Shown here one piece after another: positions 1-64,000 of a stretch of DNA of 64,000 nucleotides (position 1 is the stretch's first letter; every line of letters begins with the position of its first letter). Made by a program: the position numbers and the translations under genes. The notes beneath the pieces are model-generated. The model made no database searches. It worked only from the letters and a program-made list of their open reading frames with translations, and had not been told where the DNA came from. Origin of the DNA: Actinomycetospora termitidis (lineage in GTDB: Bacteria > Actinomycetota > Actinomycetes > Mycobacteriales > Pseudonocardiaceae); NCBI RefSeq assembly GCF_030286555.1, contig NZ_JASVWF010000001.1, forward strand, positions 1,302,001 through 1,366,000, read 5' to 3'.

Positions 1-2
1 CC

Positions 3-341
3 GCCGTCGCCACCGTCATCCTGGGCGCCGGGCTCGCCTCCACCGCGGGTGTCGCGATGGCCCACGAGCACCACGGCGACGCCGGCAAGAGCTGCTCCAA
101 CGCCGCCGCGGCCAAGAGCAGCAACGGTGCCGACAAGACGCTGGGCGACACCACCGGTGGGGACCAGGACTTCGCCCTGGACAACACCTGCGACATCCTC
201 AACGGCAACGAGATCCTGAGCGACAACAACGCCGCCACCGCTGGCACGATCACCAACGGCGACACCACGACGGTGGACGAGACCTCGACCGACACCTCCT
301 CCTCCAGCATCGTCACGACCCTCACGGGCCTGCTGGGCTGA
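3..341 (+). CDS. Small secreted Cys-pair protein, paralog 1 of 6 (5' end cut by window)
   Basis: The frame is open from the window edge and reads straight into a signal peptide (hydrophobic run ending GVAMA, then HEHH), so the true start lies outside the window; the in-frame ATG at 57 is inside the signal sequence and is not the start. The mature protein has HEHHGDAGKSC, then SLGDTTGGDQ-like and NTCDILNGN blocks, a run of Asn/Gly turns, an NGDTTT motif, a Ser/Thr-rich stretch and a hydrophobic tail ending LTGLLG. Exactly two cysteines are visible in the mature part. The family is not one I can name; secretion by the general pathway is the only firm inference. It is followed by a hairpin at 359-429. 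Confidence 0.8.
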   Translation, partial: AVATVILGAGLASTAGVAMAHEHHGDAGKSCSNAAAAKSSNGADKTLGDTTGGDQDFALDNTCDILNGNEILSDNNAATAGTITNGDTTTVDETSTDTSSSSIVTTLTGLLG

Positions 342-358
342 GCGAGCCTCCTCTCGTC

Positions 359-429
359 GGGCCGGACCACCACGCACTGCCCCGGGTGCCCCCGGGGCTC
401 AGCTCCCCAGCTGCGTGAGGGTCCGGCCC
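359..429. terminator. Nested inverted repeat after paralog 1
   Basis: GGGCCGGACC (359-368) pairs perfectly with GGTCCGGCCC (420-429). The enclosed segment holds a second GC-rich palindrome (CCCCGGG...CCCGGGG). The position 18 bases after the stop codon suits a terminator. Confidence 0.6.
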
Positions 430-563
430 TTCGTCCGTCCGTCACTCTTTCGGCGGGCCTTGCAAAAATCGCGTACAACGCCGCCGTGATGCGGCGATAC
501 CCCTCACGAGACCGGAACGCGATCTGCTTTCCGGGCAGAGCCGGAACTCGTGGGGGAACAGTC

Positions 564-914
564 ATGCAGAACATCCTCGGTCGTGCCGCCGTCGCCGCCG
601 CCGTGGTCGGTGTGGGAATCGCCTCGACCGCCGGAATCGCGAGCGCGGCGCCGTCGGGATCGTGCTCGAACTCGGTCAAGGCCGTCTCGAAGACGTCGGT
701 CGGTCGCACGCTGGGCAACGTCACCGGCGGGTCGCAGACCATCAACGTCTCGAACTCGTGCCACAACGGGAACGGCAACGTCTACGGCAGCGGGAACAAC
801 ACCGCGTCCGGGGGCGGGACGATCCGCAACGGCGACCAGACCACGATCAACCGCACCATCACCCGGACCACGTCCATCGACGCGTTCTTCGGGCCGGGCT
901 TCCCGTTCAACTGA
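564..914 (+). CDS. Small secreted Cys-pair protein, paralog 2 (divergent member)
   Basis: 116 residues. ATG at 564 is chosen over the in-frame ATG at 486 because GGGGGA lies just upstream and the signal peptide starts cleanly (MQNILGRAAV..., cleavage probably after ASA). The mature chain keeps the family's two cysteines with the same spacing (33 residues inclusive) and the TGGSQTINVSNSC / NGNGNVYGSGNN / IRNGDQTT pattern. It lacks the His-rich N-terminus, has far fewer acidic residues than its neighbours, and ends in an aromatic tail (FFGPGFPFN) rather than a Ser/Thr tail. The repeated hydrophobic-Asn-Gly pattern suggests stacked beta-strands, as in beta-solenoids or functional amyloids; this is inference. 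Confidence 0.8.
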   Translation: MQNILGRAAVAAAVVGVGIASTAGIASAAPSGSCSNSVKAVSKTSVGRTLGNVTGGSQTINVSNSCHNGNGNVYGSGNNTASGGGTIRNGDQTTINRTITRTTSIDAFFGPGFPFN

Positions 915-928
915 CCCACTGCACGACG

Positions 929-962
929 ATGGCCGGTACCCGCACTCGCGGGTGCCGGCCAT
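929..962 (+). terminator. Intrinsic terminator of paralog 2
   Basis: Fifteen-base arms (929-943 and 948-962, left arm ATGGCCGGTACCCGC) with one G-T wobble and an ACTC loop, followed by TTCTCGTT. This is a textbook strong hairpin 14 bases after the stop. Confidence 0.85.
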
Positions 963-1107
963 TTCTCGTTCGGGCGAAACGCGCTCGGACTTCGTGACGG
1001 CGGGCGGCGCGGTCCCGTTGGGCCGGACGATCCCGCCGTCCGCCCGGTGCCCCCGAGCGCCGCGGAGGCGGGGACGTCCGTACCGACGACCCGGGGGTTC
1101 CACCATC

Positions 1108-1449
1108 ATGTCCGTCTTCCGCAAGACCGTCCTGGCCAGCGCGATCCTGGGTGCCGGCCTCGCGTCGACCGCGGGCGTCGCGACCGCGCACGAGCACCAC
1201 GACGCGGGCAAGAGCTGCTCCAACGCCGCCGAGGCCGCCTCGAAGAACTCCTCGGGCAAGTCGCTCGGCGACACCACGGGTGGCGACCAGGACCTCGCGG
1301 CCTCGAACACCTGCGACATCCTCAACGGCAACCAGATCCTGAGCGACAACAACGCCGCGACCGCCGGCACGATCGTCAACGGCGACACGACCGACATCAC
1401 GCGCACCCGCACCAGCTCCGACACGAGCACCACGACGACGGCGAGCTGA
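1108..1449 (+). CDS. Small secreted Cys-pair protein, paralog 3
   Basis: 113 residues. ATG at 1108 opens MSVFRKTVLASAILGAGLAS..., a typical Sec signal peptide with likely cleavage after VATA, leaving HEHHDAGKSC at the mature N-terminus. The body (SLGDTTGGDQ, NTCDILNGNQ, NNAATAGTIVNGDTT) closely matches paralogs 1 and 5. It ends in a low-complexity Ser/Thr/Asp tail without the hydrophobic Leu-Gly end of paralogs 1, 4 and 6. It lies between terminator hairpins at 929-962 and 1476-1516, so it is probably a single-gene transcript. No function can be assigned. Confidence 0.85.
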   Translation: MSVFRKTVLASAILGAGLASTAGVATAHEHHDAGKSCSNAAEAASKNSSGKSLGDTTGGDQDLAASNTCDILNGNQILSDNNAATAGTIVNGDTTDITRTRTSSDTSTTTTAS

Positions 1450-1475
1450 CGCAGGTCCCCACCGCGCCACCCACC

Positions 1476-1516
1476 GGGCCGGTGTCCGATCCCCACCGGG
1501 GGGCGGGCACCGGCCC
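1476..1516 (+). terminator. Terminator hairpin after paralog 3
   Basis: GGGCCGGTGTCCG (1476-1488) pairs with CGGGCACCGGCCC (1504-1516) with one wobble; it starts 27 bases after the stop. Confidence 0.75.
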
Positions 1517-1723
1517 GTCGTCGTCGCACGGGAAGGGTGTCCGAGAAAAGCGTGGAGAAATAGGCCGAAAGCGCAGAGGTCTCGACGTGGAATTCACGAA
1601 CGGGCGAACGTCGTGATTGTCCCGTGACCCGGCAATGGGCCATCCGTTGACTGCGACGTGGCCGATCATGCGTCGCATGGAACGGCGCACGACGACCGAC
1701 GACGACCTTCGGGGGAATACCAC
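1517..1723 (+). promoter_or_regulatory. Upstream region of paralog 4
   Basis: About 200 bases without a gene. A -35-like TTGACT lies at 1647-1652, followed by a 13-base palindrome CATGCGTCGCATG (1667-1679) where a -10 or operator would sit. No convincing -10 was found, so the promoter call is tentative. Confidence 0.3.
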
Positions 1724-2143
1724 ATGTCGATGCTGCGCAAGACCGTTCTCACCACCGCGATCATCGGGGCCGGCCTCGGTTCCATGTCCGGTGCCGCCTT
1801 CGCGTGGGACAACCACGGGCACGGCGACGCCAAGGGCTGCTCGAACGAGATCGCCGCGGCGGCCGAGAACGGCTCGGGCGACTCGCTGGGCGACACGACC
1901 GGCGGCGACCAGGCCCTCGACGCCAGCAACGTCTGCGACATCCTGAACGACAACTCGATCGGCAGCGAGAACAACGTCGCGACCGCCGGTGGCGCCATCC
2001 GCAACGGCGACCTGACCGACATCACGCGGACCTCGACGTCCACCTCGACCGAGACCACCGACACCACCGCCCCCGCGCCGGCCGCCCCGGCCGCCCCGGG
2101 CGGGCTGGACCTGGGTGGCCTGCTCGGTGGCCTGCTCGGCTGA
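1724..2143 (+). CDS. Small secreted Cys-pair protein, paralog 4
   Basis: 139 residues, the longest of the array. ATG at 1724 follows GGGGGAATACCAC, and the signal peptide MSMLRKTVLTTAIIG... is cleaved probably after AFA. The His-rich patch is altered (WDNHGHGDAKGCS). The two cysteines, SLGDTTGGDQ and NVCDILNDN blocks are kept. After a Thr/Ser-rich stretch it has an Ala-Pro linker and a hydrophobic C-terminus, LDLGGLLGGLLG, which could anchor to a membrane, lipid or mycolate layer, or self-assemble (inference). Only 43 bases separate it from paralog 5, with no hairpin, so these two are probably co-transcribed. Confidence 0.85.
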   Translation: MSMLRKTVLTTAIIGAGLGSMSGAAFAWDNHGHGDAKGCSNEIAAAAENGSGDSLGDTTGGDQALDASNVCDILNDNSIGSENNVATAGGAIRNGDLTDITRTSTSTSTETTDTTAPAPAAPAAPGGLDLGGLLGGLLG

Positions 2144-2186
2144 GTCCGGGGCCCTGCCCGTCCGTCTCGCTCCCTGGGAGAACCTC

Positions 2187-2546
2187 ATGTTCCGCAAGAC
2201 CCTGATCGCCACCGCCGTCGTCGGCGCCGGCCTCGCCTCCACCGCTGGTGTCGCGATGGCCCACGAGCACCACGACGCCGGCAAGAGCTGCTCCAACGCC
2301 GCCGAGGCCGCCTCGAAGAACTCGTCGGGCGACTCGCTGGGTGACACCACCGGCGGTGCGCAGGCGCTCGACCTCAGCAACACCTGCGACATCCTCAACG
2401 GCAACAAGATCGGCAGCGGCAACAACGTCGCGTCGGCGCTCGGCACGATCGTCAACGGCGACACGACCGACATCACGCGCAGCTCGACGACCACCGACAC
2501 GTCGGACGAGTCGACGACGGTGACGCCGCCGGCGCCGGCTCTCTAG
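2187..2546 (+). CDS. Small secreted Cys-pair protein, paralog 5
   Basis: 119 residues. ATG at 2187 is preceded by GGGAG at good spacing; the in-frame ATG at 2115 lies in the previous gene. The signal peptide MFRKTLIATAVVGAGLAS... ends VAMA before HEHHDAGKSCSNAAEA. It is almost identical to paralog 3 through the cysteine-containing core, which points to recent duplication or gene conversion. The C-terminal tail is Ser/Thr/Asp-rich and ends PPAPAL. Transcription probably stops at the perfect hairpin at 2586-2613. Confidence 0.85.
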   Translation: MFRKTLIATAVVGAGLASTAGVAMAHEHHDAGKSCSNAAEAASKNSSGDSLGDTTGGAQALDLSNTCDILNGNKIGSGNNVASALGTIVNGDTTDITRSSTTTDTSDESTTVTPPAPAL

Positions 2547-2585
2547 TCGCACTCCCCGGACGGGTTCGCCCCGTTCGGAGCAGGA

Positions 2586-2613
2586 GGGTGGGCCGGCGAC
2601 CGCCGGCCCACCC
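2586..2613 (+). terminator. Perfect 12-bp hairpin after paralog 5
   Basis: GGGTGGGCCGGC (2586-2597) and GCCGGCCCACCC (2602-2613) with a GACC loop; it begins 40 bases after the stop codon. Confidence 0.8.
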
Positions 2614-2706
2614 CGCTCCCCTCCGCCGTGGGTGCCCGCACCCACTGCTCCGTTCACTCCGCCCGGTCCCCGACCCCGGGCGCCTCACCCAGACCAGGGA
2701 GAACCC

Positions 2707-3066
2707 ATGTCCATGCTGCGCAAGGTCGTCGTCTCGACCGCCCTCCTCGGTGCCGGCCTCGGCTCGCTCGCCGGTGTCGCCTCCGCCCACGAGTCGGCCC
2801 CGGCCCAGGGCTGCTCGAACGTCGCGAAGGCGTCCGCCGAGAACGGTGCCGGCAGCACCCTCGGCGACACCACCGGTGGCGACCAGGACCTCGGCCTGTC
2901 GAACACCTGCGACATCCTGAACGGGAACGAGATCCTCTCGGGCAACAACGTCGCGACCCTCGCGGGCGTCATCACCAACGGCGACACCGTCACCGAGACC
3001 TCCTCCGAGGAGACCACCACGGAGTCGTCGATCGTCGAGACGCTGACGGGCCTGCTCCCGCTCTGA
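2707..3066 (+). CDS. Small secreted Cys-pair protein, paralog 6
   Basis: 119 residues. ATG at 2707 follows GGGAGAACCC. The signal peptide MSMLRKVVVSTALLG... is cleaved probably after ASA, leaving HESAPAQGCSN: one N-terminal histidine but not the HEHH patch. The core TLGDTTGGDQ, NTCDILNGNEILSGNN and ITNGDT matches the family. The tail is Glu/Ser/Thr-rich and ends IVETLTGLLPL, like paralog 1, so the array alternates between members with and without a hydrophobic C-terminus. A bidirectional hairpin at 3085-3126 closes the array. Confidence 0.85.
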   Translation: MSMLRKVVVSTALLGAGLGSLAGVASAHESAPAQGCSNVAKASAENGAGSTLGDTTGGDQDLGLSNTCDILNGNEILSGNNVATLAGVITNGDTVTETSSEETTTESSIVETLTGLLPL

Positions 3067-3084
3067 GTCCGCCACACACCGGGC

Positions 3085-3126
3085 AGCCGGTGTCCCCTCC
3101 TCATCACCGGGGAGGGGGCACCGGCT
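3085..3126. terminator. Bidirectional terminator closing the secreted-protein array
   Basis: Sixteen-base arms AGCCGGTGTCCCCTCC (3085-3100) and 3111-3126 pair with one wobble around a 10-base loop. The stem overlaps the last codons of the convergent minus-strand gene, so it can serve both. Confidence 0.8.
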
Positions 3127-3784
3127 GTTCGTCGTCCCGGGGTCCGTGCACCGGGAGCGCGTCGATCCACGGGTCCGTCGGGCCGTCCCAGTCCCAGCGC
3201 CGCATCTGGTCGCGGCTCCGGCGGCTCTGCAGGCCGCGGTAGAGCTCGTAGAGATCCACACTGACCACGCTGCGCACCGTGTCCGGCGCCGCGTCGTCGG
3301 GGCTGCGCCACTCGGTGCCGCCCGCGCGCACCACCAGGGTCTCCCGCCCGCGGATGCCCTTGATCACCTGGCGCACGAGGACGGACGCGGTCGACGCCCA
3401 GCCGTCCCACGGCGGCTGCGGGGCACCCAGGGACTCCGCGAGGTCGCCCTCGTGCACCAGCAGGTCGCCCAGCACGGTCACGGGTACCCGGCGGTCCTCG
3501 AGCGCGTCGGCGGTCGCGTCCACGTGCCGGTCCCACTCCGCGAGCAGGGTCGGGACGTCGACGCCGCGCCGGGCCGCCACGTGCGCGGCGGTCCAGTCCG
3601 GGCCGGCCAGGCCGGACGTGCGCCGGGCGGTCACGTCGGCGGCCGTCCCGACGAGGTGAGCGAGCAGGTCGCGCACCGTCCAGTCCGGGCACGCGGGCAC
3701 GACGCGCCCCGACCGGTCGTCAGGAAGATCCTCGACGAGCTCGACGACGCGGGCACGACCGGAGCGGTAGGCGTCGGCGAGCAC
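3104..3784 (-). CDS. Maleylpyruvate isomerase / mycothiol-dependent family protein (DinB-like)
   Basis: 226 residues from GTG at 3784 ([16 protein letters not shown]); the frame opens further upstream, but the extra 31 residues are an Arg/Pro-rich, non-family extension reaching into the upp promoter. The N-terminal half ([18 protein letters not shown], then [13 protein letters not shown]) carries the hallmark W-x-VRDLLAHL of the MDMPI_N/DinB_2 four-helix fold, where a His-rich site usually binds metal. The later [10 protein letters not shown] supplies the second conserved histidine. Family members are mycothiol-dependent isomerases or transferases or proteins of unknown chemistry; no substrate can be named. 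It is transcribed divergently from upp with under 100 bases between starts. Confidence 0.75.
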
Positions 3785-3879
3785 GGGCCCAGGCTTCCAG
3801 ACGGCGGGTCGGGCCGCGGACGGGTTCCCCCGTCCGCGGGAGGAGCCGGGCCGGCGGCGTCTCGGTAGGTTCCGCACCC

Positions 3880-4500
3880 ATGCTGCTCGTCGTCGACCAC
3901 CCGCTCGCCCGCGTGCGCCTGGCCGCCCTGCGCGACGCCCGCACCGACCGCGCCGCCTTCCGCGCCGCGGTCCGGGACCTGACGACGATGCTCGTCTACG
4001 AGGCCCTGCGCGACGCCCCGGTCACCGACGTGCGGGTGACGACGCCGGTGGCCGACACGACGGGCGCCGCGCTCGTGGCCCCGCCGGTCCTGGTGCCGGT
4101 GCTGCGGGCCGGACTCGGGATGGCCGAGGCCGCGCACGCCCAGGTGCCCGGCGCGCTCATGGGCTTCGTCGGCGTCGCCCGCGACGAGGAGACCCTGCAG
4201 CCCACCCCCTACATGGAGTCGCTGCCCGCCGACCTCGCCGGCCGTCCGGTGTTCGTCCTCGACCCGATGCTCGCCACGGGCGGCTCGATGGCCCACACCA
4301 TCGACCTGCTCACCGCGCGCGGCGCCGACGACGTCACCGCCGTCTGCGTCGTGGCGGCCCCGGAGGGGGTGGAACGGCTGCGCGCCGCCCACCCCGACGT
4401 GCGCGTGGTGACTGCCACCGTCGACGAGCGGCTCAACGAGTACGGCTACATCGTCCCGGGCCTCGGCGACGCGGGGGACCGGCAGTTCGGAGCGATGTGA
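3880..4500 (+). CDS. upp: Uracil phosphoribosyltransferase
   Basis: 206 residues, the normal length for UPRT. It converts uracil and PRPP to UMP in pyrimidine salvage. The PRPP loop is visible as [13 protein letters not shown] (about residues 124-136), with the upstream [10 protein letters not shown] segment and the C-terminal uracil-binding signature [12 protein letters not shown] (about residues 188-199). ATG at 3880 lies immediately next to the divergent gene's upstream extension, leaving almost no leader; translation may be leaderless or use a very short leader. metG follows after 52 bases. Confidence 0.96.
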
Positions 4501-4552
4501 CCGCCGTGTAGCCCGATCGGAAGCGGCTCGACGTCAGCGGGACAATGGAATC

Positions 4553-6349
4553 ATGAGCGAGTCCGTGCTGACCGCCGTCGCGTGGCCCTACGCGAACGGC
4601 CCCCGGCACATCGGCCACGTGTCCGGCTTCGGTGTGCCCTCCGACGTGTTCTCCCGCTACCAGCGGATGGTCGGCAACCGGGTGCTCATGGTGTCGGGCA
4701 CCGACGAGCACGGCACCCCGATCCAGGTGCAGGCCGACGCCGAGGGCACCACGCCGCGCGAGCTCGTCGACCGGTACTCCCGGGTGATCCAGGACGACCT
4801 GGTGGGCCTCGGCCTGTCCTACGACCTGTTCACCCGCACCTCCACCGACAACCACCACCGGGTCACCCAGGAGCTGTTCACGGCCCTGTGGCGCAACGGC
4901 TACGTCCTGCCGGAGACGACGCTCGGCGCGATCAGCCCGTCGACCGGACGCACGCTGCCCGACCGGTACATCGAGGGCATCTGCCCGATCTGCAACTACC
5001 CGCAGGCCCGCGGCGACCAGTGCGACAACTGCGGCAACCAGCTCGACCCGGCCGACCTCGGCGAGCCCCGGAGCCGCATCAACGGCGAGACCCCCGAGTT
5101 CCGCGAGACCGAGCAGCTGATGCTCGACCTCCCGGCGTTCTCGCAGTCGCTGCACCGCTGGCTGGACACGCGCACGCAGTGGCGGCCGAACGTCCTGAAC
5201 TTCAGCCGCAACCTCATCGACGACCTCCGGCCGCGCGCCATCAGCCGCGACATCGACTGGGGCGTGCGCATCCCGCTCGACGGGTGGCGCGACGCGCCGA
5301 TGAAGCGGTTCTACGTCTGGTTCGACGCGGTCATCGGCTACCTGTCGGCCTCGGTGGAGTGGGCCGAGCGCTCCGGCGACAAGGACGCCTGGAAGCAGTG
5401 GTGGCACGACCCGGAGGCCTCCGCCTACTACTTCATGGGCAAGGACAACATCACCTTCCACTCGGTGATGTGGCCCGCGATCCTGCTGGGCAACAACGGC
5501 GCCGGCGACCGGGGCGGCAGCCCGGGCGAGCTGGGCACGCTCAACCTCCCGACGGAGGTCGTCTCGAGCGAGTTCCTGACGATGTCCGGGTCCAAGTTCT
5601 CGACGAGCCGCGGCACCGTCATCTACGTCGGGGACTTCCTGCGCGAGTTCGGTCCGGACGCGCTGCGCTACTTCATCGCCGTGGCCGGGCCGGAGAACCA
5701 GGACACCGACTTCACCTGGGAGGAGTTCGTCCGGCGCACGAACTTCGAGCTCGCGAACGAGTGGGGCAACCTGGTCAACCGCTCCGTCTCGATGGCGGCG
5801 AAGAACGTCGGATCGGTGCCGGAGCCGACCCGGCCCGAGCCGGCAGACGCCGAACTCCTGGCGCAGTCGCGCGCGGCGTTCTCCACGGTGGGCGCCCACC
5901 TGGGCCACTCGCGCTTCAAGCAGGCGATCGGCGAGGCGATGCGCGTGGTCGGCGCGGCGAACGCCTACCTCAGCCACGAGGAGCCGTGGAAGCGCAAGGA
6001 CGACCCGGAGCGGCGCGACACGATCCTGCACACCGCGCTGCAGGTCGTGCAGGACGCGAACACGCTCCTGACGCCGTTCCTGCCGCACGCCGCGCAGAAG
6101 GTCCACGAGGCCCTCGGCGGCACCGGCGTGTGGGCCGCCCAGCCGCACCGCGAGGACGCGGGCGAGACCGGCATGGGCACGACGCACTCCGTGCTCACCG
6201 GCGACTACGCCGGCGAGCAGGCCCGCTGGGAGTCGACCCCGATCCCGGTCGGGCGGCCGCTGTCCCGGCCGACGCCGCTCTTCGCGAAGCTGGACACCGC
6301 GCTGGGCGAGACCGGGCCGTCCTGGGCGCCGATCAAGCCCGGTGAGTAG
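4553..6349 (+). CDS. metG: Methionyl-tRNA synthetase
   Basis: 598 residues. Charges tRNA-Met. The class I HIGH motif appears as [10 protein letters not shown] (about residues 19-28) and the KMSKS-equivalent as [11 protein letters not shown] (about residues 344-354). A knuckle with four cysteines (CPICNYPQ...CDNCGN, near 144-163) matches zinc-binding MetRS. The C-terminal anticodon-binding helical domain is complete; there is no C-terminal Trbp111-like extension. The last 8 bases overlap the tatD start, so the two are translationally coupled. Confidence 0.97.
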
Positions 6350-7199
6350 GAAGGACCGGGTCCCGCCGCCGGTCCCGGAGCCCATCCCGGGCGGGGTGGT
6401 GGACGCGCACACGCACCTCGACGCGTGCGGGGCGACCGATCCCGACACGTTGAGTCAGGTCCTCGACCGCGCGGGCACGGCCGGGGTCACGGCGATGGTC
6501 ACGACGGCGGACGACCTCGCCTCCGCGCAGTGGGCCGCCTGGGCGGCCGGGACCGACCCGCGGGTGTTCGCGGCGGTCGGACTGCACCCGACCCGGTCGA
6601 ACGACCTCGACGACACCGCTCGGGCCGAGATCGAGCGGCTGACGACGCTGCCCCGGGTGGTCGCGGTGGGGGAGTCCGGGCTGGACGACTACTGGACCAC
6701 CCGCCGGGAGGACTGCGCGCCGCTGGAGGTCCAGCGCGAGGCCTTCGCGTGGCACGTCGACCTCGCCAAGCGGACCGGCCTGCCGCTGGTGGTGCACGAC
6801 CGCGAGGCGCACGACGGCATCGTCGACGTCCTGCGCGCCGAGGGCGCCCCGGAGACCGTGGTGTTCCACTGCTTCTCCGGCGGCCCCGAGCTGGCGCGCG
6901 TGTGCGCCGAGCAGGGCTGGCTGATGTCGTTCTCGGGCACCGCGACGTTCCGCAACGCGAACGCCGCCGACCTCCGCGAGGCGGCCGCCCACGCCCCGGC
7001 GGAGCTCGTGCTGACCGAGACCGACGCCCCGTTCCTCACGCCGCACCCGTTCCGCGGTAGGCCGAACGAGCCGTACGTGATCCCCCATGTGGTGCGAGAC
7101 CTCGCGGAGCTGCGTGACGAGGCGCCCGAGGAGCTCGCGGCGGCGGCCACCCGGAACGCCCAGCGGACCTTCCGACTGGACGAACACCCTCAGCCGTGA
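6342..7199 (+). CDS. tatD: TatD family metal-dependent DNase
   Basis: 285 residues, GTG start overlapping the metG stop by 8 bases. TatD proteins are TIM-barrel, two-metal 3'-5' DNases. Ligands visible in order: DAHTHLD (residues about 21-27), VGESGLDDY (Glu), VVHDRE (His), VFHCFSGG (His) and [13 protein letters not shown] (Asp). All expected metal ligands are present, so it is predicted to be active. The metG-tatD pair in front of rpfB and ksgA is a common actinobacterial arrangement. Confidence 0.95.
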
Positions 7200-9015
<1,816 letters not shown>

Positions 9016-9037
9016 GCGCGCCGCCGCCACGGCGCGC
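9016..9037 (+). terminator. Short GC hairpin after rpfB
   Basis: GCGCGCC (9016-9022) and GGCGCGC (9031-9037), 8-base loop, right after the rpfB stop. Only 7 bp, so termination may be partial. Confidence 0.35.
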
Positions 9038-9108
9038 GGGCGGGCCCTGGGATCATGGACGACGTGATCCCGGGGCCCGACCAGGGCGAGCGCAGCGACG
9101 GGAGAGCC

Positions 9109-9945
9109 GTGCGTCTGCTCGGGGCCGGTGAGATCCGGGCGCTGGCCGCGGAGCTCGACGTGCGGCCCACCAAGAAGCTCGGTCAGAACTTCGTCCACGA
9201 CGCCAACACGGTGCGCCGCATCGTCCGGCTGGCCGACCTGGCCCCCGACGACGTCGTCCTCGAGGTCGGCCCCGGGCTGGGCTCACTGACCCTCGCGCTG
9301 CTCGACCGGGCCGCGTCCGTGGTGGCGGTGGAGATCGACCCCGCCCTGGCCGGTCGGCTGCCCACGACGGCGGCCGAGCACGCCCCGGACCGTGCCCTGC
9401 ACGTCGTCACCGCGGACGCGCTGCGGATCACCGCGGCCGACCTGCCGCAGGCGCCCACGGCCCTCGTCGCGAACCTGCCGTACAACGTCGCCGTGCCGGT
9501 GGTGCTCCACCTGCTCGCCGAGCTGCCGGACCTGCGGCGCGGCCTGGTGATGGTGCAGTCCGAGGTCGCCGACCGGCTCGCCGCGCGGCCCGGTGACGCG
9601 GCCTACGGGGCGCCCAGCGCCAAGCTCGCCTGGTACGCCGACGCGCGCCGGGCGGGCCCGGTGCCGCGGGGCGTGTTCTGGCCCGTCCCCGGCGTCGACT
9701 CGGCCCTCGTGGCCTTCACCCGCCGCGCCACGCCGTCCGGACGGCGGGAGGACGTGTTCGCGGTCGTCGACGCGGCCTTCGCGCAGCGGCGCAAGGGCCT
9801 GCGGGCCGCGCTGGCGGGGTGGGCCGGCTCGCCCGCGGACGCCGAGCGTCGACTGCGCGCGGCCGGGATCGACCCGACCACGCGCGCCGAGCGGCTCGGG
9901 ATCGAGGCGTTCGCGGCCCTCGCGGCGACCCCGCCCACCGGTTGA
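9109..9945 (+). CDS. rsmA: 16S rRNA dimethyladenosine transferase (KsgA/RsmA)
   Basis: 278 residues from GTG 9109, chosen because GGGAGAG sits five bases upstream and actinobacterial KsgA proteins start at (L)LGxxEIRxLA. The in-frame ATG at 9055 adds 18 polar residues. It dimethylates two adjacent adenosines near the 3' end of 16S rRNA during small-subunit assembly. Signatures: [13 protein letters not shown]-binding [11 protein letters not shown] (about 50-60), VEIDPAL, and catalytic [10 protein letters not shown]. In many actinomycetes ksgA is directly followed by ispE; here two minus-strand CNNM genes lie between them. Confidence 0.95.
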
Positions 9946-9992
9946 GCGAAGGGCCCCTTCAGTCGGATAGACGGGCCGTGGGCGCCCTTCGC
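9946..9992. terminator. Hairpin with GCGAAGGGC arms after ksgA
   Basis: GCGAAGGGC (9946-9954) and GCCCTTCGC (9984-9992), perfect 9-bp stem starting right after the ksgA stop. It shares the CGAAGGGC core with the longer repeats at 10023 and 34446. Confidence 0.6.
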
Positions 9993-10022
9993 CAGTGGCA
10001 CGGACCCGCCGTCGGGACCGAG

Positions 10023-10067
10023 CGAAGGGCCCCTCCGCTCGATCTACTCGAGCGAAGGGGCCCTTCG
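10023..10067. repeat. Long palindromic repeat / bidirectional terminator, copy A
   Basis: 19-base arms (10023-10041, CGAAGGGCCCCTCCGCTCG; 10049-10067) with one mismatch around a 7-base loop, between convergent ksgA and the CNNM gene. The left arm plus the next base matches 18 of 20 positions of the arm at 34446-34465, so this is a dispersed repeat and not a local hairpin. Confidence 0.8.
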
Positions 10068-10095
10068 GTCAGCACGCGACGGCCGGCGGAGGCGC

Positions 10096-11085
10096 CTACG
10101 CCGGCGCCGGCAGCAGCCGCTCCACGAGGTCCGAGAGCGTCAGGACGCCGAGCGTGCGCTCGTCGTCCTCGACCAGCGCCAGGTGCGCCCGGCGCTCGCG
10201 CATCGTCGAGACCGCGGTCTGCAGCGGCGTGTCCGCCGGCAGCCGCAGCAGCGGGCGCATCAGCGAGCGGGCTGCGGTCGACGGGGCCGCGGTGAGCGTG
10301 TCGCGGACGTGCACGAACCCGACGGCGCGGCCGTGCTCGGTGACGACGAGCCGGAGGTGCCCGCTCTGGCGCGCGGCCGCGCGCACGGCCGCCACGTCGG
10401 CGTCGGCGTCCACCCCGTCCGGCTCGCGGGCCAGGTCGCGCACCGGGGTGCGCTCCAGTTCGAGCGCCGCGAGGAGCTGGTCGCGCCGCTCCGGGTCGAG
10501 GGTGCCGGCCTCCGCGGAGTGGTCGATCAGCTCGCGGAGGTCCTCCGGGCCGCGCCCGGCCGCCATCTCGTCGACCGGCTCGACGCCGATCGCCCGCAGG
10601 CAGCGGTTGGCCGCCCCGTTGAGCACGACCAGCAGCGGCCGGGTGACGACCATGAACGCCCGCATCGGCAGGGCCAGCAGCACCGCCGACCGCTCCGGGT
10701 GCGCGATGGCCCACGACTTCGGTGCCATCTCCCCGACGACGAGGTGCAGGAAGGTCACCACCACCAGCGAGAGGACGAACGACGCCACGCCCGCGACGGC
10801 GGACGGCACGCCCCACCCGGTCAGCAGCGGGTTCAACGCCTCGTCGACCGCGGGCTTGGTGATCGCACCCAGCGCCAGGGTGCACACCGTGATCCCGAGC
10901 TGCGACCCGGCGAGCAGCAGTGAGAGGTCCCGCGCGCTGCGCAGGGCGGCGCGCGCCGAGGCGCTGGACGCGGCCCGCTCCTCCAACCGGTAGGTCCGCG
11001 CCGCGACCAGCGCGAACTCGACGGCCACGAAGAAGGCCGACAGCGCGATCAGGGCGATCGAGACGACGATCTCGACGAGACTCAT
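10096..11085 (-). CDS. CNNM/CorC-type membrane protein with CBS pair (short form)
   Basis: 329 residues from ATG 11085. An N-terminal DUF21/CNNM domain with about four membrane segments (MSLVEIVVSIALIALSAFF..., LLLAGSQLGITVCTLALG) includes the VVGEMAPKSWAIAHPE signature and is followed by two CBS motifs (about 200-325). There is no C-terminal CorC_HlyC domain, unlike its neighbour. CNNM proteins are linked to Mg2+ (and Co2+) efflux or homeostasis; the old 'hemolysin' name is misleading. Its ATG overlaps the stop of the upstream paralog (ATGA), so the two are translated together and may form a heterodimer. Confidence 0.85.
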   Translation of the reverse strand: MSLVEIVVSIALIALSAFFVAVEFALVAARTYRLEERAASSASARAALRSARDLSLLLAGSQLGITVCTLALGAITKPAVDEALNPLLTGWGVPSAVAGVASFVLSLVVVTFLHLVVGEMAPKSWAIAHPERSAVLLALPMRAFMVVTRPLLVVLNGAANRCLRAIGVEPVDEMAAGRGPEDLRELIDHSAEAGTLDPERRDQLLAALELERTPVRDLAREPDGVDADADVAAVRAAARQSGHLRLVVTEHGRAVGFVHVRDTLTAAPSTAARSLMRPLLRLPADTPLQTAVSTMRERRAHLALVEDDERTLGVLTLSDLVERLLPAPA

Positions 11086-12452
11086 CGGACGCTCTCCTCG
11101 CGGTCCTCGGCGTTCCAGCGCAGGTGCACCGCGGACGGCACGCGCCGCTCCACCTCGCGCACCGTGACGGTGAGCGTGCGGTCGGCGGCGTCGGGGTCGT
11201 CGTCGACGATCGTGACGACGACCGCGTCGCCCGGCTCCGGCAGCCGGGCGAGCTCGGCGACCACGAGGCCGCCGATGGTCTGGTACTCGCCCTCGGGCAG
11301 GTCGGCGTCGATCAGGCGCCCCACCTCGTCGACGTGCCGATCGCCCGGCACGAGCCACCCGTCGTCGGCGGCGCGGGCACGATCGGCGTCGGCGGGGTCG
11401 TGCTCGTCGGTGATCTCGCCGAGGAGCTCCTCCGCGATGTCCTCGACGGTGACGATGCCCGCGAGGTCGCCGTACTCGTCGAGCACGCAGGCCAGCTCCT
11501 CGCCCTCGGCGCGCAGGGTGGTGAGCACCTGCGGCAGGGGCAACGACGACGGCACGAGGACGGGTGGCCGCATCAGGGTGCTCACCGCCGCGGAGGGCTC
11601 GCCGTCGTGCGCGAGGACGTCGCGCAGGCAGACGACCCCGACGAGCTGCGGCGCGACGCCGTCCGCACCCTCGTCCTCGAGCACGGGGTGGCGGGAGTGG
11701 CCGCCGGCCATCAGGGCGACGAGGTCGGCGACGGTGTCGTCGGTCCGGACCGTGCTCACCCGAGGCCGGGGGATCATCGCGGCCCGTGCGGTGCGCTCGG
11801 AGAAGTCCACGGACCGGTCGAGCAGCGCGGCGAGCTCGGGGTGCAGGTCCCCGGAGTCCCGCGAGTCGTCGATGATGGCCTCGAGGTCGCGGGGCGTGGC
11901 GGAGTGCTCCACGTCGTGCACCGGCTCGATGCGCAGCGCCTTGAGCAGGGCGTTCGAGGCGGCGTCGAAGACCCGGATCAGCCACCCGAACAGGCCGAGA
12001 TAGACCTTGGTGGACAGCGCCAGGGCCCGGGCCACCGGCTCCGGGCGGGCGATCGCGAGGTTCTTCGGGAACAGCTCGCCGAACACCATCTGCACCACGG
12101 TGGAGAGCAGCAGGGCGAACACGGTGCCGATCGCGATGCCGACCGCCGCGGGCACCCCGGCCACCCCGAGCAGCTCGCCGACCCCGTTGCCGATCAGCGG
12201 CTCGGCGACGTACCCGACCAGCAGGCCGGTGACGGTGATCCCGAGCTGGGCCCCGGAGAGCATGAACGAGGTGCGGCGGGTGATGTCGAGGGCGCGCGTG
12301 GCACCGGCGTCGCCGTCGGCGGCCCGGGCGCGTAGCCGGGCCCGGTCGACGGCCATGTAGCCGAACTCCTGCGCGACGAAGTAGCCGGTCGCGGCCGTGA
12401 TCAGGACGACTACGACGATGCCGAGCAGGATGCCGAGGATCGTGGCGATCAT
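11082..12452 (-). CDS. CNNM/CorC-type membrane protein with CBS pair and CorC_HlyC domain
   Basis: 456 residues from ATG 12452; the frame extends upstream, but that part is Arg/Pro-rich and not family-like. Order: membrane CNNM domain (MIATILGILLGIVVVVLI..., FGELFPKNLAIARPE), CBS pair (MIPRPRVSTVRTDDT..., LMRPPVLVPSS..., ACVLDEYGDLAGIVTVEDI), then the CorC_HlyC domain (about 360-445, EYQTIGGLVVAELARLPEPG). Likely role: Mg2+/divalent cation transport or regulation at the membrane. It is first in a two-gene operon with the short paralog. Confidence 0.87.
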   Translation of the reverse strand: MIATILGILLGIVVVVLITAATGYFVAQEFGYMAVDRARLRARAADGDAGATRALDITRRTSFMLSGAQLGITVTGLLVGYVAEPLIGNGVGELLGVAGVPAAVGIAIGTVFALLLSTVVQMVFGELFPKNLAIARPEPVARALALSTKVYLGLFGWLIRVFDAASNALLKALRIEPVHDVEHSATPRDLEAIIDDSRDSGDLHPELAALLDRSVDFSERTARAAMIPRPRVSTVRTDDTVADLVALMAGGHSRHPVLEDEGADGVAPQLVGVVCLRDVLAHDGEPSAAVSTLMRPPVLVPSSLPLPQVLTTLRAEGEELACVLDEYGDLAGIVTVEDIAEELLGEITDEHDPADADRARAADDGWLVPGDRHVDEVGRLIDADLPEGEYQTIGGLVVAELARLPEPGDAVVVTIVDDDPDAADRTLTVTVREVERRVPSAVHLRWNAEDREESVR

Positions 12453-12632
12453 CGGGGGGTCACCGCCCGTCGGTCGGGCCGGGCGGTGTCGGGACTGTGA
12501 CTCGGGTCCATGGCTCCTTGCCTGGGGGATCTCGGGCCGTCGAGAGGGACAACGTGCGCCCGGTTCGTCGGGTTCCCGGACCCCGGGCACCACACCGGGG
12601 GGTCACACCGCCCGGGTCCGTACCCTGGACGG

Positions 12633-13679
12633 GTGCTCTCCGCCGTCGGGCCCCCGGTGACCGTCCGTGTCCCGGCCAAGATCAACCTCCACCTCGCGGT
12701 GGGCGACCTGCGCCCCGACGGCTACCACGACCTCGTCACCGTGTTCCAGGCGCTGAACCTGTTCGACGAGATCTCCGTGGTGTCGACGCACACCGGCCGC
12801 GGTCCGGTCGACCGGATCGGGCCCGGCGCGCCCGGCATCGAGCTGCTCGGCGACGTCACGGACGCCCAGCGCGCGGACGTCCCGCTCGACGCCTCCAACC
12901 TCGCCTGGAAGGCCGCCGTCGCCCTCGCCGAGGTGGCGGGGCGGGAGCCCGACGTGCGGATCGGCCTCCGCAAGTCGATCCCGGTCGCGGGCGGCATGGC
13001 CGGCGGCAGCGCGGACGCGGCGGGCACCCTGCTCGCCCTCGCCGCGCTCTGGCGGCTCGACCTCGGCCGCGAGGCCCTCATGGAGGTCGCGGCCGGGGTC
13101 GGCAGCGACGTCGCGTTCGCCCTGCACGGCGGCACCGCGCTGGGCACCGGCCGCGGCGAGAACCTCGTGCCCGTGCTCTCCCGGCACACCTTCCACTGGG
13201 TGGTCGCGCTGCAGGACCACGGCCTGTCCACCCCGGCGGTGTTCGGCGAGCTGGACCGGCTGCGCGCGACGTCCGCGGCCGACACCCCGGTCAAACGGGT
13301 CGGCAGCGTCGAGCCGGTGCTCGAGGCGGTGGCGTCCGGGGAGGCGCGGTCGCTCGCGCTGCTGCTGGGCAATGACCTGCAGGCGGCGGCGGTCAGCATG
13401 GACCCCGGCCTGCGCCGGACCCTGCGCGCGGGCGTGACGGCGGGTGCGCTCGCCGGGGTGGTCTCCGGATCCGGCCCGACCTGCGTGTTCCTGTGCGCCG
13501 ACGGCCCGTCCGCGGTCCGCGTCGCCGCCGAGCTCTCCGGCGCCGGGGTCTGCCGCACCGTGCGGGTGGCGCACGGCCCGGTGCCCGGCGCCAAGGTGAT
13601 CGACGGCGATCCCGCCCGCCCGCCCCGCGGCCCCGGCGGCCCGCCCGCGCCCGACCCCGGGCCGAACATGTACGCCTGA
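12633..13679 (+). CDS. ispE: 4-diphosphocytidyl-2-C-methyl-D-erythritol kinase (IspE)
   Basis: 348 residues from GTG 12633 ([21 protein letters not shown]). It phosphorylates CDP-ME in the MEP isoprenoid pathway. GHMP-kinase motifs: [21 protein letters not shown] (N-terminal substrate region), the ATP loop [17 protein letters not shown] (about 117-133) and the C-terminal [10 protein letters not shown]. The family is usually about 300 residues; the extra C-terminal 30 residues are a Pro/Gly tail ([17 protein letters not shown]) that looks disordered. A TACCCT box lies about 10 bases upstream, so the transcript may have a very short leader. Confidence 0.94.
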
Positions 13680-13718
13680 CACCGCCCCGGCCCCGCCCCG
13701 TCGTCGAGAAAGAAGCTC

Positions 13719-15490
<1,772 letters not shown>

Positions 15491-15494
<4 letters not shown>

Positions 15495-15988
15495 CCCGTC
15501 GGGGTCAACTGGACCACCGGGATGGCGCGCTCGCCGGCCCAGGTCCGGTAGCGCAGCCAGCCGGGGTTGAGCTCGACGGCCCGTGCGAACCAGTGGTCCC
15601 GGTCGTCGCCGGTCAGCTCGACCGCGTGGTAGCGCCGTGACCGACCGTCGACCGCGACGTCGACCTCCGGGGTCGCGCGGACGTTGTGGTACCAGGCGGG
15701 GTGCGTGGTCTTCCCGAAATTCGCCGCGAGCACGATCAGCGCGGCGCCGTCCGGGATGCCCAGCACCGGGGTGGTCCGGGCGAGCCCGGTGCGGGCGCCG
15801 GTGGTGGTGAGTAGGACGACGGGCAGCCCGGAGACCCAACCGGAGAACGTGCTGCGGCCGTTCGTCGCCCGCACCACGACGCCGTCGATGCGGTGCAGGA
15901 CCCGGGCCGACAACCAGGCCAACGGTCGGCTGGTCGTGGCCGTGCGGATCGCGCGCCGCACCGGGTCGGCGTCCACGTAGCGGATCAT
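15491..15988 (-). CDS. Deazaflavin (F420)-dependent nitroreductase/quinone reductase family (Ddn-like)
   Basis: 165 residues from ATG 15988, preceded by a strong GAGGAG Shine-Dalgarno; upstream in-frame codons are rejected. The split-barrel family motif is clear: LPVVLLTTTGARTGLARTTPVLG and ANFGKTTHPAWYHNVRATPEVDV, which binds F420H2 in Ddn and relatives. These enzymes reduce quinones or nitro compounds at the membrane; the physiological substrate here is unknown. The gene ends 3' to 3' with the ABC-F gene, the two stops overlapping in CTAG. Confidence 0.85.
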
Positions 15989-16101
15989 CACGCTCCTCGT
16001 CGTCCCTCCTGACGCTACGCACGTGATCGTCGAGGCGGCATCCCGGGCGCGCCTGCGCCGCGGGGCGCCCGGAGGAGGCCCGCGATCCCGTCGGACCGCC
16101 G

Positions 16102-17262
16102 TCACCAGCGTTCGAGCCCGCCCCGTCGGACGAGCTGCGAGGCGATGACCCCCTGCTGGATCTCGTTGGTGCCCTCCCCGACGATCATCAGCGGGGCGTC
16201 GCGGAAGTACCGCTCGACGTCGTACTCGGTCGAGTACCCGTAGCCGCCGTGGATGCGCACGGCGTCCAGGGCGACCTCCATGGCGGTCTCGGAGGCGAAC
16301 AGCTTGGCCATGCCGGCCTCCATGTCGCTCCGCTTCCCTGCGTCGTAGCGCTCGGCGGCGTGCAGGATCAGCTGCCGCGCCGCCGTCAGCTTCGTGCCCA
16401 TGTCGGCGAGGTGGTTGCCGACCGACTGGTGCTGCCAGATCGGCTTGCCGAAGCTCTCGCGCTCCTGGGCGTAGCGCAGGGCGTCCTCGAACGCGGCCGT
16501 CCCCACCCCGAGCGCCCGGGCGGCGACCTGGATGCGGCCGGTCTCCAACCCCTTCATCATCTGCGCGAAGCCGCGCCCCTCAGTGTCGCCGAGCAGGGCG
16601 TCGGCGGGCACGCGCATGTCGGTGAAGGCCAGCTCGCAGGTCTCGACGCCCTTGTACCCGAGCTTGTGGAGGTCCTTCGAGACCTCGAGCCCGGGACCGT
16701 GCTCGACCAGCAGGATCGACACGCCGCGGTGCCGGGGCTCGGCGTGCGGGTCGGTCTTGCACATCAGCGCGATCAGCCCGGATCGGCGGGCGTTCGAGAT
16801 CCAGGTCTTCGAGCCGTTGACGACGTACCCGTCACCGTCACGGCGGGCCGTGGTCGTCATGGCCTGCAGGTCCGACCCGCCGCCGGGCTCGGTCAGCGCC
16901 ATCGTGGCGCGCAGCTCGCCGGTCGCCATCCGCGGCAGGTAGCGGTCCTGCTGCTCCTGGGTCCCGAAGGCCAGGATCAACTTGGCGACGACGGTGTGGC
17001 CGCCCATGGCGCCGGCCAGCGACATCCATCCGCGGGCCAGCTCGGCGGTGACGAGCGCGTAGCAGGGCATCGAGACCGGCGCCTCGCCCCAGGGCTCCGG
17101 GACGGCCAGCCCGTAGATCCCCATCTCCTTCATCTGCTCGATGAGGTCCTCGGGGTAGGTGTCGGCGTGCTCGAGCTCGTTGACCTGCGGCTTGACCTCC
17201 TTGTCGACGAACTCGCGGACGAGGTCGACGACGGCCTGTTCCTCGGTGTCCAGCGTGGGCAT
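16102..17262 (-). CDS. Acyl-CoA dehydrogenase
   Basis: 386 residues, full ACAD length. FAD-dependent alpha,beta-oxidation of an acyl-CoA. Family signatures: MALTEPGGGSDLQAMTT (about residues 120-136), WISNARRSGLIALMCKT, LHKLGYKGVETCELAF, and the C-terminal RIHGGYGYSTEYDVERYFRD and LMIVGEGTNEIQ. The GEGTNEIQ segment contains the usual catalytic Glu position. It is the third gene of a minus-strand operon (alcohol dehydrogenase, transporter, this gene) with gaps of 8 and 11 bases, so it probably acts after alcohol oxidation and CoA activation of the same compound. Confidence 0.93.
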   Translation of the reverse strand: MPTLDTEEQAVVDLVREFVDKEVKPQVNELEHADTYPEDLIEQMKEMGIYGLAVPEPWGEAPVSMPCYALVTAELARGWMSLAGAMGGHTVVAKLILAFGTQEQQDRYLPRMATGELRATMALTEPGGGSDLQAMTTTARRDGDGYVVNGSKTWISNARRSGLIALMCKTDPHAEPRHRGVSILLVEHGPGLEVSKDLHKLGYKGVETCELAFTDMRVPADALLGDTEGRGFAQMMKGLETGRIQVAARALGVGTAAFEDALRYAQERESFGKPIWQHQSVGNHLADMGTKLTAARQLILHAAERYDAGKRSDMEAGMAKLFASETAMEVALDAVRIHGGYGYSTEYDVERYFRDAPLMIVGEGTNEIQQGVIASQLVRRGGLERW

Positions 17263-17273
17263 GGTGACTCTCC

Positions 17274-18569
17274 TCAGGCCGTGGCGCGGACGTCGGTGCG
17301 TACGTCGCTCAGCGCGCGGTGTGCGGTCTCGGGCAGGACCTTGACCAGGACGAGCCCGACGACCAGGGCGATGGTGGCCAGGTAGAGCGCCGGAGCGACG
17401 GTGCTCCCGGTGCCCACGGCGAGCGCAGCCGCCACGAGCGGTGCGGTTCCCGCGATCGGGCCGACCCCGAGGCTGTAGGCGAGCGCGGCGCCGCTCGACC
17501 GGGTCCGCGCCGGGAACAGCTCGACGAGCACGATCGACGACATCACGTTGAGGCCGGCCTGCGGCACGGCGAACAGGCATATGCCGAGGAGTGCGAGCGC
17601 GGGTGACCCCGAGCCGACCAGGTACAGGACCGGGACGGCGAGCACGGCATGGCCGAGCGCGCCGCCGATGTAGACCGGTCGCCGTCCGATCCGGTCGGAC
17701 AGACGCCCGGCGAGGGGACACAGCGCGACGTAGACGAGCAACGCCACGGAGGCGACCCACAGGGCGGTGGTGCGGGAGCCGCCGACGGACATCGCGTTCG
17801 CGAAGTAGGTGGCCAGGTAGTAGAAGCCGACCCCGGTGATCGAGGCGCACGCGAAGGCGATCCACATCGTGCGACGGTCGGTGCGCAGGGCCTCGCGCAG
17901 CGGCCGGGCCGGCACGTCGTCGTTGCGGCGCAACTCCTGGTAGACCGGCGTCTCGTCGAGGCGTAGCCGGAGGTAGAGCCCGACGAGACCCAGAGGTGCG
18001 GCGAGCAGGAACGGCAGCCGCCAGCCCCAGGCCTGCATCTGGGCCGGCTCGAGCAGCGCCTCGAGCGCGAGGACGGTCACCGTCCCCACGACGATGGCGA
18101 GTCCACCGGAGGCGGACACGAGGCTGGCCCGGGCGCCTCTCCGACCGGCCAGGGCGTACTCGACGAGGAACGCGGAGGCGCTGGTCCACTCCCCGCCGGC
18201 CGAGATGCCCTGGACGCAGCGCAGGAGGATGAGCAGCACGGGCGCGGCGATCCCGATCGCGGCGTAGGAGGGGAGGAGGGCGATGAGCGTGGTGGCCCCG
18301 CTGATCCCGAGGACGGCGACCGAGAGCGCGACGCGCCGGCCGAAGCGGTCCCCGATCGAGCCGAGGACGGCGCCGCCGAGCGGGCGGAACACGAACGCCA
18401 CGCCGAAGACGCCCAGGGAGGCGAGCAGCGAGGCCGTCGGGTCGACGGAGGGGAAGAAGACGCGGCCGAGGGTGATGGCGACGGCGCCGTAGACGGCGAA
18501 GTCGAACCACTCGGTGAAGTTGCCGATGACGGTGGCGACGACGACCGAGCGAGGGGTGGTCGAGGACAT
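17274..18569 (-). CDS. MHS-type major facilitator transporter
   Basis: 431 residues, about 12 membrane segments. Start at ATG 18569 (MSSTTPRSVVVATVIGNFTEWFDFAVYG); a GTG four codons upstream is possible. The motif GNFTEWFDFAVYGA, the loop GSIGDRFGRRVAL, and RCVQGISAGGEWTSA are diagnostic of the metabolite:H+ symporter branch (shikimate, alpha-ketoglutarate, betaine and aromatic acid carriers). It probably imports the substrate of this catabolic cluster, likely a carboxylate. It lies 8 bases from the alcohol dehydrogenase stop. Confidence 0.88.
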   Translation of the reverse strand: MSSTTPRSVVVATVIGNFTEWFDFAVYGAVAITLGRVFFPSVDPTASLLASLGVFGVAFVFRPLGGAVLGSIGDRFGRRVALSVAVLGISGATTLIALLPSYAAIGIAAPVLLILLRCVQGISAGGEWTSASAFLVEYALAGRRGARASLVSASGGLAIVVGTVTVLALEALLEPAQMQAWGWRLPFLLAAPLGLVGLYLRLRLDETPVYQELRRNDDVPARPLREALRTDRRTMWIAFACASITGVGFYYLATYFANAMSVGGSRTTALWVASVALLVYVALCPLAGRLSDRIGRRPVYIGGALGHAVLAVPVLYLVGSGSPALALLGICLFAVPQAGLNVMSSIVLVELFPARTRSSGAALAYSLGVGPIAGTAPLVAAALAVGTGSTVAPALYLATIALVVGLVLVKVLPETAHRALSDVRTDVRATA

Positions 18570-18577
18570 GGGGGTGC

Positions 18578-19693
18578 TCACTTCTCGAAGTCCAGGACGC
18601 CGCGGATGATCTTGCCGTCGCGGAGGTCCTGGTAGCCGTCGTTGACCTGGTCGAGCGTGTAGCGCGCGGTGACCAGCTCGTCGAGCTTCAGGCGGCCGGC
18701 GTCGTAGAGGCGCAGCAGGCGGACGATGTCGTACTGCGGGTTCGAGGAGCCGAACAGCGTCCCGCGGACGGTCTTCTGGTTGTAGACCATCGCCGACCCG
18801 GACAGGTGCACGGTGAGCTTCTCGGGATTCGCCACCCCGGTGATCACGACGGTGCCGCCCTTGCCGACGACGTCGAAGGCGTCGGTGACCACCTGCTCGT
18901 CCATGACGCCGACGACGCACAGCGCCTGGTCGGCGCCCTGGCCCCACGTCAGCTCCGCCACGGTCGCCGCGGCCTCGGCGGCGTCGGCGAAGACGTGGGT
19001 GGCCCCGAACTCCAGGGCGGTCTCGCGCTTGAAGGCGACCGGGTCGACGCACACCACGTACTTGGCGCCGGCGTGCACCGCGCCCTGCACGGCGTTCATC
19101 CCGACGCCGCCGACGCCGTAGATCACCGTGGTGTCGCCGGGGCGCACCCCGCCGGCGTTGACGGCGGTGCCCCATCCGGTCGGGACGCCGCAGCCGACGA
19201 GGACCGCGGTGTCGAGCGGCAGCCAGGGGTCGACCTTGACGCAGGAGGCGTCGGAGACGGTCGCGTACTCCGAGAAGGAGCCCAGCATGCAGAAGGCCCC
19301 GACCTCGCCGAGTCGCTCGTGGCGCATCCGGAAGGTGCCGTCGGGCATGCTCCCCTCGAGGATCGTGGCGCCCATGTCGCAGAGGTTCTGCCGGCCCGTG
19401 GAGCAGTAGCGGCAGATGCCGCAGGACGGGGTGAAGCTGCAGACGACGTGATCGCCGGGGGCGACCTTGGTGACGGCCGAGCCGACCTGCTCGACGACGC
19501 CGGCGGCCTCGTGGCCCCCGACGATGGGGAACCGGACGATGTTGTCCCCGTCGATCATGTGCAGGTCCGAGTGGCACAGGCCGGACGCGGACATCTTGAG
19601 CAGGACCTCGTGGGGCCCAGGCTCGTCGAGCTCCAGCTCGACGATCTCGAACGGCGTGTGCGGTCCGGGGAGGACGGCGGCGCGGGTCTTCAT
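18578..19693 (-). CDS. Zinc alcohol dehydrogenase, NDMA-dependent type
   Basis: 371 residues, ATG 19693 after AGGAGGAG. Catalytic zinc ligands are in SGLCHSDLH (Cys) and VGGHEAAGVV (His); the structural zinc site is CGICRYCSTGRQNLC. The Rossmann motif is YGVGGVGMNAVQG. The sequence through NLCDMGATILEGSMPDGT and LGSFSEYATV resembles the actinobacterial NDMA-dependent branch, which keeps a tightly bound nicotinamide and is reoxidised through mycofactocin rather than free NAD+ (family knowledge; no mycofactocin gene is in the window). First gene of its operon; its promoter region faces the DUF35 operon. Confidence 0.85.
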   Translation of the reverse strand: MKTRAAVLPGPHTPFEIVELELDEPGPHEVLLKMSASGLCHSDLHMIDGDNIVRFPIVGGHEAAGVVEQVGSAVTKVAPGDHVVCSFTPSCGICRYCSTGRQNLCDMGATILEGSMPDGTFRMRHERLGEVGAFCMLGSFSEYATVSDASCVKVDPWLPLDTAVLVGCGVPTGWGTAVNAGGVRPGDTTVIYGVGGVGMNAVQGAVHAGAKYVVCVDPVAFKRETALEFGATHVFADAAEAAATVAELTWGQGADQALCVVGVMDEQVVTDAFDVVGKGGTVVITGVANPEKLTVHLSGSAMVYNQKTVRGTLFGSSNPQYDIVRLLRLYDAGRLKLDELVTARYTLDQVNDGYQDLRDGKIIRGVLDFEK

Positions 19694-19874
19694 CGACTCC
19701 TCCTGATCTGATCTTTGATACAAACACCGCACCAGCGAGTCGACCTTGAATGGGCGATGAAGAGGCACGACGTCCGTGCTGGTGACACCGAGCACCATCG
19801 CATGGTGACAAACTTGTATCAAGGATTTAGTTTGAGGGGAGCGTCGAGCTCGGACGCTCGAGTCAGGAGGAGCG
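19694..19874. promoter_or_regulatory. Divergent promoter region with two inverted 11-base operator-like sites
   Basis: TTTGATACAAA at 19714-19724 (beside the alcohol dehydrogenase start) and CTTGTATCAAG at 19813-19823 (before the DUF35 gene) share the 9-mer TTGATACAA in opposite orientation, and each is itself nearly palindromic. Sites of this shape in front of both operons suggest one regulator for both; the GntR (23916) or AraC (27004) protein in the cluster is the obvious candidate. Confidence 0.6.
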
Positions 19875-20300
19875 ATGTCCACTACCACCACGGTCGACCG
19901 CCCGTTCCGGGCCGACCTGCTCACCCTCGATCCACCGCGTCTGCTCGGATCGCGGTGCTCGGCGTGCGGAACCACCACGTTCCCGCCCCGCGGCTTCTGC
20001 CCGGGATGCCGGTCCGGCGCGGAGCTCGAGACGGTCCCGCTGACGACCGAGGGGCGCATCTGCTCCTTCACGGTCGTGCGGCAGGCGCCTCCGGGCGTCG
20101 AGGTGCCGTACGTCCTCGCCCAGGTGGACCTGCCCTCGGACGAGGTGCGCCTGATGGCGACCGTCGTCGGCGTCGCCCCCGAGCGGGTGGCCCTCGACCA
20201 GCCGGTGGCGCTCGAGCTCCACCCCGTCGGGACCGCCGACGACGGCACCACGCTGCTCGGTTACCGCTTCCGGGCGCACCCCGAGGAGGTGGCGGCGTGA
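19875..20300 (+). CDS. DUF35 zinc-ribbon/OB-fold acyl-CoA-binding partner protein
   Basis: 141 residues; ATG 19875 follows AGGAGGAGCG. The N-terminal rubredoxin-like ribbon CSACG...CPGC (Cys about 28, 31, 42, 45) is followed by an OB-fold (ICSFTVVRQAPPGVEVPYVLAQVDL). DUF35 proteins pair with thiolase-like partners, for example ChsH2 with Ltp2 in steroid side-chain cleavage, where they help bind the CoA ester. The stop overlaps the next gene's GTG, so it is produced with the thiolase in equal amounts. Confidence 0.88.
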   Translation: MSTTTTVDRPFRADLLTLDPPRLLGSRCSACGTTTFPPRGFCPGCRSGAELETVPLTTEGRICSFTVVRQAPPGVEVPYVLAQVDLPSDEVRLMATVVGVAPERVALDQPVALELHPVGTADDGTTLLGYRFRAHPEEVAA

Positions 20301-21451
20301 CGCTCGCGCCCGCCCACGTCGCCGGCGTCGGCATGATCCGGTTCGGCAAGTACCCCGCGGACGTCACGCTCGAGGGCATGGCGGTCCGCGCCGCCCGTGC
20401 GGCGCTGGAGGACGCCGGCGCCGGTCTCGACACGGTCGACGGCCTGTACGTGGGTCACGTCTTCGGCGGCCCGGTCGCGGGGCAGCGCATCGCCGCGCAG
20501 CTCGGGCTCGACGGCCGACCGGTGTCCAACCACGAGAACTACTGCGCCAGCGGGGCCACCGCGGTCCGGGAGGCGTGGGTGGCCCTCGCCGCCGGGCTGC
20601 ACGACGTGGCCCTCGTGATCGGCGTCGAGAAGATGACCGACCGGGTCGCCGGCGGCGTCCGCCCGGACCCGGGGGACCTCGACGCCGCCGTCGGGTACGT
20701 CATGGCCGCCGGGCACGCGATGAGCGCCCGCCGGTACATGGCCGACCACGGCGCCACCCGCGACCAGATCGCGGCGGTGGCGGTGAAGAACCACGCGCAC
20801 TCGGTGCACAACCCCTACGCGCAGTACCAGAAGCCGATCGACCTCGCGCAGGTCCTCGACGCCCGCCCGATCGCCGAACCCCTGGGCCTGCTCGACTGCA
20901 GCCCGATCTCCGACGGCGCGGCCGCGGTGCTCCTGTGCAGCCCCGCCGGCCTGCGCCGGCTGGGGATCACCGCGTCGACCCCGCGGGTGCTCGGCGTGGG
21001 GCTGGTCAGCGGGTCGGTCCAGGCCGGGCTCGGGGACCCGAACGCCGAGGACGTCTCCCGCCGGGCGGGCGAGCAGACGTGGGAGCTCTCCGGCGTCGGT
21101 CCGGACGACGTCGACCTGGTGGAGATGCACGACTGCTTCACCATCGCCGAGATCGTGCGCATGGAGGGCCTCGGCCTCGTCCCGCGCGGCGAGGGCGCGG
21201 CCTGGACGGCCGCCGGGCACACCGGACTCGGGGGCCGGCTGCCGGTCAACCCGTCGGGCGGCCTGCTGTCCCGCGGTCATCCGGTGGGCGCCACCGGAGC
21301 AGCACAGGTGTGCGAGCTGACCTGGCAGCTCCGCGGCGACGCGGGCGGCCGGCAGGTCGAGGGCGCCCGCACCGGGCTCGCCTACTGCAAGGGCGGCACC
21401 GTGAACGGGACGGACGGGGGCTCGGTGACCACCGTGGTGATGAGCCGATGA
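20297..21451 (+). CDS. SCP2/lipid-transfer-type thiolase (thiolase or aldolase)
   Basis: 384 residues from GTG 20297, overlapping the DUF35 stop (GTGA). The thiolase fold is shown by NYCASGATAV (nucleophile position C83), VEMHDCFTIAE, and PVNPSGGLLSRGHPVGATG. Keeping C83 and the GHPVGATG histidine favours a true thiolytic enzyme. In the paired DUF35 arrangement, Ltp2-type proteins instead perform retro-aldol cleavage using tyrosines, so aldolase activity cannot be excluded. It should release acetyl- or propionyl-CoA from a beta-keto or beta-hydroxy acyl-CoA. It overlaps the following gene by ATGA. Confidence 0.88.
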   Translation: MTLAPAHVAGVGMIRFGKYPADVTLEGMAVRAARAALEDAGAGLDTVDGLYVGHVFGGPVAGQRIAAQLGLDGRPVSNHENYCASGATAVREAWVALAAGLHDVALVIGVEKMTDRVAGGVRPDPGDLDAAVGYVMAAGHAMSARRYMADHGATRDQIAAVAVKNHAHSVHNPYAQYQKPIDLAQVLDARPIAEPLGLLDCSPISDGAAAVLLCSPAGLRRLGITASTPRVLGVGLVSGSVQAGLGDPNAEDVSRRAGEQTWELSGVGPDDVDLVEMHDCFTIAEIVRMEGLGLVPRGEGAAWTAAGHTGLGGRLPVNPSGGLLSRGHPVGATGAAQVCELTWQLRGDAGGRQVEGARTGLAYCKGGTVNGTDGGSVTTVVMSR

Positions 21452-21987
21452 CCGGCATGCTCGACGACCGCCGCGACCTCGTCGCCGGCGTGCTGGGCGA
21501 CGGTGCCCTCGTCCCGACCGTCCGGGAGGCGCTCGGGGGCGTGAGCCCCGGCCTCGCGCGGGCGTTCTGCGTCGTCCCCCGGGTCCCGGGCCCGGCACCC
21601 CTGAGCGAGCTGGACGACGAGCGACTCGACCGCGAGGTGGGCGACGCCCTCGTCGACACCCTCGAGCAGGTGCAGGGGGCGGTGGGGGCGCTCACCGCCG
21701 GCGGGCGGCTCGTGCTCGTCCTCCCGCACGCCCCGCTGATGGGCCTCGCGCACGGGGCGGCGGCCTCGGCGGTCACGAACGGCGTGCTGTCGATGGCCCG
21801 CACGCTCGCGATCGAGCTGGCGCGCGACGGGATCACCGTCAACGTCCTCGCCGTCGACGCGGAGGCGCCGTCGGTCCGGGCACTCGCCGCCGAGCTCGAC
21901 GCCCTGCTGGTCGAGGGCGGCGCGGACGTCACCGGCCAGGAGATCTCCCTGACCGCCGGCACCGACCTGGGGAGGCTGCGGCCATGA
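21448..21987 (+). CDS. Degenerate short-chain dehydrogenase-like protein without catalytic residues
   Basis: 179 residues, ATG overlapping the thiolase stop. The C-terminal half reads like an SDR: VLSMARTLAIELARDGITVNVLAVD, then GADVTGQEISLTAG, the usual end of FabG-type enzymes. However, there is no N-terminal TGxxxGIG nucleotide loop, and the place of the YxxxK motif reads GAAASAVTN, with neither Tyr nor Lys. It is therefore probably not a dehydrogenase but a non-catalytic partner or structural subunit, perhaps of the intact SDR encoded immediately downstream (overlap of 4 bases). I know of no named family for it. Confidence 0.7.
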   Translation: MTGMLDDRRDLVAGVLGDGALVPTVREALGGVSPGLARAFCVVPRVPGPAPLSELDDERLDREVGDALVDTLEQVQGAVGALTAGGRLVLVLPHAPLMGLAHGAAASAVTNGVLSMARTLAIELARDGITVNVLAVDAEAPSVRALAAELDALLVEGGADVTGQEISLTAGTDLGRLRP

Positions 21988-22718
21988 GCACCCACGCACC
22001 CGTCGCGCTGGTGACCGGAGGGGCCGGCGGCATCGGCCGGGCGATCGTCGCCCGGCTCGCCGGGAGCGGTCACCGCGTCGTCGTCGCCGACCTCGACCGG
22101 CAGGCGGTGCACGACACCGCCACGGCGGTCCCCGGCGCCGTCGGCGTCGTGCTCGACGTCGCCGACCCGGAGTCGAGAACCGCGGCGATCGGGGCCTGCG
22201 CGGACCTCGGCGGCCCGCAGGTCCTCGTGAACTGCGCGGGCGTCCTGCGCGACGCCCGGGTGGCCAAGCTCGACCCCGCCGACTTCCGGCGGCTGCAGGA
22301 GGTCAACCTCCTGGGCCCGCTGGCCCTCACCCGGGTCGCGGCCCGCGAGATGGCCCACCGGGGTGGGGGAGCGGTGGTCAACCTCGCCTCGCGGGCCTGG
22401 CTGGGCACGTTCGGATCGACGGCCTACTCCACCGCGAAGGGCGGGCTGGTGGGCGCCACCCGCAGCCTCGCCATCGAGCTCGGCCCGCAGGGGATCACCG
22501 TGAACGCGGTCGCGCCGGGCTTCGTCGAGACCCCCATGACCGACGGCCTGCCCCCCGAGATCCGGCGCCGGACCCTCGACGCCATCCCCGTCGGCCGCGC
22601 CGGGCGCCCGGACGACGTCGCGGACGCCGTCGCCTACCTGGCCGGCGCCTCCTACGTCACCGGCCAGGTGCTCCCGGTCTGCGGCGGCCGCAGCGTCGCC
22701 GACCCGTACGCCGCCTGA
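21984..22718 (+). CDS. Short-chain dehydrogenase/reductase (FabG-like)
   Basis: 244 residues. Classical SDR: nucleotide loop ALVTGGAGGIGRA (about residues 8-20) followed by Asp of VVVADLD (suggesting NAD+), NCAGVL, catalytic Ser in NLASRAW, YSTAKGG (about 151-157), and PGFVETPM. Probable role: oxidation of a beta-hydroxyacyl-CoA before thiolysis, or of a ring alcohol. It lies between the degenerate SDR (ATGA overlap upstream) and the racemase gene 46 bases downstream. Confidence 0.92.
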   Translation: MSTHAPVALVTGGAGGIGRAIVARLAGSGHRVVVADLDRQAVHDTATAVPGAVGVVLDVADPESRTAAIGACADLGGPQVLVNCAGVLRDARVAKLDPADFRRLQEVNLLGPLALTRVAAREMAHRGGGAVVNLASRAWLGTFGSTAYSTAKGGLVGATRSLAIELGPQGITVNAVAPGFVETPMTDGLPPEIRRRTLDAIPVGRAGRPDDVADAVAYLAGASYVTGQVLPVCGGRSVADPYAA

Positions 22719-22764
22719 CGCCGGCCCCAGCCGGCTCTGTCCGGCCCTATCCGAAGGAGAAGTC

Positions 22765-23853
22765 ATGCCCGGACCCCTCGACGGGATCCGTGTCGTCGAG
22801 TTCGGCGGTCTCGGCCCGGCCCCGTTCGCCGCGATGGTGCTCGCCGACGCCGGCGCCGACGTGGTGCGGATCGACCGACCGGCCGGACCGGTCGACGGCG
22901 GCGCGCTGCTGCGCGGACGACCGTGGATCGGGCTCGACCTGAAGGCCGACGCCGGTCTCGCGACCGCCCGCGCCCTCGTCGACCGCGCCGACGTCCTCCT
23001 GGAGGGCTTCCGGCCGGGCGTGATGGAGCGGCTCGGTCTCGGACCGGAGCCCTGCCGCGCCGCGAACCCCGGGCTCGTCTACGGGCGCATGACCGGGTGG
23101 GGCCAGGACGGCCCCCGCGCCCACCAGGCGGGACACGACATCAACTACCTGGCCCTGACCGGCGCGCTGCGCTCGATCGCCCGACGGGGCGAGGCGCCGG
23201 TGCCGCCGCTCAACCTCGTCGGTGACTACGGAGGCGGCGGCATGCTGCTCGTGGTCGGGGTGCTCACGGCGCTGCTCGCCCGCGGCCGCGACGGACGGGG
23301 CCAGGTCGTCGACGCCGCGATGGTCGACGGCGTCAGCCTGCTCATGACCGGCGTCTGGAGCCGGGCCGCCCAGGGCCGGTGGCAGGGCGAGCCCGGGACC
23401 AACGACATCGACACCGGCGCCCCCTTCTACGACGTCTACGCGACCGCGGACGGGGAGTACATGGCCGTCGGCAGCATCGAGCCGGCGTTCTGGCGGGCGC
23501 TGCTCGAGGGGCTCGGGATCGACCCGGCCGAGGTCGGGGAGCAGTGGGACCGCGCGCGGTGGCCGCACACCAAGGAGCGGCTCGCCGCCGCCTTCGCGAC
23601 GCGGACCCGGGCCGAGTGGACGGAGCGCTTCGATCGGGTCGACGCCTGCGTCACGCCCGTCCTGCACATGGCCGAGGCCGCACGCGACGAGCACCTGACG
23701 GCGCGGGGGACCCTCGTGCCCGACGGCGACGGCCACCCCGGGCCGGCACCGGCGCCGCGCCTCGGCGGGACACCGCTGGCTGCCGTGGAGCCGGCGGACC
23801 TCGACTCTGTGCTCCGACGGTGGGACGTCGCGACGCCGGTGGGTGCCGCGTGA
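22765..23853 (+). CDS. Alpha-methylacyl-CoA racemase (family III CoA-transferase fold)
   Basis: 362 residues. Very close in pattern to mycobacterial MCR: QAGHDINYLALTGAL carries H124 and PPLNLVGDYGGGGM carries D154, matching the catalytic His/Asp pair of MCR (H126/D156); VGSIEPAFW fits the third catalytic segment. It interconverts 2R and 2S 2-methylacyl-CoA so that the acyl-CoA dehydrogenase can act. Its presence says the substrate has an alpha-methyl-branched chain, as in isoprenoid or sterol side chains. ATG follows GAAGGAGAAGTC. Confidence 0.9.
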   Translation: MPGPLDGIRVVEFGGLGPAPFAAMVLADAGADVVRIDRPAGPVDGGALLRGRPWIGLDLKADAGLATARALVDRADVLLEGFRPGVMERLGLGPEPCRAANPGLVYGRMTGWGQDGPRAHQAGHDINYLALTGALRSIARRGEAPVPPLNLVGDYGGGGMLLVVGVLTALLARGRDGRGQVVDAAMVDGVSLLMTGVWSRAAQGRWQGEPGTNDIDTGAPFYDVYATADGEYMAVGSIEPAFWRALLEGLGIDPAEVGEQWDRARWPHTKERLAAAFATRTRAEWTERFDRVDACVTPVLHMAEAARDEHLTARGTLVPDGDGHPGPAPAPRLGGTPLAAVEPADLDSVLRRWDVATPVGAA

Positions 23854-23915
23854 CCGCCGACCGGACGCCGACGATGCTGATACGTTATCCGGATCGTGGC
23901 GGGCGGGAGGCGGAC

Positions 23916-24590
23916 GTGACGGGACGCCGGCGCGACCGACCGGTGATCCAGCGGCGGCGCAGCGGGCTCGAGGTCGCGGAGTACATCCGCAGCATGATCT
24001 TCGACGGCACCCTGGCCGGCGGTCAGCGCGTCCCCCAGGACACGATCGCCGCGGACCTGGGGGTGAGCCGCCTCCCGGTGCGGGAGGCCCTCATCGCCCT
24101 CGAGGACGACGGGCTGGTGGCCTCCGAGCCGCACCGCGGCACCTACGTGGTCCCGATCCGCGCCGAGGACATCGAGGACCACTACCGCATCTACGGCATG
24201 GCCCAGGGCCTGGCCGCGGCCGGCGCCGCGCGGCGCATCACCGCCCCGGTCCTCGAGCGACTGGACGACCTGCACGCGCAGATGGTCGCCAGCGAGGACC
24301 ACGAGCTCCTGCACGACCTGAACTGGGAGTTCCACTCCCTGATCAACCACACCGGGGCGAGCCGGCGCACCCTCTCGGTCCTGCGCCACCTCTCACGGAA
24401 CCTGCCCCGCGAGGTCTACAGCCTGCCCGCGGCCGCGAGCCGCCAGGCCAACGAGGAGCACGCCGCGATCGTCGCGGCCCTGCGCGCCGGGGACGCGCGC
24501 GAGGCGGACCGGGCCAATCGCGAGCACATGCAGCACGAGGGCGACCAGGTCGTGGCCGCGCTCAAGCGCTCCGGCGTCCTCAGCGACTGA
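23916..24590 (+). CDS. GntR family regulator, FadR (FCD) subfamily
   Basis: 224 residues from GTG 23916, chosen for GGGAGG upstream; a GTG at 23850 overlapping the racemase stop is an alternative, and a -10-like TACGTT at about 23881 hints at an internal promoter. The N-terminal winged HTH is VAEYIRSMIFDGTLAGGQRV...LGVSRLPVREALIALEDDGLV, followed by a helical FCD ligand domain with His residues (EFHSLINHTG; EEHAAIVAALRAGD) that bind metal plus carboxylate in this family. Probable local regulator of the divergent operons. Confidence 0.88.
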   Translation: MTGRRRDRPVIQRRRSGLEVAEYIRSMIFDGTLAGGQRVPQDTIAADLGVSRLPVREALIALEDDGLVASEPHRGTYVVPIRAEDIEDHYRIYGMAQGLAAAGAARRITAPVLERLDDLHAQMVASEDHELLHDLNWEFHSLINHTGASRRTLSVLRHLSRNLPREVYSLPAAASRQANEEHAAIVAALRAGDAREADRANREHMQHEGDQVVAALKRSGVLSD

Positions 24591-24629
24591 CCGGCGCCTC
24601 CGCGCGCCGCCCGAACCCGAGGAAGATCC

Positions 24630-26189
24630 ATGATGACGCACGCCCGGCCGCCGGTGGTCGACACCGCGGCCCCCCACGCGACGCTCGTCGCCGCCCTCGA
24701 CGCGGCTCCCGCCCACGACGAGGCCGTGGTCGGCGGGGAGGGCCGGCTCACCTACGGCGAACTGCGGGACCGGACCGCGCAGCTCGCGGCCGACCTCCTC
24801 CGGCGCGGCCTGCACCGGGGGGACCGCGTGGCGGTCCTGCTCCCCAACGGGGTGCGGTGGATCGTCGCCGCGCTCGCCGCCCACCGCGCCGGGCTGACGG
24901 TCGTCCCCCTCAACACCTGGTACCGCGCGGCCGAGCTCGAGCACGTGATCGAGGAGGCCGCGGTGTCGCTCGTCGTCACCGACCACGCCGTGTTCGGCCG
25001 GGACACCGTCGCGGAGCTGCGCGGCGCGGGCTTCCCCGTTCCCGGCCAGGACGTGCTGGTCTGGGCAGCAGAGGACCCACTCCCGGACGGCCTGCCGGGG
25101 GACGGGCCGACGGCCGACCTCTCCGGCCCGGAGCCCGGGGACCTGGCCTGGATCCTCTTCACCAGCGGCAGCACGGCCCGCCCCAAGCCGGTACCGCTCG
25201 AGCACGGCACGCTGATGGCGAACACCCGGGAGATCGCCCGCCGTCAGCACCTGCGCCGCGGCGACCGGCTCTGGCTCGGCGCCCCGCTGTTCTTCGGCTA
25301 CGGGTGCTCGAACGCCCTGCCCGTCGCCCTCGGCGTCGGGGCCACCCTGTGTCTCGAGCCGCGCATCGACGGCGAGGAGTCCCTGGCGTTCATCGCCCGG
25401 GAGCGCTGCACGGTCTACTACGGCTTCGGAGCCGCCACCCGGGTGCTGCTCGCCGCCCCCTCGTTCGGCGAGCACGACCTCTCCTCGTTGCGCACCGGGA
25501 CGACGGGCTTCAGCGCCGAGGAGAAACGCCTGGTCATCGACGAGCTCGGCGTCGCCGAGGTGTGCAGCGTCTACGGCCTCTCCGAGGCGTACGGACACTC
25601 GGCCATGTCCGACGCGCACGATCCGCGCGAGGTCCGGCTGCAGACCAGCGGGACCGCCCTCCCGACCCAGGAGCTCCGCGTCTGCGACGAGGCCGGGACC
25701 CCGCTGGCCGCCGGTGCGACCGGCGAGATCGAGGTCCGCGGCGCCGTCATCGGCGGCTACCTCGACCGCCCCGACCTCGACGACGGTGTGTTCCGGCCCG
25801 GCGGCTGGATGCGGACCGGCGACCTCGGCGTGCTGGACGACGACGGCCGCCTCGCGGTGGTCGGCCGGCGCAAGGAGATGCTCAAGGTGAAGGGCATCAA
25901 CATCGCGCCGCTGGAGGTCGAGGACCTGCTCGTCGGCCACCCCGACGTGAGCGAGGCGTACGTGGTCGGGCTGCCGGACGCGGCGGGCGACGAGGTCATG
26001 GTGGCGGCGGTGATCGCCTCCCGGGACGTGCCCGACCTCCCGGACGCCCTGGTCGCGTGGATCCGCGGCCGGGCGGCCAGCTACAAGGTCCCGTCCCGCA
26101 TCGTGCTGCTCGCGACCGGGGACGTCCCGCTGACCAGCACCGGCAAGGTCAGCAAGAAGCTCCTGCGCGAGCAGCTGGGGGGTGCGTGA
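24630..26189 (+). CDS. AMP-forming acyl-CoA synthetase
   Basis: 519 residues. ANL superfamily ligase activating a carboxylic acid to its CoA ester. P-loop region LFTSGSTARPKPVPLEH (about 172-188): the usual TG-x-PKG is replaced by TARPKP, an uncommon variant. Other motifs: VYGLSEAYGHS (A5), MRTGDLGVLDDDGRLAVVGRRKEMLKVKG (A7-A8), and the catalytic Lys segment STGKVSKKLL (A10). The acid is likely produced by the cluster's alcohol dehydrogenase or imported by the MHS carrier. The stop shares one base with the next start (TGATG). Confidence 0.9.
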   Translation: MMTHARPPVVDTAAPHATLVAALDAAPAHDEAVVGGEGRLTYGELRDRTAQLAADLLRRGLHRGDRVAVLLPNGVRWIVAALAAHRAGLTVVPLNTWYRAAELEHVIEEAAVSLVVTDHAVFGRDTVAELRGAGFPVPGQDVLVWAAEDPLPDGLPGDGPTADLSGPEPGDLAWILFTSGSTARPKPVPLEHGTLMANTREIARRQHLRRGDRLWLGAPLFFGYGCSNALPVALGVGATLCLEPRIDGEESLAFIARERCTVYYGFGAATRVLLAAPSFGEHDLSSLRTGTTGFSAEEKRLVIDELGVAEVCSVYGLSEAYGHSAMSDAHDPREVRLQTSGTALPTQELRVCDEAGTPLAAGATGEIEVRGAVIGGYLDRPDLDDGVFRPGGWMRTGDLGVLDDDGRLAVVGRRKEMLKVKGINIAPLEVEDLLVGHPDVSEAYVVGLPDAAGDEVMVAAVIASRDVPDLPDALVAWIRGRAASYKVPSRIVLLATGDVPLTSTGKVSKKLLREQLGGA

Positions 26190-27007
26190 TGACGGTCCAC
26201 ACCCTCGCCGAGGGCATCGGCTTCACGGAGGGCCCCCTGGTCACCCGCGACGGGCGGCTGTTCGTGGTGTCGCTCTCCCGGGGACTCGTCGTCGAGATCG
26301 ACCCCGACGGCGGCGTGCTCACCGAGACCGAGACCGGGGGCGGCCCGAACGGGCTCGCCGAGGACGCGGACGGCCGGATCTGGGTCGCGCAGAACGGCGG
26401 CGCGGTCCGCCCGAGCCGCTCGGAGCGCCCCACCCGGCCGGGCCTGCAACGCCTCGACGGACCCACCGTCGTCGACGTCCCGATCCCCGGGACCAGGGCC
26501 CCGAACGACCTCGTCGCCGGCCCGGACGGCCGCCTCTGGTTCACCGACCCCGGACCGCCGGGCGACACCGGGCATGGACGGGTGCTCGCGCACGACCCCG
26601 TGGGCGGCACCACGGAGACGTTGCTGGACGAGCAGGACTTCCCGAACGGGCTCGTCTTCGACGCCACCACGGACACCCTGCACCTGGCTCACACAGACAC
26701 CGGGCTCATCACCGCCCACCACTGGGACGGCGCTCGCCTGCGCCCGACGGGCACGTCGGTGGCGCTCCCCGAGGTCGGACCGGACGGGCTCGCCCTGGAC
26801 GCCCGGGGGCTGCTCTACGCCGCGGCTCCCGCCGCCAACGCCGTGTTCGTGCTCTCCGTCGACGGGCACCTGCACCGTCGGATCGACTTCGACGGGCCCA
26901 CCTTCCCGACGAACCTGTGTCTGGCCGGCCCCCGTCACGACCGGCTGGTGGTCACGGCGGCCAAGGGCGGCCGGGTGCTGGCGCTCCCGGTCGACCCGGC
27001 CGGGTGA
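26189..27007 (+). CDS. SMP-30/gluconolactonase-like beta-propeller hydrolase
   Basis: 272 residues, ATG overlapping the ligase stop by one base. The beta-propeller pattern repeats G-P-D/A-x-GLA: FTEGPLVTRDGRLFVV (Glu ligand), GGGPNGLAEDADGRIWVA, APNDLVAGPDGRLWFTDP (Asn/Asp ligands), DFPNGLVFD, VGPDGLALDARGLLYAA. Metal ligands typical of calcium-dependent lactonases (Glu, Asn, Asp) are present. It may open a lactone intermediate of the pathway; the exact substrate is unknown. Confidence 0.85.
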   Translation: MTVHTLAEGIGFTEGPLVTRDGRLFVVSLSRGLVVEIDPDGGVLTETETGGGPNGLAEDADGRIWVAQNGGAVRPSRSERPTRPGLQRLDGPTVVDVPIPGTRAPNDLVAGPDGRLWFTDPGPPGDTGHGRVLAHDPVGGTTETLLDEQDFPNGLVFDATTDTLHLAHTDTGLITAHHWDGARLRPTGTSVALPEVGPDGLALDARGLLYAAAPAANAVFVLSVDGHLHRRIDFDGPTFPTNLCLAGPRHDRLVVTAAKGGRVLALPVDPAG

Positions 27008-27894
27008 GGGCGGCGCCGGCCAGCCACGCGGTCGGAGAGCACCAACCGGGACGGCGGGTCGCGTCCAGCGCGGACCTGGACTGGGCGGCGCCCCTGGTGC
27101 AGGTCGTCGACCAGCCCGCGGCCGCGGCGGAGTTCGAGACGACCCCGACCCCCGACCTCGGTGTCGTCATGGTGCTGCGGGGCACGTTCCGGCTCGAGTC
27201 GCGGACCCGGGGGCGGTGGCGGTCGGCGCGGTACCGCCCGGGCGTCGTCGGGGTCACCGCGCCGGACCGTCGGGACGTCCTGCGCTGGCGGGACTCCGAG
27301 GGTGGGCCACGGACCACGCTCCACGTGCACGTGCCCGTCGAGCTGCTCGAGGAGATCCGCGAGGGGCTTCCCCGGCGCGCGAGCACACGCCCGGTCGCCG
27401 ACCTCGACGTGCTGGCTCTGGTCGACCCGGTCGTCTCGGCCACGCTCGGGACGCTGGACACCGCGCTGCGACGCGGTGCCGGGTCGGTGGTGGCCGAGTC
27501 GCTCGCCCAGGCGCTCGGGGCCCAGCTGCTGCTCGGGTCGTCGGGCGACGCGCGCGACGTCGGCCCTCCGGGCCGTTTGTCGGCGAGGACGCTCGGGCGC
27601 GTGGTGGACCACCTGCACGCGCACCTCGGCGAGCGGGTGACGCTGGACGACATGGCGCGGCAGGCGAACCTGAGCCGGTTCCACTTCCTGCGCCTGTTCG
27701 CGGCGACGACCGGGACGACGCCTCATCGCTATCTGACGGACCTGCGCATGGAGCGGGCGGCCGAGATGCTCCGCTCCGGCCGGTACGGCGTCGCGGCCGT
27801 CGCGGCGAGCTGCGGCTACGCGAGCACCAGCCGGTTCACCGCCGTCTTCCGGGAGCGGTACGGCTGCACACCCGGGACGTTCGCGGGCTCCTGA
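27004..27894 (+). CDS. AraC family transcriptional regulator
   Basis: 296 residues from GTG 27004, which overlaps the previous stop (GTGA). The N-terminal AraC-binding-like region (about 20-150) has no recognised ligand motif. The C-terminal double HTH is clear: LGERVTLDDMARQANLSRFHFLRLFAATTG and RYLTDLRMERAAEMLRSGRYGVAAVAASCGYASTSRFTAVFRERYG. It is the last gene of the catabolic operon and so would be produced along with it, suggesting positive feedback. It ends 8 bases from the convergent antiporter gene. Confidence 0.87.
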   Translation: MRAAPASHAVGEHQPGRRVASSADLDWAAPLVQVVDQPAAAAEFETTPTPDLGVVMVLRGTFRLESRTRGRWRSARYRPGVVGVTAPDRRDVLRWRDSEGGPRTTLHVHVPVELLEEIREGLPRRASTRPVADLDVLALVDPVVSATLGTLDTALRRGAGSVVAESLAQALGAQLLLGSSGDARDVGPPGRLSARTLGRVVDHLHAHLGERVTLDDMARQANLSRFHFLRLFAATTGTTPHRYLTDLRMERAAEMLRSGRYGVAAVAASCGYASTSRFTAVFRERYGCTPGTFAGS

Positions 27895-27902
27895 CCGGGC
27901 GC

Positions 27903-29468
27903 TCAGCCCGGGTCGGTCCCGCCCCGCAGCGCCAGCTCCTCGACGTCGAGCTCGCTCTGGACACGGAGCAGGACCTGGTCGTCGATCACGGCGGCGTCGC
28001 GCAACCGGAGCAGGGTGCGTCGTCGCGCCCGGACCAGGGCGAGCCGCAGGTCGTGCTCGCCGTCGGCACCGACCGGCACCGGCGGGGGCCGGCGCCTGCG
28101 CTCCTCCTCGGCGCGCAGGCGGGTCACGACGTCCTCGGGGACCCCGCGCTCCTCGGCGAGCCGGGGCAGGTCGGCCAGCGCCGCATCCGCCATGCGCTCG
28201 TACGCCAGCGCGATCTCGTCGTCGACCGCGGTGTCCGGGTCGTACCGGGCGGCGCGGACGACGGCGGGGAGGGTCAGGCCCTGTCCCACCAGGGTCACGA
28301 GGATGACGCCGAAGGTGACCACGAGCAGCAGGTCGCGGTGCGGGAACGGGGCTCCGTCGACCGTCGTGAGCGGCACGGCGAGGGCGATCGCGAGCGACAC
28401 CGCGCCGCGGAACCCCGCCCACGCGAGGGGGAGGCGTTGCCGCGCTCCGATCCTCCGGCCGCGCTGGGCCGGTCGGCGGTCGAGCGCGCGCACCAGGTAC
28501 GGGACGACGTTCATCCACACCAGCCGCGTCACCACGACCACGGCCGCCACGAGCGCGGCCGCCGCCAGGGCGAACCCCGGGGTGGCGGACACCGTGGCGA
28601 GCGCCGCCGGGAGCTGCAGCCCGATGAGCAGGAACAGCGTGGCGTTGAGGAGGAAGGTGACGATCTGCCAGAAGGCGTGGGCCTGCAGCCGGGTGTCCGC
28701 GCCGATGGACCGCGGGCCGAGCCGGCTGAGGGCCAGGCCACAGACGACGACGGCGAGGACCCCGGACGCGTGGACCTCCTCGGCGAGCAGGAAGGCCGCG
28801 AACGGGGTGAGCACGCTGACCACGTTCTCGGTGAGCGCGTCGGTCGCCACGCGCCGCGCGAGCATGGCGAGCCGGGCCAGGAGCACGCCGATCGCGATCC
28901 CGCCGAGGTAGGAGAGCGCGAAGTCCCCGAGCACGTTCGGCGTGGAGAACGGCTCCGCGCCGCTCGCGACGGCCACGGCCGCCGCGAAGAGCACGAACGC
29001 CGTCCCGTCGTTGACCAGGCTCTCCGCCCGCAGCATCGTCAGCTGCCGACGAGGCAGGTGGACCCCGACCGCGGCGACCGCGGTCGCGTCGGTCGGGGCG
29101 ACGATCGCGCCGAGGACGAAGCCGACCGGCCAGCTCAGCCCGAGCACCACGTGCGCCGCGGCCGCCACGGTGCCCGCGGTCGCGAGCACCAGGAAGATTG
29201 ACGAGAGCACGACCGACCGCAGGTCGGCGCGGATGGCCTGCAGGGACGTGGTCAGCGACTCCCAGTACAGCAGCGCCGGGAGGAAGAGCAGGACGACGAG
29301 CTCGGGCGGGACGCGGAGTGCCGCCGTTGCCGGGACGGCAGCGAGAGCGGCGCCGGCCACGAGCAGGAGGATCGGTCCGTTGATGCCGGTGCGCCGGGCG
29401 ACGACCTGCGCGACCAGGATGGCGACGCCGAAGAGCACCAGGACGGTGAGCCCCGCCGGGTCGTACAC
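27903..29468 (-). CDS. CPA1-type Na+/H+ antiporter
   Basis: 521 residues, GTG start after GGGGAGGGC. About 12 membrane segments occupy residues 1-420; VGFVLGAIVAPTDATAVAAVG holds the conserved Asp-Ala-Thr-Ala motif, ESLVNDGTAFVLF the Asn-Asp pair and WAGFRGAVSLAIALAVP the GAVSLA motif. A cytosolic tail of about 100 residues is charged and helical. It exchanges cytosolic Na+ (or K+) for H+, or the reverse, in pH and salt homeostasis. It is transcribed away from terC, sharing a 411-base intergenic region. Confidence 0.92.
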   Translation of the reverse strand: MYDPAGLTVLVLFGVAILVAQVVARRTGINGPILLLVAGAALAAVPATAALRVPPELVVLLFLPALLYWESLTTSLQAIRADLRSVVLSSIFLVLATAGTVAAAAHVVLGLSWPVGFVLGAIVAPTDATAVAAVGVHLPRRQLTMLRAESLVNDGTAFVLFAAAVAVASGAEPFSTPNVLGDFALSYLGGIAIGVLLARLAMLARRVATDALTENVVSVLTPFAAFLLAEEVHASGVLAVVVCGLALSRLGPRSIGADTRLQAHAFWQIVTFLLNATLFLLIGLQLPAALATVSATPGFALAAAALVAAVVVVTRLVWMNVVPYLVRALDRRPAQRGRRIGARQRLPLAWAGFRGAVSLAIALAVPLTTVDGAPFPHRDLLLVVTFGVILVTLVGQGLTLPAVVRAARYDPDTAVDDEIALAYERMADAALADLPRLAEERGVPEDVVTRLRAEEERRRRPPPVPVGADGEHDLRLALVRARRRTLLRLRDAAVIDDQVLLRVQSELDVEELALRGGTDPG

Positions 29469-29728
29469 GCGTGCCCTCCCCGGAGTCGTCCCGGGCGGAC
29501 CCTAGGACGGCGGGGACGGGCACGGACCTCCCGATCGTGCTCAGCAGGTGCTCGCTGTTGCTGCGTCGTCCCACGACGACGACGCCCGCGGGAACCTCGA
29601 CGACGTGGTGCGCAGGCGCGACCGCAATGACCACTACGCCGTGTACGTCCTCAACGCTGACCGCGCCCCGCCCGCACGCGACAGTGTTGCCGTCCCGATC
29701 GGCGGCCGATGCCGCCCGGGCTGCCAGA
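29469..29728. promoter_or_regulatory. Antiporter/terC intergenic region (part before riboswitch)
   Basis: About 260 bases with no plausible gene and no confident promoter box. It must hold the promoters for the antiporter (minus) and for terC (plus), since the riboswitch begins at 29729. Confidence 0.4.
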
Positions 29729-29879
29729 CGGAGGGGAGTATCCCCGGAACGCCTGCGAGCGCCTCGTCAGCACGACAGCCGGAAGATGTCCGGGGTGCTC
29801 GGTACCGCCCACGTCCGCGGCGGTGGCGGGAGAGACCTCCGGTGTGTGCGCCGAACGCTCGTCACCGGAGGAGAATCCG
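29729..29879 (+). ncRNA. yybP-ykoY manganese riboswitch with Shine-Dalgarno sequestration
   Basis: P1 5' strand CGGAGG (29729-29734) runs into the diagnostic GGGGAGTA; the middle has the conserved CGTCAGCACGAC loop segment (about 29760-29771); the 3' end has GAGACCTCCG (29832-29841), whose CCTCCG closes P1. These are the conserved elements of the Mn2+-sensing yybP-ykoY class, which controls alx/terC and mntP genes. The expression platform is visible: CCTCCGGTG (29836-29844) is exactly complementary to CACCGGAGG (29863-29871), which contains the terC Shine-Dalgarno. With Mn2+ bound, P1 holds CCTCC and frees the ribosome site; without it the site is masked. Confidence 0.9.
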
Positions 29880-30935
29880 TTGTCGTTCCCCGCTGTGTCC
29901 GTTCCGTCTGCGGCCGATCCGGCCGTCTCGCTCGCGCTGACCGACGGCGAGCCCCTCTGGGTCTGGGCCCTGACGCTGGCCGGACTCGCCGCGATCTTCG
30001 CGGTCGACCTGTGGGCCGGTCGTCGGCCGCGCGAGGTCACGATGCGTGAGGCAGGGCGTGGGGTCGCGATCTACGTCGGCCTCGCCGCGCTGTTCGCCGG
30101 CGGCCTGTTCGTCCTCGGCGGGCCGGAGAAGGGCACCGCGTTCGTCGCGGGCTACGTCACCGAGTACTCGCTGTCGGTGGACAACCTGTTCGTCTTCCTG
30201 CTGATCATGTCCGCGTTCGCGGTCCCGAAGGCCTTCCAGCACCGGGTCCTGCTCGTCGGCATCGTGATCGCTCTCGTCATGCGCGGCGGGTTCATCCTCG
30301 CCGGCGCCGCGGTCATCGAGCGCTTCTCGTGGGTGTTCTACCTGTTCGGCGCCTTCCTCGTGATCACCGCGGTCAAGGTCTGCCTGGAGACGAGCGACGA
30401 CGAGGAGGAGTTCCGGGAGAACGCCGTGCTGCGCCTGGTCCGCCGGGTCGTCCCGGTCACCGACACCTACCGCGGGAGCGCGCTGACCGTCGTCGAGTAC
30501 GGGAAGCGCTGGATCACCCCGATGCTCATGGTGATGATCGCGATCGGGCTCACGGACCTGCTGTTCGCCCTGGATTCCATCCCGGCGATCTTCGGGCTCA
30601 CCAAGGACCCCTACATCGTCTTCACCGCCAACGCCTTCGCCCTGCTCGGGCTCCGCCAGCTCTACTTCCTGCTCGGCGGGCTGCTCTCCCGCCTCGTGTA
30701 CCTGCAGTACGGCCTCGGGGTCGTTCTCGCGTTCATCGGCGCCAAGCTCGTCCTGGAGGCCCTGCACACCAACTCGCTGCCGTTCGTCAACGGCGGCGAG
30801 CCGGTCGACGTCCCGCTGATCGGCATCGAGCTGTCGCTCGGCGTCATCATCGGGGTCCTCGCCGTCACCACCGTCGCAAGCCTCGTCCGCACCCGCGCCC
30901 GGCAGGAGGACCGCGCGCTCGAGGAGATCGACTGA
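29880..30935 (+). CDS. TerC/Alx family manganese exporter
   Basis: 351 residues from TTG 29880, six bases after GGAGGAG; the frame is open back through the riboswitch, but that part is non-coding. Eight or nine membrane segments carry the family signatures VTEYSLSVDNLFVFLLIMSAF and LLFALDSIPAIFGLTKDP, with acidic residues in membrane positions, and ANAFALLGLRQLYFLLGG. Relatives (Alx of E. coli, TerC, MeeF/MeeY) export Mn2+ and help load secreted metalloproteins. The upstream Mn2+ riboswitch fits that role exactly. It is convergent with the response-regulator gene. Confidence 0.9.
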   Translation: MSFPAVSVPSAADPAVSLALTDGEPLWVWALTLAGLAAIFAVDLWAGRRPREVTMREAGRGVAIYVGLAALFAGGLFVLGGPEKGTAFVAGYVTEYSLSVDNLFVFLLIMSAFAVPKAFQHRVLLVGIVIALVMRGGFILAGAAVIERFSWVFYLFGAFLVITAVKVCLETSDDEEEFRENAVLRLVRRVVPVTDTYRGSALTVVEYGKRWITPMLMVMIAIGLTDLLFALDSIPAIFGLTKDPYIVFTANAFALLGLRQLYFLLGGLLSRLVYLQYGLGVVLAFIGAKLVLEALHTNSLPFVNGGEPVDVPLIGIELSLGVIIGVLAVTTVASLVRTRARQEDRALEEID

Positions 30936-31005
30936 CCCGGTCCACCGCTGCGTCCGTGCCGGAGGTGCCCACGGCGCGGGGCGTTTCCTGGCGTTCCGGC
31001 GCGGG

Positions 31006-31740
31006 CTACAGTGCGCGATAACGTCGTTCGGGCCGGCCGGCGGTCCCGTAGCGCAGGCGCACCTCGGCCCGCCCGGTGTCGGCGAAGAACTCCAGGTAGC
31101 GCCGGGCGCTGACCCGCGAGATGCCCACCCGCTCGGCGGTCTCCGAGGCGGAGACGTCCTCCTCGGCGGCCCGCAGCGCGGTCCGGACGAGGTCGGCGGT
31201 CTCCGCCGACAGGCCCTTGGGCAGCGACGCCCGGGGGCCGGACCGCGTCCCGGGCGCCGACGGCGCGGGCGTCGGCCGCCCGGCGCCGAACAGCTGGTCC
31301 ACCGCCGACTGGTCGGCCTCCTGGTCGGCTGGGAGGGCCCGGCGTCCGGCGGCGTACTGCAGGAGCCGGTCGCGCAGGTCCTCGAACCCGAACGGCTTGA
31401 TCAGGTAGTGCACCACCCCACCCCGGACGGCGGCCCGCACCGTCTCGGCGTCGCGCGCCGCGGTGACCATGAGGACGTCGACGTCGGGCAGCTCGGTCCG
31501 CAGGTCGGCGAGCACGTCCAGGCCGCCGCGGTCGGGCAGATAGAGGTCGAGCAGTACGAGGTCCGGGCGCAGCTCGACCGCACGGCTCAGCGCCTCCGCT
31601 CCGGTGTGGGCGACCCCGACCGGGCGGAAGCCGGGCGTGCGGGCGACGAATCCGCCGTGGACCTTCGCGACCATGAAGTCGTCGTCGACGACCAGCACCC
31701 GCAGGGCGCCCTCGGCCTGCGACGTGGAGCCACGGGTCAT
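31006..31740 (-). CDS. CitB/DctR-type response regulator
   Basis: 244 residues from ATG 31740. N-terminal receiver: VLVVDDDFMVAKVH, phospho-acceptor Asp in PDLVLLDLYLPD (about 62), VTAARDAETV and the Lys in YLIKPFGFEDL. A Pro/Ala linker leads to a C-terminal HTH (SASETAERVGISRVSARRYLEFFADTGRAEVRLRYG), characteristic of the CitB/DcuR/MalR subgroup controlling di- and tricarboxylate uptake. It is translationally coupled to its kinase (ATGA) and adjoins tripartite tricarboxylate transporter genes, its likely targets. Confidence 0.92.
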   Translation of the reverse strand: MTRGSTSQAEGALRVLVVDDDFMVAKVHGGFVARTPGFRPVGVAHTGAEALSRAVELRPDLVLLDLYLPDRGGLDVLADLRTELPDVDVLMVTAARDAETVRAAVRGGVVHYLIKPFGFEDLRDRLLQYAAGRRALPADQEADQSAVDQLFGAGRPTPAPSAPGTRSGPRASLPKGLSAETADLVRTALRAAEEDVSASETAERVGISRVSARRYLEFFADTGRAEVRLRYGTAGRPERRYRAL

Positions 31741-33401
31741 CAGGACGTCCTCTCCCTCGGCAGCCTCGCCGTGAACACGGCACCCTCCCCTGGCCGCGAG
31801 GTCACCGCCACCTCGCCGCCACGGCGAATGCACACCGCCCGGACCAGCGCCAGCCCGATCCCGCGGCCGTCGCCCTTGGTGGACACCCCGCGCCCGAACA
31901 CGGCCTCGGGCGGGTCGGTGCTCACGCCCGGCCCGGTGTCGGAGACCTCGACCCCGACCGGGCCCTCCGGGTCGGGGTCGGTGACGTCGACGCCGACGGT
32001 GCCGCCTCCCCGCGTGGCGAGCACGTCGAGGGCGTTGTCGACCAGGTTGCCGACCACTGTCACCAGGTCCGCGGACAGGTCGTCGGACACGCGCCCGAGC
32101 GCGCCGGTGACCTCGAGGACGACGCCGCGCTCGCGGGCCAGCCGGGCCTTGGCCACGAGCAGCGCCGCCAGCGACGGGTCCCCGATCCGCCCGGTCACCA
32201 TCGCGTCGTCCTCCGCCGAGCCCTCCAGCGTCCCGACGTAGCGCACCACCTCGTCGTACTCGCCGATCTCGATGAGCCCCGAGATCGTGTGCAGCCGGTT
32301 GGAGAACTCGTGGGCCTGCGCGCGCAGCGTCTCCGTGGTGCCCCGGGTGGTGCCGAGCTCGCGTTGCAGGGCGGCGAGCTCGGTGCGGTCGCGCAGGGTC
32401 GTGACCCATCCCCGCACCGCGCCCTCGACGACGAACGGCCGACGGTTCGCGACGACGACCGCGTCCGCACGCGGGATGATGGCGTCCTCGGCGTCGCTCG
32501 TGTCCTGCCCCGCACCGCCCAGTACGGCTCGCACCTCCGGGTCGACGCCCAGGTCGATCAGCGTGCGTCCCACCGCGGCGTCGGGCAGGTCCAGGAGCTC
32601 GCGCGCGGTGTCGTTGACCAGGACGACGCGGCCCTCGGCGTCGACGCCGAGCACACCCTCGCGGATGCCGAGCAGCATCGCCTCCCGGTGCTGGACGAGG
32701 GCGGTGATCTCCCGCGGCTCCAGGCCGAGGGTCTGGCGCTTCACCCGGCGGGCCAGCAGGAGCGACCCGAGGACGCCCAGTGCGGTCGCGAGGCACAGGT
32801 AGGTCAGCAGATCCGGTGCCGAGGCGGCGAGGCGGGTGAGGACGTCGGGCAGGTTGCTGGTGACCGCGACGGCGCCGAGCCGCCGGCCGTCGGTGGCCAG
32901 GACCGGGACCTGGGCGGCGACGGCGAGCGGGGCGTCCGGCATCAGCCGGAGGTAGCCGGTCCAGCTACGGCCCTCCGCCACCCGGCTCGGTGACCCGCCG
33001 TCGGCGTCGAGGGTGGTGAGGGTGGTGCCGACGAGGGCGAGGTCGGTGGCGGTGACGACGGTCAGGTCGGCGTCGGCGACCACCACCGCCGACGTCGACG
33101 AGACGGCTCGGGCGTTGTCGGCGACCGCCGTGACCGGGTTGCGGGTCGTGACGGCGGGCGCGCCGAGCGCCTGCCGCACGACGCCGTCGACCGCGACGTC
33201 CTCGGCCACGGCCAGCACCCGCCGGCTCTCGGTCCGCGTGAACGACGCCAGGGACTGCGTGACGCTCACGGCGGCGACCGCGACGAGGACGAGTGCGACC
33301 ACGCCGAGCTGCAGCGCGAGCGCCTGCCCGGCGAGCGTGCTGCGCCGACCGGCCCACGACCACCGCCGGACCGCAGGTCGCTCCTCCGTCGGATCGGTCA
33401 C
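31740..33401 (-). CDS. CitA/DctS-type sensor histidine kinase
   Basis: 553 residues from GTG 33401. One membrane helix (about 23-45), an extracytoplasmic single-Cache/PAS-like sensor (about 46-185) of the citrate/malate type, a second helix (about 190-210), a cytoplasmic PAS (about 230-320), then a kinase core with phospho-acceptor in AQAHEFSNRLHTISGLIEI, N-box NLVDNALDVL, and G-boxes DTGPGV and DGRGIGLALVR. The sensor probably detects an extracellular carboxylate. It is divergent from the binding-protein gene at 33463 with a 61-base gap that should contain both promoters. Confidence 0.92.
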   Translation of the reverse strand: MTDPTEERPAVRRWSWAGRRSTLAGQALALQLGVVALVLVAVAAVSVTQSLASFTRTESRRVLAVAEDVAVDGVVRQALGAPAVTTRNPVTAVADNARAVSSTSAVVVADADLTVVTATDLALVGTTLTTLDADGGSPSRVAEGRSWTGYLRLMPDAPLAVAAQVPVLATDGRRLGAVAVTSNLPDVLTRLAASAPDLLTYLCLATALGVLGSLLLARRVKRQTLGLEPREITALVQHREAMLLGIREGVLGVDAEGRVVLVNDTARELLDLPDAAVGRTLIDLGVDPEVRAVLGGAGQDTSDAEDAIIPRADAVVVANRRPFVVEGAVRGWVTTLRDRTELAALQRELGTTRGTTETLRAQAHEFSNRLHTISGLIEIGEYDEVVRYVGTLEGSAEDDAMVTGRIGDPSLAALLVAKARLARERGVVLEVTGALGRVSDDLSADLVTVVGNLVDNALDVLATRGGGTVGVDVTDPDPEGPVGVEVSDTGPGVSTDPPEAVFGRGVSTKGDGRGIGLALVRAVCIRRGGEVAVTSRPGEGAVFTARLPRERTS

Positions 33402-33462
33402 CGCAGCAGTCTGGCGCCTCGATCCGTGGGATGGACCCGAGCCGGATGGGACAGTAGGCGTC

Positions 33463-34398
33463 GTGCGGCGAGCGGGCCTGGTCCTCGGCGTGCTGGTGGC
33501 GCTCCTCGCGAGCTGCAGTACCGGCACCGGTGACCTGCGCCTGCTCGTCCCCACCGAGGTCGGCGGCGGCTACGACCTCACCGCGCGCACCCTGGCGGCC
33601 GCGCTCGCGGAGCGGGAGGGCGAACCGGGACCCGCCGTCGTCGTCGTGCCCGGCGACGTCGGCCGGGCCGCGCTCGCGCGCCTCGCCGCAGCGAGCGCCG
33701 AGCCGGACCTGCTGATGGTGATGGGCCTCGGCCTGCTCGCGGCGGTTCCCGACGGCGGGTCGGATCCCGGTGGGCTCCGGGCGACGCCCGTGGCCCGATT
33801 GATCACCGAGCCGGAGCTCGTCGCGGTCACCGCGGACTCGCCGTACCGCACCCTCGGCGAGTTCGTGGCCACGTGGCGGGCCGATCCCGCGCGGGTGGTC
33901 GTCGGCGGGATCTCCGCCCGCGGCGGCCCGGACTGGCTGGTGGCGGCGCGGCTGGCGGCCGCGATCGGGATCGCGCCCGGTGCCCTGCGCTACGCCGCGC
34001 TGCCCGGTGACGCGCTGCTCCCCGCGCTCCTGCGCGGCGATGTCGCGGTGGCGGTCACCGGGCTCGCCGAGACGGCCCCGCAGACCGACCTCGGCACCGT
34101 CCGGACCCTCGCAGTCACCTCGGCCGCCCGGTCGCCGCGGGTGGACGCCCCGACGCTGCGCGAAGCCGGGGTCGACGTGGTGTTCGAGAACTGGCGCGGC
34201 GTGCTGGCCCCGCCCGCCTTGTCGCCGGACGATGTCGCCGGACTCGCCGCCCTCGTCGACGGGGTGCGCTCCACCGCGACGTGGCGCGCCGCCCTCGCCC
34301 GCAACGGGTGGACCGACGCGCCGCTCGCGGGTCCGGGGTTCGCCGCGTTCCTGGACGCGGAGCGCGCCCGGGTCGAGGAGGCCATGGCCGGATCCTGA
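33463..34398 (+). CDS. TctC-family substrate-binding lipoprotein (tripartite tricarboxylate transporter)
   Basis: 311 residues from GTG 33463. A lipobox LLASC at about residues 13-17 predicts a lipid-anchored extracellular protein. TctC features: LRLLVPTEVGGGYDLTARTLAAAL, VVVPGDVGRAALARL, VDAPTLREAGVDVVFENWRGVLAPP. These proteins bind tri- or dicarboxylates and deliver them to a TctA/TctB membrane pair. No TctA/B is encoded downstream, so it must use the pair at 34509-36538 or serve as an extracellular sensor for the adjacent kinase, as described for some TctC/BctC proteins. Confidence 0.88.
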   Translation: MRRAGLVLGVLVALLASCSTGTGDLRLLVPTEVGGGYDLTARTLAAALAEREGEPGPAVVVVPGDVGRAALARLAAASAEPDLLMVMGLGLLAAVPDGGSDPGGLRATPVARLITEPELVAVTADSPYRTLGEFVATWRADPARVVVGGISARGGPDWLVAARLAAAIGIAPGALRYAALPGDALLPALLRGDVAVAVTGLAETAPQTDLGTVRTLAVTSAARSPRVDAPTLREAGVDVVFENWRGVLAPPALSPDDVAGLAALVDGVRSTATWRAALARNGWTDAPLAGPGFAAFLDAERARVEEAMAGS

Positions 34399-34445
34399 GG
34401 GCTCGGTGATCGGCAGGAACGGCCTCGCAGCGTCCACCTCACGCA

Positions 34446-34490
34446 CGAAGGGCCTCTCCGGTCGAACTGATCGACCGGAGAGGCCCTTCG
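34446..34490. repeat. Long perfect palindromic repeat / bidirectional terminator, copy B
   Basis: Perfect 20-base arms (34446-34465 and 34471-34490; left arm CGAAGGGCCTCTCCGGTCGA) with a 5-base loop, between convergent tctC-like and tctA genes. It is the same repeat family as copy A at 10023. Confidence 0.9.
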
Positions 34491-34508
34491 CTCGGGATCG
34501 GGGTGTCC

Positions 34509-36014
34509 TCAGACCAGCTCGTCCTCCCGGGCGGGCTCGACCGGACGCCGGCGCCGCAGCACCAGGGGGATCACGAACAACAGCACGATCACCGTGTAGA
34601 CCGTGATCGACAACGGCGTCGAGAGCAGCGTGGTGACGTCGCCGTCGGCGATCTGCAGGGCCCGGCGCAGCTGGAGCTCGGCGTCGGGACCGAGGATCAC
34701 CCCGATGATCGCCGGGAGGACGGGGAGCCCGAAGCGGCGCATCAGGAAGCCGATGCCGCCGATGGCGAGCAGGACGACCAGGTCGACCGGCGAACCGGAC
34801 ACGGCGTAGGCCCCGACGCAGGCGAAGAACAGGATGCCGGCGTAGAGGTAGGGCCGCGGGATGCGCAGCAGCTTCGCCCACATCGGCGCGAGGGGCAGGT
34901 TCAGCGCGAGCAGCATGACCAGGCCGATGAACAGGCTCGCGATGAGCGTCCAGACCAGCGCCGGCTCGCGCTCGAAGAGCAGCGGTCCGGGCTGGATCCC
35001 GAACTGCTGGAATGCGGCGAGCATGATCGCCGCGATGGCGGTGGTCGGGAGCCCCAGCGTCAGCATCGTCGCGAGCGTGCCCGCCGACGACGCCGAGGCG
35101 GCCGACTCCGGAGCGGCCAGCCCCTCGATGGCACCCTTGCCGAAGTCCTTCCGGTTCTTCGAGAGCCGCCGCTCGGTCACGTAGGCCATGAAGGTCGACA
35201 TCTCAGCGCCGCCGGCCGGGATCGAGCCGAACGTGAACCCGATGAACGGGCCTCGGAACCACGGCTTCCAGGCGCGGCGGACGTCGTCGCGGGACAGCCA
35301 CGGCCGCCCGACCGGGATGACCTCGGTCGGTTTGCGGCGCAGGTGTGCAGCCACCCACAGCGCCTCGCCGACCGCGAAGAGCCCGACGGCCACGATGACG
35401 ACGTCGATGCCGTCGGCGAGCTGCGGCACGCCGAAGGTCATGCGCGGCTGGCCGGAGATCGGGTCGAGGCCCACGAGGCCGATCGTCAGCCCCAGGACGA
35501 GTGCGGCGAACCCGCGGACCCGGGAGGCGCCGAGGACGCCCGTGACGGCGACGAATGCGAGGACCATGATCGCGAAGTAGTCGGGCGCGCCGATGTCGAC
35601 CGCGACGGAGGCGATCAGCGGGGCCACGAGCACGAGGCCGGTGACCCCGACCATCCCGCCGACGAAGTGCCCGATGGCGGCGGTGGCGAGCGCCTGGGCG
35701 CCCCGGCCCTGCTTGGCCATCGGGTTGCCCTCGACCGCAGCCATCACCGACGCGCTCTCGCCGGGGGTGTTGAGCAGGATCGAGGTGGTCGAGCCGCCGA
35801 ACATCGCACCGAAGTAGATGCCGGCGAACATGATGAAGGCGCCGGTGGGCTCGAAGGCGTAGGTGACGGGCAGCAGTAGGGCCACCGCCATCGCCGGGCC
35901 GATACCCGGCAGCACGCCGATCGCCGTGCCGAGCAGCACGCCGATCGCGGCGAAGAGCAGGTGGGTCGGGGTCAGCGCGTTGGCGAACCCGTCGAGCAGA
36001 CCGAAGTCGTTCAT
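34509..36014 (-). CDS. tctA: TctA, large membrane subunit of tripartite tricarboxylate transporter
   Basis: 501 residues from ATG 36014; about 12 membrane segments. TctA signatures: GTAIGVLPGIGPAMAVALLLPVTY (about 29-52), FGAMFGGSTTSILLNTPGE, GFTFGSIPAGGAEMSTFMAYVTER, and LTLGLPTTAIAAIM. It forms the solute channel for cation-driven uptake. The start overlaps the tctB stop (ATGA). Transcribed as the last gene of tctC-tctB-tctA. Confidence 0.93.
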   Translation of the reverse strand: MNDFGLLDGFANALTPTHLLFAAIGVLLGTAIGVLPGIGPAMAVALLLPVTYAFEPTGAFIMFAGIYFGAMFGGSTTSILLNTPGESASVMAAVEGNPMAKQGRGAQALATAAIGHFVGGMVGVTGLVLVAPLIASVAVDIGAPDYFAIMVLAFVAVTGVLGASRVRGFAALVLGLTIGLVGLDPISGQPRMTFGVPQLADGIDVVIVAVGLFAVGEALWVAAHLRRKPTEVIPVGRPWLSRDDVRRAWKPWFRGPFIGFTFGSIPAGGAEMSTFMAYVTERRLSKNRKDFGKGAIEGLAAPESAASASSAGTLATMLTLGLPTTAIAAIMLAAFQQFGIQPGPLLFEREPALVWTLIASLFIGLVMLLALNLPLAPMWAKLLRIPRPYLYAGILFFACVGAYAVSGSPVDLVVLLAIGGIGFLMRRFGLPVLPAIIGVILGPDAELQLRRALQIADGDVTTLLSTPLSITVYTVIVLLFVIPLVLRRRRPVEPAREDELV

Positions 36015-36538
36015 CCCAGGACCCCCATGAGCGGACCGCCGGGCAGGTCGACGCCGAGCAGGCTGTCGAACACCACCCAGGTCGCGAGCGAGACCGTTGC
36101 GGCCACGGCGATGTCGACCTCGAGCCGCCGCGACCCGAGGGCGTGTGCGGCGCCGGCGAACAGCACGGTGCCGGCGATCGGCCACCCGAGCACGGGGATC
36201 AACGCCGCGGTGGCGATCAGGACGCCCGCGAGCATCCCGACGGTGCGCAGGTCCATCGGCGTCTCCAGGTCGACGTCCTCGCCGGCCTCGGCCTCGCCGT
36301 GTCCACCGCGCAGGACGTCGACGGTGAGCAGGGCGGCGAGCACCACCAGGGCCGCGCTCAGCACGAGCGGCACGACGCCGGGCCCGATCGGGTCGGAGTC
36401 CGAGCCCGCGGACAACGTCCCCTCCGCGACCGTGTCCACGGCCACGAGCACTCCGACGACCGCGAGGAGTGCCGCGACGCCCAGCTCCGCGTGCTCGGAC
36501 CACCAGCTCCGTCGCGCCGGTTCCACACCCGTCGTCAT
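36011..36538 (-). CDS. tctB: TctB, small membrane subunit of tripartite tricarboxylate transporter
   Basis: 175 residues from ATG 36538; upstream in-frame sequence lies inside tctC and is not used. Four predicted membrane helices (ELGVAALLAVVGVLVAV, GVVPLVLSAALVVLAALL, VGMLAGVLIATAALIPVLGWPIAGTVLF, IAVAATVSLATWVVFD) match the poorly conserved TctB family. Overlaps both neighbours by four bases (tctC stop / tctB start and tctB stop / tctA start), showing a coupled operon. Confidence 0.88.
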   Translation of the reverse strand: MTTGVEPARRSWWSEHAELGVAALLAVVGVLVAVDTVAEGTLSAGSDSDPIGPGVVPLVLSAALVVLAALLTVDVLRGGHGEAEAGEDVDLETPMDLRTVGMLAGVLIATAALIPVLGWPIAGTVLFAGAAHALGSRRLEVDIAVAATVSLATWVVFDSLLGVDLPGGPLMGVLG

Positions 36539-37584
36539 GCCAACCCCAGTTCCCGCAGGACCCCTGCGACCCGCTCGTCCTCGGCTGCGAGGAACGCCCC
36601 GAAGGCGTCCCCGGGCAGGTAGGCGTCCTGCCAGTCGTTGCGATCGAGCGCTGCGCGCCATTCCGGGCTCGCGTGCAGCGAGTCGGCGGCCGCGACGAGC
36701 TCGATCCGCTGCTCGGGCGTGAGGCCCGGCGGCGCGACGATGCCGCGCCAGTTGGTGAACTCCACGTCGACCCCGGCCTCACGCAGGGTCGGTGCGTCCA
36801 CGCCCGGCACCCGTGCTCCGGCGGTGACCGCGAGCACCCGCAGGTCGCCCGAGGCGATCTGGTCGGAGAACTCGCCGAGGCCGCTCACCCCGAGCGCGAC
36901 CTTGCCGCCGAGCACGGCCGCGAGCAGGTCGCCGCCGCCGTCGTAGGGCACGTAGTTGACGGCCTTCGGGTCGATGCCGGCGCCCTTCGCGGTGAGCATC
37001 GGCGCCAGGTGGTCGGGTCCGCCGATCGAGGAGCCGCCGCCGACCGGCAGCGCGGCGGGGTTCGCGCGCCATGCGGCGAGGAGCTGGGGCAGGTCGCGAT
37101 ACGGCGAGTCAGCGGGGACGACGAGGATCTCCGTCTCCTCGGTCAGACGCGCGATCGGCGTGGTCTGGCGCAGGGTGACCGGGGAGTCGTTGGAGTAGAC
37201 GCTGCCGACCACCCCGAGCCCCATCGACATGAGCAGCCGCGCGTCGCCCTCGTCGTTGACCAGCCGGCGCAGGCCGACCGTGCCACCGGCGCCCGGCAGG
37301 TTGAACACCTCGACGGCCCCGGTCACCCCGGCCCCCTCCGCGGCGCTCGCGGCAGCCCGGGCCGTCACGTCGTACCCGCCGCCAGGGCTGTTGGGCACCA
37401 TGACCTGCAGGCCCTTGAGCTGGTTGCCGTCACCACCGCCGGCGAGCGAGCCGATGGCGGGCGGCACCAGGAGCAGCGCCGCTGCCACGGTGACCAGCAC
37501 CAGGAGGGTGGCCATCCGCCGGGGCCGAGCGGGAGGGGGAGTACCGACACGAGTCGGTGGGGGATCGGTGGCAGTCGACGACAC
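36535..37584 (-). CDS. tctC: TctC-family substrate-binding protein (operon copy)
   Basis: 349 residues, GTG start after AGGAGTCCTC. An N-terminal cytoplasmic stretch (Pro-rich) precedes one hydrophobic helix (MATLLVLVTVAAALLLVPPAIG); no lipobox Cys is present, so it is membrane-anchored or cleaved, unlike the lipoprotein paralog at 33463. Binding-protein motifs: QVMVPNSPGGGYDVTARAAAS, VFNLPGAGGTVGLRRLV, VDAPTLREAGVDVEFTNWRGIVAPPG. First gene of tctCBA. Confidence 0.9.
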   Translation of the reverse strand: MSSTATDPPPTRVGTPPPARPRRMATLLVLVTVAAALLLVPPAIGSLAGGGDGNQLKGLQVMVPNSPGGGYDVTARAAASAAEGAGVTGAVEVFNLPGAGGTVGLRRLVNDEGDARLLMSMGLGVVGSVYSNDSPVTLRQTTPIARLTEETEILVVPADSPYRDLPQLLAAWRANPAALPVGGGSSIGGPDHLAPMLTAKGAGIDPKAVNYVPYDGGGDLLAAVLGGKVALGVSGLGEFSDQIASGDLRVLAVTAGARVPGVDAPTLREAGVDVEFTNWRGIVAPPGLTPEQRIELVAAADSLHASPEWRAALDRNDWQDAYLPGDAFGAFLAAEDERVAGVLRELGLA

Positions 37585-37790
37585 GAGGACTCCTGAGCAC
37601 GTCTGTGAGCTGTATCGCTCGTCAGCGTGCGGTCCCGGTCACTGCGATCGACAGCATCCGGGCGTAGCGGACGTTGTGTGCGTTGTGGTCGAGCCGGGGC
37701 GCCGCGGGGAGCGGAGCGGTCCGGGCGCGCTCGCGGGTGAACTCGGTGACGGGGCGGACGACCGTTCTCCTCCGGTGACGGTCGAGGTGG

Positions 37791-38153
37791 TCAGGCGTCG
37801 TGGTTCGCGATGACGAGCTCGGCGACGAGGTCGTCGCGCAGCGCGAAACGGTAGTCGAGCTCGGCGACGCCGCCCGGGAACGTGCCCTCGAGCCGCACCG
37901 TCACCACGGCGTGGGTGTCGTCGACGCGGCGGGCGCCGATCTGCTCGGTCGTGTACCGGAACTCGGACCCGGCGTCGCGCAGGAACGCGTGGGCCTGCTC
38001 CCGGCCGCGGACGGTCTCGCCCTGGTCGACGAGCACCACGTCCTCGGCGAGGAACGAGGAGGCCGTGTCGGCGTTGCCGGCGACATGGGCGGCCATGAAG
38101 TCGCGGACGGTGGTCGGGAGCGTCTCGGACGGGAGGTCGGTGTGCTGTGTCAT
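37791..38153 (-). CDS. SnoaL/NTF2-like small protein
   Basis: 120 residues from ATG 38153. The cone-shaped NTF2-like fold is suggested by VRDFMAAHVAGNADTASSFLAEDVVLVDQGETVRGREQAHAFL followed by beta-rich segments (VVTVRLEGTFPGGVAELDYRFAL). Homologs are hydrolases, cyclases or ligand-binding proteins of unknown role; no activity can be assigned. Divergent from a MerR regulator gene with 78 bases between starts, including an 11+11 palindrome, so MerR probably controls it. Confidence 0.75.
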   Translation of the reverse strand: MTQHTDLPSETLPTTVRDFMAAHVAGNADTASSFLAEDVVLVDQGETVRGREQAHAFLRDAGSEFRYTTEQIGARRVDDTHAVVTVRLEGTFPGGVAELDYRFALRDDLVAELVIANHDA

Positions 38154-38196
38154 GAGCCCACCGTGCGAGCTCGCGGCGCGGGAGGGTCAAGCCCTC

Positions 38197-38219
38197 GACC
38201 CTCTCCCGGGGAGAGGGTC
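38197..38219. promoter_or_regulatory. MerR operator: perfect 11-bp-arm palindrome
   Basis: GACCCTCTCCC (38197-38207), one central G, GGGAGAGGGTC (38209-38219). It lies just ahead of the MerR start and within the SnoaL/MerR intergenic region, placed like the spacer dyads on which MerR proteins twist the promoter DNA. Confidence 0.8.
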
Positions 38220-38231
38220 CAGGCTGCAGGG

Positions 38232-39026
38232 GTGCTGACGATCGGGGAGTTCTCGCGGCTGACCCACCTGAGCGTGCGGACCCTGCGCCGGTATCACGAG
38301 GCGTCGCTGCTGGAGCCCGCCGTGGTGGACGAGGGCACCGGGTACCGCTACTACGGCGTCGACCAGATCCCGACCGCGCAGGTCATCCACCGGCTCCGCG
38401 AACTCGACGTCCCGCTGGACGACGTGCAGCGCATCCTGCGGACCCCCGACCACGATGTCCGGGCGGCCCTGGTCGCGGACCACCTGCAACGCCTCGAGGC
38501 GCAGCTCGACCGCACCCGGACCGCGGTCGTGTCGCTGCGCCGCCTGCTCCGACCCGACCCCGCGCCGATCGACGTCGAGCTGCGCGCCGAGCCCGCCCGG
38601 ACGGTCGCGGCGGTGGAGGGCGTCCTCGGGGCCCACGAGGTGGAGAGCTGGTTCGCCGGCGCGGTCGCCGAGCTGGACGCGGCCGTGGGTCCCGCCGCGG
38701 CCGGGCCCCTCGGCGGCACCTACGACAACGCCCTCTTCGAGCAGGAGCGCGGTCACGCGCTGCTCTACCTGCCGACCGACGCGCCGCCGCGCACCGGGCG
38801 TGTGCACCCCGCGACGCTGCCGGCCGTCGAACTGGCCGTCGCCACCCACGTCGGCGAGCACGACGGCGCGGACGTCACCTACGGCGAACTCGGGACCTGG
38901 GTGGTGGAGAACGCGATGGCGGTGGCCGGGCCGGTGCGCGAGCGCTATCTCGTCGGCCCCCGTGACACGCGCGATCCCGCCGCGTGGCGCACCGAGATCG
39001 GCTGGCCGGTCTTCCGGGTCGGCTGA
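38232..39026 (+). CDS. MerR family regulator with GyrI-like ligand domain
   Basis: 264 residues from GTG 38232. N-terminal winged HTH: LTIGEFSRLTHLSVRTLRRYHEASLLEPAVVDEGTGYRYYGVDQIPTAQVIHRLRELDVPLDDVQRIL, then the dimerisation coiled coil (about 75-110), then a GyrI/effector-binding domain (about 115-264; FEQERGHALLYLPTDAPP, EIGWPVF). This matches multidrug-sensing regulators such as BmrR or TipA, so an organic ligand is likely. Probably autoregulated through the palindrome at 38197-38219. Confidence 0.9.
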   Translation: MLTIGEFSRLTHLSVRTLRRYHEASLLEPAVVDEGTGYRYYGVDQIPTAQVIHRLRELDVPLDDVQRILRTPDHDVRAALVADHLQRLEAQLDRTRTAVVSLRRLLRPDPAPIDVELRAEPARTVAAVEGVLGAHEVESWFAGAVAELDAAVGPAAAGPLGGTYDNALFEQERGHALLYLPTDAPPRTGRVHPATLPAVELAVATHVGEHDGADVTYGELGTWVVENAMAVAGPVRERYLVGPRDTRDPAAWRTEIGWPVFRVG

Positions 39027-39074
39027 CCGGGCGCCCGCAGGGGTCGGGGTGACGGACGTCGCGACGCGCCCCGG

Positions 39075-39548
39075 TCATCCGCCGAAGTGACGGGCCAGGC
39101 GACGGTGACGGTGCCGGAAGAACGCGGCGATGGCGGTCCGCAGGACCGGGCCGAGGCCGACCAGGGCCGCTCGTGGAGCGAGGACGATCCGGTCCTCGAC
39201 GACGGTGCCGCCGCCCGGGGCCGGGGACACGGTCCGCTCGTGGACCCACCGCCGCATGCTGAGCATGGTGGACTCCTCGCGGAACCGGCGGCCGGGCTCC
39301 AGCTCGACGATGCTCAGGTGGTCGTAGTCGACGGGCACGACACCGCCCAGTCGCAGCCATGCGCGTCCGATCGGCTCCCCGAGGCGCACGGTGTCGATGC
39401 TCAGCTGCTCCTGCCCGCGCGGTGGAGACATCGTCAGCCATGGGCGCATCTCGTCGTTGATGCCCGCCGGGCTGATCACCCGCCGCCACACGGCATCGAC
39501 GTCGGCGTCCACGACGGACCGGTGGGTGAACCCCCACTCCCGGTTCAC
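39075..39548 (-). CDS. SRPBCC (START-like) family protein
   Basis: 157 residues from GTG 39548, which overlaps the stop of the upstream gene (GTGA). Polyketide-cyclase/SRPBCC traits: opening VNREWGFTHRSVVDADVDAVWRRVISP, later PGRRFREESTMLSMRRWVHERTVSPAPGGGTVVEDRIVL, and an amphipathic C-terminal helix ending ARHFGG. The fold binds hydrophobic ligands; function is unknown. Second gene of a two-gene minus-strand unit. Confidence 0.75.
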   Translation of the reverse strand: MNREWGFTHRSVVDADVDAVWRRVISPAGINDEMRPWLTMSPPRGQEQLSIDTVRLGEPIGRAWLRLGGVVPVDYDHLSIVELEPGRRFREESTMLSMRRWVHERTVSPAPGGGTVVEDRIVLAPRAALVGLGPVLRTAIAAFFRHRHRRLARHFGG

Positions 39549-39850
39549 GAGCGGAGTGCGACCTCGTAGGTCTCGAGGAGCATCGACGACAGCACGGCCG
39601 CGGCTCCGTCCTCGCTCCGGATCCCGTTCGGCTGTGCCTGCGCCACCGCCTCCATCTGCTCCCGGGTGGTCCACAGCGAGATGACGACGACCTTGCCGCT
39701 GTCGGCGTCGGTGAGCACGTAGTAGCCCTCGAAGCCCGCCTGCCGGTCGGCGTCCGCGAGCTGCTCGCGGGCGAAGACCAGGAAGTCCTCGATCCCTGCG
39801 GACCCCGCCTCGCCCGTGATCACCCGTGCGTACACGGAATCCAGGTTCAC
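39545..39850 (-). CDS. Small dimeric alpha-beta barrel (ABM-like) protein
   Basis: 101 residues from GTG 39850. VNLDSVYARVITGEAGSAGIEDFLVFAREQLADADRQAGFEGYYVLTDADSGKVVVISLWTTREQMEAV follows the antibiotic-biosynthesis-monooxygenase pattern (beta-strand, helix, strand with VVISLW). No catalytic residues can be assigned. Upstream in-frame sequence is rejected because it would run through the palindromic operator at 39911-39934. Coupled to the SRPBCC gene; divergent from the flavin monooxygenase gene. Confidence 0.65.
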   Translation of the reverse strand: MNLDSVYARVITGEAGSAGIEDFLVFAREQLADADRQAGFEGYYVLTDADSGKVVVISLWTTREQMEAVAQAQPNGIRSEDGAAAVLSSMLLETYEVALRS

Positions 39851-39910
39851 GAGTGCGCCCGCCGGGCGCAAGTCCGCCCTGAGTTGCGTGGGTCCAACCC
39901 AGAGGTCACT

Positions 39911-39934
39911 CTGACTTGTGTCGACGCAAGTCAG
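39911..39934. promoter_or_regulatory. Operator-like 24-bp palindrome (CTGACTTG...CAAGTCAG)
   Basis: Arms CTGACTTGTGTC and GACGCAAGTCAG match at 11 of 12 positions. A weaker related dyad, GCAAGTC...GAGTTGC, lies about 40 bases to the left. The site sits between the ABM-like gene and the monooxygenase, 32 bases before the latter's start; the MarR-type gene at 41137 is a possible owner. Confidence 0.75.
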
Positions 39935-39965
39935 ATGTCGACGGCCCGCCTCCGGAGGAGCGATC

Positions 39966-41132
39966 ATGACCCTGTCCAGCCGATGCACCGCCCCCGTCCA
40001 CGACGGTGCGGCCTCCGCCCTGTCCGCGGCCCGCGACCTCGCCGGCCTCGTCACCGCCCGCGCCGAGCAGGGGGAGAAGGACGGCGCGGTCCCGGACGAC
40101 GTGGTCGGTGCGCTCTCCGACGCCGGGCTCCTGCACCTGCTCGTGGCGTCGGAGCTCGGCGGCTCCGGGCTCGAGATCGACGCCTTCGGCGAGGTCGCCG
40201 AGGAGATCGGCCGTGCGGACGCGTCGACCGGCTGGTGCTACATCGCGAACGCGGTGGTCACCGGCCTCGTCGCGGGCCATCTCGACGACGAGGGCGCGAG
40301 TGCGCTCTTCGCCCGGGACGGGCGGGCCGTCGCGGCGGGGATGCTCACGCCGCGCGGCACCGTCACGGCGGTCGACGGAGGTCTGCGGGTCGGCGGCGAG
40401 TACTCCTTCGCCAGCGGCTCCCGCCACGCGCAGTGGATCGGTGCCGCGGGCCTGCTCGCCAGCGCTGAGCGGCCCACGTCGCGGGTCTTCCTCCTCCCGC
40501 GCGCCGACGTCGAGTTCCGCGGCAACTGGGCGGTCCTCGGGCTGCGTGCCACGCACAGCGTCGACTACACCGTGCCGCCCCGGTTCGTGCGGTCCGCATT
40601 CACCTTCGACCCCGCCTCGTGTCGCCCGGCGCGCGGGCAGGTGAGTCTGCGCCTGGGAACGGTGGCGTTGAGCGCCGCCGGGCACGCCGCGGTCGCCCTC
40701 GGGACCGCCCGGCGTGCGCTCGAGGAGATCGTCCGCATCGTCGGCGCGGGCAAGGTGCGTCCGCCCATGCCTCCGCTGCGCGACCAGTCCGGCTTCCGGA
40801 CCGACTTCGCGGAGCTCGACGGCCGCTACCGGGCCGCGCGCGCCCGCCACCACGAGGTCCTGCGGGACGCCGTCGCCGCGGCAGCGAGCCCGGAGCCAGT
40901 GCCGGAGGTGGTGACCCAGCGCATCCGGCAGACCGCCACGATCACGGTCGACACCTGCCTGCACGTCGTGTCGCGGTGCTTCGAGTGGTCGGGGAGCACC
41001 GGGCTGCGTGACCCGCACCCCCTGCAGCGGTGCCTGCGCGACATGTACGCCCAGAAGCAGCACGTGCTGGTCGACGCCAACTCCCTCGCCCCGACGGCGC
41101 CGGCCCTGATGGAGCAGCTGCGCACGGGGTGA
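39966..41132 (+). CDS. Acyl-CoA-dehydrogenase-fold flavin monooxygenase (HsaA/DszC-like)
   Basis: 388 residues, ATG after GGAGGAGCG. The ACAD fold is apparent (LLHLLVASELGGSGLEIDAFGEVAEEIGRADASTGWCYIANA; SFASGSRHAQWIGAAGLL), but the dehydrogenase C-terminal GxGTxEI motif is missing. The pattern fits the oxygenase component of two-component flavin-dependent monooxygenases, such as HsaA, DszC and indole or phenol hydroxylases. Such enzymes need a separate flavin reductase; an FMN reductase gene lies at 44207, though in another operon. The substrate is unknown, probably aromatic. Confidence 0.8.
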   Translation: MTLSSRCTAPVHDGAASALSAARDLAGLVTARAEQGEKDGAVPDDVVGALSDAGLLHLLVASELGGSGLEIDAFGEVAEEIGRADASTGWCYIANAVVTGLVAGHLDDEGASALFARDGRAVAAGMLTPRGTVTAVDGGLRVGGEYSFASGSRHAQWIGAAGLLASAERPTSRVFLLPRADVEFRGNWAVLGLRATHSVDYTVPPRFVRSAFTFDPASCRPARGQVSLRLGTVALSAAGHAAVALGTARRALEEIVRIVGAGKVRPPMPPLRDQSGFRTDFAELDGRYRAARARHHEVLRDAVAAAASPEPVPEVVTQRIRQTATITVDTCLHVVSRCFEWSGSTGLRDPHPLQRCLRDMYAQKQHVLVDANSLAPTAPALMEQLRTG

Positions 41133-41136
41133 GGGG

Positions 41137-41622
41137 TCACGTCCGACGGCGGTCGATCCCGGCGCCGAGGTCGATGTCGTGGGCCGCGGCGTGCCGGCGG
41201 ACGACGCTGCTGAGCAGCGCGGAGAGTCGGTTGCGGTCGCGCTCGCCGAGGTCCTCGGCGAGGGTCGTGAGCTGCTCCCCGACCGCGGCGACGAAGTCCT
41301 GCGCGATCCGCCGACCGTCGTCGGTCAGCAGCACCTGGAACGAGCGGCCGTCGCACGGCGACGCGGCGCGGCGCACCAGGCCGCGCCGCTCGGCGCGGTC
41401 GACCAGGCCGGTCGTGCTCGACTTGTCGAGGTCCAGCAGTCGGCGGACGTCGGCCATGGTCGGTTCCCGGTCCCGGAGCACGCCCAGGAGGCGCGCCTGC
41501 AGGGGTGACAGGTCGTGGGCGGCTGCGGCGTCCGCGAAGACGGCCTGGACGAGCATCGAGGTCTGGACGAGCCCGTCGACGAGGCCGAGGTCCTCGGTCC
41601 GGGCGGGCGTGCTGGCGCTCAC
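41137..41622 (-). CDS. MarR family regulator
   Basis: 161 residues from GTG 41622. Winged HTH: LSPLQARLLGVLRDREPTMADVRRLLDLDKSSTTGLVDRAERRGLVRRAASPCDGRSFQVLLTDDGRRI, with flanking dimerisation helices. It is divergent from the MFS-LLM-FMN reductase operon, with two palindromic sites in the 77-base gap, so it is almost certainly the repressor of that operon and of itself. A single Cys (about residue 93) within the wing could allow redox sensing; this is speculative. Confidence 0.88.
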   Translation of the reverse strand: MSASTPARTEDLGLVDGLVQTSMLVQAVFADAAAAHDLSPLQARLLGVLRDREPTMADVRRLLDLDKSSTTGLVDRAERRGLVRRAASPCDGRSFQVLLTDDGRRIAQDFVAAVGEQLTTLAEDLGERDRNRLSALLSSVVRRHAAAHDIDLGAGIDRRRT

Positions 41623-41647
41623 ATCCCGATCCTAACGGTGGCGTTCG

Positions 41648-41684
41648 GTACGTGGCACGTACTAACTTGGTACGTGCTACGTAC
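41648..41684. promoter_or_regulatory. Twin MarR operators, 22 bp apart
   Basis: GTACGTGGCACGTAC (41648-41662) and GTACGTGCTACGTAC (41670-41684) are both palindromic and begin 22 bases apart, two helical turns. The second ends 16 bases before the MFS start. This geometry suits cooperative repressor binding over the promoter. Confidence 0.85.
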
Positions 41685-41699
41685 TGAATGGAGGCTCGG

Positions 41700-43157
41700 A
41701 TGAGCTCGCAGACGTTGACCTCCCCGCCGGGAGAACCGGTGGAGGGGCCTCCGGCGCCACCCGTGCACCGCCCGCTCGTGCTTGCGCTGACCTGCACGGG
41801 CGTGCTGCTGGTCGGGATCGACATGACCGCGGTGAACGTCGCCCTCCCCGCGATCGGGCGCGAGTTCGGCACCGGCGCCTCGGGGCTGTCGTGGACGATC
41901 GACGCCTACACGCTGGTCCTCGCCGCGACGTTGATGGCCGGGTCCTCGGCGGCCGACCGGTTCGGGCGCAAGCGGGTGTTCTGCCTCGGCCTGACCGTCT
42001 TCGCCGTCGCGTCCGCGCTGTGCGCGCTCGCCCCCGGCCTCGGGTGGCTCGTCGCGTTCCGCGCGCTCCAGGCGGTCGGCGGGTCGATGCTCAACCCGGT
42101 CGCCATGGCGATCCTGAGCTCGATCTATCCCGGACGCACGGAGCGGGCCCGGGCGCTCGGGGTGTGGGGCGGGGTCACCGGGCTCTCCCTGGCCGTCGGA
42201 CCGATCGTCGGCGGGGCCCTCGTCGACTCCCCTCTGGGGTGGCGGTGGATCTTCCTGATCAACGTCCCCATCGGCCTGCTCGGCATGGCCCTCACCCGCC
42301 GCTTCGTGCCCGAGTCCCGCGCCGACCGGCCCCGTCGCTTCGATCCCGTGGGACAGGTGCTGATCGCGGTCGCCCTGACCGCGCTGACCTTCGGCGTCAT
42401 CGAGGGTCCGCACCTCGGCTGGGCCTCGCCCGCCGTCGTATGCGTGTTCGTCCTCGCGGTGCTGGCGGTGGCCGTGTTCGTGGCCTACGAGCAGCGCCGT
42501 CGGGAACCACTGCTCGACCTGCGGTTCTTCCGCAGCGTGCCGTTCTCCGGCGCCAACGTTGTCGCGATGGTCGGCTTCGCGTCCCTCGGCTCGTTCCTCT
42601 ACCTCTCGAGCATCTACCTCGAACAGGCCAGGCACTTCTCGCCGCTCGAGACCGGCCTGATCCTCGTCCCCCTCGCCGCGGTCAGCGTCGTGTGGGGACC
42701 GGTCAGCGGCCACGTCCTCGCCCGCTGGGGCGCGCGGCCGTGCCTCGTCGTCGGCGGGGTGTCCTACGTGGTCGCCGGGCTCCTGCTGTCCACGGTCACG
42801 ACGACCACCCCGATCTGGCTGCTGCTCCTCGCGGCCGCCGCCATGGGCCTGGGCAACTCGAGCATCAGCGGCACCGTCACGAACGCCGCGGTCGCGGGGA
42901 TGCCCGCCGCGCAGGCCAGCGTCGCGGCCGGGGTGGCCGCCACGACCCGGCAGATCGGTCAGACGGTCGGTGTCGCGGTCGCGGGCGTCACCATCGCGCA
43001 CGTCGCGCTCGACCAGGTCGAGCAGCTCGCCGCGAGCACCCACGTCGGGTGGTGGCTGATCGCGGCCTACGGCGTCGCGATCGTCGTGCTCGGCGTCGTC
43101 AGCACCACCCGGTGGGCCCGCGCCACGGCCCGCCGCGCCACCTCCGGGAGCGCCTGA
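41700..43157 (+). CDS. DHA2-type (14-helix) MFS drug exporter
   Basis: 485 residues; ATG 41700 is placed five bases after GGAGG, and the in-frame ATG at 41688 precedes that site. About 14 membrane segments. Motifs: LLVGIDMTAVNVALPAIGREF (motif D1), GSSAADRFGRKRVF (motif A), VGGSMLNPVAMAIL and GLSLAVGPIVGGALV (motif C). DHA2 proteins extrude drugs or metabolites by proton antiport. MarR control supports an inducible efflux role. The next start overlaps the stop (TGATG). Confidence 0.9.
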   Translation: MSSQTLTSPPGEPVEGPPAPPVHRPLVLALTCTGVLLVGIDMTAVNVALPAIGREFGTGASGLSWTIDAYTLVLAATLMAGSSAADRFGRKRVFCLGLTVFAVASALCALAPGLGWLVAFRALQAVGGSMLNPVAMAILSSIYPGRTERARALGVWGGVTGLSLAVGPIVGGALVDSPLGWRWIFLINVPIGLLGMALTRRFVPESRADRPRRFDPVGQVLIAVALTALTFGVIEGPHLGWASPAVVCVFVLAVLAVAVFVAYEQRRREPLLDLRFFRSVPFSGANVVAMVGFASLGSFLYLSSIYLEQARHFSPLETGLILVPLAAVSVVWGPVSGHVLARWGARPCLVVGGVSYVVAGLLLSTVTTTTPIWLLLLAAAAMGLGNSSISGTVTNAAVAGMPAAQASVAAGVAATTRQIGQTVGVAVAGVTIAHVALDQVEQLAASTHVGWWLIAAYGVAIVVLGVVSTTRWARATARRATSGSA

Positions 43158-44164
43158 TGGAACTCGGGATCTTCACCTTCGCCGACGTCGTCGCCGACCC
43201 CGTCACCGGGGACGCCCCGACCCCCGCCCGGCGTCTGCGCGACGTCGTCGACCTCGCCGTCCTCGCGGACGACGGCGGTCTGGAGGTCTTCGGGGTCGGC
43301 GAGCACCACCGGCGGGACTTCGCGGTCACCTCCCCGGCCGTCGTGCTCGGTGCGGTGGCCACCCGCACCCGCCGTCTCCGCCTGACCAGCGCCGTGACCG
43401 TCCTGAGCTCCGCCGACCCGGTCCGGGTCTTCGAGGACTTCACGACGGTGGACCTGCTCAGTGACGGGCGTGCCGAGATCCTGGCCGGCCGGGGCGCCTT
43501 CATCGAGTCCTTCCCCCTCTACGGCGCCGACCCCGCGGACTACGAGGCGCTGTTCGACGAGAAGATCGACCTCCTCCTGCGCCTGACCCGCGACGAGACG
43601 GTCACCTGGAGCGGGAGGTTCCGGCCGGCCCTGGACCACCAGCCCGTGTTCCCGCGTCCGGTCCAGCCCCGCCTGCCGGTCGGCGTCGGTGTGGGCGGGT
43701 CGCCCGCGTCGTTCCTCCGGGCGGGCCGGCTCGGGCTCCCGATCACGATCGGCATCGTCGGCGGCCGTCCCGAGGCCCTGGCGCCGCACGTCGTCGACTA
43801 CCGCGCCGCCGCCGAGCGGGCCGGGCACGACGCGGCCGCCCTGCCGGTCGCGCTCACCGCGCACGCCTTCGTCGCCCGCACCTCCCAGGAGGCCGGCGAC
43901 GTCTTCTACCCGCGCTACGCCGCCATGGCCGAGCTCGCGGGCCGCTCCCTGTCGCGAGAGCAGTTCGACCGGGCGCGGGGCCTCGACGGCCACCTGGTCG
44001 TCGGCAGCCCCGCCGAGGTCACCGAGAAGCTCCTCCACCAGCAGGAGATCTTCGGCCATCAGCGCTTCCTCGCGCAGATCCCGCACGGCCCCCTCCCGCA
44101 CAAGGACGCCATGCGCGCGGTCGAGCTCCTGGGTGCGGACGTCGCCCCGCACCTGGCCCCCTGA
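43157..44164 (+). CDS. LLM class flavin-dependent oxidoreductase (luciferase-like)
   Basis: 335 residues, ATG overlapping the exporter stop by one base. TIM-barrel LLM features: MELGIFTFADVV, FGVGEHHRRDFAVTSPAVVLGAVATRTRRLRLTSAVTVLSSADPVRVFEDFTTVDLLSDGRAEILAGRGAF, VGVGVGGSPASFLRAGRLGLPI. It most resembles the Atu2307/SP_0267-type branch of unknown substrate. Such proteins use FMNH2 or F420; the FMN reductase 42 bases downstream suggests FMNH2, making a self-contained monooxygenase system. Confidence 0.87.
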   Translation: MELGIFTFADVVADPVTGDAPTPARRLRDVVDLAVLADDGGLEVFGVGEHHRRDFAVTSPAVVLGAVATRTRRLRLTSAVTVLSSADPVRVFEDFTTVDLLSDGRAEILAGRGAFIESFPLYGADPADYEALFDEKIDLLLRLTRDETVTWSGRFRPALDHQPVFPRPVQPRLPVGVGVGGSPASFLRAGRLGLPITIGIVGGRPEALAPHVVDYRAAAERAGHDAAALPVALTAHAFVARTSQEAGDVFYPRYAAMAELAGRSLSREQFDRARGLDGHLVVGSPAEVTEKLLHQQEIFGHQRFLAQIPHGPLPHKDAMRAVELLGADVAPHLAP

Positions 44165-44206
44165 TCCACGAATCCCACGAATCCCACGGAAGAGAGGAAC
44201 GACGTC

Positions 44207-44767
44207 ATGAAGCTCGAGATCATCATCGCCAGCACCCGACCGGGCCGCATCGGTCCGACGGTCGCCGAGTGGATGCACCGGGAGGCGGTCGAGCACGGCG
44301 GCTTCGACGAGGTCGAACTGGTCGACCTGGCCGAGGTGGACCTGCCGTTCTTCAACGAGCCCAAGCACCCGCGTCTGGGCGACTACGTGCACGAGCACAC
44401 GAAGGCGTGGAGCGCGATGGTGGCGTCGGCCGACGCGTTCGTCATCGTGATGCCCGAGTACAACTTCGGGTACAACGCCGAGCTCAAGAACGCCCTCGAC
44501 TACCTGCACGCCGAGTGGAGGTACAAGCCGGTCGGGCTGGTGAGCTACGGCGGCGTCTCGGCCGGCACGCGCGCCGCCCAGATGCTCAAGCAGGTGCTGA
44601 CGACCCTGCGGATGACACCGGTGTTCGAGGCGGTCTCGCTGCCCTTCGTCAACCAGATGATCGCCGACGGGGAGTTCGTCCCGAACGAGATCGCCCTCGG
44701 CGCGGCGAAGGCGATGCTCGACGAGCTCCTGCGGACCGCCGACGCGCTCGCACCCCTGCGCGCGTGA
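44207..44767 (+). CDS. NADPH-dependent FMN reductase
   Basis: 186 residues, ATG after AGAGAGGAACG. Flavodoxin-like fold: IIIASTRPGRIGPTVAEWM binds the FMN phosphate (about 5-23) and IVMPEYNFGYNAELKNALDYL is the family's conserved MPEYN segment. It supplies reduced FMN, most simply to the LLM monooxygenase encoded upstream in the same MarR-controlled operon. A short tandem repeat, ACGAATCCC twice, precedes it. Confidence 0.92.
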   Translation: MKLEIIIASTRPGRIGPTVAEWMHREAVEHGGFDEVELVDLAEVDLPFFNEPKHPRLGDYVHEHTKAWSAMVASADAFVIVMPEYNFGYNAELKNALDYLHAEWRYKPVGLVSYGGVSAGTRAAQMLKQVLTTLRMTPVFEAVSLPFVNQMIADGEFVPNEIALGAAKAMLDELLRTADALAPLRA

Positions 44768-45061
44768 CCGCACCACCACGACCACGAGAGCGTCGCCCAC
44801 GGCGTGACGACGTCGATGTACTACGAGGACCCCGACGGCAACTTCGTCGAGATGCAGATCGACCTCTTCGACGACCCCGACGACGCGACCGCGTTCCTGG
44901 TCGGGGCCGAGTTCGCGAGCGACCCGGTCGGGCCGCCGTTCGACCCGGAGGCGATGGTGGCGGCGCGCCGGGCCGGGGCATCGGTCGACGAGCTGACCAC
45001 GCAGGAGTGGGCGTCGCACACCGTCGGGCCCGACCCGATGACCGCGCTCGGTGGGAACTGA
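44768..45061 (+). pseudogene. Truncated VOC (glyoxalase/dioxygenase-like) protein remnant
   Basis: In the same frame as the FMN reductase and directly after its stop codon, translation reads HHHDHESVAHGVTTSMYYEDP, DGNFVEMQIDLFDDP and so on. HGVTTSMYYEDPDGNFVEMQID is the C-terminal half of a vicinal-oxygen-chelate module, including its metal-ligand Glu, but the N-terminal half with the partner ligand is missing. The only starts available (GTG 44804 and a later ATG) fall inside the motif and give 85 residues or fewer. Most likely the end of a lost VOC gene; a short functional half-module is less likely. Confidence 0.65.
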
Positions 45062-45068
45062 GGCGTGG

Positions 45069-46580
45069 TCATCGGCCTCCCCCGATCGACCGGCGGGCGG
45101 TCTCCAGCTCCACGGCGACCAGCGTGGCGCCGAGCCGGGGCGGGGTGAGGCTGCCGGGCCCGAGCAGGGCCTCGATCCGGTCGAGGCGCTTGTAGAGGCT
45201 CTGGCGCTGGAGGTGCAGGGCGTCGGCCGTCGCGGTCTTCCGGCCCAGGTGTCGCAGGTAGACGGTCAGGGTCTCGAGCAGGCGCCCGTCCCCGTCGTCG
45301 GCGGCGAGCAGGTCCCCGAGCTGGTCGTCGACGAACCCGGCGACCACCTCCGACCGGTCCAGCCCGACGAGCAGCCGTTCGACCGCCAACGCCCCGGCGT
45401 CGACGACGGCGGGGGTCCCGGCGGGCAGGCGCAGGTCGTGCACCCCGGAGGCGGCGACCAGCGAGCGGGCGAGGGCGGGCGCGTCGTCGGCGAGCGGCCC
45501 GACCACCAGGCGGGCGCCCTCGGGCAGGGTGACCGCGGCCAGCTCGGCGAGCAGGTCCGCGCGGGCCCCGGCGCGCGCGGGGAGCCCGACGACGGCGAGG
45601 TGCCGGCGGTCGCGGACCTGCGCGAGGACCCGTCGTCCCCGCCGGCGCAGGGCGGTCTCGACGAGCAGGGCACGCGGGGTCGCGGAGGCGAACGTGGTCA
45701 CCACGGCGACGTGGGCGCCGTCGTCGAGCCCGAGGCGGTCGGCGAGCTCGAGGTAGCGCGGTGACGCGGTCTCGCCCGCGAGCGCCAGGGTCAGCAGATC
45801 GCGCTCGGCGTGGTCGAGGGCGGTCGGCGGACGGCGACGCATGAGGGCCAGCCCGATCGCCTCGGGGGCCTTCTCGACGGCGGCGTCCAGCACAGCGGCC
45901 TCGGCACGCTCGCGGGGTCGCAGCGTCAGGATCGCGATCGTCATGCCGGTCACCGTGATCGCGGCGGACCAGACCTCCCCGTCGACCGGGCGGCCGTCCC
46001 GGCTCGTGTCGCCGGGAGCCGCGGCGACGACGTCCCCGGCCAGCGACGTGACGTCGACGTCCGCCGCGGTCTCGACGGCGAGCAGCTCGAGCAGCTCGTC
46101 GAGCTCCGCCCCGGCCCCGAGCGCCTCGACCAGGGTGTGGGAGATGCGGTCGAGCAGCTGCAGCCGGCGCACCGACGCGTGCGCGAGCTGGCCGTTGACG
46201 GTGCGGCACACCTCCACGAACGGCACGACCCGGCGGAGCTCGAGCAGCGGGAGCCCGAGCCGGTCGGCCTCCTCGCGCATCTCCGTGGGGACCTCCGGCA
46301 GCGCGTCGCCGGTCTCGACGGCGAGCGCGGCCACCGCACGGGCCGCGAGGTCGCGGACGTAGCGCCGACGCGTCGCGGCGCCCGCCGTCGCGAGCACGAC
46401 GCCGCCGACGAGGAGCAGCTCCCCGCCGTGCAACAGGTCGGCGATGTTGAGCACCTCGCTGGTGTGCACCCACGAGACCGGGGCGGACGCCCCGGAGCCC
46501 GTCGGGTCGCCCGCCACGACCACCGGGTCGGCCGCGGCGAGGCTCGGATCGCGAAGCACGTGTCCCAGCGGTAACGACAT
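45069..46580 (-). CDS. PucR family transcriptional regulator
   Basis: 503 residues from ATG 46580. N-terminal PucR ligand domain (LGHVLRDPSLAAADPVVVAG..., WVHTSEVLNIADLLHGGELLLVGG), a middle GGDEF-like CdaR region, and the C-terminal PucR HTH (LLETLTVYLRHLGRKTATADALHLQRQSLYKRLDRIEALLG). Family members sense purine breakdown products such as allantoin, or other nitrogen compounds. It is divergent from the permease-CE4-creatinase operon with 104 bases between starts, hence its likely regulator. Confidence 0.92.
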   Translation of the reverse strand: MSLPLGHVLRDPSLAAADPVVVAGDPTGSGASAPVSWVHTSEVLNIADLLHGGELLLVGGVVLATAGAATRRRYVRDLAARAVAALAVETGDALPEVPTEMREEADRLGLPLLELRRVVPFVEVCRTVNGQLAHASVRRLQLLDRISHTLVEALGAGAELDELLELLAVETAADVDVTSLAGDVVAAAPGDTSRDGRPVDGEVWSAAITVTGMTIAILTLRPRERAEAAVLDAAVEKAPEAIGLALMRRRPPTALDHAERDLLTLALAGETASPRYLELADRLGLDDGAHVAVVTTFASATPRALLVETALRRRGRRVLAQVRDRRHLAVVGLPARAGARADLLAELAAVTLPEGARLVVGPLADDAPALARSLVAASGVHDLRLPAGTPAVVDAGALAVERLLVGLDRSEVVAGFVDDQLGDLLAADDGDGRLLETLTVYLRHLGRKTATADALHLQRQSLYKRLDRIEALLGPGSLTPPRLGATLVAVELETARRSIGGGR

Positions 46581-46684
46581 GACGGAACGTCACCTCATCT
46601 CCTGGCGTCGGGGACATTCTGTCCCTCCTGACGACGAGGTGGCGAGGGCCACGCTCATCGGGTCACCAGCCGTGGGAGGCCCCG

Positions 46685-48178
46685 ATGAGTACGACCGAGC
46701 ACGTCCCGCCCCTCGACCGCGAGCAGGCCCTGCACCCGATCCCGGAGAGCGAACGCACCACCGACGTCTCCGCCCAGTTCTGGATCTGGGCGGGCGCGAA
46801 CATCGCCCCGATCAACTGGGTGCTCGGTGCCCTCGGGATCACCCTGGGGCTGTCGCTGGCCGACACCCTGATCGTGCTGGTGCTCGGCAACCTCGTCGGG
46901 ATGGCGCTCTTCGGGGTGTTCGTGCTGATGGGTCAGCGCACCGGGGTGACCGGGATGGTGCTCTCCCGCGCGGCGTTCGGGCGGCGCGGCGCCTACCTGC
47001 CCTCGGTCGTCCAGGCGTGCCTGGCCGTCGGCTGGTGCGCGGTCAACACCTGGATCGTCCTCGACCTCGTCATGGCGCTGCTCGGACGTCTCGGGGTCGT
47101 CGACCCGGAGGCCGCGAACATCGGCTGGCGGCTCGCGGTGGCGGCGGTGATCATGGCGATCCAGGTCGCGATCTCCTGGCTGGGCTACCGCGCGATCGCC
47201 GCGTTCGAGCGGTGGACGGTCCCGCCGACGATCGTCGTCCTCGTCGCGATGTCGGTCGCCGCGTGGTTCTTCATCGGCGTCGACTGGAATTACGCCGGCC
47301 CGGCCGGAGCGGTGCTCGTCGGGGGCGAACGGATCGCCGCGATGACGGGCGTGATGACCGCGATCGGCATCGGCTGGGGCATCACGTGGTTCACCTACGC
47401 CGCGGACTACTCCCGGTTCGTGAGCCGGACGATGCCGCGGCGTCGGCTCTACCTCGCGAGCACCCTCGGACAGTTCCTGCCGGTGGTCTGGCTCGGCGTG
47501 CTCGGCGCGACCCTGGCGACCCGCAACGGCGAGGTCGACCCCGGCCAGCTGATCGTCGAGAGCTACGGCGCGCTCGCGATCCCCGTGCTGCTGCTCGTCG
47601 TCCACGGCCCGATCGCGACGAACATCCTGAACATCTACACCGTGTCGGTGGCCGTCCAGGCCCTCGACGTCAAGGTCTCGCGGCGCACCCTCTCGGTGCT
47701 GGTCGGGATCGTGGCGATGGCCGCCGTGACGTTCTTCGTGTTCCAGAGCGACTTCGCGACGGTGCTCGACACCTGGCTCGTGGGCATCGTCGCCTGGATC
47801 GCGGCGTGGGCCGGCGTGATGCTCGTCCACTACTTCCTGGTCGCCCAACGGGAGATCGACCCGGCCGACCTCGTCGCTCCCGTCGGCGCGCGCCGGCTCC
47901 CGGTGGTGAACGGCGCGGCCATGCTCGCGTTCGCCGTCGGGGTGCTCGCGACGTGGCTGTTCATGGCCGGGCAGGTCCCCGCCCTGCAGGGCCCGCTCGC
48001 GACGGCGATGGGCGGGGTCGACCTCTCGTGGCTCGCGGGCGGGCTCTCGGCCGCCGCGGTCTACGCCGCGATCGGACCGGCCGCCCGCCGTCGCTTCCTG
48101 GCACGGCGGGACGGGGCCGGGTCGCCGTCCGTCGCCCCGGCCCGCCGTCCGGACGAGGACCCGGTGGTGACGTCGTGA
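46685..48178 (+). CDS. NCS1 family permease (cytosine/hydantoin/allantoin type)
   Basis: 497 residues, about 12 membrane helices. The N-terminal RTTDVSAQFWIWAGANIAPINWVLGALGITLG (TM1) and GWGITWFTYAADYSRFVS match the purine-cytosine permease branch of NCS1, whose members import cytosine, hydantoins, allantoin and similar cyclic ureas by Na+ or H+ symport. In this operon the cargo is probably creatinine, creatine or a related cyclic compound. The stop overlaps the next GTG (GTGA). Confidence 0.9.
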   Translation: MSTTEHVPPLDREQALHPIPESERTTDVSAQFWIWAGANIAPINWVLGALGITLGLSLADTLIVLVLGNLVGMALFGVFVLMGQRTGVTGMVLSRAAFGRRGAYLPSVVQACLAVGWCAVNTWIVLDLVMALLGRLGVVDPEAANIGWRLAVAAVIMAIQVAISWLGYRAIAAFERWTVPPTIVVLVAMSVAAWFFIGVDWNYAGPAGAVLVGGERIAAMTGVMTAIGIGWGITWFTYAADYSRFVSRTMPRRRLYLASTLGQFLPVVWLGVLGATLATRNGEVDPGQLIVESYGALAIPVLLLVVHGPIATNILNIYTVSVAVQALDVKVSRRTLSVLVGIVAMAAVTFFVFQSDFATVLDTWLVGIVAWIAAWAGVMLVHYFLVAQREIDPADLVAPVGARRLPVVNGAAMLAFAVGVLATWLFMAGQVPALQGPLATAMGGVDLSWLAGGLSAAAVYAAIGPAARRRFLARRDGAGSPSVAPARRPDEDPVVTS

Positions 48179-49071
48179 GCGACCTCGGGTTCTCCTGGCC
48201 GGCGGGGCGTCGCGCGGCCGCGGCCTTCACCTTCGACGTCGACGCCGAGTCGTGCGCGCTGGCCCACGACCCGTCGTCGGCCGACCGCATGTCGCTGATG
48301 ACCCACCAGTCCTACGGTCCGCGGGTCGCCGTGCCCCGGCTGCTCGGCATCCTGGCCGACCACGGCGTGTCCGCCACGTTCTTCGTCCCCGGCTACACCG
48401 CCGAGCAGCACCCGGGGATGGTCCGGGCGATCGTCGAGGCCGGCCACGAGATCGGCCACCACGGCTACCTGCACGAGAACATGCTCGGGCTCGATCCCGC
48501 GGCCGAGGCGGCGGTGCTCGACCGTGGACTGGACGTGCTGCGCGACGTCGCCGGTGTGGTGCCCACCGGCTACCGCGCGCCCTGGTGGGAGATGAACTGG
48601 CACACGCCGGCGCTGCTGGCCGATCGGGGCTTCGTCTACGACTCGAGCCTGCTCGACGGCGACCGCCCGTACCGGATGGCCGCCGGCGCAGGCACGCTCG
48701 TGGAGATCCCCGTCGACTGGGCGCTGGACGACTGGGAGCAGTACGCCTTCTTCCCGGGCTGGACCGGCAGCGGCGTCATCGAGGACCCGGCCAAGGCCCG
48801 CGACCTGTGGGCCGGCGAGGCCCGGGCCCACCACCGCCTCGGCGGCTGCTTCGTCCTCACCAACCACCCCTTCCTGTCCGGTCGTCCCGGCCGGGCGACG
48901 GCGCTCGACGAGCTGATCGACCTCGTCGTCGGGTTCGAGGGGATGTGGGTGACCACGCTCGGCGAGATCGCCGAGCAGGCCCGCCGCACCTGCACCGACA
49001 CCTGGACCCACCACCGGCCGGAGCTCCCGGCCCCTGCGGGCGTCGTCCCGCACCGAGAGGAGAACCCGTGA
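48175..49071 (+). CDS. CE4/PuuE-like polysaccharide-deacetylase-fold hydrolase
   Basis: 298 residues from GTG 48175. NodB-fold metal site: AFTFDVDAES (D21, D23) and GHEIGHHGYLHENM (H96, H100). Further conserved pieces: SATFFVPGYTAE, GYRAPWWEMNWHT, VEIPVDWALDDWEQY. The long loops and lack of a secretion signal place it with cytosolic CE4 relatives such as PuuE allantoinase, which opens a hydantoin-like cyclic amide, not with cell-wall deacetylases. It is flanked by a hydantoin-type permease and creatinase, both overlapping it, which suggests it hydrolyses a creatinine-like ring. This function is inference. Confidence 0.75.
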   Translation: MSDLGFSWPAGRRAAAAFTFDVDAESCALAHDPSSADRMSLMTHQSYGPRVAVPRLLGILADHGVSATFFVPGYTAEQHPGMVRAIVEAGHEIGHHGYLHENMLGLDPAAEAAVLDRGLDVLRDVAGVVPTGYRAPWWEMNWHTPALLADRGFVYDSSLLDGDRPYRMAAGAGTLVEIPVDWALDDWEQYAFFPGWTGSGVIEDPAKARDLWAGEARAHHRLGGCFVLTNHPFLSGRPGRATALDELIDLVVGFEGMWVTTLGEIAEQARRTCTDTWTHHRPELPAPAGVVPHREENP

Positions 49072-50282
49072 ACCTCGAGCGGCTCAAGACGATCCACAAC
49101 GGCGCGAAGGCCGCGCCGACCTTCTCCCGCGAGGAGATGGACCGGCGTCTCGGCGACCTGCGCAAGTCCCTGGCCGACGCCGGCCTCGACGCGGCGCTGT
49201 TCACGAGCTACCACAACGTGAACTACTACAGCGACTTCCTCTACACCGCGTTCGGTCGGCCCTACGGACTCGTCGTCACCCACGACAGCCACACCACGGT
49301 GTCGGCCAACATCGACGCGGGCCAGCCGTGGCGGCGCAGCCACGACGAGAACGTGGTCTACACCGACTGGCGGCGCGACAACTTCCTGCACGCGGTCCGG
49401 GAGACGCTGGCGCGGGCCGGCGTCCGCGAGGGTCGGCTCGGGATCGAGGACGACACCGTGCCGCTGCGCCAGCGCGAGCAGCTGGCCGAGGCGCTCGGAG
49501 GCGAGCTCGTCGACGTCTCGCAGGAGGTGATGCGACACCGGATGATCAAGTCCGAGGAGGAGATCGCGCTCATCACCGAGGGCGCCCGGATCGCCGACCT
49601 CGGCGGCGCCGCCGTCGTCGGGGCGGTCCGCGAGGGGGTGCCGGAGTACGAGGTCGCACTGGCCGGCACCGCGGCCATGGTGCGGGAGATCGCGCGGTCG
49701 TTCCCGGACGCCGAGCTGCGCGACACCTGGGTGTGGTTCCAGTCCGGGATCAACACCGACGGCGCGCACAACTGGCCGACGTCGCGCACCGTGCGCCGCG
49801 GCGACGTGCTCTCGCTGAACTGCTTCCCGATGATCGCGGGCTACTACACCGCGCTGGAGCGCACGCTGTTCCTCGGCGAGCCGGACGCCGCGACGCTGCG
49901 GCACTGGGAGGTCAACACCGCCGTGCACCGCCGCGGCCTGGAGCTGATCCGGCCGGGCGCGGTCTGCGGGGAGATCGCCGCGGAGCTCAACGAGATCTAC
50001 GCGGCGGAGGGTCTGCTGGCGAACCGCACGTTCGGCTACGGGCACTCGTTCGGCGTGCTCTCGCACTACTACGGCCGCGAGGCCGGGCTGGAGCTGCGCG
50101 AGGACATCACGACGGTGCTCGAGCCCGGCATGGTCGTCTCGATAGAACCGATGATCACCGTTCCCGACGGCGAGCCCGGTGCCGGGGGCTACCGGGAGCA
50201 CGACATCCTCGTCGTCGAGCAGGACGGAGCCCGGAACATCACCGGCTTCCCGTTCGGACCCGAGCACAACGTGCTCGGCTAG
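49068..50282 (+). CDS. Creatinase (creatine amidinohydrolase)
   Basis: 404 residues from GTG 49068, practically the length of Pseudomonas creatinase (403). Hydrolyses creatine to sarcosine and urea. Pita-bread fold of the M24 family with creatinase-specific stretches: FTSYHNVNYYSDFLYTAFGRPYGLVV, NIDAGQPWRR, VYTDWRRDN, WFQSGINTDGAHN (H234), YYTALERTLF (E264), FGYGHSFGVLSHYYGREAG and VSIEPMI (E360), which line up with the known catalytic His232, Glu262 and Glu358. The five metal ligands of M24 peptidases are absent, as expected. Last gene of the PucR-linked operon; no sarcosine oxidase or urease is in the window. Confidence 0.93.
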   Translation: MNLERLKTIHNGAKAAPTFSREEMDRRLGDLRKSLADAGLDAALFTSYHNVNYYSDFLYTAFGRPYGLVVTHDSHTTVSANIDAGQPWRRSHDENVVYTDWRRDNFLHAVRETLARAGVREGRLGIEDDTVPLRQREQLAEALGGELVDVSQEVMRHRMIKSEEEIALITEGARIADLGGAAVVGAVREGVPEYEVALAGTAAMVREIARSFPDAELRDTWVWFQSGINTDGAHNWPTSRTVRRGDVLSLNCFPMIAGYYTALERTLFLGEPDAATLRHWEVNTAVHRRGLELIRPGAVCGEIAAELNEIYAAEGLLANRTFGYGHSFGVLSHYYGREAGLELREDITTVLEPGMVVSIEPMITVPDGEPGAGGYREHDILVVEQDGARNITGFPFGPEHNVLG

Positions 50283-50291
50283 AGGCGCGAT

Positions 50292-50318
50292 CCCGGCGGC
50301 CCGCAGCGGGCCGCCGGG
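50292..50318. terminator. Perfect 12-bp hairpin between creatinase and IclR genes
   Basis: CCCGGCGGCCCG (50292-50303), CAG loop, CGGGCCGCCGGG (50307-50318), in the 36-base gap between convergent genes; usable from both sides. Confidence 0.85.
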
Positions 50319-51047
50319 TCACCCCAGCTCGCGCGCGATGCGCTCGGCGGTGGCGGTCAGCTCGCCGACCCACCCGGCGAGGCGGTCGCGTCGGAAGCGG
50401 GCGGTGGGCAGGGCGATCGAGAGGGCGGCGCCGGCCGGTCCGGGCACGGCGACGCCGATCGCGGTGAGGCCCTCCTCGGTGCGCCCGTCGTTGACCGCGA
50501 ACCCCTGGCGGCGGAAGCGCCGCAGGTCGCGCAGGAGCGCGTCGAGGTCGGTGACCGGGGAGTCCGGGCGGGAGTAGCGCGCCCGCACCTCGTCCTCGGG
50601 CAGGCCCGCGAGCACGGCCCGGCCGCCCGAGACCAGGTGTGCCGGCAGCACTCGTCCCTCGCGCTCGCCGACCCGGAGCACGTGGGTGCACTCGACCGAC
50701 GCGACGAACCGCACGTCCTCGCCGTCCACGACCATCGCGTTCGTCGTCTCGGCCACCGTCTCGGTGAGGGCCCGGAGGTGGGGGAGCGCGATCCGACGGA
50801 GCTCGGCGACCGGTTCGCTCGCCCGCGCGCCGCGCAGCACCGGGCCGGCGCGGTAGCGGCGGTCGGGGTCCTGCTCGGCGAACCCGCGGTAGACCAGCAT
50901 CGTGAGCAGCCGGTGCGCGGTGGAGCGGGCCACCCCCAGCCGTTCCGCGGCCTCGGACGGGCTCAGCGATCCCTCCTGCGCCAGGATCGCGGCGAGGTGC
51001 AGGGCGTGGTCGACCGAGCGGATGCGGTACACCGGCTCGTTCTGCAC
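50319..51047 (-). CDS. IclR family regulator
   Basis: 242 residues from GTG 51047; upstream in-frame sequence is not family-like. N-terminal winged HTH (VDHALHLAAILAQEGSLSPSEAAERLGVARSTAHRLLTMLVYRGFAEQDPDRRYRAGP), then the GAF-like IclR ligand domain (LRALTETVAETTNAMVVDGEDVRFVASVE; GRAVLAGLPEDEV; GFAVNDGRTEEGLTAIGVAVPG). Divergent from the aromatic monooxygenase gene, which it probably controls; a palindrome covers its own start codon. Confidence 0.9.
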   Translation of the reverse strand: MQNEPVYRIRSVDHALHLAAILAQEGSLSPSEAAERLGVARSTAHRLLTMLVYRGFAEQDPDRRYRAGPVLRGARASEPVAELRRIALPHLRALTETVAETTNAMVVDGEDVRFVASVECTHVLRVGEREGRVLPAHLVSGGRAVLAGLPEDEVRARYSRPDSPVTDLDALLRDLRRFRRQGFAVNDGRTEEGLTAIGVAVPGPAGAALSIALPTARFRRDRLAGWVGELTATAERIARELG

Positions 51048-51079
51048 GTCAGAACCGTACGGGGCATCCGGCAGAACCG
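51039..51079. promoter_or_regulatory. IclR operator candidate: GTTCTG-N5-CAGAAC plus second half-site
   Basis: GTTCTG (51039-51044) and CAGAAC (51050-51055) form a perfect dyad overlapping the IclR start; a second CAGAACCG (51072-51079) lies 22 bases from the first copy (51050-51057), two helical turns. Position and symmetry suit autorepression and control of the divergent gene. Confidence 0.65.
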
Positions 51080-51125
51080 CCGTAGCGTCGCCGGCGCATC
51101 CGCAGGTGACCCCGGGGAGTGGGAA

Positions 51126-52952
51126 GTGGCGCAGTTCTACGTCGACGGTTACCAGCCGGGCGACCCGTTCACGGCCGAGCCGCACCCGGCGACGCGGGAT
51201 CGCCCGGCGGGCCTGCCGGACACCGTCGACGTCCTCGTCGTCGGGTCGGGACCGGCCGGGTCCGTCCTAGCGGCGCAGCTCGCGGCGTTCCCGGAGCTGC
51301 ACACGCTCGTCGTCGACCGTCGCGACGGCCCGCTCGAGGTGGGGCAGGCCGACGGGATCGCGTGCCGGTCGATGGAGATGCTCGAGGCGTTCGGGCTCGC
51401 CGGGCGGGTGGCCGAGGAGGCCTACCGGGTCAACGAGGTCACCTTCTGGCGTCCGGACCCGGAACGCCCTGCGCACGTCACGCGGACCGGGCGCATCCCC
51501 GACGTCGAGGAGGGCCTGTCGGAGATGCCCCACCTGATCGTCAACCAGGCCCGCATCCTGGCGTTCCTCCGCGAGTACGCGGCGCGGTCGGCGGCACGCC
51601 TCGCACCGCGGTACGGCCTGCAGCTCGACGACCTGCGCATCGAGGACACCGGGGAGCACCCCGTCGTGGCGACCCTGCGCGACGGTGCGGGCACGACGTC
51701 CACCGTCCGTGCCCGCTACGCCGTGGGCTGTGACGGCGCTCGCAGCCGGGTCCGCACGGCGATCGGCCGCGAGCTGCGTGGCGACTCCGCGAACCAGGCG
51801 TGGGGCGTCATGGACGTGCTCGTCGACACCGACTTCCCGGACATCCGACTCAAGAGCGCGATCACCTCGTCGTCGGGAAGCCTGTTGATCATCCCGCGCG
51901 AGGGCGGGTACCTGGTGCGGCTCTACGTCGAGCTGGACGGCGTCCCCGAGCGGGGCACCGTCACACCGGAGACGCTCACCGGGGCCGTCAACCGCATCCT
52001 CGCGCCCTACACGCTCGACGTCCGTGACGTCGGGTGGTGGTCGGTCTACGAGGTCGGGCAGCGGCTCTGCGACCGCTTCGACGACCTTCCCGACGACAGG
52101 TCGGGTCGGGTGCCGCGGGTCTTCATCGCCGGCGACGCCTGCCACACGCACAGCGCGAAGGCCGGGCAGGGGATGAACGTCTCGATGGCCGACGGCTGGA
52201 ACCTCGGCTGGAAGCTCGGGGCCGTGCTGCGCGGGACCGCCCGCCCGGAGCTGCTGCACACCTACTCCGCGGAGCGGCAGCAGGTCGCGCAGGAGCTGAT
52301 CGACTTCGACCGCGAGTTCGCCGCGCTGTTCAGCGACCACTCCGGCGGGGCCGACCCGTCGGTCTTTCAGCGCTACTTCCGCGACCACGGCCGCTACACC
52401 GCGGGCTTCGGCGTCCGCTACGGCCCGTCGACGATCACCGCGGCCGTCCCGCAGCAGGACCGCGCGAAGGGCTTCGAGGTCGGCGCGCGGTTCCACTCCG
52501 CGCCGGTGGTGCGGCTCGCCGACGCGAAGCCGATGCACCTCGGCCACGTCGCCCGGGCCGACGGGGCGTGGCGGCTGTACCTGTTCGCCGACCGCGACGG
52601 GGCCGGGCTCCGGGCGCTCGCCGACCGGCTGGCCGTCCTGCTCCCGCGGTTCACCCCGGACGGCGCCGCCCCGGACGCCGTCATCGACGTCCGGGCGGTG
52701 TTCCCACAGCACCACCACGAGCCCGTCGACCTGCCTGCCGTCGTCCGGCCCCGGAAGGGAGCGCTCCAGCTGGTCGACCACGAGAAGGTGTTCTGCGCCG
52801 ACCTGTCCGACGACGTCTTCGACCGGCGCGGTATCGACCGGGACGGCGCGATGGTGCTGGTGCGCCCCGACCAGTACGTGGCGCATGTGCTCGCTCTGGA
52901 CGAGGACGAGGCCCTCGAGGCCTTCCTCGACGGGGCGCTGCGCCGGAGGTGA
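51126..52952 (+). CDS. FAD-dependent aromatic hydroxylase (phenol/3-hydroxybenzoate monooxygenase type)
   Basis: 608 residues from GTG 51126. Class A flavoprotein: FAD motif LVVGSGPAGSVLAAQLAA (about 39-56), DG motif GCDGARSRVRTAIG (about 202-215), GD motif FIAGDACHTHSAKAGQGMNVSMADGWNLGWKL (about 334-365), then a C-terminal thioredoxin-like domain (about 430-600) as in phenol hydroxylase and MobA. It uses NAD(P)H and O2 to hydroxylate a phenolic ring ortho to the hydroxyl. It is the only gene of its IclR-controlled unit; ring-cleavage genes are not nearby. It ends 3 bases from the convergent TetR gene. Confidence 0.88.
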   Translation: MAQFYVDGYQPGDPFTAEPHPATRDRPAGLPDTVDVLVVGSGPAGSVLAAQLAAFPELHTLVVDRRDGPLEVGQADGIACRSMEMLEAFGLAGRVAEEAYRVNEVTFWRPDPERPAHVTRTGRIPDVEEGLSEMPHLIVNQARILAFLREYAARSAARLAPRYGLQLDDLRIEDTGEHPVVATLRDGAGTTSTVRARYAVGCDGARSRVRTAIGRELRGDSANQAWGVMDVLVDTDFPDIRLKSAITSSSGSLLIIPREGGYLVRLYVELDGVPERGTVTPETLTGAVNRILAPYTLDVRDVGWWSVYEVGQRLCDRFDDLPDDRSGRVPRVFIAGDACHTHSAKAGQGMNVSMADGWNLGWKLGAVLRGTARPELLHTYSAERQQVAQELIDFDREFAALFSDHSGGADPSVFQRYFRDHGRYTAGFGVRYGPSTITAAVPQQDRAKGFEVGARFHSAPVVRLADAKPMHLGHVARADGAWRLYLFADRDGAGLRALADRLAVLLPRFTPDGAAPDAVIDVRAVFPQHHHEPVDLPAVVRPRKGALQLVDHEKVFCADLSDDVFDRRGIDRDGAMVLVRPDQYVAHVLALDEDEALEAFLDGALRRR

Positions 52953-52955
52953 GGG

Positions 52956-53570
52956 TCAGTCCTCGTCCGAGAGCAGGTGCCACCAGCTCTCGGTGAGGAC
53001 GTCGAGCATGCGGTCGAGCTCCTCCCGGTCCCGTCCGTGGGCCCACGTCCGCGCGACGTGGTCGAGCTGGGCGAACGCGAGCACGCCGCGCATGTGGCGC
53101 GTGCCGGGCTCGAAGCGTCCGGCGGCGTCGAGGCCCTCCTCGACGTCGCCCGCGACCTCCTCGATCCACCGGTCCACGAGCCCCCGGAGCTCGGGGTCCA
53201 CCGCAGCTGCCTCGAACGCGGCGACGGTGTAGGGCCGGATCGCCTCCCACTGCTTCGAGCGCTCGACGAGCCAGGCGCCGATCGCGTCCCGCGACCCGTC
53301 CCGTACCGCGGTCACCAGGTCGTGCGCGGTGGAGCCGTGCTGCTCGGAGGCCGTGCGCTCGAGGATGCCGTTGAGCTCCGCGATCAGCGCCCGCATCAGG
53401 TCGCTGCGCGACGGGAAGTACGCGTAGAAGGTCACCCGGGTGGTGCCCGCGGCGCTGGCGATGTCGTCGACCGTCGTCGCCGCGTAGCCCTTCGCCTCGA
53501 AGGTCTCCAGCGCCGTCGTCAGCAGCAGGCGCCGCGTCATCTCCTTCTGCGCCGCTCGTAGACCCGCCAC
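52956..53570 (-). CDS. TetR family regulator
   Basis: 204 residues from GTG 53570. N-terminal HTH: RRLLLTTALETFEAKGYAATTVDDIASAAGTTRVTFYAYFPSRSDLMRAL (about 13-62). The C-terminal ligand domain is not recognised. It is divergent from the long P450/phosphotriesterase operon, with a 227-base gap containing repeated TGACA elements, so it probably represses that operon in the absence of substrate. Confidence 0.9.
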   Translation of the reverse strand: MAGLRAAQKEMTRRLLLTTALETFEAKGYAATTVDDIASAAGTTRVTFYAYFPSRSDLMRALIAELNGILERTASEQHGSTAHDLVTAVRDGSRDAIGAWLVERSKQWEAIRPYTVAAFEAAAVDPELRGLVDRWIEEVAGDVEEGLDAAGRFEPGTRHMRGVLAFAQLDHVARTWAHGRDREELDRMLDVLTESWWHLLSDED

Positions 53571-53797
53571 GTCAGCTGGTCCTCGCCCCGTGCTTCACGG
53601 CGACCACGATAGGTGACGAGGCGGCTCGCGAGACGTGACGGCATGAAAGAATTCTTGACACGCTGCAAAGCAAAATGACACTGTGACAGCCATCGCCGTG
53701 GCTGCTGCCTCCCCGGCGCTCCTCCCCACCACCTCGTCCGCGTCGCGCCGCCGCGCGTCCGGGACCGGTGGTGTCCCGTCCTGCTCGAAGGAGAGCC
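53571..53797. promoter_or_regulatory. TetR / degradation-operon divergent promoter region
   Basis: Less GC-rich than its surroundings. TTGACA at 53655-53660 is a good -35; the -10 is weak. TGACA recurs at 53656, 53676 and 53684, and the palindrome AAGAATTCTT lies just upstream. These are candidate TetR sites. About 110 bases of leader precede the MFS start. Confidence 0.5.
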
Positions 53798-55411
53798 ATG
53801 TCGCCGGACGATGCCGTCGCGACCTCGGGATCGCGCCCACCCACCCCGTCGCGGGCCCGACCCGCCGTCGGGACCCTAGCCGCCGCATGTGTCGCGGTCC
53901 TGGTCGCCCAGATCGCGAACGCCCTCCCGGCGTCGCTGAACGGGCTGTTCCAGGCGGACCTGGGGACCACCGGGGCCCAGCTGACCTGGATCACCGCGTC
54001 GTTCATGATCGCGGTCGTCGTCTTCGAGCTGACCTTCGGCGTCCTCGGCGACCTCTACGGGCGCCGCCGGCTGCAGGCCGCGGGCGGCGCGGTGGTGGTC
54101 CTCGGCTCGCTGGTCTCGGCCCTCGCCCCCACCGTGCAGGTCCTCTGGGTCGGGGCCGCGCTCAACGGCCTCGGGGCCGGAGCACTGTTCCCGGCGTCGT
54201 TGGCCCTGGTCGCCGCGGTGACCAGGACGACCGAGGGACGCGCCCGCGGCATCGCCCTGTGGGCCGGGTTCCTCTCGGCCGGAGCCGCCGTCTCGCCGCT
54301 GCTGGGCGGCGGGTTCGCCGAGATCGGCTCCTGGCGCGGCTCGTTCGGCATCGTCGCCGGGCTGGCCGTCGTCTCCGTCGTCGTGACCCTGGTGCTCTCC
54401 GCGGAGTCGACCGCCCCCGAGGGTCGCGGACTGGACGTCCCGGGCCAGGTCACCTTCGCGATCGGCCTGATCGCCGTCCTCTACGCGCTCGTGCAGGGCG
54501 CCGAGGACGGATGGGGCAGCCCGCACATCGTCGCGGCTCTCGTCCTCGGCGTGCTCTTCCTGATCGCGTTCGTCGTGGTGGAGCGCCGCGCGGCGACCCC
54601 GCTGCTCCACCTGGACCTCTTCCGGATCCGTGCCTTCGCGGTGGCCTCCGTCGTCACCGTGGTCGGCATGGTCGCCTTCCTCGGGTCGGCCTTCGCCTTC
54701 AGCATCTGGCTCGGGGCGGTGCAGCAGCAGGCCCCGGCCCGCGTCGGGGTCCCGCTGCTGCTCATCCAGGCCCCGGCGTTCCTGCTCATCCCCGTGATCT
54801 CGCGGCTGCTGGCGCGGGTCGGCGCCCGCTGGCTGCTCACCGCCGGCTTCGCCGTCATGGCCCTCGGCGCCTGGCTCGCCGCCGGCCTGGACGTGGCGGA
54901 CCCCTCGCTCGCCCCGATGGTGACGCCGGCCCTCCTGATCGGCGTCGGCTTCGCGCTGTCGGTCAGCTCGTTCACCGCCGTCGCCATCAACACCGTCCCG
55001 CACCACCTCGCCGGGATGGCCAGTGCGACGACCAACCTGCTCCGCGACCTCGGCTTCGCCCTCGGTCCGATCGTGGTCGGCGCCGTGGCCCTCGGCGGTG
55101 CGGCCGAACGGCTCGGCGCCGCCCTCGCCACCTCGACCCTCCCGGGTGCCGACGCGGCGACCGCCGCGTTCCAGGCGGGCGGTCCGCTCGCGGTCAACTC
55201 CCTCCCGCCGGACGCGCCCGGAGCAGCGGTGCAGCCGCTCGCCCGGGCCGCGCTCGGAGCCGGCTTCCAGACGGCGTTCGCGGTGTGCGCCGTGCTCGCC
55301 CTCGCCGCGGCGCTGCTGACCCTCGTCGGCCTCGGCGGTCGCGCCGCACCTTCGGACGCCGACCTCGCGCCGGCCGGCGAGTCCTCCTCCGACGTCCGGA
55401 TCGCGAGGTGA
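53798..55411 (+). CDS. DHA2-type MFS transporter
   Basis: 537 residues; ATG 53798 follows GAAGGAGAGCC, and the in-frame ATG at 53768 lacks a ribosome site. About 14 membrane segments: VAVLVAQIANALPASLNGLFQADL, motif A region GVLGDLYGRRRLQ, GLGAGALFPASLALVA, GFLSAGAAVSPLLGGGF. A long extracytoplasmic loop precedes the last helix. First gene of the ten-gene operon; it could import the compound or export a toxic intermediate. Its stop lies just before the P450 start. Confidence 0.88.
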   Translation: MSPDDAVATSGSRPPTPSRARPAVGTLAAACVAVLVAQIANALPASLNGLFQADLGTTGAQLTWITASFMIAVVVFELTFGVLGDLYGRRRLQAAGGAVVVLGSLVSALAPTVQVLWVGAALNGLGAGALFPASLALVAAVTRTTEGRARGIALWAGFLSAGAAVSPLLGGGFAEIGSWRGSFGIVAGLAVVSVVVTLVLSAESTAPEGRGLDVPGQVTFAIGLIAVLYALVQGAEDGWGSPHIVAALVLGVLFLIAFVVVERRAATPLLHLDLFRIRAFAVASVVTVVGMVAFLGSAFAFSIWLGAVQQQAPARVGVPLLLIQAPAFLLIPVISRLLARVGARWLLTAGFAVMALGAWLAAGLDVADPSLAPMVTPALLIGVGFALSVSSFTAVAINTVPHHLAGMASATTNLLRDLGFALGPIVVGAVALGGAAERLGAALATSTLPGADAATAAFQAGGPLAVNSLPPDAPGAAVQPLARAALGAGFQTAFAVCAVLALAAALLTLVGLGGRAAPSDADLAPAGESSSDVRIAR

Positions 55412-55416
55412 TCACC

Positions 55417-56580
55417 GTGACCAGTGACGACATCGACCTCTTCGACGACGAGGTCCTGCTCGACCCGTACCCGCACTACGCGCGGCTCCGCGAGCTCGGC
55501 GGGGTGGTGCACCTGCCCGCCAACGACGTCCACGTCCTCACGCGCTACGACGTCGTCCGGAGGGTGCTCGGCGACCCCGGCACCTTCTCGTCGCGCTCCA
55601 TCGGCTTCAACCCGATGGTCAACGAGGCGCTGGCCGGCACCTCGCTTGCATCGGACCCGCCCGACCACGCCGCGCTGCGGGCGACGCTCGCGCGCAACCT
55701 GTCGCCCCGGGCCCTGCGCGGGCTGGGCGCCACGATCGAGACGAAGGCCCGGGCGCTGGTCGACGACCTGGTCGAGCAGCGGTCGTTCGACGCCGTCGAC
55801 GCGCTCGCCCGGGCCTTCCCGCTCGAGGTCGTCGCGGACCTGATCGGCTTCACCGGGTCGGTCCGCACGAACATGCTCCGCTGGGGCCGGGCCGCGATGC
55901 AGGTCATCGGCCCGCTCAACCACCGGACCGCCGAGAGCTTCCCGATCGCGGGCGAGCTCTACGGCTGGTGCTCCGCGGTCACCGCCGACGACCTGGTATC
56001 GGGGTCCGTGGGCCGCGGCATCGTCGACGCGGAGGCCCGCGGCGACATCCCGCCCGGGACCGCGGGCCACATCATCCACCAGTACCTGGGGGCCGGCGTC
56101 GACACGACGGTCGCCGCACTCGGCAACGTCGTCGCGCTGTTCGCGGCACATCCCGAGCAGTTCGACCGCATCCGCGAGGACCCCGCACTCGCGCCGTCCG
56201 CGTTCAACGAGGTGCTCCGGTACTGGGCGCCCGTGCACGCCTGGGGACGCGTGGTCACGCGCGACGTCGAACTCGACGGCGTCGTCCTCCCGGCCGGCGC
56301 CCAGGTCGCGATCCTGTTCGGCGCGGGCAACCGGGACCCGCGCCATTACGACGCCCCGGACGAGTTCCGGGTCGACCGGAACCCGGTCGACCACCTGTCC
56401 TTCGGCTACGGCCCGCACGGCTGCGCCGGCCAGGGCCTCGCCCGGCTCGAGGCGCACGCCGTCATCACCGCCCTCGCCGAGCGCGTGGGCCGCATCGTCC
56501 TCGGCGACGCGCACCGCGTCCCGCACAACATCACCCGCGGCTTCGAGCGGCTCGGCGTCCTCGAGCTGGTGCCCGCATGA
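55417..56580 (+). CDS. Cytochrome P450
   Basis: 387 residues from GTG 55417, five bases after GAGGTGA; GTG 55408, overlapping the MFS stop, is an alternative. Soluble bacterial class I P450: I-helix oxygen motif YLGAGVDTTVAAL (GAGVDTT), ExxR in FNEVLRYW, heme loop LSFGYGPHGCAGQGLARLEA with the Cys ligand. It hydroxylates or dealkylates an organic substrate using electrons from the ferredoxin encoded next (ATGA overlap). A ferredoxin reductase is not encoded here. Confidence 0.93.
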   Translation: MTSDDIDLFDDEVLLDPYPHYARLRELGGVVHLPANDVHVLTRYDVVRRVLGDPGTFSSRSIGFNPMVNEALAGTSLASDPPDHAALRATLARNLSPRALRGLGATIETKARALVDDLVEQRSFDAVDALARAFPLEVVADLIGFTGSVRTNMLRWGRAAMQVIGPLNHRTAESFPIAGELYGWCSAVTADDLVSGSVGRGIVDAEARGDIPPGTAGHIIHQYLGAGVDTTVAALGNVVALFAAHPEQFDRIREDPALAPSAFNEVLRYWAPVHAWGRVVTRDVELDGVVLPAGAQVAILFGAGNRDPRHYDAPDEFRVDRNPVDHLSFGYGPHGCAGQGLARLEAHAVITALAERVGRIVLGDAHRVPHNITRGFERLGVLELVPA

Positions 56581-56768
56581 GGATCGTCGCCGACCACGGC
56601 CGCTGCGAGGGCCACGGCCTGTGCGCCGACGTCGCCCCCGAGGTCTACGACCTGGACGACGAGGCGGTGGTCGTCGTCCGGCACGAGACCGTCCCCGAGG
56701 GCCTGCGTCGGCCCGCCGAGAACGGGGCCCGTGTGTGCCCGGTCGCCGCCCTGCGGGTCGAGCCGTGA
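56577..56768 (+). CDS. 3Fe-4S type ferredoxin (P450 partner)
   Basis: 63 residues, ATG overlapping the P450 stop. Cysteines C10, C16 and C54 (RCEGHGLC ... VCPVAA) leave the fourth position occupied by H13, the usual pattern of actinobacterial 3Fe-4S P450 ferredoxins. Translational coupling to the P450 strongly suggests it is the dedicated electron donor. Confidence 0.92.
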   Translation: MRIVADHGRCEGHGLCADVAPEVYDLDDEAVVVVRHETVPEGLRRPAENGARVCPVAALRVEP

Positions 56769-56800
56769 CCATCCCGCCGAGAACCGAGAGGACCCCTGCC

Positions 56801-57775
56801 GTGAGAACCGTCCACACCGTGCTCGGCCCGGTGCCCGCCGACCAGCTCGGGGCCGTCGCGGTCCACGAGTCGCTGCTGTCGGTGCTGCCCGGGGCGGAGC
56901 ACGCCTTCGACGTCACGATCGACCGCGCCGAGATCTTCGAGACGCTCGCGAAGAAGCTCACCGACTTCCGCAACGCCGGCGGCGGCACCGTCGTCGACGT
57001 CACCGGCATGTTCCACGGCCGTGACCTGCCGCTGCTCGAGGCGCTGAGCCGCTCGACCGGCGTCCACGTCGTCGCCTCCACCGGGATGGGGCCCGAGGAG
57101 CTGCTCGGCGGCTACTTCCTCACGCCGCAGACCAACCCGCCCACGCCCTGGCCCGCGGACCGGTTCGCCGCGCTGTTCGGCGCCGAGGTCACGGCGGGCA
57201 TGGCCGTCCCCCGCGTCGAGCGTCGTGCCCCGGCCGGCCTCGTCGTCACGGCCGTGACCAGGATCGGCCGCACGGCCACCGACGAGAGCCTGCTGCGCGG
57301 CGCCGCCCGCACCGCCCGCGCAACCGGCGTGCCGGTCGCCGTGTGTCCCGGCGACGACGCCCTCGGCGACCTGGAGATCGTCCTGGAGGAGGGCGTGGCC
57401 GCCGAGCGGGTGGCCGTCGCCGGCCTCGACCGCCGCGACGTCGCCCGCGAGACGGTCCTGGCCGTCGTGCGGCGCGGGGCGTCCGTCGTGCTCGACCACG
57501 TCGGCGCCGACGACGACGAGCACCTGACCGACCGCGAGCGGGCCGACCTCGTCCTCGCGCTGGTCGCCGACGGTCACGCCGGCCGGGTCCTGCTCTCGAC
57601 CGGCGCGATCGGCGTCGCGAAGGGCCTTCCCGACGACGAGCGCCCGCTCGCGGCCGTCCTCGAGGGACTCGTCCCGCTGCTGCGGTCGAGCGGGCTCGAC
57701 GAGCCGACCGTGCACCGGCTCGTCGTCGAGAACCCGCGCGACCTCCTGACCGTCCGTCCCGGAGAGGAGGCCTGA
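56801..57775 (+). CDS. Inactive phosphotriesterase-family paralog (pseudoenzyme)
   Basis: 324 residues from GTG 56801, after GAGAGGA; GTG 56765 overlapping the ferredoxin stop is possible, but the following gene aligns from 56801. It aligns along its length with the next gene (TVLGPVPADQLGAVAVHES against TVLGAIPAAELGVVAVHEH; GGGTVVDVTGMFHGRD against GGGTFVDVTGICNGRD). Five of six metal ligands are gone: the HxH second His is S24, the bridging Lys is V149, the two barrel His are C182 and G208, and the Asp is Gly; only H22 remains. It cannot bind the binuclear centre and is probably a non-catalytic partner of the intact paralog, with which it overlaps by one base. Confidence 0.8.
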   Translation: MRTVHTVLGPVPADQLGAVAVHESLLSVLPGAEHAFDVTIDRAEIFETLAKKLTDFRNAGGGTVVDVTGMFHGRDLPLLEALSRSTGVHVVASTGMGPEELLGGYFLTPQTNPPTPWPADRFAALFGAEVTAGMAVPRVERRAPAGLVVTAVTRIGRTATDESLLRGAARTARATGVPVAVCPGDDALGDLEIVLEEGVAAERVAVAGLDRRDVARETVLAVVRRGASVVLDHVGADDDEHLTDRERADLVLALVADGHAGRVLLSTGAIGVAKGLPDDERPLAAVLEGLVPLLRSSGLDEPTVHRLVVENPRDLLTVRPGEEA

Positions 57776-58728
57776 TGTCCCGCGTCAACACCGTCCTCGG
57801 CGCGATCCCCGCCGCGGAGCTCGGCGTCGTCGCCGTCCACGAGCACATCGGCTACGGCATGCCGGGCTCCGAGCTCGACTCCACGTGGTGGAAGATCCCC
57901 GAGGAGCGCTACGCCGAGACCGTCCCGAAGCTCCGGGAGTTCCACGAGCACGGCGGCGGCACGTTCGTCGACGTCACCGGCATCTGCAACGGCCGCGACG
58001 TCGACCACTACCGCTCCCTGTCCGCGAAGACCGGCGTGCACATCGTGGCCTGCACGGGCTTCGTCGGCGGCGACACCGCGCTGCCCCACTTCGCCCGGGC
58101 CACGGTCGAGTACCTGGCCCGGCACTTCGTCCACGAGATCACGGTGGGCATCGGCGGCACCGGCGCGCGAGCGGGGGTGATCAAGGTCGGCGTCAGCCGC
58201 GGTGGACGGATGACCGCGCTCGACCGGCGCATCTACCGCGCCGCCGCGCGGGCCGCCGTGCAGACCGGCGTCCCGATCCTGACCCACCTGGCGATCGACC
58301 CCGAGCCCGCCGTCGCGATCTTCGGCGAGGAGGGGCTGCCCCTGGACCGCGTGCTGTTCGGGCACGCCGACGACGGGCCGAACTCGTCGATCACCCCGCA
58401 CGAGTGGCTGCTCGCGCGCGGCGGCCGGATCGGGTTCGACACCTTCGGCTACGAGACCGAGCTGCCCGACCCGCCGTTCTGGGCCCGGCCGCGGAAGGAA
58501 CGGCTGGACCACTTCCTGAGCCTGCTCGAGCGGGGTCACCTCGGTCAGCTGCTCGTCTCCGCCGACGCGAACTGCAGCCCGCTGGGCTGGCCCGGCGTCA
58601 AGGGCCACACCGTCAACTACCTGTTCACCGACCTGATCCCGGACCTGCGGGACGCGGGTGTCGACGATGCCGTCATCACGACGCTGCTCGTCGACAACCC
58701 CGCCGACTTCCTGTCGATCCGGAGCTGA
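57775..58728 (+). CDS. Phosphotriesterase-family metal-dependent hydrolase (lactonase/amidase/esterase)
   Basis: 317 residues, ATG overlapping the previous stop (TGATG). Amidohydrolase-fold binuclear metal site is complete: H22 and H24 (AVHEHIGYG), K137 (GVIKVGVSRGG, the carboxylated Lys), H171 (PILTHLAID), H197 (VLFGHADDG) and D264 (LLVSADANC). The family includes organophosphate hydrolases, quorum-sensing lactonases and resiniferatoxin-binding-related proteins; natural members are mostly lactonases or carboxyl-ester hydrolases. In this operon lactone or ester opening after P450 or flavin oxidation is likely. The substrate is not known. Confidence 0.88.
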   Translation: MSRVNTVLGAIPAAELGVVAVHEHIGYGMPGSELDSTWWKIPEERYAETVPKLREFHEHGGGTFVDVTGICNGRDVDHYRSLSAKTGVHIVACTGFVGGDTALPHFARATVEYLARHFVHEITVGIGGTGARAGVIKVGVSRGGRMTALDRRIYRAAARAAVQTGVPILTHLAIDPEPAVAIFGEEGLPLDRVLFGHADDGPNSSITPHEWLLARGGRIGFDTFGYETELPDPPFWARPRKERLDHFLSLLERGHLGQLLVSADANCSPLGWPGVKGHTVNYLFTDLIPDLRDAGVDDAVITTLLVDNPADFLSIRS

Positions 58729-58736
58729 GGACCACC

Positions 58737-59837
58737 ATGGACATCACGGACCTCACCGTCGCCGTCGTCGGCGCGGGTTACGGCGGCGCGGCCGTCGCGA
58801 AGGGACTGAGCCTGCTCGGCGCCGACGTCACCGTCCACGAGCAGGCCGGCACGACCCGCGAGGTCGGCGCAGGCATCGGGCTGCGGCCCTCGACGATGGA
58901 CCGTTTCCGGCAGTGGGGCGTCTTCGACGCGATCGACGCCGTGAGCTCCCCGAGCGACTACTTCGAGATCCTGACGGCCACCGGCGAGCCGATCGTCAAG
59001 GACTCGTGGCCGGGGATGGACGACTACGACGTCACGACCCACACCCATCTGATCCACCGCGGCGACTTCATCGAGGCACTGCTCGGGGTGCTCCCCGAGG
59101 GCATCGTGCAGCTCGGTCGCAAGCTCGCCGACGTCGACGACTCCGGCGACCGCCCGGTCCTCTCCTTCGCCGACGGGACCACCGCCACCGCCGACCTCGT
59201 GATCGGCGCCGACGGCATCCGCTCCACGGTCCGCCGGCAGCTCTTCGGAGGCGGCGAGCCGGTGTTCGCCGGAGAACACGCCTACCGCGTCGTGATCGGC
59301 GTCGGCGACGCCCACGGGACGGTCGTCGACGACAACCTGCGGATGTACATCGGCCGCGGCACGAAGGTCTACCTGCTGCCGCTGCGCCACCGCGACGGGC
59401 TCTCGTTCGACATCACCTGCCTGAATCCGGACGGGTCCTGGTCGCCCGCGGTGAGCAAGGACGAGCTCGTCGCCACCGTCGAGGGCTTCGACGAGCGCAT
59501 CGTGGCGATCGCCCGCGGCCTGGACATGGACGCCGTCAACATCCGCGCCGTGTACGACATCGAGCCGGTCCCGCACTGGCACACCGACGCCGTGGTCCTG
59601 CTCGGCGACGCCGCGCACGCGATGCTCCACCACCAGGGGCAGGGCGCGAACTCCGCGATCCTCGACGCCGGCGCGCTGGTCGACGCCCTGCGCGACGAGG
59701 ACACGGTCCCGGCCGCGCTGGCCGCGTACCAGGCGACCCGCAAGCCGGTCACCGACGAGCTGCAGCGCATCTCGCGGCAGGGCTGGAGCGAGGACGAGCT
59801 CGACGACGTCTTCCCCGGCCAGAAGCGCGGGGCCTGA
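58737..59837 (+). CDS. FAD-dependent monooxygenase (salicylate hydroxylase-like)
   Basis: 366 residues, ATG 58737 nine bases after the previous stop. FAD motif VAVVGAGYGGAAVAKGLSLLGADVTVHEQ (about 8-36), VGAGIGLRPSTMDRFRQWGV, DG motif IGADGIRSTVRRQLFG, GD motif VLLGDAAHAMLHHQGQGANSAILDAGALVDAL. Single-component class A hydroxylase using NAD(P)H; typical substrates are hydroxyaromatics or polyene/terpenoid compounds. Second oxygenase of the operon besides the P450. Confidence 0.9.
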   Translation: MDITDLTVAVVGAGYGGAAVAKGLSLLGADVTVHEQAGTTREVGAGIGLRPSTMDRFRQWGVFDAIDAVSSPSDYFEILTATGEPIVKDSWPGMDDYDVTTHTHLIHRGDFIEALLGVLPEGIVQLGRKLADVDDSGDRPVLSFADGTTATADLVIGADGIRSTVRRQLFGGGEPVFAGEHAYRVVIGVGDAHGTVVDDNLRMYIGRGTKVYLLPLRHRDGLSFDITCLNPDGSWSPAVSKDELVATVEGFDERIVAIARGLDMDAVNIRAVYDIEPVPHWHTDAVVLLGDAAHAMLHHQGQGANSAILDAGALVDALRDEDTVPAALAAYQATRKPVTDELQRISRQGWSEDELDDVFPGQKRGA

Positions 59838-59840
59838 CCC

Positions 59841-60764
59841 GTGGCCCTGCACCCCCGCATCGCCGAGGCCCTCGCCGACCTGCCCCGCCCGCCGTCGGGC
59901 CCACCCGATCCGATCGCCCTCCGCGCGGCCGAGGAGGACCAGGTCCCCGCGCCCGGGGACCGGACGCCGGTGCACGCGGTCGACGATCTCGTCGTGTCCG
60001 GGCCGGAGGGCGAGGTGCCGGTCCGCGTCTACACCCCGGACGGGCGCGACCGCCACGGACTGCTGATCTTCCTGCACGGGGGCGCGTTCTTCCTCGGCAG
60101 CCTCGAGACCCACGACCACGTCGCCCGTGCGCTCGCGGCCGCGACCGGACTCACGGTGCTCGCCGTCGACTACCGGCGCGCTCCCGAGGCGCCCTTCCCT
60201 GCCGGGCTCGAGGACTGCCTGGCCGTCGTCGCCTGGGCTGCGGAGCACGGCGACGAGCTGGGGTGGGACGGCACGACCCTCGCGGTCGCCGGTGACAGCT
60301 CCGGCGGCAACTACGCCGCGGTCGTCGCCGCGACGGACCAGGACGCCGGGGCCGCTCACGTGACCCACCAGGTGCTGTTCTATCCGTCGCTGGACCTCGA
60401 CTTCGACGTCGACCGGTACCCGTCGTTGCGCGAGAACGCGGTCGGGTACGGGCTCGAGACGGCGGGCCTGGCCCCTTTCAATGCCTTCTACCTGCGCAGC
60501 GGCGCCGATCCCGACGATCCGCGGGTCTCCCCGGTCAAGCGCGCGGACCTGACCGGGCTGCCGCCCGCGCTCGTCGTGACCGCGGAGCACGACCCACTCC
60601 GCGACGAGGGCGAGCTCTACGCCCGACGGCTGCAGGAGGCCGGCGTCGAGGTGTCGGTCCGTCGGTACCCCGGCGCGGGCCACGGCTTCGTCCAGCACTT
60701 CTCCTGGCTGCCCGAGTACGCGCAGGTCTTCGAGGAGACCGCCGCCTTCCTGGGGCGCCGATGA
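59841..60764 (+). CDS. Alpha/beta hydrolase, hormone-sensitive-lipase (HSL) family
   Basis: 307 residues, GTG start three bases after the previous stop. HSL features: oxyanion HGGAFFLGS (about 74-82), nucleophile elbow GDSSGGN (about 152-158), Asp in VVTAEHDPLRDEGE, His in GAGHGFVQHF. Carboxylesterase for small acyl esters or lactones. The stop is overlapped by the next ATG. Confidence 0.92.
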   Translation: MALHPRIAEALADLPRPPSGPPDPIALRAAEEDQVPAPGDRTPVHAVDDLVVSGPEGEVPVRVYTPDGRDRHGLLIFLHGGAFFLGSLETHDHVARALAAATGLTVLAVDYRRAPEAPFPAGLEDCLAVVAWAAEHGDELGWDGTTLAVAGDSSGGNYAAVVAATDQDAGAAHVTHQVLFYPSLDLDFDVDRYPSLRENAVGYGLETAGLAPFNAFYLRSGADPDDPRVSPVKRADLTGLPPALVVTAEHDPLRDEGELYARRLQEAGVEVSVRRYPGAGHGFVQHFSWLPEYAQVFEETAAFLGRR

Positions 60765-61711
60765 GCGCCGTGGACGTGCACCCGGTCGTCTCGCCGTGGG
60801 GCCGGTTCGGGCTGTACAGCTTCTTCCTCGACGCCCCCGAACCGGCGGTGATCGACACCGGCATCGCGACGTCCCCGGCCGAGGGGCTGGCGCCGGCGCT
60901 GGCGGCGCTCGGCCGCGACGTCTCGGAGATCCGCTGGATCCTGCTGACCCACGGTCACATCGACCACCTCGGCGGTGCCCACGCCCTGTGGGAGATGACC
61001 GGGCGGCGTGCCCGGGTGGTCATCCACGAGGCCGATGCGCCGCTGCTGCGCTCTCGGCGCGCTCACGCCGACCTCTACGCCGCCGTCCGGCACCGGTACC
61101 TGCGCGATCCCGAGGGCATCGAACGGGAGGCACGGACCGCCGAGGCCGTCATCTCCGGGGAGATGGAGCCGACGGTGCTGCTGCGCGGCGGCGAGTCGCT
61201 GCCCCTCGGCGGCGGGGTGTCGGTGTCGGTGCACCACACGCCCGGCCACACGGCCGGGTCGGTGGCCTACGTCGTCGACGGTCAGGACGACGTGTTCGTC
61301 GGCGACGCCGTGCAGGTCTGCGGCGCCGCGAACGGCTTCCCCGGCTACGCCGACCCGGACGCCTACCGCGCGAGCCTGGAGTCCCTGCGTGACGAGGTCC
61401 GTCCCCGTCGTCTCTTCCTCGGGCACCCCTACCGCGACGCGGGCGGCGTGCCCTACGGCGTCGAGCTCGACGCCGGTCAGGCGCGGCGGGCGCTGGGGGA
61501 GAGCCTCGAGCGCGAGGCGAGCATCGCCGCCTCCGCCGCGAGCTGCCTCGCGGCAGGCCTGCACGACACCGACTCCGTGTACTCCCCGTTCGAGCCGGTC
61601 GCCGCGGACCTCGCCTACGACCAGGACCCGCGTCGCGACCCGTCCCCGTTCTTCACCACCCTGCACGGCTACCGCCGGCACCACGAGCGAGGAGCCGCTC
61701 ATGTCCGATGA
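60761..61711 (+). CDS. Metallo-beta-lactamase fold hydrolase
   Basis: 316 residues, ATGA overlap with the esterase gene. Binuclear metal motif LLTHGHIDHLGG (HxHxDH, about 64-75), HHTPGHTAGSVAYVV (His), VFVGDAVQ (Asp) and LFLGHPY (His). C-terminal helical extension as in MBL-fold thioesterases and lactonases of the glyoxalase II/AHL-lactonase type. Likely hydrolyses a thioester or lactone intermediate; not a beta-lactamase. Overlaps the CocE gene by 11 bases. Confidence 0.9.
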   Translation: MSAVDVHPVVSPWGRFGLYSFFLDAPEPAVIDTGIATSPAEGLAPALAALGRDVSEIRWILLTHGHIDHLGGAHALWEMTGRRARVVIHEADAPLLRSRRAHADLYAAVRHRYLRDPEGIEREARTAEAVISGEMEPTVLLRGGESLPLGGGVSVSVHHTPGHTAGSVAYVVDGQDDVFVGDAVQVCGAANGFPGYADPDAYRASLESLRDEVRPRRLFLGHPYRDAGGVPYGVELDAGQARRALGESLEREASIAASAASCLAAGLHDTDSVYSPFEPVAADLAYDQDPRRDPSPFFTTLHGYRRHHERGAAHVR

Positions 61712-63419
61712 CCCGCGCCGGCTGGACACCCACCCCGGCATCACCGTCCGCAAGGACCTGCGCGTCCCGATGCGCGACGGCGTCGTGCTCGCCGCCGACG
61801 CCTACGCCGGGACCGACGACGAGCCCCGGCCGGCGCTGGTCGCGCTGAGTCCCTACGGCAAGGAACTGCAGGCCCTCGCGCTGACGATGCCCCCGCAGCT
61901 CCGGCCGAGCCCGCTGTGGGACGGCTGCATCGAGGCCGGCGACATCGCCCGGGTGGTCGCCGAGGGCTACGTGCACGTCATCGGCGACGTCCGCGGCTCG
62001 GGCGCGTCCGAGGGTGAGCACGTCGGCAACTACAACGCCGGCGGGGTGTCCCTCGGCGAGGACGCGTACGACGTCATCGAGTGGGTCGCCGCCCAGCCGT
62101 GGTGCGACGGCAACGTCGGGATGATCGGCATCTCCTACTTCGGCTCGATGCAGATCCTCGCCGCCGCCGAGCGGCCCCCGCACCTGAAGGCGATCTTCGT
62201 CAGCGGCGGCCACTACGACTTCTACGAGACCACGTACCACGGCGGCATCCTGTGGTTCATGCCGCGCGCCGCCCGCGAGGGCCGGGGCGGTGACTCGGGC
62301 TGGGCGTTCACCGACCGGATGCGGTCGCGGATGCTCGAGGCGTACTCGCCCGAGGAGATCGCGAAGCGCGTCGCCGAGCGCCTCGCCGATCCCGACATCG
62401 CCGCCTGGCCGAACCTCGTGCATCTCCTGCACTACCCGACCCACCACGAGGCCTGGTTCGACATCGTCCTGAACGAGGTCGACGGCGACTGGTACGAGGA
62501 GCGGAACCCGGTCAACCTCGCCCGCGACATCGACGTCCCCGTGTACCTGCAGATCAACCAGGGCCGGGGCTGGACGGTCGACGGCCACCTCGAACTCTTC
62601 GAGGTCCTGCAGGGCCCGAAGAAGCTCGTCGTCGGGCCGTACCCGCCCATGCAGTCGCGCCCCTGGGTCGAGGAGCACGACGAGATGTTCCGCTGGTACG
62701 AGTACTGGCTCAAGGGCGTCGACAACGGCGTGATGGACACCCCCGCCGTCAGCGTGTCCGTCGAGGGCTCGCCGGAGGTGGTCACCGCCGAGCAGTGGCC
62801 GCCGAAGGAGATCGACTACCGCTCGCTGCACCTACGGCCCCGTGGGGGCCTGACGCCGGAGCCCGAGCCGATGGGCCCCGACCACGCCGCCCCGGACGGC
62901 TTCTACCAGGCACCGCTCACCGTCACCAACCTCGTCGAGGTGATCAGCTGGCGGACCGCCCCGTTCCGCGAGGCCACCGAGATGATCGGGACCGGGGCCG
63001 CACACCTCTTCCTCGAGATCGACCAGCCCGACACCAACATCATCCTGCGGCTGTTCGACGCCGCCCCGGACGGGCACCGGCAGCTGGTCACCACGGGCTA
63101 CCTCAAGGCGTCGCACCGCGAGCTGGACGACCGGACCACCGAGGGCGACCCGTACCACCCGCACACCCGGGCCGTGCCGGTCGAGCCCGGCGTGGTCGAG
63201 GAGTACGTGGTGCGGCTCTACCCGTTCGCGACGGTGTTCCGGCCCGGGCACCGCCTCGTGGTGGAACTGTCCAACGCCGAGCCGCTCGCGGACGCCCACA
63301 ACGCGCTGCTGCCGCCGGACGCGTTCCACCTGCCCGTCGGTCGCCCGGTGACCCACCGGGTCCACCGCGACGCCCGGCACCCGTCGCGGCTCGTCCTGCC
63401 GTTCACGACGGGAACGTGA
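61701..63419 (+). CDS. CocE/NonD family serine hydrolase (X-Pro dipeptidyl-peptidase-like)
   Basis: 572 residues from ATG 61701 after CGAGGAGC. N-terminal alpha/beta-hydrolase (MRDGVVLAADAYAG; VIGDVRGSGASEGEH; nucleophile GISYFGSMQ at about 149-157), a helical cap, and a C-terminal jelly-roll domain (about 370-570) ending in HPSRLVLPF, as in cocaine esterase and acylase members. It cleaves amides or esters of bulky acids. Position between MBL and M20 hydrolases points to stepwise hydrolytic breakdown. Confidence 0.9.
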   Translation: MSDDPRRLDTHPGITVRKDLRVPMRDGVVLAADAYAGTDDEPRPALVALSPYGKELQALALTMPPQLRPSPLWDGCIEAGDIARVVAEGYVHVIGDVRGSGASEGEHVGNYNAGGVSLGEDAYDVIEWVAAQPWCDGNVGMIGISYFGSMQILAAAERPPHLKAIFVSGGHYDFYETTYHGGILWFMPRAAREGRGGDSGWAFTDRMRSRMLEAYSPEEIAKRVAERLADPDIAAWPNLVHLLHYPTHHEAWFDIVLNEVDGDWYEERNPVNLARDIDVPVYLQINQGRGWTVDGHLELFEVLQGPKKLVVGPYPPMQSRPWVEEHDEMFRWYEYWLKGVDNGVMDTPAVSVSVEGSPEVVTAEQWPPKEIDYRSLHLRPRGGLTPEPEPMGPDHAAPDGFYQAPLTVTNLVEVISWRTAPFREATEMIGTGAAHLFLEIDQPDTNIILRLFDAAPDGHRQLVTTGYLKASHRELDDRTTEGDPYHPHTRAVPVEPGVVEEYVVRLYPFATVFRPGHRLVVELSNAEPLADAHNALLPPDAFHLPVGRPVTHRVHRDARHPSRLVLPFTTGT

Positions 63420-63471
63420 GACGGGCCCACGGCCGGGGAACGCCCGGGGTGACGACGGGCGAGGAGGTCCG

Positions 63472-64000
63472 ATGACGGACGCGATGCTGGACGGGATCGA
63501 CGGGCTGCTGGACGGCGCGCGGGAGTTCTACACCGACCTGCACGCGCATCCCGAGCTCTCGATGCGCGAAGAGCGGACCGCCGGCCTCGCGGCGGCGCGC
63601 CTGTCCGACGCCGGCTTCGAGGTCACCACCGGGGTCGGGACGACAGGCGTGGTCGGGGTGCTGCGCAACGGCGACGGGCCGACCGTCGCCCTGCGGGCGG
63701 ACATGGACGCGCTGCCGGTGCGGGAGGCCACGGGCCTGCCCTACGCGAGCACGGCGACCGCGACCGACGACGACGGCCGGGAGACCCCGGTGGCGCACGC
63801 CTGCGGGCACGACATGCACGTCGCGTGGCTCGCCGCGGCGGCCGCGCAGCTCGCGGCCCGGCGTGACGCCTGGTCGGGCACCGTCGTCGCGGTGTTCCAG
63901 CCGGGGGAGGAGATCGGCGCGGGGGCGCAGGCGATGGTCGACGACGGCCTCGTCGACCGCGTCCCGACCCCGGACGTCGTCCTCGGCCAGCACGTGATGC
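63472..64000 (+). CDS. M20 family amidohydrolase (hippurate hydrolase-like), 3' end cut by window
   Basis: ATG 63472 after GAGGAGGTCC; 176 residues visible, the frame remains open at the edge. M20D traits: DLHAHPELSMREERTA, ALRADMDALPV (Asp), AHACGHDMHVAWLA (Cys/His ligands), VFQPGEEIGAGAQAMV (Glu pair), VLGQHVM (start of the dimerisation domain region). Hydrolyses N-acyl amino acids such as hippurate or IAA conjugates. An amide-linked part of the operon's substrate would be its natural target; the C-terminal ligands are outside the window. Confidence 0.88.
   Translation, partial: MTDAMLDGIDGLLDGAREFYTDLHAHPELSMREERTAGLAAARLSDAGFEVTTGVGTTGVVGVLRNGDGPTVALRADMDALPVREATGLPYASTATATDDDGRETPVAHACGHDMHVAWLAAAAAQLAARRDAWSGTVVAVFQPGEEIGAGAQAMVDDGLVDRVPTPDVVLGQHVM

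Follow-up and report, generated by a model that had tools for sequence, protein, structure and literature searches.

A CE4-fold hydrolase as a probable non-homologous creatininase in a putative creatinine-utilization operon of Actinomycetospora termitidis

Kidney function is commonly judged from creatinine, the standard blood marker, which is assayed with creatininase, creatinase and sarcosine oxidase enzymes. Bacterial clusters described in Corynebacterium glutamicum ATCC 14067 and Arthrobacter contain creatinase or creatininase, a CreT-type MFS transporter and sarcosine genes, and the relevant sections of that account name the classical creatininase and an N-methylhydantoin route, with no CE4 protein among the components (PMC8864220). 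Arthrobacter Rue61a is reported to use creatine and not creatinine (PMC3534580), as expected of a creatine-only cluster. One study saw no growth of Mycobacterium smegmatis on creatinine (PMC4222082), which is weak evidence because it saw none on urea either, a result that puzzled its authors. Within the CE4/NodB fold, the allantoinase PuuE acts on a small cyclic ureide and is described as not dependent on a metal (PMC10967932), and a paper on Helicobacter pylori HP0310 makes the case that its site is buried and its substrate a small molecule (PMC3084791). Among the matches listed in a search of the open-licence literature, no CE4 protein is tied to creatinine.

Here we describe a compact operon of A. 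termitidis that we read as a creatinine-utilization cassette in which a CE4 protein acts as a creatininase by function and not by descent, a reading to which we assign a probability of about 0.88. Related operons carry an ordinary creatininase among the same neighbours, and the CE4 protein therefore looks like a second, unrelated creatininase. The window, the whole 64,000-nucleotide stretch of DNA that was analysed, contains the features in Table 1. Coordinates and Pfam matches agree with the original prediction of a PucR regulator divergent from overlapping permease, CE4 and creatinase genes. Both the permease/CE4 and CE4/creatinase junctions are four-base GTGA overlaps, for which reason we treat the three genes as one operon. 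An IclR gene at 50319-51185 was rejected as a member of the system: its identity to the IclR genes found after creatinase elsewhere, in those cases that give a match, is about 29–35%, and it adjoins a phenol-hydroxylase-type flavoprotein gene.

Table 1. Features of the A. termitidis locus, in window coordinates
Feature	Position	Strand	Basis
PucR-family regulator (PucR domain and PucR-type HTH)	45069..46580	-	PF07905 98.2 bits and PF13556 47 bits, both over cut-off
Perfect inverted repeat GGGACA-TTC-TGTCCC, candidate operator	46611..46625	.	Sequence; PucR/permease intergenic region
NCS1 permease, putative creatinine importer	46685..48178	+	PF02133 162.1 bits, cut-off 23.5
CE4/NodB-fold hydrolase, putative creatinine amidohydrolase	48175..49071	+	PF01522 68.3 bits, cut-off 23.1
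Creatinase (creatine amidinohydrolase, M24 fold)	49068..50282	+	PF01321 and PF00557, each above cut-off

The last gene is a clear creatinase, with a creatinase N domain and an M24 domain. It matches the solved creatinases 7yto, 1chm and 1kp0 over near full length at E values of about 1e-160 or better, the next solved match being a proline dipeptidase at about 1e-24. In alignments to 1chm and 7yto the active-site residues are retained, as had been claimed: His234, Glu264 and Glu360 fall on 1chm chain positions 231, 261 and 357, which we take to be His232, Glu262 and Glu358. In the proposed pathway, the NCS1 permease would import creatinine; the CE4 protein, as a mononuclear metal hydrolase, would hydrolyse the cyclic amide to give creatine; and creatinase would convert creatine to sarcosine and urea. 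The breakdown could be completed by sarcosine oxidase, serine hydroxymethyltransferase and urease encoded at other sites in the genome, where glyA lies next to a gene for sarcosine oxidase beta (75%) and urease alpha is encoded twice. We infer the substrate, reaction, transport specificity and regulation of the operon.

The CE4 protein is unrelated to the classical creatininase family: its Pfam scan returned PF01522 and DUF2334 only, with no match to PF02633 (Pfam) or, at E ≤ 0.001, to TIGR04448 (NCBIfam). Its predicted structure places it in the CE4/NodB fold, matching M. smegmatis 3rxz best (Z 32.2, r.m.s.d. 2.6, 270 aligned residues), then PuuE 3cl6 (Z 26.6, r.m.s.d. 3.0, 263 aligned) and HP0310 (3qbu; Z 26.5), as well as CE4 deacetylases, so that in this model its nearest matches are small-substrate or functionally unassigned CE4 members. 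A description of the protein as hydantoinase-like stands in so far as the predicted fold resembles PuuE allantoinase, and falls in that it does not resemble the hydantoinases of what we take to be the amidohydrolase-type family. Going by the title of a 2008 paper, PuuE is reportedly a precedent for this fold taking the place of a ring-opening enzyme to which it is unrelated.

That fold match, together with the purine associations of the PucR and NCS1 names, might suggest a PuuE-type allantoinase in an operon for purine or allantoin use, in which the creatinase is accidental. We rejected this reading, which is almost certainly wrong, on the low PuuE score (74.3 bits against the TIGR03212 cut-off of 424.6) and the retention of metal ligands that sets the protein apart from PuuE as described. 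The creatinase match is also unambiguous, gene contexts differ from those of PuuE, and none of the seven flanking genes scanned (transporters, monooxygenases, flavin reductase, TetR regulator, P450) is a purine gene. The predicted metal site, assigned by alignment to HP0310 with residues named from PMC3084791, comprises D21, D23, H96, H100 and H231, conserved in all 41 CE4 sequences aligned, the window protein included; at residue level this would provide an Asp-His-His metal site with a catalytic Asp and His.

If a CE4 protein has replaced creatininase, related operons should hold creatininase in the same slot, and they do. We compared the best-scoring 80 of at least 590 confirmed creatinase loci, mostly from Actinomycetota and some on short contigs, with L059 and G200 treated as one contig. 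An NCS1 gene is present in 28 of these best 80 loci, and these permease relatives sit with the CE4 protein in 12, with creatininase in 15, with both in none and with neither in one (L100, where the permease match is partial, at 37%). The 52 loci of the 80 that lack an NCS1 gene contain no CE4 gene; 10 have creatininase and 42 have neither. All 25 creatininase genes in this best-80 set match TIGR04448 at E ≤ 1e-70. Within the same set, the CE4 gene shares the strand of the permease and comes after it or overlaps it in all 12 loci, and creatininase lies no more than 210 bases behind the permease in 10 of 15; in the other five, which count against the reading, it sits at another place in the cluster. 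The two proteins, unrelated by family, thus share a cluster, mostly a slot, and PucR, NCS1 permease and creatinase neighbours, and probably also the conversion of creatinine to creatine.

The chance of such exclusion is 4e-7 with L100 kept and kinship ignored; because kinship is ignored, we prefer as evidence the number of switches between the two enzymes on gene trees. The label must change between CE4 and creatininase at least four times on the permease tree and at least five times on the creatinase tree, in each case also forced by starred branches; L065, which from its length we took to be the G321 contig, was omitted from the two trees and from the residue count. From these trees, the CE4 protein and the classical creatininase look to have been exchanged several times. 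One case lies between Arthrobacter sp. Leaf69 (L116) and Arthrobacter sp. 131MFCol6.1 (L087), whose DNA is colinear and 83.2% identical over 6,903 alignment columns. This block takes in the genes for the transporter, creatinase, IclR and PucR and most of that for the permease, after which Leaf69 has creatininase and 131MFCol6.1 has CE4. On this alignment, we read the difference as a recent in-situ swap. An exchange of this kind indicates that the two enzymes fill the same cellular role; it does not tell precisely which bond is cleaved.

Whole-genome searches point the same way. A PF02633 profile search of the window genome, whose assembly is rated 97.7% complete, returned a single gene, the mycofactocin-synthesis gene MftE (299 bits for TIGR03964, whose cut-off is 172, and 84 for the creatininase model TIGR04448, whose cut-off is 235), so the one candidate for a second creatininase was discarded and the claimed absence of a classical enzyme holds. 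A creatininase elsewhere, which had been named as the finding that would overturn the prediction, was not found at TIGR04448 grade in any of 21 CE4 genomes (the window genome and 20 others), 11 of which have no stated completeness and two of which are small draft MAGs (2.8 and 3.3 Mb). Of the 22 PF02633 matches from 24 genomes, 12, including the window's own, are MftE by BLAST; eight fall below both the TIGR04448 and MftE cut-offs, and the last two, both fragments from a single genome, matched neither set by BLAST at 1e-5. Conversely, none of 23 creatininase genomes searched contains a CE4 protein of the creatinase-linked clade at E ≤ 1e-40, one of them having CE4 paralogues at 45% and 42% only. 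Across 397 genomes of the order, all 10 CE4 matches of at least 66% identity lie within about 6 kb of a creatinase, and 396 genomes of the phylum added one, 27 kb from a creatinase on its contig. Counting against the reading, in one further genome (G213) the permease lies at a contig end, and neither CE4 nor creatininase was found. Slot exchange, the Arthrobacter swap, the tree switches and the lack of a creatininase elsewhere together support the predicted creatinine-to-creatine role for the CE4 protein, as judged from sequence comparison.

Two other substrates were weighed. The CE4 protein might open N-methylhydantoin or another cyclic ureide, with creatinase a separate nitrogen-scavenging branch under the same regulator; the only solved permease relatives found, the hydantoin permease Mhp1 and cytosine permease, are both weak matches, and the neighbours of distant CE4 relatives (43–49% identity) include DUF1989 and a flavin oxidoreductase at 8 of 9 loci, four of them with another NCS1 permease, so that further cyclic compounds may be handled by this fold. 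We consider this very unlikely, as it leaves unexplained both the alternation with TIGR04448 creatininase, never with both in one cluster of the best 80 of at least 590 loci, and the occurrence of the clade's CE4 matches in creatinase genomes; the opening product of N-methylhydantoin is, moreover, not known as a good creatinase substrate. That the protein acts on another creatine derivative, such as glycocyamidine or an N-acyl creatine, in a route ending at creatinase has a very small chance of being right: gene context does fix the product side better than the substrate side, but sister loci pair the same permease and regulator with classical creatininase, and this pins down the substrate as well, as long as creatinine is what those creatininases act on.

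The creatinase-linked CE4 proteins form a single clade of 21 sequences (support 100/100), in all of which residue 181 is Asp, found in none of the 20 sequences of other groups; there it is Gln in 8 of 11 (next group) and His in 9 of 9 (remaining group), 20 of the 28 matches outside the clade having been retrieved. Where the clade has C27, W137 and D181, the nearest solved relative, 3rxz, has Pro, Met and Ser by alignment. Identity is 65–79% in the clade and 55–62% in the next group, with 63% found in both kinds elsewhere; as identity alone is no sharp marker, we defined the clade by tree and context. The tree does not establish the next group as a clade (two changes, with L175 a long branch there), and at 9 of 11 loci its members, of the 3rxz kind, have a gene of the arginase family beside them. 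Tentatively, and with the odds against it, this sub-tree may comprise metal-dependent openers of small cyclic amides separately recruited for guanidine-cleaving enzymes: the creatinase-linked clade would yield creatine, the neighbouring group would open another cyclic guanidino compound for the adjacent arginase-family hydrolase, and D181 would bind the guanidine of creatinine. The 3rxz group, with a solved structure and no assigned function, would thereby gain testable functions.

If the creatinine reading is correct, creatininase arose at least twice, and one version carries the annotation 'polysaccharide deacetylase', so that creatinine use would have been overlooked in the actinomycetes that carry it. 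The repeated swap of two unrelated enzymes in a conserved cluster would be an unusually clean non-orthologous gene displacement, and a new creatininase scaffold would be of practical use, as kidney-marker assays rely on creatininase.

Regulation also appears to be shared. In the best 80 of at least 590 loci, PucR is present in 10 of 12 CE4-type and 15 of 15 creatininase-type NCS1 loci, and probably controls the operon through the candidate inverted repeat upstream of the permease. The operator core GACANNNTGTC, a pattern fixed after a first look at the intergenic regions, occurs with at most one mismatch in 12 of 13 creatininase-type regions (mononucleotide-shuffle expectation 0.97) and in 5 of 11 CE4-type regions (expectation 0.49), or 4 of 10 without the window, the source of the pattern, a low share among CE4-type loci that counts against the main reading; the count omits L100, the two loci that lack an adjacent divergent pair (L083 and L091), and L063 and L065 (no PucR found).

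Exchange of the CE4/NodB-fold hydrolase (PF01522; CE4 protein) with classical creatininase (PF02633 family, TIGR04448 model) in one gene slot, repeated switches between the two in gene trees and the mutual absence of the two from the genomes searched strongly support the original prediction that the CE4 protein converts creatinine to creatine. The CE4 protein would very probably catalyse this known reaction as an enzyme unrelated to classical creatininase; no report of a CE4 creatininase was found among the open-licence papers listed, and an earlier report may exist.

Coordinates and Pfam matches confirm the proposed gene arrangement, with permease, CE4 and creatinase genes overlapping one another in a three-gene operon. 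The creatinase matches three solved creatinases over nearly its full length (E about 1e-160 or better), with a proline dipeptidase next (E about 1e-24), and its identity is unambiguous at the sequence level. Domain and family models gave no creatininase-family match in the CE4 protein, the first metal motif of which, as read off the sequence, lies within about 20 residues of the N terminus, probably leaving little room for a signal peptide. The seven flanking genes scanned encode two MFS transporters, a luciferase-like monooxygenase, an FMN reductase, a phenol-hydroxylase-type flavoprotein, a TetR regulator and a P450, with no purine-use gene among them. Just 3′ of the creatinase (50319-52952 region), an IclR-family gene on the minus strand adjoins the flavoprotein gene (51126-52952); its product shares no more than about 29-35% identity with the IclR proteins encoded after creatinase in other loci, and it probably goes with the flavoprotein gene.

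Features of the window and of two Arthrobacter loci
Feature	Position	Strand	Remarks
PucR regulator	45069-46580	-	Divergent from operon; Pfam domains over cut-off
Perfect inverted repeat GGGACA-TTC-TGTCCC	46611-46625		PucR/permease gap of the window
NCS1 permease	46685-48178	+	First gene of operon; Pfam domain over cut-off
CE4 protein	48175-49071	+	Second gene of operon; PF01522 over cut-off
Creatinase	49068-50282	+	Third gene of operon; Pfam domains over cut-off
Creatininase, L116	15379-16182		Next gene after permease
CE4, L087	15350-16321		Next gene after permease; locus ends soon afterwards

The claimed lack of a classical creatininase holds across the host genome, an assembly of 6.56 Mb in 30 contigs rated 97.7% complete, in which the only PF02633 gene is MftE, of mycofactocin synthesis, and not a creatininase. 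Besides one creatinase gene at E ≤ 1e-80 and two urease alpha genes, the genome has a gene for sarcosine oxidase beta that shares 75% identity with one in a related creatine cluster and is adjoined by glyA and a partial soxA match; with sarcosine oxidase, glyA and urease genes present, the steps downstream of creatine look complete. On these searches, no known enzyme covers the creatinine-to-creatine step in the host.

Public genomes were scanned with a creatinase alignment, and the best 80 of at least 590 confirmed candidate loci were searched with the window proteins and their neighbours. Two modules recur in these loci: one for creatine, with MFS transporter, creatinase and IclR and in many cases sox, glyA and sdaA genes, and another that puts PucR and the NCS1 permease together with a single ring-opening gene. 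Within this best 80 of at least 590, 28 loci carry the NCS1 gene, 12 with CE4, 15 with creatininase, none with both and one with neither (L100, with a partial permease match of 37%); the 52 loci without that gene comprise 10 with creatininase, 42 with neither enzyme and none with CE4. Each of the 25 creatininase genes has a TIGR04448 match at E ≤ 1e-70. In 12/12 loci, CE4 shares the strand of the permease and comes after it or overlaps it; in two of them the called frames overlap by 587 (L062) and 134 (L069) bases, perhaps through errors in gene calling or sequence. Creatininase lies within 210 bases after the permease in 10 of 15 loci and elsewhere in the same cluster in L083, L091, L108, L121 and L123. 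The importer gene seems exchangeable too, as a second, CodB-like NCS1 type occurs with CE4 and creatinase in L019 and L025 and with creatininase and creatinase in L110 (Oceanobacillus salinisoli). Two loci (L021 and L023) gather creatinase, IclR, PucR, NCS1, CE4, sarcosine oxidase subunits, glyA and sdaA in one cluster, fitting the whole predicted route from creatinine as far as pyruvate into about 15 kb.

The exchange is captured in two Arthrobacter loci, L116 (Arthrobacter sp. Leaf69) and L087 (Arthrobacter sp. 131MFCol6.1), which align at 83.2% DNA identity over 6,903 columns, a stretch that takes in MFS, creatinase, IclR, PucR and the greater part of the permease gene. It ends at position 15267 of L116 and 15260 of L087, 83 and 74 bases short of the respective permease gene ends, and the following gene is creatininase in the former and CE4 in the latter. 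Judged from this alignment, the difference is a recent swap of the ring-opening gene.

In the permease tree (39 rows: 19 CE4, 15 creatininase, 4 distant and 1 undecided), at least four changes of CE4/creatininase label are needed, and the starred branches force the same number; the creatinase tree (46 rows: 21 CE4 and 25 creatininase) needs five, likewise forced. All 21 rows of creatinase-linked CE4 proteins group in one clade (support 100/100), indicating that one CE4 type moved rather than that several arose. A PF02633 search of 24 genomes (the 21 with CE4 plus G200, G213 and G384) gave 22 matches: 12 are MftE by BLAST, eight score low (TIGR04448 77-122 bits against a cut-off of 235, and also under the MftE cut-off) and two are fragments from one genome that match neither the creatininase nor the MftE set. 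Thus, by this search, classical creatininase is found in 0/21 CE4 genomes, 11 of which lack a completeness figure. Conversely, CE4 of the creatinase-linked clade was found (E ≤ 1e-40) in 0/23 genomes with creatininase near creatinase (from 25 loci, leaving out L110 and L122); one of the 23 has CE4 paralogues (45% and 42%).

A search of 397 genomes of the order found creatinase (E ≤ 1e-80) in 13 and CE4 matches (E ≤ 1e-60) in 34. Each of the 10 CE4 matches of at least 66% identity has creatinase no more than about 6 kb away, with several kinds of gene order and orientation represented. The remaining 28 (≤63%) are in genomes without a creatinase match, bar a second copy on another contig in G321. 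CE4 matches are missing from three of the 13 creatinase genomes: G200 has an MFS transporter and creatinase, in G213 the contig breaks off within the permease, and the G384 contig is 5.6 kb. A further 396 genomes of the phylum added one CE4 of such identity (67%, in G438), about 27 kb from creatinase on the same contig.

An AlphaFold2 model of the CE4 protein (mean pLDDT 78.7, pTM 0.83; under 50 at residues 36-44, 187-200 and 283-298) is closest in fold to the M. smegmatis relative 3rxz (Z 32.2), 3s6o (27.3), the allantoinase PuuE (3cl6; 26.6), H. pylori HP0310 (26.5) and 1z7a (26.4), followed by ArnD (19.8) and chitin and peptidoglycan deacetylases (about 18 and below). In the published account of HP0310, His86, His90 and Asp14 are ion ligands, Asp12 and His247 hold water and Trp196 is listed with the side chains that hinder access to the ion (PMC3084791). 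The first five align with H96, H100, D23, D21 and H231 of the window protein, kept in 41/41 CE4 rows of three groups. By ordinary CE4 chemistry, metal-bound water would attack the carbonyl of creatinine's cyclic amide. C27, W137 (equivalent to HP0310 Trp127) and D181 are present in 21/21 creatinase-linked CE4 proteins and 0/20 other CE4 rows; D181 adjoins the Trp196 equivalent, and our guess is that it holds the guanidine group of creatinine.

Outside the creatinase-linked clade, 20 of 28 CE4 matches in the order were fetched. Relatives at 55-62% identity adjoin an arginase-family gene in 9/11 loci (L162-L165 and L167-L171, 16 kb each; PF00491 in L167, the one scanned), eight of which also have an amino-acid permease and a short-chain dehydrogenase; these loci perhaps encode a pathway for another cyclic guanidino compound. 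For those at 43-49%, the neighbours in 8/9 loci (L172-L174 and L176-L180) are DUF1989 and a flavin oxidoreductase of the Old-Yellow-Enzyme type, joined by an amidase in five and another NCS1 permease in four, probably a further ring-opening pathway. Such varied contexts fit a CE4 family that opens small rings of different substrates. In one study, creatinine did not support growth of M. smegmatis, the organism from which 3rxz comes (PMC4222082). Of creatine and creatinine, the former alone supported growth of Arthrobacter Rue61a, which carries a creatine cluster (PMC3534580).

The core GACANNNTGTC of the inverted repeat between PucR and permease genes, fixed after a first look at the gaps, recurs with at most one mismatch in 12/13 creatininase-type gaps (0.97 expected from mononucleotide shuffles) and 5/11 CE4-type gaps, the window counted in (0.49 expected likewise). 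This suggests a candidate regulator site common to both types of locus, weakly so for the CE4 loci.
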